This document shows positions 1 through 53,666 of a stretch of 53,666 nucleotides of DNA, piece after piece (position 1 is the first letter of the stretch; each line of letters begins with the position of its first letter). Source of the stretch: Bacteroidota bacterium (lineage in GTDB: Bacteria > Bacteroidota > Bacteroidia > Bacteroidales > Paludibacteraceae). The stretch covers positions 1 through 53,666 of the forward strand of contig JAKIYP010000011.1 in assembly GCA_022708505.1 (NCBI GenBank), in the 5' to 3' direction. The notes under the pieces were generated by a model, which was not told where the DNA came from, ran no database searches, and was given only the letters and a program-made list of their open reading frames with translations. Made by a program: the position numbers and the translations under genes.

Positions 1-2
1 TT

Positions 3-3000
3 TACAATGACGGAAGTGATAAAGGAGGCGAACTATACTTCAACTTAGGCGATATCAGTGAAGATGTACTGAAAGATGGTAAAAAATTCTTTGAACACGG
101 ATTACCGCTGGATGATGACCCCGCCAAAACAGAACCAACAGTTTGGGGCGTAGTACCCCGTGTGCAGTCAACCGTAACTGCTTTCGACAACACAGCAGGA
201 GCCAGAGCCAAACAAGATGTGGGATTAAATGGGCTCCCGACAGAAAAAGAATTAATATTTCCAATCTATCGCAGCTATGTCGATTCAATTCTGGCAAAAG
301 TGAATGTAGCTACCCGCCAGCGGATGCAGCAAGACCCGTTTTCACCACTCAACGACCCTGCCGGCGACAACTACAGTTTCTACCGAAATCCTGCTTACGA
401 TCAGCAGGAAGCAGGTATTTTAACCCGTTACAAACGCTTTAATGGTACAGAAGGGAACTCACCGGATGCAACAAACAGTGATCTTTCCTACACAACAACA
501 GCGACATCTTTGCCTGACAATGAAGACATCAACAACGACAACACGCTGAATGAATATGAGCGATACTTCCAGTATCGTGTTGAGATAAAGCCGGAAAAAA
601 TGGTGGTTGGAACTAACTACATCACGGATAAAATTACCTCTAATGTAAAGTTACCCAACAATAACATTGAACAAGTAAGCTGGTATCAGTTTAAGATTCC
701 ATTGAGGGAATTTGATGATAAAGTGGGTAATATCCGAAATTTCAAGTCAATTCGTTTCATACGTTTGTTTATGACTGGCTTTGAACAGGAGAAACACCTG
801 CGTTTTGCCTCTTTAGATTTGGTAAGAGGAGAATGGAGAAACTACACTAAAATGTTGCATGAACCGGGAAAAACACCCATATCAGAAGGTAAACTGGATG
901 TACAGGCAGTGAATATCGAGGAAAATTCAGAAAAAACACCGGTGAACTACATACTACCTCCGGGTATTTCCCGCGCAACCGACCCGGGACAACCCCAGCT
1001 GATTCAGCAAAATGAACAATCCATGTTGATGAAAGTCATCGGATTGGCTCCCGGTGATGCAAGGGCGGTATATAAAAATACTACCTATGACATGCGGCAG
1101 TACAAACGACTTCAGATGTTTGTTCATGCCGAAAAACTGATTAATGATGAATATAATTTAAAAGATAATGATCTGACTTGCTTTATCAGGATTGGTTCTG
1201 ATATGGTCAACAATTATTATGAATACGAAGTCCCGTTGATGTTGACTCCTCATGGCATATACAGTTCAAGCAGCACACGTGACCGGGAAGTAGTCTGGCA
1301 CCCCGACAACATGATTGATTTTCCTTTTGAAGCCCTGACAGAAGTCAAGCTGAAGCGAAACAAAGACAAAGCATCAAATTTAGAACGATATACGTTAAAT
1401 GACCCGGATAAACCCCGAAACTACATCACTGTTGTTGGTAATCCCTCAATAGCTGAAATTGAGAACATCATGATTGGTATCCGTAACACCAGCAACAACC
1501 TGAAATCAGCAGAAGTGTGGGTAAATGAATTGCGCATGTCGCAATTCAATGAAGAAAGCGGTTGGGCTGCCCTCGCAAACCTGGCTTTAGGACTCTCTGA
1601 TTTGGGAAGCATCAATTTGGCCGGTCGTGTCGAAACTGCCGGTTATGGTAGTCTCGAAAGCAACGTGATGGAAAGAAGAAATGACGACCTTTACCAAATG
1701 AATTTTTCAACTTCATTGGAGTTAGGCCGTTTTTTACCCAAAGAAGCCAAAGTACAGTTACCAGCTTATTTCTCCTATACCAACGAAACCCTCAGCCCAA
1801 AATACAACCCACTGGATCAAGATGTTACACTGGAAGAATCGTTAAATAACCTGGATTCGGAAACAGAAAGAGATTCCTTATTGTTGATATCTCAAACGGT
1901 ACATACATCTAAAAATTTCACCATATCATCCGCCAAAGTAAACATCAAGAGTAAAAAACCTCAATTCTACGATCCGGCGAACCTTTCCTTCTCTTATTCA
2001 TTTTCTGAAACTAACCAACACAGCGCTGAAGTGGAGCAGAATTTAATCAAACAGGAAAGAGCTTCATTAAACTACAACTTCAGTTTTGAAAACAAACCTT
2101 TTGAACCATTTAAGGAAACAAAAGGATTAGATAAACCGGCTGCCAAACTGATTAAGGAACTGAACTTTAACTACCTGCCAAATTCCATCGGGTTCAACAC
2201 CAACATGAACAGACAGTATTCACAGATTAAACTCCGTGATTTCAATACTGATTTTGGTGGAAGTACAGGAAATGACGCGCTGGATGTTACTTTCAGTAAG
2301 GATTTTATGTGGAACCGGCAGTTTGACATCAAATGGGATTTAACAAGAACCTTGAAACTCAGTCTGCAAACAGCCACCAACGCCATCATTGAGGAACCTT
2401 ATTATACTCCTGAATTTGGCAGGGAACATTATGAACAGTGGCGCGACTCAGTTTGGTCAAGTATCCGCAAGCTGGGAACACCTTACACCTATCAGCAAGT
2501 CTTCACGGCTTCCTGGGGTATTCCGGTAAATAAAATTCCGCTGTTCGACTGGATTAACTCTGTAAATACTTCATACAATGCAAACTATAACTGGAACCGC
2601 TCAGCCCGGTTGAAAGACATGGATGATTTTGGCAACACGGCTACCAGTACGCGTTCTTATCAGATTGACGGGCAGTTTAACATGGAAACACTGTACAACA
2701 AATCGGCTTATCTGAAAGAAGTAAACTCCCGGTTTACCGGTAACCAGAGAAAAGTACCGAACCCCAAATTCAAACCCAAGACTTATAATGAGGTAATCAA
2801 TATTGAAAAAGGCAAGAAAACGACCGTAAGACATCGCTTAGGCAGTAATTATTTCAATCTGAGTGCCACCGATAAAAAAGGAAATAAAATCAAACTGAAA
2901 TATAATACCGTAAACCCGTCGGATATTGAAATCCTGAGTTTAAATAATCTTGACAGTGTATCGGTTACTTTAGTTACCTACGATCCGAATGTCAGGACGG

Positions 3001-4445
3001 TAACACAAAACATTACAGACATAGCTACCCGCGTATTGATGTCAATTCGCAGGGGTTCTATCACCTACCGTGAAACCAACAGCATGGTGATACCCGGGTT
3101 TTTACCCAATGTCGAAATTTTCGGTCAGCAGGTGATGGATAACGGGACCTATGCTCCCGGTTTAGACTTTGCTTTTGGATTGCATAACAACAACACCATT
3201 AGCAATGCCATTGACCAGGGGTGGTTGTTTATGAGTGATTCGATTATCAACCCGGCAAACACGGCTATGACCTCCGATTTAGATCTGAAAATGAACCTGG
3301 AGCCTATACCCGGACTCAAAATTGACTTGAATGCCAAACGTTATGAAGCTTCCAATACAACGATTCAGTATATGTTCGCGGGTATGCCGACAACCTTCAA
3401 CGGAAGTTTCAATATCACGCAGGTTGCGCTGGCAACAGCTTTCAAGCCCATAGGCACAGCTGAAAACAATTACAATTCGGATGTATTCAATCAGTTCCTG
3501 AGCAATCGTACATTTTTCAGGAATAAATTAAACGCCCAATATAAAGGCACCCGTTATCCTACAACAGGATTTTTAAGCAATTATCCCATAGAATTTTACG
3601 ATGATGACCCCAACAAGAAAGAATTCAGCCTCAATTCATCAGAAGTATTGATTCCGGCGTTTTTATCAGCTTATACCGGACGAGATCCTGAAAGGATGGA
3701 AACCAAACCATTTCTGTCTTTCCTCAGCATGTTACCGAACTGGCGTGCCAACTACGATGGTTTATCCCGCATTCCCTGGGTAAAGGATAAGTTCCGCTCT
3801 ATCAGCATTACGCATGCCTACACCTGTCGTTACAGCATCGGTTCGTATACCTCCTACTCCACCTGGGTAGCCATGGGTAACGACGATAATGCACTTGGTT
3901 ATATCCGCGATGTGCAATTCAACAACCCGATTCCGGCATCGCCTTATGACATTTCTTCTGTGTCGCTGACAGAACAATTCAGTCCGCTTATCGGTATCAA
4001 TGCAGCCCTCAAAAACAGCATGACCACCAAATTAGAGTATAAAAAACAACGTAACCTGGCCTTGAATCTATCCAACACACAAATGATAGATGCCATGACC
4101 GATGAATTTGTGATTGGTTTCGGGTATGTGGTCAAAGATTTTGATGTCATCCTGAAATTAAAAAACAGCACACAATCCAGGATTAAAAACGATTTGAAAA
4201 TCAATGCAGATTTTTCGTATAAAGACATCAAATCCTTGTTGCGAAAAATTGATGAAGGATTGACTCAGGCTTCCAGCGGGAACAAGTTATTAACCATGAA
4301 AATCATGGCTGATTATGTATTCAGTTCCAAAGTTAATATCCAGATGTTCTACGACCGACAAGTCAGCACACCGCTCATATCTTCTTCTTTTCCTGTATCT
4401 TCCAGTAATTTCGGGGTAAGTTTTAAATTCATGTTAACAAGATAA
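3..4445 (+). CDS. sprA: Cell-surface protein SprA (type IX secretion), C-terminal part
   Basis: The open frame runs in from the left edge without a start, giving about 1,480 residues; the family is usually about 2,300-2,500 residues, so roughly the last two thirds is present. SprA (Sov in Porphyromonas) is the giant outer-membrane beta-barrel translocon of the type IX secretion system. Recognisable SprA stretches include LGDISEDVLKDG at the left edge, VWVNELRMSQFNEESGWAA near 1515-1570, and YNPLDQDVTLEES near 1805-1840. The remainder is a long series of alternating polar and hydrophobic strands rich in N, T, Y and F, ending in a strand with a terminal Phe-Met-Leu-Thr-Arg, as expected of an outer-membrane barrel. 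An MFS gene follows after 33 bp. Identification is from remembered family sequence and is confident. Confidence 0.93.
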   Translation, partial: YNDGSDKGGELYFNLGDISEDVLKDGKKFFEHGLPLDDDPAKTEPTVWGVVPRVQSTVTAFDNTAGARAKQDVGLNGLPTEKELIFPIYRSYVDSILAKVNVATRQRMQQDPFSPLNDPAGDNYSFYRNPAYDQQEAGILTRYKRFNGTEGNSPDATNSDLSYTTTATSLPDNEDINNDNTLNEYERYFQYRVEIKPEKMVVGTNYITDKITSNVKLPNNNIEQVSWYQFKIPLREFDDKVGNIRNFKSIRFIRLFMTGFEQEKHLRFASLDLVRGEWRNYTKMLHEPGKTPISEGKLDVQAVNIEENSEKTPVNYILPPGISRATDPGQPQLIQQNEQSMLMKVIGLAPGDARAVYKNTTYDMRQYKRLQMFVHAEKLINDEYNLKDNDLTCFIRIGSDMVNNYYEYEVPLMLTPHGIYSSSSTRDREVVWHPDNMIDFPFEALTEVKLKRNKDKASNLERYTLNDPDKPRNYITVVGNPSIAEIENIMIGIRNTSNNLKSAEVWVNELRMSQFNEESGWAALANLALGLSDLGSINLAGRVETAGYGSLESNVMERRNDDLYQMNFSTSLELGRFLPKEAKVQLPAYFSYTNETLSPKYNPLDQDVTLEESLNNLDSETERDSLLLISQTVHTSKNFTISSAKVNIKSKKPQFYDPANLSFSYSFSETNQHSAEVEQNLIKQERASLNYNFSFENKPFEPFKETKGLDKPAAKLIKELNFNYLPNSIGFNTNMNRQYSQIKLRDFNTDFGGSTGNDALDVTFSKDFMWNRQFDIKWDLTRTLKLSLQTATNAIIEEPYYTPEFGREHYEQWRDSVWSSIRKLGTPYTYQQVFTASWGIPVNKIPLFDWINSVNTSYNANYNWNRSARLKDMDDFGNTATSTRSYQIDGQFNMETLYNKSAYLKEVNSRFTGNQRKVPNPKFKPKTYNEVINIEKGKKTTVRHRLGSNYFNLSATDKKGNKIKLKYNTVNPSDIEILSLNNLDSVSVTLVTYDPNVRTVTQNITDIATRVLMSIRRGSITYRETNSMVIPGFLPNVEIFGQQVMDNGTYAPGLDFAFGLHNNNTISNAIDQGWLFMSDSIINPANTAMTSDLDLKMNLEPIPGLKIDLNAKRYEASNTTIQYMFAGMPTTFNGSFNITQVALATAFKPIGTAENNYNSDVFNQFLSNRTFFRNKLNAQYKGTRYPTTGFLSNYPIEFYDDDPNKKEFSLNSSEVLIPAFLSAYTGRDPERMETKPFLSFLSMLPNWRANYDGLSRIPWVKDKFRSISITHAYTCRYSIGSYTSYSTWVAMGNDDNALGYIRDVQFNNPIPASPYDISSVSLTEQFSPLIGINAALKNSMTTKLEYKKQRNLALNLSNTQMIDAMTDEFVIGFGYVVKDFDVILKLKNSTQSRIKNDLKINADFSYKDIKSLLRKIDEGLTQASSGNKLLTMKIMADYVFSSKVNIQMFYDRQVSTPLISSSFPVSSSNFGVSFKFMLTR

Positions 4446-4478
4446 ATCAAATAATCACTTAAAAACTTCACACATTGT

Positions 4479-5747
4479 ATGAATCAGGGAAAAATCACCA
4501 ACCGGTGGATACCGGTAATTGCTGCGGTAGTCATCCAGTTTTGTCTTGGAACAGCTTACATCTGGTCCGTTTTTCAAACCGGCATTGCCAACAAAGTATT
4601 CAATGGCGATAATGCATCTGCCGCATTGACATTTTCTCTGTTACTGGGAACATTAGCATTCGGAAGTACCTTCGGAGGCCGACTTCAGGATAAAAAAACT
4701 CCCGGACCGGTTGTATTCTGGGGTGGATTGGTATTGGGAGCCGGTTTTATCCTCGCGTCGTTTACTTCTCCTTCATTTCCATGGTTATTGTGGATTGCTT
4801 ATGGACTGTTGGGCGGTTTTGGCATGGGTATGATTTACTCCAGTCTGATTGCTACCTGTCAGAAATGGTTTCCGGATAAACGCGGACTGATTACCGGTAT
4901 CATCGTATCGGCATTGGGATTCGGCGGAGTCATCTTCACACCGATTGCGCGTGCTTTGATAAAAAATGCAGGCGAATTACAAACTTTTATGTGGTTGGGT
5001 ATCATTTTCATCGTCATATCGGTAATTGGTTCACTTTTTATTAAAAATCCTCCGAAAGGTTTTATCCCGAAAGGTTTTGATATGGACAGCATTGCCAAAA
5101 AGAACGGTACGAACTGTTTTACTTCCCGTGAGATGCTGAAAACGCCACAATTCTACCTCGTAGCTTTCACTTTTTTACTGGCTTGTATGGCGGGTCTGAT
5201 GATGATAGGTTTCACAGCGCCTATTGCCATTGCCAAAGGACTATCACCTGAAGTGGCTGCAACCGGTGTGATGATTATTGCTTTGTTCAACTCCTTCGGT
5301 CGGGTTTTCTGGGGCGGTATTTCAGATAAAATGGGACGCAGAACTACCTTGCTGACTTTGTTAATCATGACGGCCGTATTGATTTTGTTGGTCAATGTAG
5401 TCAACGGAATTATGTTATTGGTTTTAATTGCCTTAATCGGATTTTCATACGGTGGTTTTCTCGGCGTATTCCCGGTAATCACAGCCGATTTCTGGGGCAT
5501 GAAAAACATGGGATCCAACTACGGTATCATCCTACTTGGTTTTGGACTGGGTGCTATCATCTCATCTTACATCGCCGGTTATTTCAAAAACTTAGCAAAT
5601 GTAACCGAAACAATCGATGGTATAACCAAGGTGGTAGCCGTTGACCTGACAAAGATGCAACCGGCGTTTATCATTGCATCAGGTGCAGCGGTAGTTGGAG
5701 CGATATTAATCGCGTTGCTGAAAAAGCCGAAGCATATTAGCGAGTAA
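4479..5747 (+). CDS. OFA-family MFS transporter (oxalate/formate antiporter-like)
   Basis: A 422-residue, 12-helix major facilitator protein. The N-terminus (NRWIPVIAAVVIQFCLGTAYIWSVF) and the loop motif GRLQDKK after helix 2 are typical of the oxalate/formate antiporter (OFA) family, which also contains YhjX-type carriers and proposed lactate or pyruvate transporters. A second MFS loop, GGISDKMGRR, is at about residues 284-293. The cytoplasmic loop (PPKGFIPKGFDM) separates the two six-helix halves. It is inner-membrane. The substrate cannot be read from the sequence; a small carboxylate is the family expectation. It lies 33 bp after sprA and converges with dnaB. Confidence 0.85.
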   Translation: MNQGKITNRWIPVIAAVVIQFCLGTAYIWSVFQTGIANKVFNGDNASAALTFSLLLGTLAFGSTFGGRLQDKKTPGPVVFWGGLVLGAGFILASFTSPSFPWLLWIAYGLLGGFGMGMIYSSLIATCQKWFPDKRGLITGIIVSALGFGGVIFTPIARALIKNAGELQTFMWLGIIFIVISVIGSLFIKNPPKGFIPKGFDMDSIAKKNGTNCFTSREMLKTPQFYLVAFTFLLACMAGLMMIGFTAPIAIAKGLSPEVAATGVMIIALFNSFGRVFWGGISDKMGRRTTLLTLLIMTAVLILLVNVVNGIMLLVLIALIGFSYGGFLGVFPVITADFWGMKNMGSNYGIILLGFGLGAIISSYIAGYFKNLANVTETIDGITKVVAVDLTKMQPAFIIASGAAVVGAILIALLKKPKHISE

Positions 5748-5779
5748 TGACAAGCAAGATGACCTGAGACTGTCGACCT

Positions 5780-7330
5780 TTAAAACGGTGTTTCATCACT
5801 TTTTGCATACCCGCCAAAAGGTGAAGCCGAACCAAATTCTTTATTGGCATGTCCATTGAATGTGCTGTCGTTCATTTTAGATGAAATAGTCTGGTATCCT
5901 CCGTGTACCGGACTATTTTCATCATCATCGTCATCTTTATTCATGAATTTGGCATACACATTCTTGAATTTCAATTGAATATCTCCTGTAGCCCCGTTAC
6001 GATGTTTTGCCACAATAATCTCGGCAATACCCAACAGGGAATTTCCTTGCGCATCTTCTGTAAGTTTATAATATTCAGGGCGGTGGATAAAGCATACCAT
6101 GTCAGCATCCTGCTCAATTGCACCGGATTCACGCAGGTCAGACAACTGCGGACGCTTACCTTCAATCCCGGTACGACCTTCCACCCCACGGTTCAACTGT
6201 GAAAGTGCGATGATGGGAATATCCAGTTCCTTTGCCAGTCCTTTTAACGACCGGGAAATAATACTAACTTCCTGCTCCCTGCTCCCGAAACTCATTCCTG
6301 ATGCATTCATCAACTGAAGGTAGTCGATGATGATGCATTGTATTTTGTGTTCGCGAACTAATCTGCGCGCTTTACTTCTCAGTTCAAATATAGATAAACT
6401 GGGGGTATCATCGATAAAAACTGGTGCATCCATCAACTGCGTTACGTCTCTGTCGAACTTTTCCCATTCGTAGGCATCTAACTGACCGTTTTTGATTTTC
6501 TCACCTTCGAGCTGACAAACATTCATAATTAAACGGTTTACCAACTGCACATTCGACATTTCAAGAGAAAATACGGCAACAGGCGAATTGTAATCAACTG
6601 CCATGTTTTTGGCCATAGAAAGAATAAAGGCTGTTTTTCCCATCGCAGGACGGGCGGCAATAATGATTAAATCCGATCTTTGCCAGCCGGACGTAATTTT
6701 ATCCAGACTGTGGAAACCACTTGGAACACCACTCGCACCCTGCTTTTTAGCCGCCTGAATCATCCTGTTTCTGGCTTCCTCAATAACCGGATTGATCTGT
6801 ACGACATCTTTTTTGAGGTTACGTTGCGAAATTTCGAACAACATACCTTCAGCCTCTTGCATGAGGTCGTCCACGTCTGTTTTGTCATCAAAAGCCTTGG
6901 TTTGAATTTCCGAGGAAACACGGATTAACTCTCTTGCCAGATACTTCTGAACAATAATTCGGGCATGGTATTCAAGGTGGGCAGCTGAATTGACTTTGGC
7001 TGTGAGCAAGGTAATGTAGTAAGGACCGCCGACCTCATCAATGGTTCCATCCTTCCTGAGCTGTTCCGTTACCGTATGCATATCAACCGGTTGCTGATGG
7101 ACAGCCAGCGATTGAATGGCTTCAAAAATCCGCTGATGGGCAATTTTATAAAAACATTCCGGCTTGAGAATTTCCGACACCATCGAATAGGCATCTGTTT
7201 CGAGCATGATAGCACCCAGCACGGCCTCTTCCAACTCAGGCGCCTGTGGCGGAAGTTTTCCAAATTCGTTGGCTGCAATTATTGGTGACTGATTCTGTCG
7301 TTTATTATTGTACGGTCTTTTTTCCGCCAT
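5780..7330 (-). CDS. dnaB: Replicative DNA helicase DnaB
   Basis: A 516-residue hexameric replicative helicase that unwinds DNA ahead of the fork. The N-terminal primase-interaction domain starts at PPQAPELEEAVLGAIMLE (about residues 27-44). The RecA-like domain has a Walker A ARPAMGKT at about 226-233, a Walker B segment IQCIIIDYLQLM, and the arginine-finger region LSDLRESGAIEQDADMV. No intein is present. The C-terminal 40 residues are low-complexity (acidic DDDDDEN then Gly/Ser/Asn-rich), common in Bacteroidota. The ATG at 7330 lies just inside a good minus-strand promoter (7353-7382). ispE is immediately upstream. Confidence 0.96.
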   Translation of the reverse strand: MAEKRPYNNKRQNQSPIIAANEFGKLPPQAPELEEAVLGAIMLETDAYSMVSEILKPECFYKIAHQRIFEAIQSLAVHQQPVDMHTVTEQLRKDGTIDEVGGPYYITLLTAKVNSAAHLEYHARIIVQKYLARELIRVSSEIQTKAFDDKTDVDDLMQEAEGMLFEISQRNLKKDVVQINPVIEEARNRMIQAAKKQGASGVPSGFHSLDKITSGWQRSDLIIIAARPAMGKTAFILSMAKNMAVDYNSPVAVFSLEMSNVQLVNRLIMNVCQLEGEKIKNGQLDAYEWEKFDRDVTQLMDAPVFIDDTPSLSIFELRSKARRLVREHKIQCIIIDYLQLMNASGMSFGSREQEVSIISRSLKGLAKELDIPIIALSQLNRGVEGRTGIEGKRPQLSDLRESGAIEQDADMVCFIHRPEYYKLTEDAQGNSLLGIAEIIVAKHRNGATGDIQLKFKNVYAKFMNKDDDDDENSPVHGGYQTISSKMNDSTFNGHANKEFGSASPFGGYAKSDETPF

Positions 7331-7352
7331 GATTGAATTATTAAATAGAAGG

Positions 7353-7382
7353 CAAATTTACACTTTTTACCCGCAAGGTCAA
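7353..7382 (-). promoter_or_regulatory. Bacteroidota-type promoter for dnaB
   Basis: Read on the minus strand: TTG (7382-7380), 19 bases, TAAATTTG (7360-7353). This matches the TTG/TAnnTTTG consensus with optimal spacing, and the predicted start is about 15-20 nt from the dnaB ATG. It gives dnaB its own promoter downstream of ispE. Confidence 0.6.
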
Positions 7383-7392
7383 TTATGAAATT

Positions 7393-8220
7393 TCAAAAGC
7401 TATCAACAAAAGTAAAAAACTTATCAAAGGTTTTTAAACCGTCGGGTATATCCTCAAACAAACCATAGACCGATGAGCCTGATCCTGACATGGATGCATA
7501 GACAGCTCCCATGTTATACAAGGTGTCTTTAATATCTTTAATAACCGGATATTTATTAAATACCGCTGTTTCAAAATCATTTCTGAGATAGTTTTTCCAT
7601 TCCGGCACTGGTTCTTTGATTATTTCCAGTATCTTATTTTCAGGCTGACGGGGAGTAACTGATGCATACGCCTCCGGTGTCGGGATATGTACATCCGGTT
7701 TAACCAACACAAAATGATAACCCGCCAACGAGATATCAACGGGAGAAAACTCATCCCCTATTCCACTGGCAAATATAGGTCTGTTTCGAATAAAAACCGG
7801 ACAATCAGCTCCCAACTTCACCGCATACTTTTCCAATTCTCCATCGGAAAGATGCAGATTAAACAACTCATTCAGCGCCTTCAGCATAAATGCCGCATCT
7901 GAAGAGCCGCCTCCAAGTCCGGCTCCAAAAGGAATATTTTTACGCAACTGAATATCTACCGGCTCAATATCAAAATCTTTCTGAATCAAACGCAGTGCTT
8001 TGATTATCAAATTCTTTTCCGGATCATCAGTTACTTCAGTCCCAAAAACTTCCAGACTGTAGTCAATCTTGCGTGAATAAACAATTTCGCTCTTCGCAAC
8101 ATACAACTCATCTTTCAGTCCGATAGGATAAAATATCGTTTCGATATTATGATAACCGTCAGGTCTCTTTTCAACGACATTCAATCCAATGTTTATTTTG
8201 GCATTAGGCAACAGGTGCAT
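7393..8220 (-). CDS. ispE: 4-diphosphocytidyl-2-C-methyl-D-erythritol kinase IspE
   Basis: A GHMP kinase that phosphorylates CDP-ME in the non-mevalonate isoprenoid pathway. I start it at the ATG at 8220 (MHLLPNAKINIGLNVVEKRPDGYHNIET), giving 275 residues, the usual family size; the frame stays open 60 bases further but that peptide is unlike any IspE. Lys8 and the PNAKIN motif are the conserved N-terminal substrate motif. The GHMP ATP loop FGAGLGGGSSDAA is near residue 100, and the third motif MSGSGSSVYGLF is near the C-terminus. It lies upstream of dnaB with a 62-bp gap. A possible minus-strand -7 box, TATTTTTG, is at 8285-8278. Confidence 0.94.
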   Translation of the reverse strand: MHLLPNAKINIGLNVVEKRPDGYHNIETIFYPIGLKDELYVAKSEIVYSRKIDYSLEVFGTEVTDDPEKNLIIKALRLIQKDFDIEPVDIQLRKNIPFGAGLGGGSSDAAFMLKALNELFNLHLSDGELEKYAVKLGADCPVFIRNRPIFASGIGDEFSPVDISLAGYHFVLVKPDVHIPTPEAYASVTPRQPENKILEIIKEPVPEWKNYLRNDFETAVFNKYPVIKDIKDTLYNMGAVYASMSGSGSSVYGLFEDIPDGLKTFDKFFTFVDSF

Positions 8221-8300
8221 GTTAATATACTGAAGTTGTTTTAAATAATATATGCTGAAATATTGTATTGATGACTGCAAAAATAATAATAATAACCGAT

Positions 8301-8331
8301 AAAAAAACCCGGGAATAAATTAATTCCCGGG
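8301..8331 (-). terminator. Rho-independent terminator, minus strand
   Basis: Perfect 9-bp GC-rich stem CCCGGGAAT/ATTCCCGGG with loop TAATTT, followed on the minus strand by seven consecutive T. This is the cleanest intrinsic terminator in the window, and no protein gene ends at it. Confidence 0.75.
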
Positions 8332-8421
8332 TAAATAAACTATCAGAAAAATTCTCGGTTGTATATAATCAAGTGTTGTACACGATTTCGAAATTTGTCC
8401 AAATATGTCAGATGCAACAAT
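8301..8421 (-). ncRNA. Candidate small RNA ending in a strong intrinsic terminator
   Basis: The minus strand shows TACTTTTG at 8435-8428, a good Bacteroidota -7 box. About 100 bases later comes a perfect 9-bp stem with a 6-nt loop (8331-8308, arms CCCGGGAAT/ATTCCCGGG), immediately followed by seven U (8307-8301). No minus-strand reading frame with an ATG lies between. The terminator is upstream of the ispE start, so it does not end ispE, and it points the wrong way to end the regulator gene. A transcript of about 120 nt is the simplest explanation. No TTG is correctly spaced from the -7 box, so the promoter may need an activator. It could instead be a terminator for an unseen longer antisense RNA. 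Confidence 0.4.
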
Positions 8422-8457
8422 CTGATGCAAAAGTAAAATGTAAATTAATTTCAGGCA

Positions 8458-8494
8458 GGACAATTGGTAAAAAAAAGAGGACAATTGGTAAAAA
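8458..8494. promoter_or_regulatory. 16-bp direct repeat at 21-bp spacing, candidate AraC-family operator
   Basis: GGACAATTGGTAAAAA occurs at 8458-8473 and identically at 8479-8494, a start-to-start distance of 21 bp (two helical turns). Tandem half-sites about 21 bp apart are the classical arrangement bound by AraC-family dimers. The repeats lie between the candidate sRNA promoter (minus strand) and the regulator's own -7 box at 8511, so they could control both. Confidence 0.5.
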
Positions 8495-8510
8495 GTATCT
8501 TTTTTTTATG

Positions 8511-8518
8511 TACGTTTG
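8511..8518 (+). promoter_or_regulatory. -7 promoter element for the AraC-type regulator
   Basis: TACGTTTG matches TAnnTTTG. The nearest upstream TTG (8485-8487) is 23 bases away and lies within the second direct repeat, so the -33 half is weak or overlapped by the operator. It supports translation from the ATG at 8535 rather than any upstream codon. Confidence 0.45.
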
Positions 8519-8534
8519 CAACAAATTTCAGCTT

Positions 8535-9683
8535 ATGATAAAAACTATACTATTATTAAATCCGGTATATGTCACTTTGTTTTGGGCAATTCTTCTCAAC
8601 ATACCTGGCCGAAATGTTAGTCCGGCCAGAACTTTTCTCGGTAAATTCATGATTTTTGCCGGTATTGTATACTTCTCCCATTTTGTATTTTATTATCCGC
8701 TGAAAGAAATCTACCATTATATCGATCCCTTATATCAGTTTTCATCGCTGATTGTATATCCAATGTATTATGTATATTTAAGATTACTGACTGTTGATGA
8801 AAAATTCTCATGGAGCATCCACTGGAAATTTCTCATAATTCCCGCTGTATTAGTCCTTCTTTATACTGCCGGGATATTAACCGGAGAATTTGCCGATTTT
8901 AAAACCTGGGTTTTTGATAAAGACATTACACCGGCATCACCCGCTCTCAAATTTGTAAAATACATTCTTTTCTCCATGCGATTTCTATTTATTGTGCAGG
9001 TACTATTTTTAATGATAGAGAGTAGCAGACTGTTGAAACAATATGCATCCAAAGCTGAACAATTTTATTCTGATATTGAGGATGGAAGAAACAGAAATGT
9101 AAAAATTCTGAATATCTCAATGATACTAACCGGTATATTCTCAGTAATCATAGCTTCTCTGGGCAGGGATTTCTTTAAAAACGAACTTACTTTAACCGGA
9201 TTTGCATCCGTAATTTTCAGCGGTTTATTGTTTGTAGTCGGCTACATGGGATACAAACAAAAATCTGTATATCAACTTACACCTGTTTTACCGGAAGAGC
9301 CCGACAGCTCAGCACACGAAGAACAAGCGCAATTGGAGATCTCCGGTAATATACTTATTAACAAAATCATACACCTGTTTGAAGAACAGAAAATCTACCT
9401 GAACGAAAGTCTTACCATTGTCGATTTAGCCAACATTACCGGAACTAACCGGACTTATATTTCCCACCTCATCAATCAACATTACCAACAGAATTTTTGT
9501 ACCTTTGTGAACAATTTCAGGGTCGAAGAGGTTAAAAGAATCATACTCAAAGATCCTTCCGCCACCAATCAGATTTTGGCGGAAAAATGTGGATTCAGTT
9601 CGGCAGACTCATTGAAAAGGGTCATTAAAAACATGACAGGAATGTCGGTTACCGAGCTGAAAAACTTTTTACTAAAAAAATAA
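8535..9683 (+). CDS. Seven-TM membrane-anchored AraC-family transcriptional regulator
   Basis: 382 residues from the ATG at 8535; the frame is open to 8373, but that stretch holds the promoter and direct repeats. The first 240 residues contain about seven hydrophobic segments, beginning with LLLNPVYVTLFWAILL and ending with FASVIFSGLLFVVGYMGY. A polar linker follows. The last 100 residues are an AraC-type double helix-turn-helix: VDLANITGTNRTYISHLIN, then ILAEKCGFSSADSLKRVIKNMTG. Such proteins presumably sense a membrane or periplasmic cue while binding DNA in the cytoplasm; the ligand is unknown. lipA starts 3 bp after its stop, so they are probably co-transcribed. The direct repeat upstream suggests autoregulation. 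Confidence 0.8.
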   Translation: MIKTILLLNPVYVTLFWAILLNIPGRNVSPARTFLGKFMIFAGIVYFSHFVFYYPLKEIYHYIDPLYQFSSLIVYPMYYVYLRLLTVDEKFSWSIHWKFLIIPAVLVLLYTAGILTGEFADFKTWVFDKDITPASPALKFVKYILFSMRFLFIVQVLFLMIESSRLLKQYASKAEQFYSDIEDGRNRNVKILNISMILTGIFSVIIASLGRDFFKNELTLTGFASVIFSGLLFVVGYMGYKQKSVYQLTPVLPEEPDSSAHEEQAQLEISGNILINKIIHLFEEQKIYLNESLTIVDLANITGTNRTYISHLINQHYQQNFCTFVNNFRVEEVKRIILKDPSATNQILAEKCGFSSADSLKRVIKNMTGMSVTELKNFLLKK

Positions 9684-9686
9684 ATT

Positions 9687-10529
9687 ATGGAACATGTACG
9701 CAAACCGGAATGGTTACGCAACAAATTATACAGTGAAGCAAAATACGCTAATGTACACGGACTTATCAAAGAAAAAGGATTAAACACCATCTGTACCAGC
9801 GGTCGTTGTCCGAACCAAAGTGAATGCTGGAGCAGAGGCACTGCCACCCTGATGATCCTGGGAGATATTTGTACACGCGCCTGCAAATTTTGCAACACAA
9901 TCACCGGCCGACCGCTTCCTCCCGACCCTGCTGAACCACAGAAAGTGGCCGACACAATCAAGCAATTAAACCTGAAGCATACGGTTATTACATCAGTCGA
10001 CCGCGACGACCTGCCGGATGCAGGTGCCGGTTTCTGGGCTGAAACCATCCGGGCAATTAAAACAACCAACCCCGGCACTACATTAGAAGTACTGATTCCT
10101 GATTTCAGTGGTAATACTGAATTAATTGACCTGATTATTGCAGAAAAACCCAATGTAATTTCGCATAATCTGGAAACAGTCAGACGGCTTACTCCCCAGA
10201 TTCGTACCAAAGCAAAATACGATACAAGCCTGAAAGTAATTGAACACATTGCATCAAGAGGTTTCAGAGCTAAAACAGGCATCATGCTTGGACTGGGCGA
10301 AACGGAAGAAGAAATTCTGGAACTGATGGATGATGCGCTGGCGCATAACTGTTCCATCCTTACCATCGGCCAGTATATGCAACCTTCGCGTAAACACGCA
10401 CCGGTTTCAGCCTATATCCATCCGGACAAATTCAAAGAATACAAAGAAATTGCGTTAAAAAAAGGATTTAAGATGGTAGAAAGCGGACCGTTTGTGAGGT
10501 CATCTTATCATGCTGAGAAGCACGTGTAG
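9687..10529 (+). CDS. lipA: Lipoyl synthase LipA
   Basis: A 280-residue radical-SAM enzyme that inserts two sulfurs into protein-bound octanoyl groups. Both iron-sulfur cluster motifs are present: the auxiliary cluster cysteines C36, C41 and C47 (CTSGRCPNQSEC) and the radical-SAM cysteines C62, C66 and C69 (CTRACKFC). The C-terminal RSSYHAEK carries the conserved Ser that ligates the auxiliary cluster. The length is typical. It sits 3 bp behind the AraC-type regulator, an unusual partner that may tie lipoylation to that regulator's signal. It converges with the HigBA-like pair. Confidence 0.96.
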   Translation: MEHVRKPEWLRNKLYSEAKYANVHGLIKEKGLNTICTSGRCPNQSECWSRGTATLMILGDICTRACKFCNTITGRPLPPDPAEPQKVADTIKQLNLKHTVITSVDRDDLPDAGAGFWAETIRAIKTTNPGTTLEVLIPDFSGNTELIDLIIAEKPNVISHNLETVRRLTPQIRTKAKYDTSLKVIEHIASRGFRAKTGIMLGLGETEEEILELMDDALAHNCSILTIGQYMQPSRKHAPVSAYIHPDKFKEYKEIALKKGFKMVESGPFVRSSYHAEKHV

Positions 10530-10545
10530 GTAAATAATTCTAATT

Positions 10546-10857
10546 TCAAAATTCAATTGAGATATTTACCTTTCCACCCAAACCTTTTTCAACGATTTCA
10601 AATAGCGTTTTCAGCGTAATATTGCTTCCGTCATTTTCTACCCTGGAAATGTAGGATCTTTTTTTATCTAATATTTTACCTAATTCTTCCTGTGTTAACT
10701 TTCGGGATTCCCTTGTTTTTCTTAGAAGCAAACCAATTTTGAGGGCTTCAGTTTCTCTTTCAAGGTTATCACGTCTCTCTGTTCCTTTTTGCCCGTAAAC
10801 CCTGTCTTTAATATCTGACCAGGAGTTAATACCTTGTATTTTTTCTTTTGTTTTCAT
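10546..10857 (-). CDS. HigA-like XRE antitoxin
   Basis: A 103-residue protein with one Cro/C1-type helix-turn-helix: RKTRESRKLTQEELGKILDKKRSYISRVE (about residues 48-76). An N-terminal extension of about 45 charged residues could wrap the toxin. It follows the toxin gene by 17 bp, the toxin-first order characteristic of higBA. By family knowledge it neutralises the toxin and represses the operon; a palindrome overlapping the promoter (11241-11256) is the likely operator. Confidence 0.8.
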   Translation of the reverse strand: MKTKEKIQGINSWSDIKDRVYGQKGTERRDNLERETEALKIGLLLRKTRESRKLTQEELGKILDKKRSYISRVENDGSNITLKTLFEIVEKGLGGKVNISIEF

Positions 10858-10874
10858 ACGCTCAAAATTTTATT

Positions 10875-11213
10875 TTACTTTGATTCGAAATACTCTTTCA
10901 TAAGCTTTGCAGCTTTATCAATCTCGCGTCCTGGTGTTTTTTGTGTTTTTTTTCTGAAACCGCTTAATAGTATCACAAGCTTTCCTTCATCAAAGAAACA
11001 GAATACACGCCAAATATCGCTTCCCAATTGAATTCTGGCTTCATAAAGGCCATTTGTTCCGGTAATTTGTTTTAAATAGTTCGACGGAATTCTTTCCAGG
11101 GTTTCTACCGCTTCTAATACCTTAAATATCTTATCTTGCACTTTCTGAGGTTGTTTTGATAAAAAATCCTCAAAATAGTGCTTATAAGCAATAATCTTCC
11201 GAATCTTCTCCAT
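10875..11213 (-). CDS. RelE/HigB-superfamily toxin (phage Gp49-like)
   Basis: 112 residues with the pattern of the Gp49-like HigB family: a helical N-terminus, GLYEARIQLGSDIWRVFCFF as the central strands, then LLSGFRKKTQKTP, and a C-terminal helix containing DKAAKLMKEY. Family members are ribosome-dependent mRNA endonucleases; the Arg, Lys and Tyr residues in these strands are the usual catalytic and RNA-contact positions. It is first in a two-gene operon with the XRE antitoxin and has its own promoter and palindrome. Confidence 0.8.
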   Translation of the reverse strand: MEKIRKIIAYKHYFEDFLSKQPQKVQDKIFKVLEAVETLERIPSNYLKQITGTNGLYEARIQLGSDIWRVFCFFDEGKLVILLSGFRKKTQKTPGREIDKAAKLMKEYFESK

Positions 11214-11235
11214 AATTATGTTTGGTTTTCAATCG

Positions 11236-11267
11236 CAAAGGTAACTTATAAGTTACAAACAAACAAA
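11236..11267 (-). promoter_or_regulatory. Promoter with overlapping palindromic operator for the HigBA-like operon
   Basis: Minus-strand promoter: TTTG (11267-11264), 20 bases, TACCTTTG (11243-11236). A perfect 16-bp palindrome, GTAACTTATAAGTTAC, occupies 11241-11256 and overlaps the upstream end of the -7 box and the spacer. Repressor binding there would block polymerase, the expected autoregulatory operator for an XRE antitoxin. Confidence 0.6.
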
Positions 11268-11318
11268 TTTTTTATTGGGATTTTTTGAAGCAATACATAA
11301 AATTGCCTCTTTTTTTTG

Positions 11319-11326
11319 TAAATTTG
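11319..11326 (+). promoter_or_regulatory. -7 promoter element for prfC
   Basis: TAAATTTG matches the Bacteroidota -7 consensus 52 bp before the prfC ATG. No well-spaced TTG is seen upstream, so only half of the promoter is supported. Confidence 0.4.
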
Positions 11327-11378
11327 CGCTCTTTTTGGACAAACTTACGATCAAATTTGCATATATACCTCATCAACA

Positions 11379-12956
11379 ATGAGCTTACAATCAGAAATTA
11401 AACGCCGCAGAACTTTTGCTATCATATCCCATCCAGATGCTGGAAAAACCACACTAACAGAAAAGTTGCTGCTTTTCGGAGGTGCTATACACGTTGCCGG
11501 AGCTGTTAAATCAAATAAAATCAAAAAAACAGCGACATCCGACTGGATGGAAATTGAGAAACAGCGTGGTATTTCGGTTGCGACATCGGTTATGGGTTTC
11601 GAGTATAGGGACTATAAAATCAACATCCTCGACACACCCGGTCACCAGGACTTTGCCGAGGATACTTACCGTACGCTGACGGCCGTTGATTCTGTAATCA
11701 TTGTTGTTGATACCGCTAAAGGGGTTGAAGCGCAAACACGCAAGCTGATGGAAGTCTGTCGCATGCGCAAAACGCCGGTGATGATTTTCGTGAACAAAAT
11801 GGATCGTGAAGGCAAAGATGCTTTTGATTTGTTGGATGAACTGGAAAAGGAACTGGGTATCCACGTACGCCCGCTAAGCTGGCCCATCAACCAGGGATAT
11901 GCTTTTAAAGGTGTGTATAATATATACAAGGACAATCTCGAACTTTTCACGCCTAACAAACAAACCATCAGTGAATCGGTTCAACTGGCGGACATTAACA
12001 GTCCGGAACTGAACAAACTCGTTGGCGACAACAACGCTGAAAAGTTGAGAGAAGACCTTGAACTCATCGAAGGAGTGTATACTGCTTTTGACATTGACAA
12101 ATATCTTGCTGGTGATTTGGCTCCCGTTTTCTTTGGCTCAGCCCTGAACACTTTTGGAGTAAAGGAATTGCTGGATTGCTTTGTAGAGATTGCTCCTTCT
12201 CCCCGACCCGTTCATACATTGGAGCGTGAAGTTAATCCACATGAAGAAAATTTATCGGGATTTATTTTTAAAATACATGCCAATATGGATCCAAACCATA
12301 GAAGCTGTATAGCTTTCTTAAAGATCTGTTCCGGAAAATTTGAAAGAAACGTGAATTACAAACACGTCCGTCATGGCAAATTGATGCGTTTTTCTGCACC
12401 GACAGCCTTCATGGCACAAAAGAAAGAAACCGTTGACGAGGCTTATGCAGGCGACATCGTGGGTTTGCCGGATACAGGCACATTTAAAATCGGAGATACC
12501 CTGACATCCGGTGAAAATCTGCATTTCAAAGGACTACCCAGTTTTTCTCCCGAGATGTTCAAGTACATTGAAAATGCCGACCCGATGAAAACCAAGCAAC
12601 TGGAAAAAGGCATTAATCAGTTGATGGACGAAGGAGTTGCGCAGCTATTCGTGAATCAGTTTAACAACCGCAAGATTATCGGCACAGTCGGACAACTTCA
12701 GTTTGAGGTTATCCAATACAGACTCCTCCACGAATACGGTGCACAATGCCGTTGGGAGCCCATAAACCTGTACAAAGCCTGCTGGATAGAAAGCGACAAC
12801 CTCACCGAACTCGAAAACTTCAAAAAACGCAAGGCACAATTCATGGCAATTGATAAGGAAGGACGCGATGTTTTTCTGGCTGATTCAAATTATGTATTGC
12901 AAATGGCGCAAAATGATTTTAAAAATATTAAGTTCCATTTTAGTTCGGAGTTTTGA
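11379..12956 (+). CDS. prfC: Peptide chain release factor 3
   Basis: A 525-residue translational GTPase that recycles RF1/RF2 from terminated ribosomes. G1 is HPDAGKT (residues 18-24), the switch II motif is DTPGHQDF (about 87-94) and G4 is NKMD (about 141). The distinctive RF3 insert and domain II follow. The characteristic ILVNQFNN-type segment appears here as [22 protein letters not shown], before domain III. The length is normal. It has its own -7 box and is followed by a 178-bp gap holding the carAB promoter. Confidence 0.95.
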
Positions 12957-13067
12957 TAAACGTCATCAAAATAGAGTCAAAGAGCACAAAATGTAAACTT
13001 ATTTACGACAGATTTATTACCAACTGTTTTTTATTCAAATTTTAACTATCATTTTGTCTTTATTTTC

Positions 13068-13097
13068 TTGCCACACCCAATCTTTTTTGTAATTTTG
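13068..13097 (+). promoter_or_regulatory. Bacteroidota-type promoter for carAB
   Basis: TTG (13068-13070), 19 bases, TAATTTTG (13090-13097): a consensus match with optimal spacing. The predicted start near 13104 gives a leader of about 30 nt before the ATG at 13135. Confidence 0.65.
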
Positions 13098-13134
13098 CAG
13101 GAATTTTGGACTTATAAAAACCGCTTAACAATTT

Positions 13135-16100
13135 ATGCAAATGCACAAACCTTTTCATCTTGTCTTAGAAGATGGAACCGTTTTTAAAGGGAAATCCTTT
13201 GGTTTCGAAAAACCGGTAGCCGGTGAAGTTGTCTTCAACACTGCCATGGTTGGCTATCCTGAGAGTTTAACCGACCCATCCTACGCGGGACAGCTCTTAG
13301 CAATCACCTTCCCGTTGGTCGGCAATTACGGTGTTCCGGGTGATGTCATACAAAACCAACTATCCACATTTTACGAATCGGAAAAAATCCAGGTAACGGG
13401 CCTGATTATTTCCGATTTTTCTTTTCAATACAGTCACTGGAACGCGGCTAAAAGTCTGAGTGAATGGCTAATTGAGAATGAAGTGCCGGGGATATACGGA
13501 ATTGATACCCGCGAACTCACCAAAATGGTACGTGAAAAAGGAACCATGAAAGGCAAACTGGTCTTTCCTGATGAAAAGGACATCGATTTTATCAATCCAG
13601 ATGATGAAAACCAGGTAGCTAAGGTGAGTTGCACAGAAGTTATCACCTACGGAAACGGGAAGAATAAGGTGGTTATGGTTGACTGCGGTGTGAAACAAAA
13701 CATCATCCGTTGTTTGCTGAAAAGAGATACCACAGTTATCCGCGTTCCCTGGGATTATGATTTTAACCAACTTAATTACGATGCCTTGTTTATCTCTAAC
13801 GGACCGGGTGACCCTGCCTATTGCGACATTACGGTAAATAATATCCGTAAAGCCATGCAAACCGACAAGCCGATTTTTGGCATCTGCATGGGAAATCAAT
13901 TGCTTTCGATTGCAGGTGGTGCAAAAACATACAAACTGAAATACGGTCACCGCTCCCACAACCAACCGGTTCAGCTTTGCGGAACACAAAGAGCATTCAT
14001 CACAACCCAGAATCATGGGTTCGCAGTCGACAATAACACGCTGAGTGCCGAATGGGAACCATTGTTCATCAACATGAATGACGGGACAAACGAAGGTATC
14101 CGCCATAAAACCAAACCCTGGTTCTCGGCACAGTTTCATCCCGAGGCAGCTTCCGGTCCGACCGACACTGAATTTCTCTTCGATGTATTTATCAAAACAC
14201 TTGCCGTAACCAACAAGTCTATCCCTCAACTTGTTGAAGAAGAAATGGATGCACGATTGGTTCGCAAGCAAGAATATCAGGGAGCTGAGAAAGGAACGAT
14301 TAAAAAAGTACTTGTATTGGGCTCAGGCGCTCTCAAAATCGGGGAAGCCGGTGAATTCGACTATTCCGGTTCGCAAGCGCTGAAAGCACTTAAAGAAGAA
14401 GGTATTCAAACTGTATTGATTAATCCAAATATAGCCACAGTACAAACATCAGAAGGTATTGCGGATAAAGTTTACTTCCTTCCTGTTACCCCCGATTTCG
14501 TGGAAAGAGTGATTGAAAAGGAAAGGCCCGATGGCGTATTCTTATCGTTTGGTGGACAAACCGCTTTAAATTGCGGAGTTGCATTGTACAAAGCGGGTAT
14601 CTTCGAAAAATACAACATCAAGGTGCTGGGAACTCCGGTTCAGTCTATCATCGATACCGAAGACCGGGAAATTTTCAATAGCAAACTGGCAGAAATAGAT
14701 GTTAAATACATCAAATCAGAAGCGGTTACTAATTTTGCTGCTGCCAAAAGAGCGGCCAATGAACTGGGATATCCGGTCATCGTGAGAGCAGCTTATGCCT
14801 TGGGTGGTTTAGGTTCAGGTTTCTGTGACAACGACGAAGAATTGAAAACCATTACCGACAAAGCTTTTGCTTATTCTCCCCAGGTATTGGTAGAAAAATC
14901 GCTGAAAGGATGGAAAGAAATTGAATATGAAGTCGTGCGTGACCGTTATGACAACTGTATCACGGTTTGTAACATGGAAAACTTCGACCCGCTGGGTATT
15001 CATACCGGTGAAAGTATCGTGGTAGCGCCATCGCAAACGCTTTCAAACAATGAATATCATAAATTACGTGAACTCGCTATTCGCATTATCCGCCACATCG
15101 GCATCGTGGGCGAATGTAACGTGCAGTACGCATTGGATCCATATTCAGAAGACTATCGGGTGATTGAAGTAAATGCGCGTCTGAGTCGTTCATCAGCATT
15201 GGCTTCGAAAGCTACCGGATATCCGCTGGCCTTTGTGGCAGCGAAACTCGGACTCGGCTACGGACTACCCGAATTGAAAAACTCAGTAACCAAAGATACA
15301 TCTGCATTTTTTGAACCTGCTCTCGACTACATCGTGTGTAAAATTCCACGCTGGGACTTGGGTAAATTCCAGGGTGTCAGTCGACAATTGGGTTCCAGCA
15401 TGAAATCAGTGGGTGAAATCATGTCGATAGGACGTACTTTCGAAGAGGTAATTCAAAAAGGTCTGCGGATGATTGGACTCGGCATGCACGGTTTTGTTGC
15501 CAACAAAGATTTGTATGCTGAAAACTTAGAAAAAGAACTGTCGGAACCCACAGACAAACGTGTATTCCTGATAGCGCAAGCATTGGAAAGTGGCTATTCC
15601 GTGGAAAAAATTCACGAACTGACCAAAATTGATCTGTGGTTCCTGCACAAACTGGCTCGAATCAAGGAAATTGAGAAACAGTTACAAGCTGCAAAATCAC
15701 TTGAAACCCTTGCTGATGAATTGCTGAAAGATGCAAAAGTAGCTGGCTTTTCTGATTTCCAGATAACAAGATTAGTTACTAAATGCAGCAACGACGAACT
15801 GGATGATCAAATCAAAATAACCCGTGCACATCGTAAATCAAGGGGCATTCTACCGGTTGTAAAACAAATTGACACCCTGGCTGCCGAATATCCGGCACAG
15901 ACAAATTACCTGTATCTGACTTACAGCGGTGTGGCCGGCGACATGAAATATCTAGGAGATCACCGATCTGTAGTGGTACTGGGTTCTGGTGCTTATCGCA
16001 TCGGTTCTTCGGTGGAATTCGACTGGTGCGGGGTAAATGCGCTGATGACTATCCGAAAAGAAGGCTTTCGTTCGGTGATGATTAACTACAACCCCGAAAC

Positions 16101-17505
16101 GGTTTCGACCGACTACGACATGTGCGACCGTCTTTATTTCGATGAATTGAGCTTCGAACGGGTGATGGACATCATGGAACTGGAAAACCCGATGGGGACG
16201 ATTGTTTCGACCGGTGGTCAGATTCCGAACAACTTAGCATTAAAGCTGGCTGCTGAAAATGTGAATATCCTGGGCACCCAGGCAAAAGACATCGACAGGG
16301 CTGAAGACAGGCATAAATTCTCTTCCATGCTCGACGAACTGGGCATTGACCAGCCCCGCTGGAAAGAGCTGACTACTTTCGAAGATGTACATGAATTCGT
16401 GGAAAGAATCGGTTTCCCTGTGTTGGTGCGTCCTTCTTACGTGCTTTCTGGAGCAGCGATGAATGTTTGTCACGATGCATCTCAGCTCGAAAACTTCCTT
16501 AAATTAGCAACCGAAGTTTCCAAAAAACATCCGGTGGTTATTTCAGAATTCATTGAAAGATGCAAGGAAATTGAAATTGACGCAGTGGCAAAAGACGGTG
16601 AAATTCTGCTCTATGCCATTTCCGAGCACGTGGAATTTGCAGGCGTTCACTCCGGTGACGCGACAACCCAATTCCCTCCGCAGAAAATTTACGTGGAAAC
16701 GATACGCCGCATCAAAAACATTGCCCGTGAGATTGCAAAATCGTTGAATATCTCGGGACCGTTCAACATCCAGTTCTTAGCCAAAGACAACTATATCAAG
16801 GTAATCGAATGTAACCTGCGTTCTTCACGATCGTTCCCATTCGTTTCGAAAGTATTGAAAATCAATTTCATCGAACTGGCAACCAAGGTCATGCTGGGCA
16901 TTCCGGTAGAAAAACCGGAAAAATCCGCCTTTGATCTGGATTACGTAGGTATCAAGGCATCACAGTTTTCCTTCCACCGCTTGCAATTGGCCGACCCGGT
17001 ACTGGGTGTCGACATGGCTTCAACCGGTGAGGTAGGTTGTATTGGCGACGACTTCTCTGAAGCTATTCTGAAGTCCCTGCTATCAGTAGGATTCAGAATT
17101 CCTCAGAAAAACATCCTGATTTCTTCCGGAGAACCCAAATCGAAGGTTGAATTATTAGATGCTTGTAAGACAATGGCAAATAAAGGATTCAAACTGTATG
17201 CAACCAGAGGAACATCCCGGTTCTTAGCTGAAAATGGCATTGAAAGCATCGCGGTACAATGGCCGGATGAAGAAGGAGAACTGAATGTAAAACAGATGAT
17301 TTCGCAGAAAGCCTTTGACTTAGTCATCAACATTCCGAAAAACACAACTAAACGGGAGTTGGCCAATGACTATACCATTCGTCGCGGGGCAATCGACTTC
17401 AATATCCCTTTGCTTACGAATGCACGATTAGCATCGGCATTTATCACAGCCATTTGTACAAAATCGGTGGAAGATATCCAGATCAAAAGCTGGGATGAAT
17501 ATTGA
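13135..17505 (+). CDS. carAB: Fused carbamoyl-phosphate synthase, CarA-CarB in one chain
   Basis: A single uninterrupted 1,456-residue frame carries both subunits of glutamine-dependent carbamoyl-phosphate synthase, which feeds pyrimidine and arginine synthesis. Residues 1 to about 365 are CarA: the amidotransferase nucleophile is C251 in GICMGNQ, with partners H335 and E337 (QFHPEA). A linker of about 25 residues joins CarB, which begins at about 390 (KKVLVLGSGALKIGEAGEFD) and contains two ATP-grasp halves, each starting with a GSG(A)xxIG motif (second at VVVLGSGAYRIGSSVEFDW). The C-terminal MGS-like allosteric domain is about residues 1323-1456. Motifs such as QNHGFAVD and NDGTNEGI resemble the fused eukaryotic enzymes (CAD, CPS1). 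Separate carA and carB genes are the bacterial norm. mutY overlaps its stop. Confidence 0.95.
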   Translation: MQMHKPFHLVLEDGTVFKGKSFGFEKPVAGEVVFNTAMVGYPESLTDPSYAGQLLAITFPLVGNYGVPGDVIQNQLSTFYESEKIQVTGLIISDFSFQYSHWNAAKSLSEWLIENEVPGIYGIDTRELTKMVREKGTMKGKLVFPDEKDIDFINPDDENQVAKVSCTEVITYGNGKNKVVMVDCGVKQNIIRCLLKRDTTVIRVPWDYDFNQLNYDALFISNGPGDPAYCDITVNNIRKAMQTDKPIFGICMGNQLLSIAGGAKTYKLKYGHRSHNQPVQLCGTQRAFITTQNHGFAVDNNTLSAEWEPLFINMNDGTNEGIRHKTKPWFSAQFHPEAASGPTDTEFLFDVFIKTLAVTNKSIPQLVEEEMDARLVRKQEYQGAEKGTIKKVLVLGSGALKIGEAGEFDYSGSQALKALKEEGIQTVLINPNIATVQTSEGIADKVYFLPVTPDFVERVIEKERPDGVFLSFGGQTALNCGVALYKAGIFEKYNIKVLGTPVQSIIDTEDREIFNSKLAEIDVKYIKSEAVTNFAAAKRAANELGYPVIVRAAYALGGLGSGFCDNDEELKTITDKAFAYSPQVLVEKSLKGWKEIEYEVVRDRYDNCITVCNMENFDPLGIHTGESIVVAPSQTLSNNEYHKLRELAIRIIRHIGIVGECNVQYALDPYSEDYRVIEVNARLSRSSALASKATGYPLAFVAAKLGLGYGLPELKNSVTKDTSAFFEPALDYIVCKIPRWDLGKFQGVSRQLGSSMKSVGEIMSIGRTFEEVIQKGLRMIGLGMHGFVANKDLYAENLEKELSEPTDKRVFLIAQALESGYSVEKIHELTKIDLWFLHKLARIKEIEKQLQAAKSLETLADELLKDAKVAGFSDFQITRLVTKCSNDELDDQIKITRAHRKSRGILPVVKQIDTLAAEYPAQTNYLYLTYSGVAGDMKYLGDHRSVVVLGSGAYRIGSSVEFDWCGVNALMTIRKEGFRSVMINYNPETVSTDYDMCDRLYFDELSFERVMDIMELENPMGTIVSTGGQIPNNLALKLAAENVNILGTQAKDIDRAEDRHKFSSMLDELGIDQPRWKELTTFEDVHEFVERIGFPVLVRPSYVLSGAAMNVCHDASQLENFLKLATEVSKKHPVVISEFIERCKEIEIDAVAKDGEILLYAISEHVEFAGVHSGDATTQFPPQKIYVETIRRIKNIAREIAKSLNISGPFNIQFLAKDNYIKVIECNLRSSRSFPFVSKVLKINFIELATKVMLGIPVEKPEKSAFDLDYVGIKASQFSFHRLQLADPVLGVDMASTGEVGCIGDDFSEAILKSLLSVGFRIPQKNILISSGEPKSKVELLDACKTMANKGFKLYATRGTSRFLAENGIESIAVQWPDEEGELNVKQMISQKAFDLVINIPKNTTKRELANDYTIRRGAIDFNIPLLTNARLASAFITAICTKSVEDIQIKSWDEY

Positions 17506-18572
17506 TGGATGAACTGAATTCCATATCTGCAACGCTCATCCAATGGTATGAGAAGCATAAGCGCGAACTACCCTGGCGGGATACGAAAGATGCGTATAAG
17601 ATATGGATTTCAGAGATTATATTGCAACAGACACGTGTAAATCAAGGAATTGATTACTACTACAGGTTTATCGAACGTTTTCCGGATGTACAAAGTCTGG
17701 CCGCGGCATCTGAAGATGAAGTATTGAAATACTGGCAGGGATTAGGCTACTACTCCCGTGCCAGAAACCTGCTCAAAGCTGCTCAACAAGTTGTCAGCAG
17801 GTTTGGCGGTAAATTCCCTGATCAATATGCTGATGTACTCAGTCTGTCGGGAGTTGGAGAATACACCGCGGCTGCCATTTGTTCTTTTGCATACAATTTA
17901 CCTTTTGCTGTGGTCGATGGCAATGTGTTTCGCGTGTTATCGAGGCTATTCGGAGTTGACACGCCGATTGATTCCAGTCGGGGAAAGAAGGATTTCAAAC
18001 TTCTGGCTGAAGAGTTATTGGATAAGAAACATCCCGGGCAGCACAATCAGGCCATCATGGAATTCGGCGCTTTGCAGTGCACGCCAGTCTCACCAACTTG
18101 CGACACATGTCCCCTCTCCGTTCAATGTATTGCATTAGCATCCGGTAACGTATCCACCTTACCGGTAAAAACGCAAAAGGTAAAAACAAAGGCTCGCTAC
18201 TTCAACTACCTCTTTATCAAACACAACAACAAAACGTATCTGCAAAAAAGAACAGGTAACGATGTCTGGAAAAACCTGTATGAATTCCCTTTGATTGAAG
18301 CTGACAGCTTATTGGAAGAAAGCGAGATTTTTCAGCACAGTTATTTCAGCAACATAACAGCAGGAATCAATGCTGAAATCAGCATCAGTTTATTATCAGC
18401 TCCTCTGAAACACGTGCTGACCCATCAGCAGATATATGCGCAGTGTTTTATTGTTGAAATAAATGAAGAAAGTAAGTTCTTAGAACAGTTTGAAAAAACT
18501 GAAATCGAACACATCGGAGATTACGCCGTATCAAGACTGATGGAGATACTGATTCAAAATCATATCGGATAA
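17505..18572 (+). CDS. mutY: A/G-specific adenine glycosylase MutY
   Basis: A 355-residue base-excision enzyme that removes adenine paired with 8-oxoguanine. I take the ATG at 17505, which overlaps the carAB stop by one base; an alternative TTG lies one codon upstream. Catalytic Glu37 is in ISEIILQQT and Asp138 is in VVDGNVFRV, and the 4Fe-4S cysteines C192, C199, C202 and C208 have C-x6-C-x2-C-x5-C spacing. All these positions coincide with the E. coli numbering I recall. The C-terminal NUDIX-like 8-oxoG recognition domain follows (about 225-350). Its 3' end overlaps the opposing DUF2520 gene by 42 bp. It is translationally coupled to carAB. Confidence 0.96.
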   Translation: MDELNSISATLIQWYEKHKRELPWRDTKDAYKIWISEIILQQTRVNQGIDYYYRFIERFPDVQSLAAASEDEVLKYWQGLGYYSRARNLLKAAQQVVSRFGGKFPDQYADVLSLSGVGEYTAAAICSFAYNLPFAVVDGNVFRVLSRLFGVDTPIDSSRGKKDFKLLAEELLDKKHPGQHNQAIMEFGALQCTPVSPTCDTCPLSVQCIALASGNVSTLPVKTQKVKTKARYFNYLFIKHNNKTYLQKRTGNDVWKNLYEFPLIEADSLLEESEIFQHSYFSNITAGINAEISISLLSAPLKHVLTHQQIYAQCFIVEINEESKFLEQFEKTEIEHIGDYAVSRLMEILIQNHIG

Positions 18573-19307
18573 ATCCTGATAGAGTTTCTTTAATGAGGGA
18601 TGTTCATCACCCAACACATCCAGATGCTTGTTGATTACTCCCCGGTCATTTCTTTTCGCCGGACCAGTCTGCGCTTCCTCAGGAGATAACTGCATCACTT
18701 TTTGAGCAGTTTCGAGAATAAGCGGCTTCAACACCTCAAAAGGCAAATCGGCCGATTTAACCATTTCAGAAGCAATATGATACAGGTGATTTACAAAATT
18801 ACAGGCAAAAACGGCCGACACATGTAATTTCAGTCTTTGTTCAGAATTCGTTTTATAAACCTGTTCACTAACAGCATGGGCAATCTTGAACAATGTCGAT
18901 TCCACTTCTGGAGATGAAGCCTCTATAAATACCGGAATTATCTTAAAATCAACTTGTTTATTTTTTGAGAAAGTCTGCAAAGGGTAAAAAACACCGTAAT
19001 TTGACTTTTTGCCTACAAACACATCCATCGAAACACTTCCGGCAGTATGCACATGTATCGCATCCGGTGCGAACGGTAATTGCAGCAGACTTTCTAAAGC
19101 ATCATCACTAATGGCATAGAAATACACATCGGCATCAGCAACAATCTCATCGGTATGAGTTGTAAAAGGCACTTTCAACAAGTCCGCGAGCTCCGAAGCC
19201 GAAATTGCCGTCCTGCTGAAAATCTGCACAATTTCCTGTCCCGCTTCCTGCAAAGCGAAGGAAAGATGTGTTGCGAGGTTACCTGCTCCGATGATTACTA
19301 TTTTCAT
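18531..19307 (-). CDS. Rossmann-like protein with DUF2520 C-terminal domain
   Basis: A 258-residue predicted NAD(P)-binding oxidoreductase. The dinucleotide-binding loop is at the extreme N-terminus, MKIVIIGAGNLATHL, and the helical DUF2520 domain covers roughly residues 125-250 (LHVSAVFACNFVNHLYHIASEM is characteristic). The fold resembles F420-dependent NADP reductase and ketopantoate or pyrroline-carboxylate reductases; the substrate is unknown. Its start overlaps the end of phoH by 29 bp, so the two are co-transcribed. Its end overlaps convergent mutY by 42 bp. Confidence 0.8.
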   Translation of the reverse strand: MKIVIIGAGNLATHLSFALQEAGQEIVQIFSRTAISASELADLLKVPFTTHTDEIVADADVYFYAISDDALESLLQLPFAPDAIHVHTAGSVSMDVFVGKKSNYGVFYPLQTFSKNKQVDFKIIPVFIEASSPEVESTLFKIAHAVSEQVYKTNSEQRLKLHVSAVFACNFVNHLYHIASEMVKSADLPFEVLKPLILETAQKVMQLSPEEAQTGPAKRNDRGVINKHLDVLGDEHPSLKKLYQDLSDMILNQYLHQS

Positions 19308-20226
19308 ACGCTTCCACGATACGCTGCACCAGTTTATGCCGCACTATATCAGATTTATCGAAATCGACCCGGGAAATACCTTTCACATTTTTGAGTACTT
19401 GCATAGCCTCTATCAAGCCAGACTTTTGTGAAACAGGTAAGTCAATCTGGGTGATGTCACCCGTAACAATCATCTTGGTGTTTAATCCCATACGGGTAAG
19501 AAACATCTTGATTTGTTGGGTAGTGGTATTTTGCGCTTCATCCAGAATCACTACTGCATCGCTCAGCGTACGACCACGCATAAAAGCCAGCGGAGCAATC
19601 TGAATGGTGCCGTTTTCGAGGTATTCCTTGAGCTTCAGGGGAGTAATCATATCCTGCAACGCATCATACAAGGGTTGCAAATAAGGATCTATCTTTTCTT
19701 TCATATCACCCGGGAGGAAACCCAGCTTCTCCCCTGCTTCAACAGCCGGACGACTTAAAATAATCTTCCTGATCACTTTACTTTTCAGCGACTTAACTGC
19801 CAGTGCGATAGCCGTATATGTTTTACCAGAACCTGCAGGACCAATCGCGAAAAGCAAATCATGGGTACTGAAATCCTTTACCAATCTCTGCTGGTTGGCA
19901 GTCCGCGCCATGATAGATTTACCATTTACACCATGTAAAATCAAATGATCGAACCTGATTTCCGCCGGTTCACTGCCTTTGACAATCTGTATAATAACCT
20001 CTTCATTGAGTGAGTTATTGTCGATACAGTATTTCTCTATCTTTTGAAGATAATTAAGTAAGGTATTGACTTTTTCTTCCTCTCCTTCAATTTTAACCGT
20101 ACGACCCCTTCCCACCATCCTCACATGAGGAAACAGGTTCTTCAGTAAATGCAGATTTACATTGTTTACCCCGAAAAAAACGAGGGTATCCGTATGTTCC
20201 GAAAGTTCAAAAATTTGTTCGAGCAT
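19279..20226 (-). CDS. PhoH-family ATPase
   Basis: 315 residues. An N-terminal KH-like segment (VRMVGRGRTVKIEGEEEKVNTL) precedes a PhoH P-loop domain with Walker A GPAGSGKT at 129-136 and Walker B VVILDEAQN at about 227. The RNA-binding look of the N-terminus and the size place it in the PhoH1/PhoL type, cytoplasmic ATPases or helicases linked to RNA metabolism and ribosome maturation. It starts at the ATG at 20226. Upstream lies the 84-bp repeat array separating it from glyA. Confidence 0.9.
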   Translation of the reverse strand: MLEQIFELSEHTDTLVFFGVNNVNLHLLKNLFPHVRMVGRGRTVKIEGEEEKVNTLLNYLQKIEKYCIDNNSLNEEVIIQIVKGSEPAEIRFDHLILHGVNGKSIMARTANQQRLVKDFSTHDLLFAIGPAGSGKTYTAIALAVKSLKSKVIRKIILSRPAVEAGEKLGFLPGDMKEKIDPYLQPLYDALQDMITPLKLKEYLENGTIQIAPLAFMRGRTLSDAVVILDEAQNTTTQQIKMFLTRMGLNTKMIVTGDITQIDLPVSQKSGLIEAMQVLKNVKGISRVDFDKSDIVRHKLVQRIVEAYENSNHRSR

Positions 20227-20270
20227 TTAAATTATATTGTATGTATCACTCACGACCCCACAGCAAAATT

Positions 20271-20495
20271 CAGCAATTGAGCAACCTTAATCGCGAGGCG
20301 ATTTCGTCGCGAGATGCTGGATTTTGTTGTTCAATCCCATAATATAGCATCATTCAGCAATTGAGCAACCTTAATCGCGAAGCGATTTCGACGCGAGATG
20401 CTGGATTTTGTTGTTCAATCTCATAATATAGCATCATTCAGCAATCGAGCGACCTTAATCGCGAAGCGATTTCGACGCGAGATGCTGAATGATGC
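20271..20495. repeat. 84-bp tandem repeat, three copies with internal hairpins
   Basis: Copies begin at 20271, 20355 and 20439 (period exactly 84 bp), each starting CAGCAAT. Copies 1 and 2 are nearly identical; copy 3 is alike to 20487 and then diverges. Each holds a palindromic core around ATCGCGAAGCGAT. In copy 3 the core is bracketed by a perfect 13-bp inverted repeat, GCATCATTCAGCA (20431-20443) and TGCTGAATGATGC (20483-20495), 14 bp from the glyA stop, so this part may act as the glyA terminator. Copies 1 and 2 are bracketed by imperfect versions (ATTCAGCA/TGCTGGAT, pairing with a G-U). No unique spacers exist. Confidence 0.85.
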
Positions 20496-20508
20496 GTACT
20501 ATATTAAA

Positions 20509-21789
20509 TTAATATGCAAACAACGGATACTTCGCCATGGTGGCATTCACCCTATGACGAACAGAAGCAATCACCTCCTCGTTATCCACATTCGACAACA
20601 CCGTTTCGATTAATTCTGCAATCTCGACCATCAGATCCTCTTTAGCACCACGAGTTGTAATCGCCGGAGTACCCAAACGGATACCTGAAGTTTGGAAAGC
20701 CGAGCGACTGTCGAAAGGAACCATATTTTTGTTGCAGGTAATATCCGCTTCAACCAGTGCTTTTTCAGCCACTTTGCCAGTTAAATCCGGATACTTGGAA
20801 CGCAAGTCAACCAGCATCGAATGGTTATCCGTTCCACCGGAGATAATCGTAAAACCACGGGCAATCAAAGATTCAGCCAACACTTTTGCATTCTTTTGAA
20901 CCTGAATCTGATACTCTTTATATTCCGGTTGCAGACATTCACCGAACGCAACAGCCTTGGCAGCAATTACATGCTCAAGCGGTCCGCCCTGAATACCCGG
21001 GAACACTGCCGAGTCGAGCAAAGCCGACATCATTTTCACTTCACCTTTAGGAGTCGTTTTGCCCCATGGATTTGAGAAATCCTTACCGATAAGGATAATA
21101 CCACCACGAGGACCGCGCAAAGTTTTGTGCGTGGTAGAAGTCACGATATGTGCATATTTCACGGGATTTTCAAGTAATCCCGCTGCAATCAAACCAGCAG
21201 GATGCGCCATATCAATCATCAGGATAGCGCCAACTTTATCCGCGATTTCGCGCATGCGTTTGTAATCCCACTCACGGGAATAAGCCGAACCACCACCAAC
21301 AATCAGTTTAGGTTGTTCACGCAATGCCACTTCTTCCATTTGATCATAGTCCACCCGTCCGGTTTCCTGTTTTACATTGTATTCACAGGGACGATACAAG
21401 ATACCCGAGCTGTTTACCAAAGAACCATGCGATAAATGTCCCCCGTGTGCCAGATTCAATCCAAGAAACTTATCACCAGGATTAAGGCAAGCCAGAAAAA
21501 CAGCTGCATTCGCCTGGGCACCCGAGTGAGGCTGCACGTTTGCCCATTCGGCACCAAAAACCTCTTTGATACGATCGATGGCAATCTGTTCCGATTCGTC
21601 CACTACTTCGCATCCACCATAATATCTTTTTCCGGGATATCCTTCAGCATATTTGTTAGTCAACACCGAACCCATAGCTTCCATTACCTGGTCGCTCACA
21701 AAGTTTTCCGATGCAATCAGTTCAATACCTTTCATCTGACGCTGTTTCTCCCGGTCGATGATGTCAAAAATTAAATTGTCTCTTTTCAT
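20509..21789 (-). CDS. glyA: Serine hydroxymethyltransferase
   Basis: A 426-residue PLP enzyme interconverting serine and glycine with tetrahydrofolate, the main source of one-carbon units. The N-terminal [12 protein letters not shown] motif, the glycine-rich [11 protein letters not shown] and the PLP-lysine motif [13 protein letters not shown] are intact. The length is normal. The insert near [20 protein letters not shown] is typical of Bacteroidota. It starts at the ATG at 21789. It is flanked downstream by the 84-bp repeat array and upstream by a short REP-like hairpin. Confidence 0.96.
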
Positions 21790-21818
21790 TTTTGTATATT
21801 ATTTATATGTCTACAGTC

Positions 21819-21858
21819 TGTCATTGCGAGAAGTTCACGAAGTGAACGACGTGGCAAC
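21819..21858. repeat. REP-like hairpin repeat
   Basis: TGTCATTGCGAG is followed by a perfect 6-bp stem GTTCAC/GTGAAC with a GAA loop (21833-21847) and then GACGTGGCAAC. The TGTCATTGCGAG...GTGGCAA pattern is a dispersed intergenic repeat I recall from many bacterial genomes. It lies between glyA and the flavin reductase gene, upstream of the glyA start. Confidence 0.5.
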
Positions 21859-21929
21859 CCTATCTAAATCTGCATTTGGTCATTCAACCCTCCGTTTTCC
21901 GCTTCCCGCTTTTAGTTCTCCACGATTCA

Positions 21930-22505
21930 CTACTTCTTCTTCACCGTCCACCCAAACTTACCAATCTCCTCTCCCAGTTTATAATAATTTCCGTGAGAAT
22001 ATGCGATTAGTTTTGCCTTTGCCATATCAAAGCTATCGGTTTCCGGATCAATGAATTGTTTGTCCGCTTGAATATTGATAACTTCAGAGATAAACATATC
22101 GTGTGTTCCCAATGTAACGATTTCTTTCACCCGGCATTCGATGCACAAAGGAGCCTCTTTTATAATTGGCGCATATACCTTTTCAGCCATGACCGGTGTC
22201 AGGTTCATTTCTTTGAATTTATTATAATCTCTCCCACTCCTGACTCCGCACCAGTCGGCAGCAAAAGCCAATGCTTCGTTGGTCAGATTAATCACAAACT
22301 CTCCGTTGGCTTTAATAATTTCATACGATTTACGTTCGCGGCGAACCGATATGTAACACATAGGGGGACTGGAACAAAGCGTACCAAGCCAACTGATGGT
22401 CAACACATTAAATTCATCCGGAGTTTTACCACAGGAAACAAGGGCAGCCGGAAGGGGATAAATCAGCGTTCCCGGTTTCCATGAGACATGAGATTTTTCG
22501 TTCAT
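21930..22505 (-). CDS. Flavin reductase family protein (FMN-binding split barrel)
   Basis: 191 residues from the ATG at 22505; a GTG two codons upstream touches the pyrI stop. The pattern WKPGTLIYPLPAALVSCG, then NVLTISWLGTLCSSPP and MCYISVRRERKSYEII, is the flavin-reductase-like split-barrel fold (DIM6/NTAB family), which binds FMN and often reduces it with NAD(P)H. The true substrate is unknown. It directly follows pyrB-pyrI, so it is probably in the same transcript. Confidence 0.82.
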   Translation of the reverse strand: MNEKSHVSWKPGTLIYPLPAALVSCGKTPDEFNVLTISWLGTLCSSPPMCYISVRRERKSYEIIKANGEFVINLTNEALAFAADWCGVRSGRDYNKFKEMNLTPVMAEKVYAPIIKEAPLCIECRVKEIVTLGTHDMFISEVINIQADKQFIDPETDSFDMAKAKLIAYSHGNYYKLGEEIGKFGWTVKKK

Positions 22506-22510
22506 CTGCA

Positions 22511-22972
22511 CTATTTCTTTTTCAATTTAATTTCATCCTGAGCTATCTCTCTTTCACAATACCTGCATTTGAGATGCACTTTATTGCCCTCCTGAATCAC
22601 ATAAAACCGGGTGGGCACCGGCTGATGATTGGTGATGCAAACCGGATTTACACAATGCATCACGTCATTAATTTCGTCACCCAACACCAGATCACGTTTT
22701 TCAATGACCTGATATTCTTTGATGATATTAATTTTTGCATTGGGTGCAATCAGTGCGATTTTACTGGTCTCATCTTCAGCTAAAAACCGGTCTGAAATTT
22801 TGATGATTCCTTTCACACCCATTTTTTTACTGTCGAAGTTATTACCGATGGTCAACGGGTGATCATAGTACTTCAACCGCAGGATTGAAACCACCTGAAA
22901 TAATTTATCAGCCGGAATGTGATCGATCACGGTTCCGTTTCGCAATGCTGCTACCTTTAATTCTTTTTCCAT
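22511..22972 (-). CDS. pyrI: Aspartate carbamoyltransferase regulatory subunit PyrI
   Basis: 153 residues from the ATG at 22972 (MEKELKVAALRNGTVIDHIPADK), the normal size. The frame stays open to 23041, but that part translates a repetitive intergenic stretch. PyrI binds the CTP/ATP effectors and bridges PyrB trimers. The four zinc cysteines are visible as CVNPVC and, near the end, CRYC. The presence of PyrI implies the allosterically regulated dodecameric form. It is downstream of pyrB with a 73-bp gap. Confidence 0.95.
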   Translation of the reverse strand: MEKELKVAALRNGTVIDHIPADKLFQVVSILRLKYYDHPLTIGNNFDSKKMGVKGIIKISDRFLAEDETSKIALIAPNAKINIIKEYQVIEKRDLVLGDEINDVMHCVNPVCITNHQPVPTRFYVIQEGNKVHLKCRYCEREIAQDEIKLKKK

Positions 22973-22976
22973 ATGT

Positions 22977-23035
22977 TTTTTGTCTCCAGTCTCCAGTCTC
23001 CGGTCTCCAGTGTCTGGTGTCCGGCGTCTGGTGAC
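22977..23035. repeat. Short tandem GTCTCCA-type repeats
   Basis: The stretch between pyrB and pyrI consists of degenerate 7-8-base units (GTCTCCA, GTCTCCG, GTGTCTG, GTCTGGT). It is low-complexity intergenic DNA of a kind often seen in Bacteroidota, with no sign of coding function. Confidence 0.6.
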
Positions 23036-23045
23036 AATCATACCA

Positions 23046-23945
23046 TTATAAAAGTACTTTTGATAATATCGCCTGTCTCACATACAACCCGTTTTGCGCC
23101 TGTTGAAAATAATAGGCTTTTTCATTTTTATCCACGTCCATACTGATTTCGTTGACACGGGGAAGCGGATGCAGGATTCTCAGATTCGGTCTGGTATGTT
23201 CCAGCATTTCATTTTGCAGGGTATATACATTTTTCACCCGTTCATATTCCATCAAATCCTGAAATCTCTCTTTTTGAACCCGGGTCATATACAGAATGTC
23301 AGCATCATTAAAATTATCATTTAATTCACATGATTCAGTAAATGAAATATTGTTTTTTCTGCAGAAAACCCTGTATTCCTCAGGAATTTTCAATTCATCC
23401 GGCGCGATAAATTTAAAAGTCGGATTGAAATGCGACATGGCCTGAATAAGCGAATGCACTGTTCTGCCGTATTTCAGATCTCCTACCATACAAATATTCA
23501 GGTTTTCAAGCGTACCCTGTGTTTTCAGTATCGAATACAAATCCAGCAAAGTCTGCGAAGGGTGCTGGTTAGCGCCATCGCCGGCATTGATAACAGGCAC
23601 CGGAGATACTTCCGACGCATACCTGGCAGCCCCTTCCAGCGGATGTCGCATTACAATGGCATCAGCATAACAACTCACCATGTGAATCGTATCATTCAAG
23701 GTCTCTCCCTTGGAGGCACTTGACGTAGCGGCATCTGAAAAACCAATAATTTTGCCTCCCAACCGGATAACTGCCGTTTCGAAACTCAGTCGCGTACGGG
23801 TGGACGGTTCAAAAAACAAGGTTGCAACCACTTTCCCATCCAATGATTTCCTGTTGGGATTAGCTTCAAAATCTTTTGCAGAGTCAAGAATGGAAAGAAT
23901 TTCTTCCTTACTGTAATCGGTAATCGAAACCAAGCTGTTATTCAT
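23046..23945 (-). CDS. pyrB: Aspartate carbamoyltransferase catalytic subunit PyrB
   Basis: A 299-residue enzyme condensing carbamoyl phosphate with aspartate, the committed step of pyrimidine synthesis. The carbamoyl-phosphate loop [13 protein letters not shown] is at about residues 48-60, the mobile SASKGE loop follows, and the aspartate-side motifs HPLPRVNEI and RHP are present. The length is normal. It heads a pyrB-pyrI-flavin reductase operon with a consensus promoter at 23968-23998. Its substrate is made by the fused carAB about 6 kb away. Confidence 0.96.
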
Positions 23946-23967
23946 AGGTAGTTGAATTGAAATGACA

Positions 23968-23998
23968 CAAAATTACAAAACAAAAAAACCAACACAAA
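23968..23998 (-). promoter_or_regulatory. Bacteroidota-type promoter for pyrB-pyrI
   Basis: Read on the minus strand: TTTG (23998-23995), 19 bases, TAATTTTG (23975-23968), a consensus match whose start would give a leader of about 15-20 nt before the pyrB ATG. The leader is too short for an attenuator. The rest of 23999-24147 shows nothing further. Confidence 0.6.
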
Positions 23999-24147
23999 TC
24001 GCTGTTGATTTACATTGGTTTACCGATAACTCCACACTTGCAACTATCTTGATTTAAAACATATAAATCCTGATGATATGTTGAATTAAACTGTTTCATA
24101 CTTGCGTGCAAAGGTATTAAAAATCTATCAGAAATAAAATATATTTT

Positions 24148-24744
24148 TCAGGAAATAATAACCCGACTGGCAACTTTTTCAAGTTTATCAAACAAGATTG
24201 TTTTATTTGCTACCGGAACGATAAGCCGGATAAAGCAATTTTCGTTAAATTCCTGTTTATTAATTTGTGCCTGATACTGTTTTATCGCATTCATAACCAC
24301 ATCCATAACCGGGTACTCAAAAAACACTTCCAAAATACAATCGACTGTGAGTTCAACAATTTCAGCCTGCTCCAGTGCATCCGAAGCTGCTTCCTTATAA
24401 GCGGTTATCAGCCCCCCGGTTCCCAGCAATATTCCACCGAAATAACGTACTACAATAACCAGCACGTTGGTCAATCCTCGTGAATTAATCTGACCGAGAA
24501 TAGGCCTACCTGCTGTACCTGAAGGCTCTCCATCGTCATTTGCCCTGAACTCTTCTCTCTCAGCACCTAACATGTAGGCATAACAAACATGCCTCGCATC
24601 GTGATATTCTTTTTTATAAGCAGTCAGCTGCGTTTTCACATCTTCTATATCCTTTACGGGCAAAGCAAAAGATAAAAACCTGCTACCTTTTTCTTTATAT
24701 ATACCATTTGATTGTTTATGAATAGTCAGATACGTTTCAGTCAT
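24148..24744 (-). CDS. YigZ/IMPACT family protein (UPF0029)
   Basis: 198 residues. The N-terminal UPF0029 domain carries the family signature (YKKEYHDARHVCYAYMLG, then NDDGEPSGTAGRPIL and VVRYFGGILLGTGGLI, about residues 43-112). The C-terminal domain resembles the DUF1949/EF-G domain V fold. Eukaryotic IMPACT homologues regulate translation through GCN1; the bacterial role is uncertain. It is divergent from the BASS transporter gene. A possible -7 box, TAATTTTG, lies at 24773-24766 on the minus strand. Confidence 0.88.
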   Translation of the reverse strand: MTETYLTIHKQSNGIYKEKGSRFLSFALPVKDIEDVKTQLTAYKKEYHDARHVCYAYMLGAEREEFRANDDGEPSGTAGRPILGQINSRGLTNVLVIVVRYFGGILLGTGGLITAYKEAASDALEQAEIVELTVDCILEVFFEYPVMDVVMNAIKQYQAQINKQEFNENCFIRLIVPVANKTILFDKLEKVASRVIIS

Positions 24745-24794
24745 GCTTCAAAATTAAAATTGCATCAAAATTACACATTTTATAATAAATAATT

Positions 24795-24802
24795 TATCTT
24801 TG
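24795..24802 (+). promoter_or_regulatory. -7 promoter element for the BASS transporter
   Basis: TATCTTTG matches TAnnTTTG 51 bp before the start codon. No TTG with proper spacing is present upstream. Confidence 0.4.
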
Positions 24803-24852
24803 CCAAACTAACACGGAGCAGAAATTCTCTGCAACCTCAAAAAAATGGTAAT

Positions 24853-25806
24853 ATGTATGAATCATTGTTAGAACTGGATCCTGTCAGAATTAATTTCAAT
24901 GCGGCAGGTATGCACATCATCAACATCATCCTCAGTTTTGTCATGTTTGGTGTTGCACTCGGTATCAAACCGCAGCAATTTGCTGATATGATCAAGAAAC
25001 CCAAATCCACTATTCTCGGATTAATTTCACAGTTGGTTGCCTTACCATTGCTGACCTTCATTCTCGTTGTTACCTTCAGCGACCTTATCACACCGACAGT
25101 GGCTATGGGAATGATCTTAGTGGCAGCTTGTCCGGGGGGTAATATTTCCAATTTCATGTCATCATTATCAAAAGCAAATACCGAATTGTCGGTCGGACTC
25201 ACTGCCTCCACCACCATGTTGTCGGTTATAACCACTCCCGGAAACTTTGCTTTGTGGGGAGGTTTATATGTACGCTATATAAACAGACATGCTACACACG
25301 TACTCCAACCCCTGGAAATTGACAAATGGCAGATGTTCGAAACCGTATTTATCTTATTGGGTATACCGCTGGTGCTGGGAATCCTGTTTGCCCATTTCCT
25401 GCCTAAAGCAACGCAAAAGATAAAAAAGCCCATTCAATATCTGTCTATCATATTCTTCTTAGCCATGGTCGTACTGGCATTTTCGAATAACTTCAACCTG
25501 TTTCTGAAATACATTCTTTTTGTATTTTTCATAGTTCTTGTACATAATGCATTGGCATTGGGAACCGGATACAGTATTGCCAGAATATTCAAATTACCTG
25601 ATGCCGATAAACGAACGTTAACCATTGAAACCGGCATTCAGAATTCAGGACTGGGTTTGGTTCTGCTTTTCAATCCCAAAATATTTCCTCCGGAACTTCA
25701 ATTGGGTGGTATGTTATTTATCACGGCCTGGTGGGGTATCTGGCACATTATCTCCGGTCTGGGTATTTCAGCCTATTGGAATCGAAAACCTGTCAAAGTA
25801 TCTTAA
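24853..25806 (+). CDS. Bile acid:sodium symporter (BASS) family transporter
   Basis: A 317-residue inner-membrane protein with about ten hydrophobic segments and the family motifs MFGVALGI, LVAACPGGNISNFMSSLSKANTELSVGLTA (the crossover region that binds Na+) and IETGIQNSGLGLVLLFNP. Bacterial members import bile acids, pantoate, pyruvate-like acids or other organic anions with sodium; the substrate here is not determinable. It starts at the ATG at 24853, with a TATCTTTG -7 box at 24795-24802. An acyltransferase gene follows after 30 bp. Confidence 0.85.
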   Translation: MYESLLELDPVRINFNAAGMHIINIILSFVMFGVALGIKPQQFADMIKKPKSTILGLISQLVALPLLTFILVVTFSDLITPTVAMGMILVAACPGGNISNFMSSLSKANTELSVGLTASTTMLSVITTPGNFALWGGLYVRYINRHATHVLQPLEIDKWQMFETVFILLGIPLVLGILFAHFLPKATQKIKKPIQYLSIIFFLAMVVLAFSNNFNLFLKYILFVFFIVLVHNALALGTGYSIARIFKLPDADKRTLTIETGIQNSGLGLVLLFNPKIFPPELQLGGMLFITAWWGIWHIISGLGISAYWNRKPVKVS

Positions 25807-25836
25807 TTAAACTAATTACTCAGAAATCATAATTAT

Positions 25837-27195
25837 ATGTCAAAAATATTCGAGAATACCCTACCCTATCTCATTGGAAAGTCATACGTGGTTTGGTCAT
25901 TCAGACAATATTATGATAAAATTATCGTTGAGGGACTGGAAAACATACCGGAGAACGAACCGGTAATATTCGCACCTAATCACCTCAATGCACTGATGGA
26001 TGCTCTGGCAATTCTATCGCTACCTCCATTTAAACAGGTGAAAGTCTACCTGAGCCGTGCCGATTTATTCAAATTACCCAAACCTGTTGTAAGTTTTATC
26101 CGTTTTGCCAAACTGATGCCTGCCTTCAGAATCAGAGATGGATATGAGAACCTGACCAAAAACAAAGCGTCGTTTGATGAAGCTGATGAAGTTTTGCTCA
26201 ATAATGCAGCAATTTGCATCATGCCGGAAGGAGATCAGGGAACAGAGCGGAAAATCAGACCGTTGGTCAAGGGTATTTTCAGAATTGCCTTCAGTGCCCA
26301 GCAAAAATTACCGGAAGGCAAATCAGTACATATCGTACCTATTGGAATTGATTTGGGAGATTTCATCCGGTTTGGCCAGCACCTGATCATTAATATTGGT
26401 AAACCCATCAGGGTCACAGATTATCTTGACAGCTATCTTGTGAATCCGGCAGTCGCTACCAATGCCATCAAACAAAAACTACAATCGGATCTCGAAGATT
26501 TAGCGCTGCATCTGGGCTCTGAAAAATACTATGAATGTTTTGCAACTGCTGTTGAGGCTGCAAATACCCCGATGATTAATGCATTAGCGCTTGAGAACAA
26601 CACTCTGAACCGTTTTCTGGCAAGAAAAAAAACAGGAAAATTACTGATGCGCTTAGAAAAAGAGGAACCGGAAGTATTAGAACAATTAGATTCAGTATGC
26701 AAAGAGTACAAATCGGGACTGCAAAAGGTAAAAATCAATAATAGCCTTCTTGAAAAACCGATACCTTCAACATTTAAATGTCTTATAAATTGCTTCAACA
26801 TCTTATTTTCTTTTATACTTGCAATACCCGGTATCATACTGAATGGTTTTCCACTTCTCCTTTCTTCACAGATACCAAAAATCCTGAAAGTTGAATTTAA
26901 AGGCTTTTACAGTTCAGTATTTTATGGTTCAGGTATCGTACTTTTTCCTCTGTTTTACATTTTGCAGAGTATGCTATTAACACTGACATTAAGCCTGTCC
27001 TGGTGGTATCTGATTATATTAATCCCCTTACATCTCTTTACCGGGAAGCTTTCTTTTCTCTTCTATCGGATTGTTAAATCAGCTTATTCAAATCTGAAAC
27101 TTTATACTGTTTCAAAACGGCATCCTAATGAACTGAAAACGTTACAAAAACTGAAACAGCAAATCACTGAAACACTTATCAGTAAAGCTTTTTAA
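25837..27195 (+). CDS. PlsC-type 1-acylglycerol-3-phosphate acyltransferase family protein
   Basis: 452 residues. The acyltransferase motif is NHLNALMD (about residues 49-56) with five residues between His and Asp, unlike the usual HX4D of E. coli PlsC; this spacing resembles the yeast Sct1/Gpt2-type GPATs as I remember them. The second motif, IMPEGDQGTERKIRPLVKG, follows, and then VPIGIDLGD. The C-terminal third contains three or four membrane segments (FNILFSFILAIPGIILNG, VLFPLFYILQSMLLTLTL, WWYLIILIPLHLF). It is probably a phospholipid-synthesis acyltransferase at the inner membrane. It is likely co-transcribed with the BASS gene (30-bp gap). Confidence 0.82.
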   Translation: MSKIFENTLPYLIGKSYVVWSFRQYYDKIIVEGLENIPENEPVIFAPNHLNALMDALAILSLPPFKQVKVYLSRADLFKLPKPVVSFIRFAKLMPAFRIRDGYENLTKNKASFDEADEVLLNNAAICIMPEGDQGTERKIRPLVKGIFRIAFSAQQKLPEGKSVHIVPIGIDLGDFIRFGQHLIINIGKPIRVTDYLDSYLVNPAVATNAIKQKLQSDLEDLALHLGSEKYYECFATAVEAANTPMINALALENNTLNRFLARKKTGKLLMRLEKEEPEVLEQLDSVCKEYKSGLQKVKINNSLLEKPIPSTFKCLINCFNILFSFILAIPGIILNGFPLLLSSQIPKILKVEFKGFYSSVFYGSGIVLFPLFYILQSMLLTLTLSLSWWYLIILIPLHLFTGKLSFLFYRIVKSAYSNLKLYTVSKRHPNELKTLQKLKQQITETLISKAF

Positions 27196-27248
27196 TTAAT
27201 GTTCTCAGAATTGATTCGAGACATTCATTTCAAAACTACACAGCATAC

Positions 27249-27279
27249 TTGTTTTTGCGCAAAAAAAACATTATTTTTG
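27249..27279 (+). promoter_or_regulatory. Bacteroidota-type promoter for ppdK
   Basis: TTG (27249-27251), 20 bases, TATTTTTG (27272-27279), placed 43 bp before the ppdK ATG. Confidence 0.55.
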
Positions 27280-27321
27280 CGCCACATAATTTTGAAATCA
27301 AACTAAAAACAAATAACAATT

Positions 27322-30048
27322 ATGAGCAACACGAAAAGAGTGTACACCTTTGGGAACGGAAAAGCCGAAGGTAGTGCAACCATGAAAAATCTGCTTGGAG
27401 GCAAAGGAGCCAACCTGGCTGAAATGAACCTGATCGGTGTACCTGTGCCTCCGGGATTTACTATCACCACTGATGTATGTAATGAATATTATGTATTGGG
27501 TAGAGAAAAGGTGATTGAATTATTAAAACCTGAAGTAGAAAGTGCTATTTCCTACGTTGAAGTTTTGATGAATTCAAAATTCGGCGACATCGAAAATCCT
27601 TTGCTTGTATCCGTTCGTTCGGGAGCACGTGCTTCTATGCCCGGTATGATGGACACCATCCTCAACCTGGGATTAAACGATGCTGTTGTGGAAGGATTGA
27701 CCCGTAAAACCGGCAATCCGAGATTTGTTTGGGACTCGTACCGTCGATTCGTTCAAATGTACGGAGATGTGGTTTTGGGTATGAAACCAGAAAATAAAAA
27801 TGAACACGATCCTTTTGAATTAATCATCGAAGAATTAAAAGAAGAAAAAGGAGTTCATTTAGATACTGATCTTTCAGTTGATGACTTGAAAGAACTGGTT
27901 GCCCGTTTCAAAAATGCAGTAAAGAAACAAACCGGAAGAGACTTTCCTGATTCAGCTTATGAGCAATTGTGGGGTGCTGTTTGTTCAGTATTCGATTCCT
28001 GGATGAACGACCGTGCCATCCTTTATCGTAAAATGGAAGGCATTCCTGCTGAATGGGGAACTGCTGTTAACGTACAAGCGATGGTATTTGGTAACATGGG
28101 ACAAACATCTGCAACAGGGGTATGTTTCAGTCGTGACGCTGCAACCGGCGAAGACCAGTTTGTAGGTGAATACCTCATCAATGCACAGGGCGAAGACGTA
28201 GTTGCTGGTATCCGTACTCCACAACAAATCACTAAAATCGGTTCACAACGCTGGGCTGAACTGGCCGGTGTTTCTGAAGCTGACAGGTTGGCAAACTATC
28301 CTTCTATGGAAGAGGCTATGCCTGAAATCTATTTAGAATTAGATGCCATCCAGACAAAACTGGAAAATCACTATAAAGACATGCAGGATATGGAATTTAC
28401 CGTACAGGAAGGCAAACTTTGGTTCCTGCAAACTCGTAACGGTAAACGTACCGGAGCTGCCATGGTAAAAATCGCGATGGACATGTTCCGTCAGGGTATG
28501 ATTGACGAGAAAACAGCCATTTTGCGTGTTGATCCGTTGAAATTAGATGAATTATTACACCCTGTATTCGACAAGGCCGCATTAAAAAATGCAAAAGTAA
28601 TTGCCAAAGGTTTGGCTGCATCTCCGGGTGCTGCTACCGGTAAAATCGTTTTCAATGCTGATGATGCTACCGAATGGGCTGCAGCAGGAGAGAAAGTAAT
28701 TATGGTTCGCGTGGAAACTTCACCGGAAGATTTAGCCGGTATGGCTGCTGCCGAAGGAATCCTGACTGCCCGTGGTGGTATGACCTCTCACGCTGCCGTT
28801 GTGGCACGTGGTATGGGTAAATGCTGTGTTTCAGGTGCTGGCGCACTTAAAATCGACTATGCGGCCAAAACCATGACAGTAGATGGTATGATATTGAAAG
28901 AAGGAGATTTCATTTCACTGAATGGATCTACAGGTGATATCTACTTAGGTAAAGTTGCCACTCAGGAAGCTGAATTAGATGATGATTTTGCTGACATCAT
29001 GAAACTTTCTGATAAATACACTAAAATGTCGGTACGTACAAACGCCGACACTCCACATGATGCACAGGTTGCTCGTAAATTCGGCGCTATAGGAATTGGA
29101 TTGTGCCGTACAGAACACATGTTCTTCGAAGGAGATAAAATTAAGGCGATGCGTGAAATGATCTTAGCTGAAAATGCTGAAGGTCGCCGCAAAGCACTGG
29201 CTAAAATCCTGCCTTATCAGCAGGCCGACTTCGAAGGTATTTTCGAAGCCATGGAAGGCTGTCCGGTTACAGTTCGACTGCTTGATCCTCCTTTGCATGA
29301 ATTTGTTCCTCATGATGAAAAAGGTCAGCAGGAAATGGCTCAGGCTATGGGTGTTTCAGCACAGGCAATCAAAGAACGCGTTGACTCATTACACGAAATG
29401 AATCCTATGCTCGGTCATCGTGGTTGTCGTTTAGGTAATACTTTCCCTGAAATTACAGAAATGCAGACCCGCGCGATTCTTGGCGCAGCATTGAACCTGA
29501 AAGCTAAAGGTATTACTGCTATTCCTGAAATCATGGTTCCTCTGGTTGGTATCAGCCATGAATTTATCATGCAGGAAAAAGTAATTCGTGATACAGCAGC
29601 AAAACTTTTCGAAGAAAGAGGAGACAAAGTTGAGTTCAAGGTAGGTACCATGATCGAAATTCCCCGTGCTGCACTTACCGCTGAGAAAATTGCTGCAAGA
29701 GCAGAATTCTTCTCTTTCGGAACAAACGACTTAACTCAGATGACATTTGGATACTCACGCGACGACATCGCTACTTTCCTTCCTATCTATCTGGACATGA
29801 AGATTCTGAAAGTGGATCCTTTCCAGGTACTGGATCGCAATGGTGTTGGTCAGTTAGTAAAAATGGCTACTGAAAAAGGTCGCGCTGTTCGTCCGGATTT
29901 GAAAGTAGGTATTTGCGGTGAGCATGGTGGTGAACCATCTTCTGTTGAGTTCTGCCACATGGTTGGACTGAACTACGTAAGTTGTTCTCCGTTCCGTGTT
30001 CCAATCGCGAGACTCTCAGCTGCACAGGCTGCCATAAAACATGGTTGA
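27322..30048 (+). CDS. ppdK: Pyruvate, phosphate dikinase
   Basis: A 908-residue enzyme interconverting PEP, AMP and PPi with pyruvate, ATP and Pi. The ATP-grasp domain starts with GGKGANLAEM (about residues 27-36). The swivelling phosphohistidine domain has the catalytic H490 in GGMTSHAAVVARGMGK. The C-terminal PEP/pyruvate TIM barrel includes GIGLCRTEHMFF and the catalytic cysteine in KVGICGEHGGEP. The length is normal and all motifs are intact. In anaerobic Bacteroidota it can run either glycolytically, saving PPi energy, or gluconeogenically. It is followed by a strong terminator. Confidence 0.97.
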   Translation: MSNTKRVYTFGNGKAEGSATMKNLLGGKGANLAEMNLIGVPVPPGFTITTDVCNEYYVLGREKVIELLKPEVESAISYVEVLMNSKFGDIENPLLVSVRSGARASMPGMMDTILNLGLNDAVVEGLTRKTGNPRFVWDSYRRFVQMYGDVVLGMKPENKNEHDPFELIIEELKEEKGVHLDTDLSVDDLKELVARFKNAVKKQTGRDFPDSAYEQLWGAVCSVFDSWMNDRAILYRKMEGIPAEWGTAVNVQAMVFGNMGQTSATGVCFSRDAATGEDQFVGEYLINAQGEDVVAGIRTPQQITKIGSQRWAELAGVSEADRLANYPSMEEAMPEIYLELDAIQTKLENHYKDMQDMEFTVQEGKLWFLQTRNGKRTGAAMVKIAMDMFRQGMIDEKTAILRVDPLKLDELLHPVFDKAALKNAKVIAKGLAASPGAATGKIVFNADDATEWAAAGEKVIMVRVETSPEDLAGMAAAEGILTARGGMTSHAAVVARGMGKCCVSGAGALKIDYAAKTMTVDGMILKEGDFISLNGSTGDIYLGKVATQEAELDDDFADIMKLSDKYTKMSVRTNADTPHDAQVARKFGAIGIGLCRTEHMFFEGDKIKAMREMILAENAEGRRKALAKILPYQQADFEGIFEAMEGCPVTVRLLDPPLHEFVPHDEKGQQEMAQAMGVSAQAIKERVDSLHEMNPMLGHRGCRLGNTFPEITEMQTRAILGAALNLKAKGITAIPEIMVPLVGISHEFIMQEKVIRDTAAKLFEERGDKVEFKVGTMIEIPRAALTAEKIAARAEFFSFGTNDLTQMTFGYSRDDIATFLPIYLDMKILKVDPFQVLDRNGVGQLVKMATEKGRAVRPDLKVGICGEHGGEPSSVEFCHMVGLNYVSCSPFRVPIARLSAAQAAIKHG

Positions 30049-30060
30049 TTAATAGAGCAA

Positions 30061-30119
30061 ACAGGAGTTATCCTGTAATATAAAAACGAAGCCAACTATT
30101 CCGAAAGGATGGTTGGCTT
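30061..30119 (+). terminator. Terminator hairpins after ppdK
   Basis: Two stem-loops follow the stop. The first has arms ACAGGA/TCCTGT with a GTTA loop (30061-30076). The second, 30089-30119, has AAGCCAAC pairing with GTTGGCTT, extended through a U-bulged inner stem to a GAAA tetraloop. A T-rich stretch follows. From here to 30269 I see nothing but AT-rich DNA. Confidence 0.7.
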
Positions 30120-30269
30120 TGCTGTTTTATCATCATTTTTGAGTTTATTTTTAAGTATTTTCATTTTTAACCTTAATTAAAGAAATTTTTCCGTATTCAT
30201 ATTCAGACACTTGACTCAAAAACAACCCTAAACTCCATTATATTAGGAATATAGACCCCAAATAAAGCA

Positions 30270-30299
30270 TTGCCATTTGAAACAAATAGAGTACTTTTG
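30270..30299 (+). promoter_or_regulatory. Bacteroidota-type promoter for the biotin carrier/carboxyltransferase operon
   Basis: TTG (30270-30272), 19 bases, TACTTTTG (30292-30299), an exact spacing match. The leader of about 100 nt before the ATG at 30409 is long compared with the other genes here; I found no convincing conserved structure in it. Confidence 0.65.
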
Positions 30300-30408
30300 C
30301 AGCATCAAAATGAATAATTAAAACATTTTTATAAGCAACGGCATGTTCGTTTACAAATTAACAGCAAAGTATTTTACATGCAAAATTCAACATTAAGAAA
30401 CATCAGGT

Positions 30409-30789
30409 ATGAAAAAGTATTTAATCAAGGTGAATCAAAATCAGTATGAGGTTGAAGTAGTAGAAGTTAAACCCGGTGCAATAGCACCAGTACAAACCCG
30501 AAAAACCTTAGAGACTCCTAAACCCAAAACATCCACTTCAGAAACAAAAGTTAAGGAGAACAATGCTGCGCAAAACGGCAAGAAGGTAATTGCTCCGATG
30601 CCGGGTAATGTGATGAAAGTGCTTGTAGCACCCGGTGAACAGGTTAAAAAAGAACAAAAGTTGTTGGTTTTTGAATCCATGAAGATGGAAAATGAACTCA
30701 CCTCTCCATTCGAAGGCACTGTTATGCAGATCAATACATCTGAAGGTTCTGTTATGTCAGCCGGTCAACTTTTGTTGGTTATCGCATAA
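30409..30789 (+). CDS. Biotin carboxyl carrier protein of a decarboxylase/carboxylase
   Basis: 126 residues with three parts: a short N-terminal strand region (MKKYLIKVNQNQYEVEVVEV), a Pro/Thr/Lys-rich flexible linker (about 25-57), and a biotinyl domain with the modified lysine K92 in ESMKMENE. This layout is that of carrier subunits of oxaloacetate or methylmalonyl-CoA decarboxylases. It sits 43 bp before the carboxyltransferase gene, which lacks a biotin domain of its own, so the two proteins should work together. Confidence 0.88.
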   Translation: MKKYLIKVNQNQYEVEVVEVKPGAIAPVQTRKTLETPKPKTSTSETKVKENNAAQNGKKVIAPMPGNVMKVLVAPGEQVKKEQKLLVFESMKMENELTSPFEGTVMQINTSEGSVMSAGQLLLVIA

Positions 30790-30832
30790 CTTTTTTTCGA
30801 ATTAATATTTCAAACACTGATATTTTATAAAA

Positions 30833-32386
30833 ATGGCCAAAGTAAAAATTACCGAGACCGTGTTGCGTGACGCACATCAATCGCTGATAGCAACCCGCAT
30901 GAGAACAGAAGAAATGTTGCCAATCATTGAAAAGCTGGATGATATTGGTTATCATTCGTTAGAAGCATGGGGTGGTGCAACATTCGATGCCTGTATTCGC
31001 TTTCTGAATGAAGATCCTTGGGACAGACTTAGAAAAATCAAGGCTTTGGCAAAAAAAACTCCCCTGCAAATGCTGCTCAGGGGGCAAAACCTGCTGGGTT
31101 ATAAACATTATGCCGATGATGTGGTTGAGTATTTCGTACAAAAGGCGATTGCCAACGGTATGGACATTATCCGCATCTTTGATGCCCTGAATGATCCACG
31201 AAACATAGAAACAGCCATCAAAGCCTGTATCAGGGAAGGGGGTCATGCTCAAGCCTGTATTTCCTACACAACCAGTCCGGTTCACAGTCTGGAACTTTTT
31301 GCAAAAGATGCTAAAATACTGGAGGACATGGGTGCACACTCTATCTGCATCAAAGATATGGCGGGATTATTGAAACCATACGATGCATACGAGTTAATCC
31401 GTGCCATCAAATCATCGGTTAAAATCCCGGTTCAGTTACATACACATTACACCAGCGGTGTCGCCTCCATGACATTATTGAAAGCTATTGAAGCCGGTGT
31501 AGATGTGGTGGACACAGCCATTTCACCCATGGCATTGGGTACTTCTCAACCGGCCACCGAGCCTTTGGTTGCTTCATTACAGGGAACTGCATGGGATTCG
31601 GGTCTTGATTTAGTAAAACTTAGCGAAATTGCGGAATATTTCAGACCGATGAAAGAAAAATGGATTGAAACCGGTCTGCTCGACACCAAGGTAATGGGTG
31701 TTGATGTCAATGCGCTGATTTATCAGGTTCCCGGAGGTATGTTGTCGAATCTTGTATCGCAGTTAAAACAAGCCAATGCTGTTGACAAATACGAAGAAGT
31801 ATTGAAGGAAGTTCCCCGGGTACGTGAAGATTTCGGTTATCCTCCATTGGTAACGCCATCGAGCCAGATCGTCGGAACACAGGCCGTATTCAATGTACTG
31901 ACAGGTGAACGCTACAAAATGATCCCCAAAGAATCAAAAGGAATCGTAAAAGGAGAATACGGAAAAACACCTGCTCCAATCTCCGAAGCAATTAAAAAGA
32001 AAATATTGGGTGATGAAGAACAAATTACCTGCAGACCTGCAGATTTGATAGAGCCGGAACTTGAAAGTACCCGTGCGAAAATTGCTGAATATATGATTCA
32101 GGATGAAGATGTTCTGACTTATGCTCTCTTGCCACAGGTAGCTGAAAAATTCTTCAAACTCCGAAAATCAGGCGAACTGAACAAACCTGAACCTCAGCAT
32201 TTTGAACCGGCTAAAACACAGGAGTCAAAGAAAGAAGAGACAGCATCTAAAAAAGAAAATGAAGATGAAATTGCGGCAGTAATTTCTGCTGCCGTTGCAA
32301 CCATGGAAGTTGAAAACAACACACATTATACCATTAAAAGCATCAGAAAATTAAGTCCCTGGTTACTATCGGGAAGATTGTTTTAA
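30833..32386 (+). CDS. OadA/PycB-type carboxyltransferase with an OadG-like C-terminal tail
   Basis: A 517-residue TIM-barrel carboxyltransferase that moves CO2 between oxaloacetate or pyruvate and biotin. Metal and catalytic residues are in RDAHQSL (D13), CIKDMAG (K174, the carbamylated lysine) and LHTHY (H203, H205); TSQPATEPLV is typical of oxaloacetate decarboxylase alpha. The biotin domain found at the end of full-length OadA is absent. Instead, after a Lys/Glu/Pro-rich linker (about 460-477), residues 478-517 (DEIAAVISAAVATME... to SPWLLSGRLF) resemble the cytoplasmic tail of OadG/MmdD gamma-type subunits. No beta (sodium pump) gene is nearby, so it could serve a soluble pyruvate carboxylase or a split membrane complex. 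Confidence 0.85.
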   Translation: MAKVKITETVLRDAHQSLIATRMRTEEMLPIIEKLDDIGYHSLEAWGGATFDACIRFLNEDPWDRLRKIKALAKKTPLQMLLRGQNLLGYKHYADDVVEYFVQKAIANGMDIIRIFDALNDPRNIETAIKACIREGGHAQACISYTTSPVHSLELFAKDAKILEDMGAHSICIKDMAGLLKPYDAYELIRAIKSSVKIPVQLHTHYTSGVASMTLLKAIEAGVDVVDTAISPMALGTSQPATEPLVASLQGTAWDSGLDLVKLSEIAEYFRPMKEKWIETGLLDTKVMGVDVNALIYQVPGGMLSNLVSQLKQANAVDKYEEVLKEVPRVREDFGYPPLVTPSSQIVGTQAVFNVLTGERYKMIPKESKGIVKGEYGKTPAPISEAIKKKILGDEEQITCRPADLIEPELESTRAKIAEYMIQDEDVLTYALLPQVAEKFFKLRKSGELNKPEPQHFEPAKTQESKKEETASKKENEDEIAAVISAAVATMEVENNTHYTIKSIRKLSPWLLSGRLF

Positions 32387-32392
32387 TAATTC

Positions 32393-32424
32393 TTTGTGCT
32401 TACCCGCATCTTAGTAAGCACAAA
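32393..32424 (+). terminator. Stem-loop after the carboxyltransferase gene
   Basis: Perfect 11-bp arms TTTGTGCTTAC and GTAAGCACAAA around a 10-base loop, starting 7 bp after the stop codon. No T-run follows, so it may stabilise the transcript end as well as terminate. Confidence 0.5.
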
Positions 32425-32512
32425 CACCATATTCCACAATATTTTCAGGAATAAGATCGCATTCAACCTTATCTTTAACATTCAAAAAATTGCTATTTTT
32501 GCAATCCCGACA

Positions 32513-32543
32513 TTGCAAAATACAAAAAAATATCGTACATTTG
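32513..32543 (+). promoter_or_regulatory. Bacteroidota-type promoter for the AAA+ ATPase gene
   Basis: TTG (32513-32515), 20 bases, TACATTTG (32536-32543), which leaves a very short leader before the ATG at 32559. It shows the ATPase gene is transcribed separately from the upstream operon. Confidence 0.55.
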
Positions 32544-32558
32544 CGGCAAATTAATCCC

Positions 32559-33734
32559 ATGAAGTCGTTTTACAATACACATCTCGATTTAGTGGCAAAT
32601 GTGCACGCACCGGTCAGGCGTCTGTTGATGGACGAAATCGACTGGTCGCACCGTCTCATCGGGATTAAAGGCAGTCGTGGCGTAGGGAAAACCACTTTCC
32701 TGCTGCAATATGCCAAAGAGCGATTTGGCAACGACAAAAAATGTCTTTACATCAATTTTAACAACCTGTATTTTACGGAGCATAGTCTGGTTGAATTTGC
32801 AGGTAAGTTTTACGAACAGGGAGGCAGAACACTATTGATTGACCAGACATTCAAGTACGAAAACTGGTCACAGGAACTCCGGATCTGTTACGATTCATAC
32901 CCTGAATTACAGATAATATTCTCAGGCTCTTCGGTGATGCGTCTGATTGAAGACAACAAAGACATTCAGGACATCGTGGCGTTGTATAACCTCAGGGGCT
33001 TTTCTTTCAGGGAATTCATCAACCTGAAAACAGGACTGAACCTGCCACCTCATTCGCTGGATGATATGCTGGATGATCAGGTTAGAATAACCAAAAGCAT
33101 CAGGGGAAAAGTCAACCCAATGAGTTTCTTCCAGGATTACCTGATATACGGATATTATCCATTCTTTCTGGAAAACAGAAATTACTCGGAAAACCTGCTG
33201 AAAACGATGAATATGATGATGGAGGTTGACATCCTGCTTATCAAGCAAATTGACCTGAAATACCTGTCGAAAATCAGGAGGTTGTTGTACCTGATCATGA
33301 ACAATGCCCCGGGACCGGCCAACATCAGTCAGCTTGCCGTGGAAATCAACACCTCGCGCGCCACCATCATGAATTACATCAAATACCTGAAGGATGCGCG
33401 TTTGCTCAACACCCTCTATCTGGACGGTGAGGATTATCCGAAGAAGCCGAAACAGCTTTATGCCCACAACACCAACCTGATGCACGCTGTCTTTCCGGAT
33501 AATACAAATCAGGAGGCTGAAAGAAAAACATTCCTTTACAATGCTTTACACGCAAAACACAAGGTAAATACAGGCAGACACCATAGTGATTTTTGCGTTG
33601 ACAAGAAAATCAACTTTAAATACGATACAAAGACGACTAACCGGCATGGTTCAAAAATATACTTTGCAGTAGATGCAATGGAGACTTATAATAAAAATGA
33701 AATACCGCTATGGCTATTCGGGTTTCTGTATTAA
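32559..33734 (+). CDS. AAA+ ATPase of the DUF4143 type with altered catalytic sites
   Basis: 391 residues from the ATG at 32559; the frame opens earlier, but the promoter lies in that part. Walker A is GSRGVGKT (38-45), the sensor segment is IIFSGSS (about 118-124), a winged helix (ISQLAVEINTSRATIMNYIKYL) follows, and the family ending IPLWLFGFLY is intact. Relatives I remember have a Walker B of the form LDEVHKYPNW; here it is IDQTFKYENW, so the catalytic Glu is Gln96. The C-terminal nuclease-like motif, normally GDF...FEVGGK, reads SDF...FKYDTK, losing its Glu (Lys354) and both glycines. The gene is otherwise full length. It splits a carbon-metabolism run, which suggests insertion. Its function is unknown. 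Confidence 0.78.
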   Translation: MKSFYNTHLDLVANVHAPVRRLLMDEIDWSHRLIGIKGSRGVGKTTFLLQYAKERFGNDKKCLYINFNNLYFTEHSLVEFAGKFYEQGGRTLLIDQTFKYENWSQELRICYDSYPELQIIFSGSSVMRLIEDNKDIQDIVALYNLRGFSFREFINLKTGLNLPPHSLDDMLDDQVRITKSIRGKVNPMSFFQDYLIYGYYPFFLENRNYSENLLKTMNMMMEVDILLIKQIDLKYLSKIRRLLYLIMNNAPGPANISQLAVEINTSRATIMNYIKYLKDARLLNTLYLDGEDYPKKPKQLYAHNTNLMHAVFPDNTNQEAERKTFLYNALHAKHKVNTGRHHSDFCVDKKINFKYDTKTTNRHGSKIYFAVDAMETYNKNEIPLWLFGFLY

Positions 33735-33778
33735 ATTAATTCTGTAGATAAAAACTAACACAATAATTATTTTACAAG

Positions 33779-36700
33779 ATGGCTAAACAAAAAAAATTCT
33801 TAACCTGTGACGGGAATCAGGCTGCTGCACACATCGCTTATATGTTCAGCGAAGTAGCCGCGATTTACCCCATCACACCTTCGTCAACTATGGCAGAATA
33901 TGTTGATGAATGGGCTGCCAAAGGCCGAAAAAATATGTTCGGCGAAACGGTGCAAGTGCAGGAAATGCAATCCGAGGGGGGGGCTGCTGCTGCCATGCAC
34001 GGCGCCTTGCAGGCCGGAGCGCTGACTTCTACCTTCACTGCTTCTCAGGGGCTATTGCTCATGATTCCGAATATGTATAAAGTTGCAGGTGAATTATTAC
34101 CTGGCGTATATCACGTTTCGGCTCGTGCCCTTGCTTCTCATGCGCTTTCAATCTTTGGTGACCACCAGGATGTGATGGCTGTTCGTCAGACCGGTTGTGC
34201 CATGTTTGCTACCGGCTCAGTACAGGAAGTGATGGATTTGGCTGCCGTTGCACATTTGGCTTCTATCAAATCACGCATTCCATTTGTTCACTTCTTCGAT
34301 GGTTTTCGTACTTCACACGAAATTCAGAAAATTGAAGAAATCGATCAGGATGCGGTGACTGCATTGATTGATCAGGATGCATTGGCTGATTTCCGCAATC
34401 GTGCCCTCAACTCTGAAAGTCCCGTTGTTCGTGGTACTGCTCAGAACCCTGACATCTACTTTCAGGCTCGTGAGGCTTGCAATCCATTCTACGATGCAGT
34501 TCCGGGAATTGTTGAAAACTATTTGGACGAACTGGCTAAAATTACCGGTCGCAAGTATGGTTTATTCGATTATTATGGAGATCCTGAGGCAGATCGCGTG
34601 GTAATTGCCATGGGTTCAGCTACAGAAGCTATCCGCGAAGGCATTGATTACCTGATGGCTAAAGGCGAAAAAGTAGGTTTGATTTCTGTTCACCTCTATC
34701 GTCCGTTCTCGGCTAAACATTTCTTATCGGTATTACCAAAATCAGCCAAACGCATTTGCGTCCTTGACCGCACCAAAGAGCCTGGAGCAGGTGGCGAACC
34801 CTTGTACTTAGATGTAAAAGATGTACTTTATGGTGCTGAAAATCAACCATTGGTTGTAGGTGGTCGTTATGGTTTGTCTTCGAAAGACTTTACACCAGCT
34901 CAGGTATTATCGGTATTCGAAAACCTGTCATTGCCTTCTCCAAGAAATCAATTTACAGTAGGCATCGTGGATGACGTAACTTTCACTTCTTTACCAATGA
35001 AGGAAGAAATTCCGATGGGTGGTGAAGGTATTTACGAAGCCAAGTTCTACGGTTTGGGTGCTGATGGTACAGTGGGTGCAAACAAGAACTCCATCAAAAT
35101 CATCGGTGATAATACGGACAAATACTGTCAGGCTTATTTCGCCTACGACTCAAAAAAATCCGGAGGTTTTACCTGCTCACACCTGCGTTTTGGTGACACA
35201 CCTATCCGTTCGACTTACCTGGTAACTACGCCCGACTTCGTGGCTTGCCACGTGCAGGCTTACCTGCGTTTGTACGACGTAACCAAAGGTCTGAAAAAGA
35301 ATGGCACATTCCTGTTAAATACCGTTTGGACTGCTGAAGAAGTGAAAAACAACCTTCCAATCAATGTAAAAAGGTATTTAGCTAAAAACAACATTAAACT
35401 CTTTATCATCAACGCGACAAATATCGCGCAGGAAATTGGTCTTGGTCATCGTACCAACACCATCTTACAATCAGCATTCTTCAAAATTACCAACGTGATT
35501 CCTTACGAACTGGCAGTAAAAGAAATGAAGAATGCCATCGTGAAGTCCTATGGTAAAAAAGGTGAGAAGGTTATCAACATGAACTATGCAGCTGTTGATC
35601 GCGGTGGTGAATATACCGTGGTTGATGTTCCTGCTGAATGGGCTAATCTGGTTGATGAGAATGATATTATCGACAGCAACATCCCTGATTTCATCAAAAA
35701 CATCGTGGTTCCGGTAAATAAACAGGCCGGTGATGACCTTCCTGTCTCTGTATTCAAAGGCCGTGAAGACGGAACCTGGATTCAGGGAACGACCAAATAC
35801 GAAAAACGTGGTGTAGCTGCCACTGTTCCGGTTTGGGAAATGGAAAACTGTATCCAGTGTAACCAATGTGCCTATGTTTGTCCGCACGCTGCCATCCGTC
35901 CATTCATTTTAGATGAAGCCGAACAAGCCAACGCTCCTTTCGCCAGTCTGAAAGCCAACGGAAAACAATTTGCTGGTATGACTTACCGCATTCAGGTTGA
36001 CGTGCTCGACTGTATGGGTTGCGATAACTGTGCTGAAGTTTGTCCGGGTAACAAAAACGGCAAAGCACTGAAAATGGTACCTATCGAAACACAATACGAA
36101 AATCAGGATAACTGGGATTTCTGCGTGGAAAATGTGAAAACCAAACAACATTTGGTTGATGTAAAAGCCAACGTGAAGAACTCTCAGCTGGCAACGCCAC
36201 TGTTCGAGTTCTCTGGTGCATGTGCCGGTTGTGGTGAAACTCCGTATGTAAAATTAGTTTCTCAGCTGTTCGGCGAGCGTCAGATTGTGGCCAATGCAAC
36301 CGGATGTTCTTCTATCTACTCTGCATCAGCTCCTTCTACTCCATATACTACCAACGACGAAGGTCGTGGACCGGCATGGGCAAATTCTTTATTTGAAGAC
36401 AATGCCGAATTTGGTCTGGGTATGTTGTTTGCGAACGAGCAAATGCGTGATCGTATTGAGCGTCTGATGACTGCTGCTATCAACGAAAACTGCTGTTCTG
36501 ATGAACTGAAGGGCTTGTTCGCCGAATGGATTGAGAATAAGAATGATGGTGACAAAACACTGGAACTTGCAGCGAAAATCAAACCGCTTGTAAAAGAAGG
36601 TAAATGCGGATACTGCAAGGAAATCAGCGGTTTGTCTAAATACTTGGTTAAACAGTCACAATGGATTATTGGTGGTGACGGTTGGGCTTACGACATCGGC

Positions 36701-37336
36701 TTCGGTGGATTAGACCACGTACTTGCTTCCGGTAAAAATGTGAACATCTTAGTGTTGGATACTGAAGTTTATTCGAACACAGGTGGACAGGCATCCAAAT
36801 CGACTCCGGTTGGTGCCGTTGCCAAGTTTGCAGCATCCGGAAAACGTGTTCGCAAGAAAGACCTGGGTATGATTGCTGCCACTTATGGATATGTATATGT
36901 AGCTCAGATCGCGCTGGGAGCTAATCAGGCTCAGGCATTGAAAGCCATCCGCGAAGCAGAAGCATACGACGGGCCATCTGTAATCATTGCTTACTCACCT
37001 TGTATCAGTCACGGACTCGTTGCCGGCATGGGTAGTTCAAACGGAGAACAACAGGAAAATGCGGTAAAATCAGGATACTGGCATCTGTATCGTTACAATC
37101 CGGCTTTGGAAGAAGAAGGTAAAAACCCGATGCAGCTGGATTCTAAAGAACCGCAATGGGATATGTTCCAGGACTTCCTCCGCAGTGAAGTGCGTTATAC
37201 CTCTCTGTTGAAACAGTTCCCGGAAGCAGCCAAAGAATTGTTCATCGCTGCCGAAGACAATGCCAAATGGCGTTACGCGTGGTACAAACGCATGAGCGAA
37301 CAGCATTTTGCGGCACCGGTTGTTGAATCGACCTAA
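33779..37336 (+). CDS. nifJ: Pyruvate:ferredoxin (flavodoxin) oxidoreductase
   Basis: A 1,185-residue single-chain PFOR that oxidises pyruvate to acetyl-CoA and CO2 and reduces ferredoxin. The N-terminal pyrimidine-binding domain carries YPITPSSTMAEY, followed by the CoA-binding and gamma-type domains. A two-cluster ferredoxin domain starts at C691 (CIQCNQCAYVC), with a second set, CMGCDNCAEVC. The proximal cluster cysteines CAGCGETPY and the thiamine-diphosphate motif GDGWAYDIG (D967) through NTGGQAS complete the active site. The length and all motifs are standard. It supports a strict anaerobic lifestyle. The REP cluster begins 36 bp after its stop. Confidence 0.97.
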   Translation: MAKQKKFLTCDGNQAAAHIAYMFSEVAAIYPITPSSTMAEYVDEWAAKGRKNMFGETVQVQEMQSEGGAAAAMHGALQAGALTSTFTASQGLLLMIPNMYKVAGELLPGVYHVSARALASHALSIFGDHQDVMAVRQTGCAMFATGSVQEVMDLAAVAHLASIKSRIPFVHFFDGFRTSHEIQKIEEIDQDAVTALIDQDALADFRNRALNSESPVVRGTAQNPDIYFQAREACNPFYDAVPGIVENYLDELAKITGRKYGLFDYYGDPEADRVVIAMGSATEAIREGIDYLMAKGEKVGLISVHLYRPFSAKHFLSVLPKSAKRICVLDRTKEPGAGGEPLYLDVKDVLYGAENQPLVVGGRYGLSSKDFTPAQVLSVFENLSLPSPRNQFTVGIVDDVTFTSLPMKEEIPMGGEGIYEAKFYGLGADGTVGANKNSIKIIGDNTDKYCQAYFAYDSKKSGGFTCSHLRFGDTPIRSTYLVTTPDFVACHVQAYLRLYDVTKGLKKNGTFLLNTVWTAEEVKNNLPINVKRYLAKNNIKLFIINATNIAQEIGLGHRTNTILQSAFFKITNVIPYELAVKEMKNAIVKSYGKKGEKVINMNYAAVDRGGEYTVVDVPAEWANLVDENDIIDSNIPDFIKNIVVPVNKQAGDDLPVSVFKGREDGTWIQGTTKYEKRGVAATVPVWEMENCIQCNQCAYVCPHAAIRPFILDEAEQANAPFASLKANGKQFAGMTYRIQVDVLDCMGCDNCAEVCPGNKNGKALKMVPIETQYENQDNWDFCVENVKTKQHLVDVKANVKNSQLATPLFEFSGACAGCGETPYVKLVSQLFGERQIVANATGCSSIYSASAPSTPYTTNDEGRGPAWANSLFEDNAEFGLGMLFANEQMRDRIERLMTAAINENCCSDELKGLFAEWIENKNDGDKTLELAAKIKPLVKEGKCGYCKEISGLSKYLVKQSQWIIGGDGWAYDIGFGGLDHVLASGKNVNILVLDTEVYSNTGGQASKSTPVGAVAKFAASGKRVRKKDLGMIAATYGYVYVAQIALGANQAQALKAIREAEAYDGPSVIIAYSPCISHGLVAGMGSSNGEQQENAVKSGYWHLYRYNPALEEEGKNPMQLDSKEPQWDMFQDFLRSEVRYTSLLKQFPEAAKELFIAAEDNAKWRYAWYKRMSEQHFAAPVVEST

Positions 37337-37371
37337 TATTAAAACGCACGAACGTTCAAACGTACGAATGT

Positions 37372-37452
37372 GTAGAGACGCCCTATTAGGGCGTCTAATA
37401 TTAACGAAATGCAAATGTGCATGACAGAGACGCCCTAATAGGGCGTCTCTAC
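37372..37452. repeat. REP palindrome pair, left flank of the RAYT gene
   Basis: Two palindromes with arms AGACGCCCTA/TAGGGCGTCT lie head to head at 37372-37396 and 37426-37452: the outer GTAG sits on the left of the first and the outer CTAC on the right of the second. A small hairpin, ATGCAAATGTGCAT (37409-37422), precedes the second. They sit between the nifJ stop and the 3' end of the RAYT gene and may also end both transcripts. Confidence 0.85.
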
Positions 37453-37515
37453 GTTTGTGCAATATTGAAAATGATGCAAAATTGATTTGAAAATAATGCG
37501 CAATGTAATCATCGT

Positions 37516-38100
37516 TCAAAAAAAATGGTCATCAACCCATTTCAATGGATTATTGATAATGTAATGTTCTATACGAACATATGATTCATGATTTCTGATG
37601 ATATGGTCGTAAAAACGGGTTTGCCATGCAAAGTGTGGATTGATTCTGCGTATATCGATGGTTACTTTCCGTTTGTACTGATTGATAATAACACCCAGTG
37701 TTTCAGGTTTCCATTTTTTTGATGCCGCCATTGTTTGTTTTATTGTAGAGACGCCCGAATCGGGCGTCTCTACATTTTGTAAATCGGGCACCTCTACGTT
37801 TTGTAAATCGGGCGTCCGTACGTTTGGTTTATCAATTATTACAATCCCATGAATATGATTCGGCATAATCACAAATGCACCTAAATGTACATACGGAAAA
37901 TGTGTCGGAATTTCTGTCCAATATTGTTGTGCAATTTTTCCAATTTCCGACAATTCCATTTTGCCTTCAATGATATTCCCGAAATAAAAGGTACGTTTTT
38001 GTGTGCAGATCGTTATAAAATAGGGGGCATTCCACCCATAATCCCAATTCTGCATACGTGTAGATAGTATACGAAATCGATTGAAAAATTTTTCATTCAT
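37516..38100 (-). CDS. REP-associated tyrosine transposase (RAYT)
   Basis: A 194-residue HUH-superfamily single-strand transposase related to IS200/IS605 TnpA (Transposase_17). Evidence: WDYGWNAPYFITICTQKRTFYFG near the N-terminus, the metal-binding HUH motif in MPNHIHGIVII, and the C-terminal helix region FYDHIIRNHESYVRIEHYIINNP, which should contain the nucleophilic Tyr. It looks intact. Between the HUH motif and the C-terminal region lies an insert of three in-frame octapeptides (TPDLQNVE, VPDLQNVE, TPDSGVST) whose DNA is itself REP palindrome sequence (37745-37824). Palindromes of the same family flank the gene on both sides, as expected for a RAYT and the elements it mobilises. Confidence 0.88.
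   Translation of the reverse strand: MNEKFFNRFRILSTRMQNWDYGWNAPYFITICTQKRTFYFGNIIEGKMELSEIGKIAQQYWTEIPTHFPYVHLGAFVIMPNHIHGIVIIDKPNVRTPDLQNVEVPDLQNVETPDSGVSTIKQTMAASKKWKPETLGVIINQYKRKVTIDIRRINPHFAWQTRFYDHIIRNHESYVRIEHYIINNPLKWVDDHFF
37745..37824. repeat. REP palindrome and 24-bp repeats inside the RAYT coding sequence
   Basis: A palindrome with perfect 14-bp arms (GTAGAGACGCCCGA and its complement, 37745-37773) is followed by two partial units repeating every 24 bp (TAC at 37771 and 37795, each continuing nTTTTGTAAATCGGGC). The period is a multiple of three, so the RAYT frame is kept. The sequence differs from the flanking palindromes in the central bases (GAATC in place of TAATA). Confidence 0.85.
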
Positions 38101-38168
38101 GATTTGTAATAGGTTAATTGGTTTGTAAACAGGATGTAAATATAATCAAAAATTGATTATTTAACACC

Positions 38169-38309
38169 GTAGAGACGCCCTATTAGGGCGTCTGTTTAAT
38201 AAATGTGCGAAATTGGTGGTATTGTTGTAGAGACGCCCTAATAGGGCGTCTATTATATTATGGCAATGCAAATGTGCATGGTAGAGACGCCCTAATAGGG
38301 CGTCTCTAC
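38169..38309. repeat. REP palindrome cluster, right flank of the RAYT gene
   Basis: Three palindromes with arms AGACGCCCTA/TAGGGCGTCT at 38169-38193, 38227-38251 and 38281-38309. The last has the full GTAGAGACG...CGTCTCTAC arms and is preceded by the same small hairpin, ATGCAAATGTGCAT (38266-38279), seen before 37426, so the repeated unit is hairpin plus palindrome. After it, 38310-38368 is an AT-rich stretch with recurring TTATCG motifs leading into the surE stop. Confidence 0.85.
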
Positions 38310-38360
38310 ACGTTATCGCGTTATTGAATTATCGTGTTATTAAATTATCGGATAATTGAA

Positions 38361-39137
38361 TTATCGAATTATGGCATCCATCACCCCCCGCAATTCCCCC
38401 AAATATTCATGCGCCGTCATATCAATCTTAGTCGGCACCACTGACACATAATCATTAGCCAGCGCCCATTCGTCGGTATCCTGCGCTTCGGGTTCGTGGT
38501 TATCGAAATAGCCTGTCAGCCAATAGTAGTTGCGACCATGGGGGTCGGTGGCCCTTGCAAATTCCTTTGTCCAGTGCCCCTCGCACTGACGGGCTATCTT
38601 AACGCCCTTAATAGCAGCTTTAGGTGCGTTTACATTCAAACAAATGCCGTAAGGCAACCCATTTTTCAATATCTGTCGGGCTATTTGGAGTATATAAGGT
38701 TCAAAAGCAGAAAAATCAGCATCCGGATCGAAATTGGAGATGGAATAACCTATCGATGGTATAGCATTCTCACATCCTTCCAGCACAGCCCCCATCGTTC
38801 CTGAATAAATAACATTGATAGCTGCATTGGAACCGTGATTGATTCCGGATACCAGTAAATCGGGTTTCCGGTGTAACACCTCATTCAACGCCAGCTTCAC
38901 ACAGTCTGTGGGAGTTCCGTTGCAGGAGTACCGAATCAGTCCGGGTTTATCTTCCAGCTTCTTAAAACGAATCGGATGGTTTACAGTAAGCGCGTTCGAT
39001 TGACCAGAACGGGGTCCATCCGGCGCCATCACCACAACATCTCCAATTTCCATCATCAACTTTGTTAATACATTAATTCCTTTGGCTGTATCGCCATCAT
39101 CATTGGTAATCAGGATCAACGGTTTCTTTTCTGACAT
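38361..39137 (-). CDS. surE: 5'/3'-nucleotidase SurE
   Basis: A 258-residue survival-protein E phosphatase acting on nucleoside monophosphates. The metal-binding motif LILITNDDG has D13 and D14; the SGQSNALT loop and the Asn in SGINHGSNAAINVIYSGT complete the site. The length is typical. It is the last gene of a tight minus-strand operon (29 bp after lpxH). REP palindromes lie just beyond its stop and may protect or end the transcript. Confidence 0.95.
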   Translation of the reverse strand: MSEKKPLILITNDDGDTAKGINVLTKLMMEIGDVVVMAPDGPRSGQSNALTVNHPIRFKKLEDKPGLIRYSCNGTPTDCVKLALNEVLHRKPDLLVSGINHGSNAAINVIYSGTMGAVLEGCENAIPSIGYSISNFDPDADFSAFEPYILQIARQILKNGLPYGICLNVNAPKAAIKGVKIARQCEGHWTKEFARATDPHGRNYYWLTGYFDNHEPEAQDTDEWALANDYVSVVPTKIDMTAHEYLGELRGVMDAIIR

Positions 39138-39166
39138 GCTTTATAATAAATATTTTTGTTTTTATA

Positions 39167-39904
39167 CTATGCTTCAAAATATTCGAGATTGAATTCTTTT
39201 CCATTAAATACTCCGTAGGAAAAGATACTTACAAAATCTCCCAGAATGATGACCTGGGAATCGTTTTTTAACTTTAAATTGAGATCAATATGCCGGTGAC
39301 CAAAAACAAAATAATCAATGTGTGGCTCAGACTGGTAATTTTTGGCGAAAACAACCAATTCTTCTTTATCCTCTCCCTGATAACTGTTGTCTTCATCCGT
39401 AATCTTCTCCCGATTCAGTTTCGACCAGGTATAACCGAGCGTTTGTCCAATCCGTGGTGGCACCCACCCGAATAGCTTCTGCGTAAACTTACTGTGAAAC
39501 ATGCTTCTCAGAAAGTTGAATTTCATATCTGATTTCACGAGCCCATCCCCATGAGCCAAAAAGAAATTTTTCCCACTGTGTTCCACAATTACCGGTTCGT
39601 AATGCACCTTCAGCCCGATCTCTTTTTCTAAATAGTCGAATGTCCACAAATCGTGGTTACCGATGAAGAAATGAATTTCAATACCGGCATCCGTCATTTC
39701 TGCCAGCTTGCCAAGCAATCTGACAAAGCCTTTGGGAACCACAGTTTTATACTCATACCAGAAATCAAAGATATCACCCAGAAGGTAGATGATCTCTGCA
39801 TCTTTTTTAACCATATCAAGCCAGCGCACCAGCTTCAGCTCATGCGAACGGGGATCTTTTTCCAACAAAGAACCAAGGTGGGCATCCGAGACAAAGTATA
39901 TCAT
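39167..39904 (-). CDS. lpxH: UDP-2,3-diacylglucosamine diphosphatase (LpxH type)
   Basis: A 245-residue calcineurin-like metallophosphoesterase of lipid A synthesis that cleaves UDP-diacylglucosamine to lipid X. The dimetal ligands are visible as D7 and H9 (FVSDAHLGS), D44 (GDIFDFWYEY), N83 and H84 (GNHDLW), HGDG near residue 120 and FGHRHID near 200. The GDIFDFW motif with the helical cap insert is the LpxH pattern. It is membrane-associated. It lies between the sufT-like gene (12 bp) and surE. Confidence 0.92.
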   Translation of the reverse strand: MIYFVSDAHLGSLLEKDPRSHELKLVRWLDMVKKDAEIIYLLGDIFDFWYEYKTVVPKGFVRLLGKLAEMTDAGIEIHFFIGNHDLWTFDYLEKEIGLKVHYEPVIVEHSGKNFFLAHGDGLVKSDMKFNFLRSMFHSKFTQKLFGWVPPRIGQTLGYTWSKLNREKITDEDNSYQGEDKEELVVFAKNYQSEPHIDYFVFGHRHIDLNLKLKNDSQVIILGDFVSIFSYGVFNGKEFNLEYFEA

Positions 39905-39916
39905 AGGCTTCGCTAA

Positions 39917-40240
39917 TTATAAAAATCCAAGTTCAAGTTGCGCTTCTTCCGACATCATGTCTTTATCCCAGGGTGGATCAAACACAATCTCCACATCTAC
40001 ACTATTAACGCCTTCCACACTCGCTGTTTTCATGCGTACATCCTCCACAATGAAGTCCACAGCAGGACAATTCGGAGCAGTCAATGTCATGTCAATGGTC
40101 AAATGACCATCCTCATTCAGGTCAATCTTGTAAATCAGTCCGAGATCGTAGATATTGACTGGTATTTCAGGGTCGTACACTGTTTTCAGCATGCGTACGA
40201 TATTTTCTTCTACGGTCAGAAATTCATTTGTATCACTCAT
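39917..40240 (-). CDS. DUF59/MIP18-family iron-sulfur maturation protein (SufT-like)
   Basis: 107 residues with the DUF59 pattern VYDPEIPVNIYDLGLIYKIDL, then MTLTAPNCPA (the Cys is conserved) and DPPWDKDMMSEEAQLELGF. Family members (SufT, PaaD-like, eukaryotic Cia2/MIP18) help deliver or mature Fe-S clusters. This genome encodes LipA, MutY and PFOR, all Fe-S clients, in the same window. It is in an operon with lpxH and the thioesterase gene. Confidence 0.88.
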   Translation of the reverse strand: MSDTNEFLTVEENIVRMLKTVYDPEIPVNIYDLGLIYKIDLNEDGHLTIDMTLTAPNCPAVDFIVEDVRMKTASVEGVNSVDVEIVFDPPWDKDMMSEEAQLELGFL

Positions 40241-40321
40241 ATTTTTACTTTTTACGTTGTTATAATGTATGTTATCGCGTGGTTTTCACACGATACTCAA
40301 ACAACTGAAAACTAAAATAGT

Positions 40322-40720
40322 TTATGGATTCATCACCAGTTTATCAAACTCCGGAACGGCTGAAACCAATTTTCCATTCACCGTCACCACCGCATCCACA
40401 CGAGCCTTCAGACTCAGCTTCATATCTGCTTTGCGATAGATAACCTGATGAAATACATATTTTACGCCTTCTTTCTGCACATTGATTTTGACAACAAAAT
40501 CATCTCCCGGTCGCAGCGGTGTTTTAAAAGCCATTTCAATCCTGGCCACTACTGCATCCACACCACGATTGTGCATTTCAGCAAAGCTCACCTCGTTGCT
40601 GCGCAGGTACTCATGACGGGCATGTTCCAGATAGTTTTGATAGACCGAATTATTCACTATGCCCTGGATGTCACACTCGTAATCGCGCACTTTCATTTCT
40701 ATTTCGTAAGGGTACTCCAT
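40322..40720 (-). CDS. Acyl-CoA thioesterase, hot-dog fold (4HBT family)
   Basis: 132 residues. The active-site pattern of the YbgC/4HBT family is present: VRDYECDIQGIVNNSVYQNYLEHARHEYL, with the catalytic Asp-x-x-Gly-x-(V)-x-(N) arrangement. The substrate is probably a short or medium acyl-CoA; it cannot be resolved further. Two bp downstream of the O-methyltransferase gene. The 81-bp gap to the sufT-like gene holds an imperfect hairpin (about 40273-40295). Confidence 0.87.
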   Translation of the reverse strand: MEYPYEIEMKVRDYECDIQGIVNNSVYQNYLEHARHEYLRSNEVSFAEMHNRGVDAVVARIEMAFKTPLRPGDDFVVKINVQKEGVKYVFHQVIYRKADMKLSLKARVDAVVTVNGKLVSAVPEFDKLVMNP

Positions 40721-40722
40721 AT

Positions 40723-41349
40723 TTACTTTTTTCTTATCAACGTCAAACCATCTCTTAACGGCAATATCAGCTTTTCCACGCGTGAATCTGCCGCTACATA
40801 ATCATTAAACTTTCGAATAGCTTCTGTCTGATTGTCCCTCTCATCCACTTCAAGCAGCACTTTCCCATCCCACAAAGTGTTATCAACCAGCATAAAGCCT
40901 CCTTTTTTCAGTTTTGGAAATACAGCATCATAATACACCTGATACTCCCTTTTATCAGCATCTAAAAAAACCAGATCAAACATTACATCCATTTCATGAA
41001 TCAGCTTTTTGGCATCACCAATATGCAATACAATTTGCTCCTGATAGGGTGAGCTTTGGATGTTCTCACGGATAAAATCTTCCAGTTCGTCATCACACTC
41101 GATGGTATGCAATTTACCTTTTGCTGATAATCCTTCAGCCAGACAAAGCGCTGAATAAGCGGTATAAGTCCCTACTTCTAAGATACGTTCCGGCTGAATC
41201 ATCTTGCTCAGCATCGACAATACCCTGCCCTGCAAATGACCGGATAACATCCTCGGATTAATCATCTTCAGGTGCGTTTTCCGGTTGATCTTCGCTAAGT
41301 AATCCGGTTCAGCATCGCCATGTGCCAGTATATATTCTTCCTGTTCCAT
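40723..41349 (-). CDS. SAM-dependent O-methyltransferase (COMT-like)
   Basis: 208 residues from the ATG at 41349; a TTG three codons upstream is an alternative. Rossmann methyltransferase of the catechol/caffeoyl-CoA O-methyltransferase family: the SAM motif RILEVGTYTAYSALCLAEGL, then LHTIECDDE, metal-binding FDLVFLDADKREY and VDNTLWDGKV. The acceptor is unknown in bacteria of this kind. It is placed between the M16 peptidase and thioesterase genes in the operon. Confidence 0.88.
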   Translation of the reverse strand: MEQEEYILAHGDAEPDYLAKINRKTHLKMINPRMLSGHLQGRVLSMLSKMIQPERILEVGTYTAYSALCLAEGLSAKGKLHTIECDDELEDFIRENIQSSPYQEQIVLHIGDAKKLIHEMDVMFDLVFLDADKREYQVYYDAVFPKLKKGGFMLVDNTLWDGKVLLEVDERDNQTEAIRKFNDYVAADSRVEKLILPLRDGLTLIRKK

Positions 41350-41366
41350 TACGTCCAATCAATTTT

Positions 41367-42584
41367 CTAATAATATTTCAGGGTCGAAAGCTGACTTTCA
41401 TCAAACACCTGACGGGCAATTTCCTGCAACTTTTCGCTATTGACTGACATGATGCGTTCACGAATGATTTCCATTTTATCCACTTTCCCGTAACGCAACA
41501 AGCTCTTTCCGAGTCCGATTGCATGATTTTCTTTTTGTTCCATAGAAATAGCCATTTGCCCAAGCAACTGCAACTTGTATTTTTTCAGCTGACTTTCCGA
41601 TATTTTCTCCTCTCTCAACTTCCTGAGTTCCTGTTTGACGAGTCGCTCACATTTTTTGAAATTATCTGCATCACAACCGAAATAAACTGTCCACATCCCG
41701 GTATCGGTCATCGGCTGATAAACAGAGTCAACATTATACACAAGTCCGTTCTTTTCCCGCAACGATAAATTCAGCAGACTGTTCATCCCCGGACCACCCA
41801 GTATGTTGTTCAGCAGGTACATACCAATGCGATCGGCATGATGCATATCAAAACAACGGTTGCCCAGCATGTAATGCACCTGAAAAGTATCTTTTTTGTA
41901 CGACCGATGCGCTGGTTTATACTCACCCGGACTCACCCGGTTATGATTGCTTTCCCGGTTACTGCCATTGACCAGAAATTTCTCCGCCCAGCGAAGCAAT
42001 TTGGCTTCCTTGATATTCCCCAGCACGAAAAACACCATTTCTCCCGGCAGGTAAAAGCGATCCACGAAACTTTTCGTATCGGCTGACTGATATTGCTCCA
42101 GTAATTCCGCTTTTCCCAGGATGTTATGTCCAATCGGGTAATCAAAAAGTATTTCTTCAAAATCATCGTAAATCAACTCCGAGGGACTGTCATTATACGA
42201 CTGTATTTCATCTATAACAATGATTTTTTCCTTATCTATCTCTTTCTGCGGAAAAGTGGAATGAAAAACGATATCGCCAATCAAATCCATGGCTTTATCC
42301 AGGTGTTCATTCAACACAGCTGCATAAACTACCGTTTCTTCTTTCGAAGTATAAGCATTCAACTCCCCTCCTACATTCTCCAACCGGTTGATGATGTGGC
42401 CCGAACGTCTTTTAGCAGTACCCTTGAACAACAGATGTTCTACAAAATGCGCCATCCCCTGCTCTGTCTCCGTTTCATCCCGCGAACCCGCGTTAATCAC
42501 CATCCCACAATAGGTCACCGCCATGGTGTCGGGCTTGTGTATCAACCTCAACCCGTTCGACAAAGTATATATCTGATATTCCAT
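41367..42584 (-). CDS. M16-family zinc peptidase (insulinase-like)
   Basis: 405 residues, a single-chain half of the two-domain processing-peptidase fold. The inverted zinc motif HxxEH is H46-F-V-E49-H50, with the third ligand, a Glu, in the KEKIIVIDEIQ segment. No signal peptide is visible, so it is probably cytoplasmic, like other PqqL/YmxG-type short M16 enzymes. It is the first gene of a six-gene minus-strand operon, with a TAACTTTG -7 box at 42627-42620. Confidence 0.9.
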   Translation of the reverse strand: MEYQIYTLSNGLRLIHKPDTMAVTYCGMVINAGSRDETETEQGMAHFVEHLLFKGTAKRRSGHIINRLENVGGELNAYTSKEETVVYAAVLNEHLDKAMDLIGDIVFHSTFPQKEIDKEKIIVIDEIQSYNDSPSELIYDDFEEILFDYPIGHNILGKAELLEQYQSADTKSFVDRFYLPGEMVFFVLGNIKEAKLLRWAEKFLVNGSNRESNHNRVSPGEYKPAHRSYKKDTFQVHYMLGNRCFDMHHADRIGMYLLNNILGGPGMNSLLNLSLREKNGLVYNVDSVYQPMTDTGMWTVYFGCDADNFKKCERLVKQELRKLREEKISESQLKKYKLQLLGQMAISMEQKENHAIGLGKSLLRYGKVDKMEIIRERIMSVNSEKLQEIARQVFDESQLSTLKYY

Positions 42585-42619
42585 TAATTATTCAATGCAC
42601 GTTTTATCAAAAACAGATG

Positions 42620-42627
42620 CAAAGTTA
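42620..42627 (-). promoter_or_regulatory. -7 promoter element for the M16-to-surE operon
   Basis: Minus-strand TAACTTTG, 36 bp before the M16 peptidase ATG. No correctly spaced TTG is seen. Next to it, 42661-42700 is low-complexity DNA with repeated GGTTAGT. Confidence 0.4.
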
Positions 42628-42704
42628 ACAGTTTTTTTTGGTTATAAAAGTGATTGAGAATAGATTGATTGGTGGTTAGTGGTTAGTGGTTGGTTCTGGT
42701 AAAG

Positions 42705-44666
42705 TTAGGAAAAGGGTTGCCGGAAGTTGCATCCATTTTTCCATTCGCTGCATCCGTAGGCGGTGTTTCCCTTGAGGATATGACCTTTGCGACAAAGAGG
42801 ACAAACCGTGCCAACAATTTCATCTCCGGAAAATGATGCTGTTACCGATGCCTGTATTAACTGCTCCTGCGTACGGTTATCCGTTTTTACATTTTTGACG
42901 ATTCGCACAAGCATTTCTTTCAATTCTTCCAGAAACTGTCCGGCTTCAAAAGCGCCTTTTTCTATTTCCCGTAGCTTTTTCTCCCAAATACCGGTCAACT
43001 CAGCCGATTTTAATAAATCTTCCTGAATAATCTGGATCAACTCTATGCCGGTAGCAGTGGGAATCAAATTTTTCTTTTCCTTACGGATATAATCTCTTTT
43101 GAACAAAGTTTCGATAATAGCCGCACGGGTCGATGGACGACCAATGCCATTTTCTTTCATGGCATCTCTTAATTCTTCATTATCAATCAATTTACCGGCA
43201 GTTTCCATGGCACGCAGCAAAATCGCTTCGGTATAGGGACGAGGTGCTGAAGTCCATTTCTCGTTCAAACCGGGCGTGTGCGGTCCCTTCTCCCCTTTTT
43301 CAAACAAAGGCAGGATGCCTGATTCTTCCGTGCTTTCCTGCTCGTCTGTATTGTCCTTGTTATTAACAGCATCTTTATTCGGATCTTCGAAAACCACCCG
43401 CCAACCGGGTTCTAAAATTTGCTTACCGGTGACTTTAAATTCCAGTTCTGCCGCTTCACCTAATACAGTCGTGGTAGAAATCTTACATTCCGGATAGAAA
43501 TTGGCAATAAAGCGCTTGGCAACGAGGTCGAAAACTTTTCGTTCATCAGTTGTGAGGTTCACCGGATGTACGCCTGTCGGGATAATGGCATGGTGATCGG
43601 TCACCTTTTTATTATCAAAAACCTTTTTTGTCTTGGGTAATTTGCCGGTCAGCAGCATTTCAGTCAGCGTGACATAATCTTTCAATCCTTTCAGGATATT
43701 TGGAATCTTAGGATAGATATCTTCACTCAGGTAAGTCGTATCCACACGCGGATAGGTAGTGATTTTTTTCTCGTAAAGCGATTGAATGAGTTTCAGCGTT
43801 TCGTCTGCGGAGAAAGCAAATTTCTTATTGCATTCAACCTGTAAAGATGTTAAGTCGAACAGGCGTGGAGCTGATTCATTGCCTTTTTTAATAGCAATAT
43901 CAATAATCTGAAAATCTGACTCTTGTATCTTTTGCAGCAAGTCCTTTCCTTCCTCTTCCGAAGCAAATTTACCTTTTGAGCAGGAAAAAACCGTATCGCG
44001 GTACACCGTTTTGAGTTCGAAGTATTTTTCAGGTTTGAAGTTCTCAATTTCGAGGTGGCGGTTCACAATCAATGCCAAAGTAGGTGTTTGCACGCGACCA
44101 ATTGACAACACTTGTTTATTTCTTCCATATTTTAATGTGTACAATCGTGTAGCATTCATCCCGAGCAACCAGTCTCCAATTGCCCTCGACAAACCAGCCT
44201 CGTACAAACGCTGATATTGTTTCTCGTCTTTTAAACTTTTAAAACCTTCGCGAATCGCATCTTCGGTCAGCGATGAAATCCAGAGACGTTTCACCGGTGC
44301 TTTACACAAGGCTTTCTGCAACACCCAACGCTGAATGAGCTCACCTTCCTGTCCCGCATCCCCGCAATTAACCACCCCATCAGCAACAGCGACCAAACTC
44401 TTGATGACGTTGAACTGCTTTTGCACCCCGCTGTTATCCATCACTTTGATGCCGAAACGCTGCGGAATCATGGGGAGCATACTCAGCGCCCATGCTTTCC
44501 ATTCCGGAGCATATTCATGAGGCTCCAGCAATCCGCACAAATGCCCGAATGTCCAGGTTACCTGATAACCATTACCTTCATAATAACCGTCCTTCTTAGT
44601 TTTAGCGCCAAGAATATCAGCCAGATCACGGGCAACAGAGGGTTTTTCAGCAATACAAACAATCAT
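42705..44666 (-). CDS. topB: DNA topoisomerase III
   Basis: A 653-residue type IA topoisomerase. The Toprim domain begins MIVCIAEKPSVARDLADILGA and includes CGDAGQEGELI. The active-site Tyr is Y305 in TTYPRVDTTYL. HHAIIPTG and RPSTRAAIIETL follow. The C-terminal zinc-ribbon module ends in CPLCRKGHILKGNTAYGCS, with its cysteines in place. Some members of this type are carried on mobile elements, but this copy looks chromosomal. Its leader carries a long inverted repeat (44681-44834). Confidence 0.93.
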   Translation of the reverse strand: MIVCIAEKPSVARDLADILGAKTKKDGYYEGNGYQVTWTFGHLCGLLEPHEYAPEWKAWALSMLPMIPQRFGIKVMDNSGVQKQFNVIKSLVAVADGVVNCGDAGQEGELIQRWVLQKALCKAPVKRLWISSLTEDAIREGFKSLKDEKQYQRLYEAGLSRAIGDWLLGMNATRLYTLKYGRNKQVLSIGRVQTPTLALIVNRHLEIENFKPEKYFELKTVYRDTVFSCSKGKFASEEEGKDLLQKIQESDFQIIDIAIKKGNESAPRLFDLTSLQVECNKKFAFSADETLKLIQSLYEKKITTYPRVDTTYLSEDIYPKIPNILKGLKDYVTLTEMLLTGKLPKTKKVFDNKKVTDHHAIIPTGVHPVNLTTDERKVFDLVAKRFIANFYPECKISTTTVLGEAAELEFKVTGKQILEPGWRVVFEDPNKDAVNNKDNTDEQESTEESGILPLFEKGEKGPHTPGLNEKWTSAPRPYTEAILLRAMETAGKLIDNEELRDAMKENGIGRPSTRAAIIETLFKRDYIRKEKKNLIPTATGIELIQIIQEDLLKSAELTGIWEKKLREIEKGAFEAGQFLEELKEMLVRIVKNVKTDNRTQEQLIQASVTASFSGDEIVGTVCPLCRKGHILKGNTAYGCSEWKNGCNFRQPFS

Positions 44667-44680
44667 GATTTATATTTTTA

Positions 44681-44834
44681 CCACAAAAGGCACAAAAGAA
44701 AAACCAAGAAATCACAAAAGAGTTATTAATGGGTTAATTGTTAGTAATTTAAAGAATTTTATTACAATCTATTAATTTTGAATTCTTTATTTTCCTTTTG
44801 TGGTTTCTTGGTTTTTCTTTTGTGCCTTTTGTGG
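44681..44834. repeat. Long inverted repeat in the topB leader
   Basis: Two 40-bp arms, 44681-44720 and 44795-44834, are complementary except for one base. They are built from CACAAAAG-like units (CCACAAAAGGCACAAAAG). The 74-bp centre holds a second perfect hairpin with arms TAAAGAATT (44750-44758) and AATTCTTTA (44781-44789). It lies between the topB start and its -7 box (44862-44855), so it would be transcribed in the topB leader. The rest of the 328-bp gap (44835-44993) contains the two divergent promoters. Confidence 0.85.
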
Positions 44835-44854
44835 TTTATGTGTTGTTTTAAATG

Positions 44855-44862
44855 CAAAAGTA
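44855..44862 (-). promoter_or_regulatory. -7 promoter element for topB
   Basis: Minus-strand TACTTTTG, a TAnnTTTG match. A start near 44848 would give a leader of about 180 nt containing the whole inverted repeat. The -33 element is not obvious. Confidence 0.4.
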
Positions 44863-44924
44863 AGAAAAAAGATCAACATCCGGCTTTCAAAATTACATTT
44901 ATAGGCTTTTACAATCAATCCAAT

Positions 44925-44956
44925 TTGCATTTGTTTACAAAAAAATAATATCTTTG
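44925..44956 (+). promoter_or_regulatory. Promoter for the ferredoxin-NADP reductase gene
   Basis: TTG (44925-44927), 21 bases, TATCTTTG (44949-44956), slightly long spacing but otherwise consensus, 37 bp before the ATG. Confidence 0.5.
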
Positions 44957-44993
44957 CATGTAAATTTTAAATTCAATATTTAACAGGAAGAAA

Positions 44994-45797
44994 ATGGAAG
45001 AATTAAATGCAATTGTTCAACAGGTGGTACAGGTTTCACCAATCATGAAAGTATTCAGAATCGCACCGCTCGGATGGGAGTTGCCGGATTTTAAACCGGG
45101 TCAGTTTGTGGGTATCGGTTTACCGCCAAGCAGCCCGAAATGTCCCGAGGCAACCGACGAAGTGGTAGAACCTGCACCCGACAAATTAATCAAGAGAGCT
45201 TATTCTATTGCATCATCAAACGTATCAAAAGATTATGTTGAATTTTATATTACCCTGGTGCATTCAGGTGCGTTGACACCGCGTTTGTTTAACCTGCAAA
45301 TTGGTGATAAAATTTGGGTTGGACAACGTTTCGTGGGCATGTTCACGCTGGATGAAGTGGATGAAAACCATAATATTGTATTGATTGCAACCGGAACCGG
45401 AGTAGCGCCTTACATGAGCATGTTGCGTTCGGATGCCCTGAAAAGAAAAGGTAATATCGTGGTAATTCACGGTGCGGCCAATTCGTGGGATCTGGGTTAT
45501 TCTTCTGAATTGAACCTGTTGGAAACCATTGCTCCTCATTTCGATTATATTCCAACAATCACAGAACCTCACAAGGAACACGTAACCTGGAAAGGCAAAA
45601 CGCAATTTATCCAGGAAATCTGGGAAGAAGGTACTGTCGAAAAAATGTGGGGCTTCAAACCGACACCCGAAAACACCCATGTTTTCCTTTGTGGTAACCC
45701 CAATATGGTAAACGGCATGATCGAATGTTTGGGAAAAGATGGTTTCATTGAACATAGCCGCAAGCAACCCGGACAAATTCATGTTGAAAAATTCTAA
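44994..45797 (+). CDS. Ferredoxin--NADP reductase
   Basis: A 267-residue FAD enzyme transferring electrons between ferredoxin/flavodoxin and NADP(H). The FAD-binding RAYSIASS is at 68-75, with the second FAD/ribityl segment near LTPRLFNL. The NADP loop is ATGTGVAPYMSML (about 136-148), and the C-terminal region FLCGNPNMVNGM is typical of the Fpr family. An insertion (PPSSPKCPEATDEVVEPAPDK) lies between the first strands, also seen in Bacteroidota relatives as I recall. It can draw on the ferredoxin reduced by PFOR in this window. Confidence 0.9.
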   Translation: MEELNAIVQQVVQVSPIMKVFRIAPLGWELPDFKPGQFVGIGLPPSSPKCPEATDEVVEPAPDKLIKRAYSIASSNVSKDYVEFYITLVHSGALTPRLFNLQIGDKIWVGQRFVGMFTLDEVDENHNIVLIATGTGVAPYMSMLRSDALKRKGNIVVIHGAANSWDLGYSSELNLLETIAPHFDYIPTITEPHKEHVTWKGKTQFIQEIWEEGTVEKMWGFKPTPENTHVFLCGNPNMVNGMIECLGKDGFIEHSRKQPGQIHVEKF

Positions 45798-45810
45798 ATA
45801 ATAGTCTAGC

Positions 45811-45913
45811 GTCTAATGTCAAATGTCAAAAGACATAAACGAATAAGATATACATAAATATTTAATATTGACTTTTAGACAAGACATTTGTCATTAGATG
45901 TTAGACATTAGAC
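45811..45913. repeat. GTCTAATGTC-type inverted repeat cluster
   Basis: GTCTAATGTC (45811-45820) and GACATTAGAC (45904-45913) are exact inverted copies. Between them are near-copies such as GTCAAATGTC (45818-45827) and GACATTTGTC (45883-45892). This simple repeat fills the gap between the reductase and DUF2721 genes; it may form a weak terminator. Confidence 0.55.
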
Positions 45914-45920
45914 GAAAAAC

Positions 45921-46322
45921 ATGGAAGAACTGACACTCATAACACCAACGTTCCTATTTTCGGCAGTTTCGCTGATACTATTGGCATATACAAATCGTTT
46001 TTTGTCTTATGCACAATTGGTCAGAACACTGAAAGACAAATACATGTTGGACCGTTCAGCCATCACGAAAGCACAGATCATGAACCTGCGTAAAAGGCTG
46101 GCACTGACAAAATACATGCAGCTTTGCGGAGTTGTGAGTTTGTTGCTATGCGTGGCTACAATGTTTCTGATCTACCTGGGCTCACAAATTCTTTCAGCTT
46201 ATATATTCGGATTGGCATTGCTTTTACTAATTATCTCACTGGGATTATCAGCCTGGGAAATTCAGATTTCGGTAAAATCGCTTAAGCTGCATTTGAGTGA
46301 TATGGAAGAGCGAACAGAATAG
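45921..46322 (+). CDS. DUF2721 membrane protein
   Basis: 133 residues with two or three membrane helices: one at the N-terminus (ITPTFLFSAVSLILLAYTNRF) and a hairpin pair near the C-terminus (YMQLCGVVSLLLCVATMFLIYL, then AYIFGLALLLLIISLGLSAWEI). The order and the basic connecting helix fit DUF2721. Inner-membrane location is likely; function is unknown. It lies between a redox gene and nadE. Confidence 0.75.
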   Translation: MEELTLITPTFLFSAVSLILLAYTNRFLSYAQLVRTLKDKYMLDRSAITKAQIMNLRKRLALTKYMQLCGVVSLLLCVATMFLIYLGSQILSAYIFGLALLLLIISLGLSAWEIQISVKSLKLHLSDMEERTE

Positions 46323-46417
46323 TGGTCAGTGGTTAATTAAATTCAAAGGTTCTACAATAACTTATATGGTTCTTACATGACTTATATGGTTGCAAAAATA
46401 GTCAAATAGTAAATATA

Positions 46418-48316
46418 ATGAAGCATGGTTTTATCAAAGTAGCCGCAGCAATTCCTGAAGTCAGGGTGGCTGATTGCAAATTCAACAGGTCGAAAATATC
46501 GGAACTGATTGAACAGGCGGAACGGGAACAGGTCGAAATCCTGTGTTTTCCCGAACTGGCTATTACCGGATACAGTTGTGCTGATTTGTTTTTGCAACAA
46601 CAATTATTATCTGATGCCGAAGCTGCATTAGATGATATCCTGTTGAAAACATACGCGTTGAGTGTTATCGTCATAGCCGGTATGCCCCTGCGTGTACACA
46701 ACCAACTTTATAACGTAGCCCTTGTTTTTCAGTCGGGCAAGGTGCTTGGAATCATTCCGAAATCCTATCTTCCTAACAACAACGAGTTCTACGAGAAAAG
46801 ATGGTTTGCCTCCGGCATTGCAGATAAGCCGGAAATCATCCGGTTGAATGAAACCGACGTTCCTTTTGGAACCAATCTGTTATTTAAATACCAGGATGTA
46901 CTGTTTGGAACCGAAATTTGCGAAGACTTATGGGTTCCGCTTCCACCGTCCACACAACATTGTCTGCACGGTGCCGATCTGATATTCAACCTTTCCGCTT
47001 CGAATGAACTGATTGGCAAACACCGCTACCTGCGACAACTGATTGAACAACAATCTGGTCGATGTCATGCCGGATACATCTATGCTTCAGCTGGTTTTGG
47101 AGAATCATCTACCGATGTGGTGTATGCCGGTAACGGAATTATTGCTGAAAACGGGGTCATCATTCAATCATCTGAACGCTTCTCATTCGAATCACAATTG
47201 GTTATTGCTGAAATCGATACCGAGAAATTAAAGGCAGAGAAGCTCAGAAATTCCAATTTCTATCAGGCAAAATCGGATGCAACGTATCAAACCATCCCAT
47301 GCAAGTCGTCGGATATACCTTTTGAGCGTCTGCACAGGAGCATAGAGAAATATCCATTTGTGCCTCCTACTGCCAACCGGGATGCGCATTGCGAAGAAAT
47401 TTTCTCTATACAGGTAGGCGGACTGGCACAACGCTGGAAGCATACCAAAGCGGAGACGATGATAATTGGCATTTCCGGCGGATTGGATTCGACACTGGCT
47501 TTGCTGGTTTGCGTGAAAACGGCCGACAAACTCGGTTACGACCGCAAAAAAGTAATCGGCATCACCATGCCCGGCTTCGGCACGACTGATCGCACTTATA
47601 ATAATGCCATTAGCCTGATGCAATCGCTGGGTATCACAATGCACGAGATTTCAATTAAAGATGCTTGCATCCAACATTTCAAGGATATAAAACACGACCC
47701 GAATCAACACGATGTGACCTACGAAAACACCCAGGCACGGGAACGTACCCAAATCCTGATGGACATGGCCAACAAAACCAATGGCTTAGTCGTGGGAACC
47801 GGCGATTTATCGGAATTAGCGCTCGGCTGGGCCACTTACAATGGCGACCACATGTCTATGTATGCCGTCAACAGTGGCATACCCAAAACATTAGTCCGGT
47901 ATTTAGTCGAATGGGCTTCGCATCAGCTGGATGCTCAGTCAGAAGCCGTCTTGCAGGATGTACTTATTACGCCGGTCAGTCCGGAGTTGCTCCCTGCCGA
48001 TGATAATGGCAACATTGCCCAGAAAACAGAAGACCTGGTTGGTCCTTACGAACTGCACGACTTCTTCCTGTATTACTTCGTGCGTTTCGGTTTCAGTCCC
48101 GATAAGATTTTCTTCTTGGCCAATCAGGCCTTTAAAGATATTTATACTGAAGAGGTAATATCCAAGTGGCTGAAGGTTTTCCTGAGAAGATTCTACGCGC
48201 AACAATTCAAACGCTCCTGCATGCCCGACGGACCAAAAGTCGGTTCGATTAATTTGTCGCCGCGCGGTGATTGGCGGATGCCGAGTGATGCGGTGGGGCC
48301 GGAGTGGGAAAAATAG
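46418..48316 (+). CDS. nadE: Glutamine-dependent NAD+ synthetase
   Basis: A 632-residue two-domain enzyme that amidates deamido-NAD. The N-terminal nitrilase-type glutaminase has the Glu-Lys-Cys triad E46 (CFPELAITGY), K115 (IPKSYLP) and C168 (GTEICEDLW). The C-terminal synthetase has the PP-loop GISGGLDSTLAL at about 355-366, and GTGDLSELALGW further on. This is the long glutamine-using form. Upstream, the motif ACTTATATGGTT occurs twice (about 46360-46392), a local direct repeat of unknown meaning. Confidence 0.96.
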   Translation: MKHGFIKVAAAIPEVRVADCKFNRSKISELIEQAEREQVEILCFPELAITGYSCADLFLQQQLLSDAEAALDDILLKTYALSVIVIAGMPLRVHNQLYNVALVFQSGKVLGIIPKSYLPNNNEFYEKRWFASGIADKPEIIRLNETDVPFGTNLLFKYQDVLFGTEICEDLWVPLPPSTQHCLHGADLIFNLSASNELIGKHRYLRQLIEQQSGRCHAGYIYASAGFGESSTDVVYAGNGIIAENGVIIQSSERFSFESQLVIAEIDTEKLKAEKLRNSNFYQAKSDATYQTIPCKSSDIPFERLHRSIEKYPFVPPTANRDAHCEEIFSIQVGGLAQRWKHTKAETMIIGISGGLDSTLALLVCVKTADKLGYDRKKVIGITMPGFGTTDRTYNNAISLMQSLGITMHEISIKDACIQHFKDIKHDPNQHDVTYENTQARERTQILMDMANKTNGLVVGTGDLSELALGWATYNGDHMSMYAVNSGIPKTLVRYLVEWASHQLDAQSEAVLQDVLITPVSPELLPADDNGNIAQKTEDLVGPYELHDFFLYYFVRFGFSPDKIFFLANQAFKDIYTEEVISKWLKVFLRRFYAQQFKRSCMPDGPKVGSINLSPRGDWRMPSDAVGPEWEK

Positions 48317-48357
48317 GTTGGTTACCCATTGGTATGTTTAATCAAAAATTTATGTTT

Positions 48358-48830
48358 TTAAACTGAACAACCATTCGCCACCAACGATTTATATGCCCCA
48401 ACAATATCAGATACCCCCGTAGGGGCAGGGTTCACCCCTGCCCTGATAATATCATTTGCAATAGGGGTAATGTCATCCCCATTTGGGGCAACCGTGTTCC
48501 CATTTGGGGCAACCGTGTTCCCATTTGGGGCAACCGTGTTCCCATTTGGGGCAACCGTGTTCCCAATAGGGGCAACCGCAAGGGTTGCCCCTACGGTGGC
48601 GGGATTCGTCAATAATATGATGGCATGGATATGGTTTGGCATTATTTGAAACACGTCCAATTCTAGATTTGGGTAACGTTCGGGTAATTTCATCCATTCA
48701 TCAAATGCAATTTGCCCATATTGATTCACTTCACACTGATACCTGTTATCTGCAATCTCGCTGAAACGGTATTTGCCAACTACAATCCCACGCTTTCTTT
48801 TTCGATTTTTCTCCTTGTTTCTTACATCCG
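48358..48830 (-). pseudogene. Decayed RAYT transposase carrying REP-derived repeats
   Basis: The HUH motif region QIAFDEWMKLPERYPNLELDVFQIMPNHIHAIILL is clear, as is DIVGAYKSLVANGC. The frame ends two codons after that (SV, stop at 48358), before the C-terminal helix with the nucleophilic Tyr. The N-terminal FITICT region is missing: upstream codons (RGIVVGKYRFSEIADN...) stay open to about 48838 but lack an ATG and run into the end of the neighbouring HigA gene. A GTG at 48729 is the first possible start. Between the two conserved parts lies an expanded repeat (48423-48593). I judge it an inactive remnant. Confidence 0.75.
48423..48593. repeat. REP palindromes and 21-bp tandem repeats inside the RAYT remnant
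   Basis: Two palindromes frame a tandem array. The first is at 48423-48443 (arms GGGCAGGG/CCCTGCCC); the second is at 48567-48593 (perfect 11-bp arms TAGGGGCAACC/GGTTGCCCCTA). Between them, a 21-bp unit containing GGGGCAACC repeats with starts at 48481, 48502, 48523 and 48544, plus a variant at 48565. On the coding strand it reads as four copies of the heptapeptide NTVAPNG. Confidence 0.85.
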
Positions 48831-49928
48831 TATCGATTCAAATTGATCAAAGTTCACTTTTATTTTCAACCTGTTTAAATTGAAATCATTATAAACCTTC
48901 GTTTGTCTTTGAATTTGAGAAACTATGATTGACGGATTTCTGCCATATTTTCTACTAAAAGCCAAAATTAACTCCGGAGATAAATCTGAGTGTTGAAATA
49001 ATTCATTTCTCTCCTTTTCTGACAATAACATCCGTGCAGCAAAATCATCGGCCTGCTTTTCCTTTTCATCGTCAGGCTCTATATTGTCCAGACTAATAAA
49101 TACATCCTTTTTGCCATGGTATAAAATGTGAGCCAATTCGTGAAAAAATGAAAACCAGAATGCATTGTAATCTTTCTGACGATCTGTAATTTGAATTAAT
49201 GGCTTCGAATAGTTTTTTATCCATCTTGAAGCGCCATAAATAGGTGCTTTCGAAATACAAGGAGTATATACTAATGCAATACCACATTCGCTACATATTT
49301 CCTGTAATTTGCTCATCCAGTTGTCAGGCATTTGGTAACATAAAGTTTGGATTTCATTTATTCGTTCACGAATTAACTTTTTATCAAAATCCATAGTTTG
49401 TATTTTTTCTGCCTGAATCTCTCCCAAACGCAACCATACAGAAATGGCTTGTGGATCAGCAGTATATCGGAGGTCAATTTTGAATGCTAATTCATTATTG
49501 GTGTATAAGCTCGCCCATTGATTGGGAGAAGCAACCCTGAAAAATTTTAACAGGCTCTCTGCCAACACACGCTTTTCATTTGTTACAGGCAATATACCCA
49601 TTTTTTTCATGGCTGAAACCGGAAATGCTTTTAGCCATTCAACACATTGTTCCAGAAACTCCAATTGTTCAATTTCCAGTAATTCGTCCTGATAGTTTCT
49701 TTCTAAACTGAGCCAAAAGCTCGCCGGAATACCCAATACATATTCGAGCTTGGTGGCTGTTTCTTTGGTTATCGGGGCTTTACCTTTTATCAATTCGTTA
49801 AGTTTCGGGACTGACCTGCCTAATCGTTCGGCCAATTCGGCCTGCGACATTCCTATAGCATCAATATGCTCCTGAATGGTATCGCCGGGGCAGGATAAAA
49901 GTTGTTTTTTTGCTTCTGAATTAGTCAT
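48822..49928 (-). CDS. HigA-type antitoxin with ImmA/IrrE peptidase domain
   Basis: 368 residues. The N-terminal XRE helix-turn-helix of HigA type (MSQAELAERLGRSVPKLNELIKG, about residues 27-49) ends with the HigA-like VLGIPASFWLSLERNY. The C-terminal half is an ImmA/IrrE-type zinc metallopeptidase with H263-E-L-A-H267 and a downstream DEKEKQADDFAARMLL that supplies the third ligand. It is placed 11 bp after the HigB-like toxin gene. The peptidase may switch the repressor off or on; related proteins control phage or mobile-element genes. Its last codons abut the RAYT remnant. Confidence 0.85.
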   Translation of the reverse strand: MTNSEAKKQLLSCPGDTIQEHIDAIGMSQAELAERLGRSVPKLNELIKGKAPITKETATKLEYVLGIPASFWLSLERNYQDELLEIEQLEFLEQCVEWLKAFPVSAMKKMGILPVTNEKRVLAESLLKFFRVASPNQWASLYTNNELAFKIDLRYTADPQAISVWLRLGEIQAEKIQTMDFDKKLIRERINEIQTLCYQMPDNWMSKLQEICSECGIALVYTPCISKAPIYGASRWIKNYSKPLIQITDRQKDYNAFWFSFFHELAHILYHGKKDVFISLDNIEPDDEKEKQADDFAARMLLSEKERNELFQHSDLSPELILAFSRKYGRNPSIIVSQIQRQTKVYNDFNLNRLKIKVNFDQFESIRM

Positions 49929-49939
49929 GATTGTGTGTG

Positions 49940-50272
49940 TTAATGTGGGTCTTCTACTGAAACAATTTCTATGACAGTAATTTGTGTTAGATTTACACCT
50001 CCATCTTCTTTTTGGGGAATAGGACTTTGTGCAATTTCAAAAACTATTCGCCAGTTATCTTTGATATCAACAGACCATTCGCCAACCCGATTCCCTTTGT
50101 ACGGATGCAATCGCAAAGCAGGAAGTAATGCAATGACCGACAGGTTTTCTGCTGCAGTAAGCTGCTTTATTCTTTCTTTAATCTTTTTGGCCAGCTCACC
50201 GTACGACTTTATAAGCTCCTTATCATGGGTGAGTGATTTTTCGAGTTTGTTGTTCTTATATTTAATTTTCAT
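49940..50272 (-). CDS. HigB-type toxin (RelE/ParE superfamily, killer-protein family)
   Basis: 110 residues with the killer-protein pattern: a basic N-terminal strand and helices (MKIKYKNNKLEKSL), then LRLHPYKGNRVGEWSVDIKDNWRIVFEI, the conserved core containing the catalytic-site Arg and Trp-Arg, and an ITVIEIVSVEDPH C-terminus. It is expected to cleave mRNA on ribosomes. It precedes its antitoxin gene. The upstream region has a TACCTTTG -7 box at 50282-50275 (minus) and a short TTAC/GTAA palindrome at 50292-50301. Confidence 0.83.
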   Translation of the reverse strand: MKIKYKNNKLEKSLTHDKELIKSYGELAKKIKERIKQLTAAENLSVIALLPALRLHPYKGNRVGEWSVDIKDNWRIVFEIAQSPIPQKEDGGVNLTQITVIEIVSVEDPH

Positions 50273-50336
50273 CGCAAAGGTACAAAATTATTTACTTGTA
50301 AGGTTAATGAATTTACGTTTTTATGAATTATTTGTA

Positions 50337-50873
50337 TTATTTCATCTTTTTGTCCATTTGCACATCTTTCTCAAATGCCAAATCGTACTGTTCCTTTTGA
50401 TCTACTGCATCCCAATTATGCAAGGGATAAACATAACTCCAACCTCCGGAACGTGTACGTTCTTTTAATGGTTGGTTGTTTTTGAGCTTAATCATCCTAC
50501 TAACCGGAACAGGGTTTATTAGTATACAAAGATTGGTAATGGTTAATAAGTTTTTGGTATCCGATTGAAAAAGGTCTACCTCCTTTGGTTGGTATGCCTC
50601 CAAAAACACACCTACTTCTACCTTACGCTCATAGGACAAATTCTGTTTGTCTTCCCATTTAACAATTTCAGCAGTAAAAGCAATTAGTTTAAGATGAGAG
50701 GTGTATGAACCATATAGTATCCATTTCGTGTTTTCATCCGGTGGATACTTGACTAATTCTTTAATCTTATAAGGAGAGTATGCTTGTAAATATCCTATTG
50801 GTTGATTGGATTGAAGTATTTCTTCAATTACTTTTCTGTAAACACCGTTGATGTAGATGTGTTTTTCTGTCAT
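50337..50873 (-). CDS. Unknown protein in the helicase/DUF4391 cluster
   Basis: 178 residues; I do not recognise the family. It is soluble, with no signal peptide or membrane segment, and is a mix of strands and helices. The middle (TKWILYGSYTSHLKLIAFTAEIVKWEDK) looks like a beta-rich PUA- or EVE-like segment, and a conserved-looking RTRSGGWSYVYPLHNW lies near the C-terminus; that structural guess is weak. The final residues are lysine-rich. It follows the DUF4391 gene by 27 bp and precedes the toxin gene by 64 bp, so it probably belongs to the same operon as the helicase. Confidence 0.6.
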   Translation of the reverse strand: MTEKHIYINGVYRKVIEEILQSNQPIGYLQAYSPYKIKELVKYPPDENTKWILYGSYTSHLKLIAFTAEIVKWEDKQNLSYERKVEVGVFLEAYQPKEVDLFQSDTKNLLTITNLCILINPVPVSRMIKLKNNQPLKERTRSGGWSYVYPLHNWDAVDQKEQYDLAFEKDVQMDKKMK

Positions 50874-50900
50874 AATATTCAGTGTATGAGTTATGTGTCG

Positions 50901-51554
50901 CTATAAATTGTTAACTTCTTTCAGTTGTCTCTCTACCTCCTTCAATTTCAAATTCAACTCTACCTTTCTATTAAACTGTTTGCAGTTTGCAATACCGGAT
51001 TTAAGTTTTTCAATTTCACTCTCCAATGCTTTCACCGTTTTTGTATATGCAATAATGTCTCCTAATGATTTTGTTTCAAATGTTGGTTTGCCGGATAATT
51101 GAACACAAAAATCATGGAATACCGTATCGATATTCTTCTTCAGGTTTATCTTGTATGGATTTTCATCCGGGTTAAACCAATCTGTTTGAAACGTCCAATC
51201 TATAACTGAATTATCTTCGTTTATAGGATGTGGATGTTTAGAGGAAGTAGAAAGATATATCAAACCTTCATATTCAATCACGAAAATTATGGTGTAAGGA
51301 ATTGACTTGTCAATCATATCCAGGATAGGTTGAATCTCCTGTTTGCTTTTCAGTTCAATTTTGAAAACCTGAATTTCTTTGATTTCTTTCGTGTTTAAAT
51401 TTGTAGTCTCACTTGAAATTTTATGTGCCCAGACAATCCGATACACGAGTTCTGACAGCAACTTTTTATGTTTAGTTGTAGAATAGCTATCGAAGGTGTT
51501 TTTCGGTATAACCTTGTTTACTTTGGTGGTGTGTGGCAAACTAAATAAATCCAT
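50901..51554 (-). CDS. DUF4391 domain protein
   Basis: 217 residues. The pattern IPKNTFDSYSTTKHKKLLSELVYRIVWAHKIS...TTNLNTKEIKEIQVFKIELK is how I remember DUF4391, a family found next to large SNF2-type helicases and type III-like restriction-modification genes. A C-terminal coiled coil (about residues 165-215, rich in E, K and L) could mediate assembly. Its ATG directly abuts the helicase stop with no gap, strong evidence for translational coupling. Its biochemical role is unknown. Confidence 0.75.
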   Translation of the reverse strand: MDLFSLPHTTKVNKVIPKNTFDSYSTTKHKKLLSELVYRIVWAHKISSETTNLNTKEIKEIQVFKIELKSKQEIQPILDMIDKSIPYTIIFVIEYEGLIYLSTSSKHPHPINEDNSVIDWTFQTDWFNPDENPYKINLKKNIDTVFHDFCVQLSGKPTFETKSLGDIIAYTKTVKALESEIEKLKSGIANCKQFNRKVELNLKLKEVERQLKEVNNL

Positions 51555-53666
51555 TTATCTTACAATTAGGAAAGAGATTAGTTTGAAATCTTCAACACCT
51601 TTGAATTTGTCTTTCAAGGCTGTAGTGCCACCGGATTTAAATAAACTGAGTACTTCTTTTTCTTCCTCTGTTCGTAGGATGGTGCCAATACTTTGTTTGA
51701 GCAATTGCGAATAGGAATTCATATCGTGATACTCGTCTGTTTCTGAACTTAACTTCCGGCAAAGGTCTTTAAGTGGTTCACTTTTACCCTTGCATAACAT
51801 ACGCATCGCATCCAATATTTTTTTGGATTCCACATGGTTCAGGAAAAGTTCACCGGAATTCTTGATGTAAACCAAGTAATAAGGATGCAGTCGATTCAGC
51901 TTGTTGATATTTACACTGCTGTTCACATTCTTAAGAACGAATATAACACCTTGTTCAAGTGTTTCTGTTGAACTGACAACACCGTGAAGTCCTTCCGGTA
52001 TATGTGTTAGTTCTCCATAGGTTTTTATAAAGTTGGAAAGGTCAACCCTGAAATCATTTAAACCAAGGTCGGTTATGCTTACACCCTCTCGCAAATCTTC
52101 GAGGTCAATAACTTCTTCCTGTAGTTTTTGAAGCTGAATTTTCCGGTATTCCAAATCTTTCTCATCGGTATTCAGAATATTATCATCACCGGTACTGGCC
52201 ATATTACTAATCAACATGCGGCTTTCAACTCTTTGTTTTAAGTTGATATAAGCATCAAGCGTAACATCAGGCCAGAAGTTTACCAGGGTAATGCTTTCAT
52301 TTTTAGAACCGATACGGTCGATTCGTCCAAATCGTTGGATGATTCTAACCGGATTCCAGTGAATGTCATAATTGATAAGATAATCGCAATCTTGCAGGTT
52401 TTGTCCTTCTGAGATACAATCAGTAGCAATTAGTAAATCAATGGAATCGTTCAATTTTGGATATAATTGATCTTTGTCTTTTGATAAAGGCGAAAAGCAG
52501 GTGAGTAAGGTATTTAGATCAGACGGGATGTGCTTTGTGTTGCATATTTTCCTTGAACCTGTAATTAATGCTGTATGTAGACCATAGGTGTCTTTGATAT
52601 ATCCCTGGATATTTTCATACAAATAATTAGCAGTATCAGCAAATGCAGTGAAGATGATAACCTTTTTGTTTCCCGGATTGAATGGCGTATTGATTTTAGT
52701 TTCTAATAATGCAATAAGTTGTTGGAGTTTAAAATCTTTCTGTCCCCAAATATCGACAATATTGCTCCAAAGTTGATTCAAGATGACCAGGTCTTCACTT
52801 AAATCCTCTTTCCATTTTCGGGTGTCCATGTCGGCTATATGGACTTTGATTTTCTTACCAATCACGTTTTCTTCATCGCCCCAATCTGCCTCCCAGTCAA
52901 AATCTTCCTCATTCATCCGTGCCTGAATTCCCTGATAAGTTTCTTTTGAGCCCTTTTCAATTGTTTTTAGTGCTTCTTCTATTTGCGTGATAATACCTTC
53001 AAGGGTAATTCTGAAAGAGTCAACAGAACTCTCAAGACGTTTCAGTAAGTTGATGCGCATGAGAATTTGAAGGCTCCTTTCACGGTCAATTTGTGTTAGC
53101 CTGCCGGACTTCACTGTTTTATCGTACAATTCGGCATACGAATTTATTTTGCTTGGCAGAATGTAATTTAAAGGTGTGTAAATAGAAAGATTAAGCAGGG
53201 TTAATTTTTCGGCTATGTCAACATAGGTTACTTCTCCATTTTCTGTAAGTGGACTTTGTATTGAAACAGGTTTATTTCGTACCGGAAACTTACCAATAGC
53301 GGTTGTGTCGTAGTAAGTTGTAATGTGTTTTCTCGAACGTGCTATGGTGAGTGAATCTAATATTTCAAAGAAATCGAAATCCAGCATATCCAACAACTTT
53401 TCGGTTGTCCTGTTTGCCGTCTCAAATCTGCTCCAAAGATTGAAAGCTTGTTGTGTTTTCCTGAAAATCTGTTCTATTCCACTCTTAGTTTCAAGTTTAT
53501 TATCAATTAATTCCGGATTTCCTTCGTATGCAAGTGCCAATTGATTTTTCAAATCGTTGAAGCGGTTGTTTACCGGAGTTGCAGACAACATCAATACTTT
53601 GGTCTCAATACCTTCTTTTATGACTTTGCGTAAAAGCTTTTGATACCTGTTTTCTTTTCCTTCATA
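51555..53666 (-). CDS. SNF2-type helicase, C-terminal part (cut by the window edge)
   Basis: The frame is open to the right edge; 703 codons are visible. The first visible motif is LMLSATPVNNR (motif III), so the Walker A and B motifs lie outside. A long helical insertion with acidic stretches (NEEDFDWEADWGDEEN) follows. The second RecA domain has KVIIFTAFADTANYLY (motif IV), LLIATDCISEGQNLQDCDYLINYD (motif V) and RIIQRFGRIDRIGS (motif VI), as in HepA/SNF2-like ATPases. A C-terminal domain of about 250 residues with no recognised function ends the protein. Coupled directly to the DUF4391 gene. Most likely part of an anti-phage or restriction system, but the partner genes are out of view. Confidence 0.85.
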   Translation of the reverse strand, partial: YEGKENRYQKLLRKVIKEGIETKVLMLSATPVNNRFNDLKNQLALAYEGNPELIDNKLETKSGIEQIFRKTQQAFNLWSRFETANRTTEKLLDMLDFDFFEILDSLTIARSRKHITTYYDTTAIGKFPVRNKPVSIQSPLTENGEVTYVDIAEKLTLLNLSIYTPLNYILPSKINSYAELYDKTVKSGRLTQIDRERSLQILMRINLLKRLESSVDSFRITLEGIITQIEEALKTIEKGSKETYQGIQARMNEEDFDWEADWGDEENVIGKKIKVHIADMDTRKWKEDLSEDLVILNQLWSNIVDIWGQKDFKLQQLIALLETKINTPFNPGNKKVIIFTAFADTANYLYENIQGYIKDTYGLHTALITGSRKICNTKHIPSDLNTLLTCFSPLSKDKDQLYPKLNDSIDLLIATDCISEGQNLQDCDYLINYDIHWNPVRIIQRFGRIDRIGSKNESITLVNFWPDVTLDAYINLKQRVESRMLISNMASTGDDNILNTDEKDLEYRKIQLQKLQEEVIDLEDLREGVSITDLGLNDFRVDLSNFIKTYGELTHIPEGLHGVVSSTETLEQGVIFVLKNVNSSVNINKLNRLHPYYLVYIKNSGELFLNHVESKKILDAMRMLCKGKSEPLKDLCRKLSSETDEYHDMNSYSQLLKQSIGTILRTEEEKEVLSLFKSGGTTALKDKFKGVEDFKLISFLIVR

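Follow-up and report, generated by a model that had tools for sequence, protein, structure and literature searches.

Passages of Quentin et al. (2018, PMC6006769) on subclass 2.4 single out as remarkable and unique its in-frame REPs within tnpA_REP genes, which mostly lie between HuH and Y. The same passages state that the variable region of this subclass may affect activity little, refer in a general way to short linker repeats and assign to subclass 2.4 the 100 RAYTs that form group 4 of Bertels et al. 2017. REPs inside many other genes are reported in passages of Di Nocera et al. (2013, PMC3733652). Word searches found no mention of internal copies in Nunvar et al. 2010 (PMC2817692) and no mention of a cis role, autoregulation or intragenic copies in PMC8266576. 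Among open-licence papers, none was found that tests how internal copies are conserved, which frames they use or what they do.

The locus described here lies in the window, the whole 53.7-kb stretch of DNA that was analysed. Like subclass 2.4 in the passages of PMC6006769, where it is recorded from Bacteroidetes and many other phyla, the locus combines HuH, W and Y motifs, a variable beta3-alphaC insertion, double-foot REPs, and REPs both beside the gene and in frame inside it. There was no difference in kind; the window member has a REP-derived 24-bp minisatellite with a varying copy number. Short palindromes kept in frame inside proteins are also known as intragenic GTAG/CGTC REPs and Rickettsia palindromic elements (passages of PMC3733652), whereas the hosts there are various genes, many of replication or repair, and the host here is the cognate transposase. 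The original prediction had treated the in-frame copy as new, which does not hold in view of the published passages on subclass 2.4 (PMC6006769). An in-frame REP within a RAYT gene is a published phenomenon, and, taken by itself, the window case is nothing unusual for its subclass; new are the survey counts, the own-flank matches, the two-frame reading, the third-position conservation and the sole copies in two genomes. The best explanation of the locus is very probably that of a subclass 2.4 RAYT with REPs on both sides, one REP having been copied in frame into its beta3-alphaC loop.

The RAYT gene and its REPs

The RAYT gene (37516..38100, minus strand) is an ORF of 194 aa, a TnpA_REP with subclass 2.4 features. 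Its neighbours are surE (38361-39137) on one side and, on the other, a pyruvate:ferredoxin oxidoreductase-like gene whose end is at 37336; both names were given by eye from the sequences. The subclass 2.4 motif set NH[IFV]H, WQ and YIxNNP was present in full, with the HuH motif NHIH at residues 81-84, WQ at 159-160 and YIINNP at 180-185. The NCBIfam model NF047646 (REP_Tyr_transpos) matched in two stretches with 50.3 bits and E 2.3e-13, below its 80-bit cut-off. Pfam, searched with HMMER filters that drop most weak matches, gave no family up to E 10, PF01797 (Y1_Tnp) included. An AlphaFold2 model had a mean pLDDT of 81.5, and Foldseek matched it to 4er8 (E 4.3e-06), to ISDra2 TnpA (E 3.6e-06) and to IS608. 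The protein is thus predicted to share the Y1 HuH fold with E. coli TnpA_REP (PDB 4er8) and IS200/IS605 TnpA, the sequence match to 4er8 being weak (E 0.0095). It differs from these in that some 40 residues between the HuH strand and alphaC are modelled at low confidence: in the model, a loop at about 90-130 with pLDDT about 50 separates the strand 82-89 (HuH) from the helix 135-151 (alphaC), corresponding to the variable beta3-alphaC insertion of the subclass. Assigned by its motifs, predicted fold, loop and REP features, the window RAYT is a member of TnpA_REP subclass 2.4.

Five flanking REPs with the GT[AG]G foot, located by palindrome scans and genome sites and annotated without a strand, surround the gene. 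Two lie downstream (37372..37396 and 37426..37452) and three upstream (38169..38193, 38227..38251 and 38281..38309); the last is a double-foot REP, the others have one foot. Inside the gene, with the frame kept, palindrome scans located a perfect double-foot REP with arms of 15 (37744..37774, minus strand), the longest palindrome of the locus, which has the centre CCCGAATCGGG and encodes VETPDSGVST. The six palindromes, five flanking and one internal, were thus found where the original prediction had placed them, and the different centre of the internal copy was correct; its arms, given there as 14 bp, measure 15. Two tandem 24-nt half-REP units (37774..37821, minus strand), offset from the frame by part of a codon, encode NVEVPDLQ and NVRTPDLQ. 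On the coding strand GTACGGACGCCCGATTTACAAAAC is followed by GTAGAGGTGCCCGATTTACAAAAT and then by the full REP. Each unit consists of the left REP part and a short spacer and encodes an octapeptide NVxxPDLQ, so that units and REP together give NVRTPDLQ / NVEVPDLQ / NVETPDSGVST at residues 93-119, after NHIH 81-84 and before the helix 135-151. The two partial units of 24 bp and the octapeptide repeat between the HUH motif and the helix had been predicted as such and were confirmed on the coding strand.

The window contained eight palindromes with an arm score of at least 10, the six of the RAYT locus, one at 48567-48593 and one at 8307. With at most one mismatch, GAGACGCCC occurred at 12 sites, all within 37375-38306, against an expectation of 4.43; one of 100 shuffled windows reached 12 sites. 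In the window's own genome, a 2.4-Mb draft of 75 % completeness, GACGCCCNANTNGGGCGTC had 15 sites, six at the RAYT locus and nine on other contigs, and the reversed control pattern had none. The centre CCCTAATAGGG or its complement (TAATA/TATTA) was present in 14 of these 15 copies, the internal copy alone having GAATC. The gene is therefore a RAYT whose palindromes belong to the REP family of its genome and whose in-frame REP is now part of the protein linker, as predicted, and the nine copies outside the locus supply the further genomic occurrences on which that prediction depended. The 19 Rfam matches with E of at most 1 in 37000-38700 lay mostly over the palindromes, each under the gathering score of its family, and were discarded.

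Further repeats were observed. A 16-bp tandem array of three overlapping copies (38313-38372) adjoins the last flanking REP. One of the nine copies on other contigs, in L014 (G000:C100), ends a 465-aa ORF at residue 464 and supplies its last residues; this ORF presumably encodes a phosphohexose mutase, which it resembles by eye. The remaining ORFs of at least 80 aa over copies elsewhere (161, 115 and 86 aa) looked spurious by eye. At 48358-48729 on the minus strand, a truncated second RAYT remnant forms a 123-aa ORF, in which the palindrome 48567-48593 is read in frame (VGATLAVAPIG) and the heptapeptide NTVAPNG is repeated four times, REP-derived by appearance. This remnant is an independent second case of an in-frame REP within the window.

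A syntenic orthologue, L051 in genome G061, has the RAYT at the same place between the same neighbours. Its insert contains four half-units, compared with two in the window gene, and its full REP equals the internal REP of the window except for two bases at one foot. SurE was identical in 258 of 258 residues and in 106 of 118 four-fold sites, the oxidoreductase in 1176 of 1185 residues and 475 of 544 four-fold sites, and the RAYT core in 143 of 153 residues and 37 of 43 four-fold sites. The lower residue identity of the RAYT at a similar silent divergence means that its amino acids change faster than those of these neighbours. Between the window and L213, the RAYT core was 93 % identical and five neighbouring proteins were 97.5-100 % identical, with similar silent divergence for most. 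A faster decay of flanking than of internal REPs was not seen between the window and L051, both being little changed. Among the sites listed for G061 were one further GAATC-centred REP elsewhere, TAATA-centred ones and other REP types.

In-gene palindromes of related RAYT genes

Relatives were collected by similarity to the window protein from among the matches listed. The survey comprised 151 loci (L018-L130 minus L020 and L022, plus L161-L200), of which 40 were hand-picked among the matches listed, mainly from genomes with two or more, and yielded 139 genes, the window gene among them. The gene finder requires an open frame from HuH to the W motif and misses genes broken by an insert, hence the in-frame state is partly given by construction. 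Palindromes with an arm score of at least 9 were found in the linker of 108 of the 139 genes, in the N-terminal part of 10 and in the C-terminal part of 5, and in 23 of 1390 codon-shuffled linkers; 31 of the 139 genes had no linker palindrome at this threshold. A chance origin of the palindromes was rejected on the basis of these codon-shuffled linkers, the window shuffles and the 15 genomic sites against none of the control. A second in-frame site, a loop in the N-terminal half, carried a REP-like palindrome in L067, L080, L102, L168 and L184; in L080 (Mucilaginibacter) and L102 (Sphingobacteriaceae) it was present without a linker copy. On a quick tree of 142 columns with many unresolved forks, the presence of a linker palindrome required no fewer than 24 changes, while shuffles gave 28.2 and 6 of 500 were as low; the reading phase needed at least 15 changes, and the 69 REP types needed 80.

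Exact matches to the flanks (1.5 kb on each side of the gene) were sought for 105 genes; L003-L017 were omitted and L001, L002, L021, L082, L107 and L128 yielded no gene. The linker shared at least 20 nt with its own flanks in 38 of the 105 genes and with foreign flanks in 4 of 525 comparisons; at 12 nt the values were 62 of 105 and 83 of 525. These 38 matches run counter to the case that would have refuted the original prediction, inserts with no relation to the genomic REPs; an own-flank match is far from universal. N-terminal segments matched their own flanks over at least 20 nt in six of 105 genes, perhaps due to nearby duplicate RAYTs. A strong flank match of the internal copy in the window was rejected: its longest match is 14 nt because its centre differs from that of the flanking REPs, and the window gene therefore stands outside the 38. 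Where a genome had at least two such genes, a 20-nt match of the internal palindrome to its own flanks occurred in 12 of 39 cases, to the flanks of a paralogue in 2 of 59 and to those of a random gene in 10 of 780. In both paralogue matches the two genes carry the same REP (L167/L030 with a core identity of 0.98, L187/L048 with 0.83). Beside a RAYT gene in G028 (C22:14293-14746, among the sites listed), four REPs followed each other at regular distances of about 143 bp, as repeats of a larger tandem unit that contains a REP.

Origin and persistence of the in-gene REP

One mechanism can join the anatomy of the locus, its family features, the loop predicted to be disordered and the two versus four half-units of the syntenic orthologues. 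REPs would be deposited at and near the RAYT gene, through local action of the enzyme on single-stranded DNA or through REP-REP recombination. Insertions that disrupt the protein would be lost, and the loop copy would survive because the frame is kept and the active site is distant. A half-REP with its spacer may then have expanded and contracted as a minisatellite, giving rise to the octapeptide, and the internal copy would thereafter move along with the gene. The original prediction had proposed self-targeting, autoregulation through the transcript or a tolerated insertion site; of these three ideas the last is best supported, by the disordered loop, the frame switches and the varying copy number. 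Orthologues do not all share one insert, which would have spoken against that prediction: the half-unit number differs in L051, and the inserts of relatives have other sequences. Against local deposition stand the limited number of genes with an own-flank match of at least 20 nt and the mere 14 nt of the window copy.

The conservation of the inserts was compared in 35 pairs of relatives, every gene being used in one pair only. At third codon positions the palindrome reached an identity of 0.81, compared with 0.63 for the core and 0.59 for the remaining linker; four-fold core sites stood at 0.55. The palindrome exceeded the remaining linker in 30 of the 35 pairs (Wilcoxon p 6.6e-07) and did not exceed it in the window gene/L051 (0.91 versus 0.92), L130/L129, L114/L088, L161/L175 and L033/L126. 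When pairs were allowed to overlap (80 of the 108 genes with a palindrome, each having a partner at 60-97 % core identity), identity was 0.82 over all palindrome positions and 0.51 at four-fold core sites, the palindrome being higher in 74 of 80; the rest of the linker (gaps omitted) was at 0.75 there, so the contrast is overstated in this version. A recognised foot was present in 82 of 122 linker palindromes, 53 of them in phase 0, 29 in phase 1 and none in phase 2, which would place TAG in frame. The two phases yield unrelated peptides, VET..SLQ-like versus CRD..VST-like. In L042/L043 all 28 of 28 palindrome nucleotides were identical though the linker is read in another frame, while four-fold sites were 0.58-0.61 identical. 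In their genomes, G159 and G103, the internal REP was the only site found at up to 2 of 18 mismatches; G200 had 18 sites. G056 (81 % complete) held the internal REP as the sole exact site of its pattern, G098 (70 % complete) as one of two exact sites, and G114 as one of two sites at up to three mismatches, the other being altered and close upstream of the gene. Many REP copies were present in G042, G028, G029 and G226, among the sites listed.

These comparisons suggest that the DNA of in-gene copies is better conserved than expected for a harmless passenger; a pure passenger predicts neither the third-position excess of the palindrome over the remaining linker nor the finding, in G159 and G103, of an intact internal REP and no other site. 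A selected peptide, acting as a surface or DNA-binding element, would explain why most inserts recur at one protein position, but it is very unlikely in view of the two phases with their different peptides, the predicted disorder of the loop and the frame change of L042/L043 with identical letters. The survey data thus lean against both a pure passenger and a peptide role. Tentatively, the in-gene REP may instead be a maintained nucleotide element, either a putative RAYT-bound ssDNA or mRNA hairpin limiting expression or a cognate target kept with the moving gene. Besides the third positions and the sole copies, both-arm changes that keep pairing in L036/L049 and L028/L048 and a strong predicted hairpin in the RAYT mRNA of the window (z -5.28 for 241 nt) speak for it. 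Against it stand the five pairs without an excess, the window gene/L051 among them, the genes without a linker palindrome at the threshold used, and the equal conservation to be expected from homogenisation by other REPs, where such copies exist, or from a recent horizontal transfer. L042 and L043 had no other common ORF of at least 90 aa in 12.5 and 10.3 kb, L043 ending with its contig on one side, and the REP was found in only 2 of 16 genomes of their genus; recent separate acquisition from REP-rich donors could therefore explain the intact letters.

Pairing could also survive without selection if a mutational process, hairpin-templated repair or template switching, kept the palindrome perfect. 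Among related linkers, compensated pair changes (at least 415) were about as common as pairs broken on one side (at least 398), with at least 50 broken on both sides and at least 95 single and 10 double changes to G-T; these counts are from ordered pairs whose palindromes were at least 0.6 identical, and such pairs are not independent and in part misaligned. We regard such a process as improbable, since it preserves pairing and not letters, all 28 of which are retained in L042/L043, and since stems with the same T-G mismatch recur in relatives, for example CGTGCCATGGCGCG in L037, L094 and L106. Given possible homogenisation, possible horizontal acquisition and the gene finder that accepts open frames only, local deposition with tolerance was kept as the main reading.

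To our knowledge, it is an open question what keeps REPs and domesticated RAYTs matched and for what reason RAYTs persist. The nucleotide conservation over many relatives is compatible with a putative cis role. It is conceivable, if doubtful, that the in-gene REP of subclass 2.4 is a cis element retained at the nucleotide level in any frame, even as the last genomic copy, so that the enzyme would sense its own gene or transcript and the cognate site would move along. A gene with its own target in frame offers a compact setting for studies of REP-RAYT matching, and in the survey pairs L042/L043 and L036/L049 nucleotide and peptide constraint diverge.
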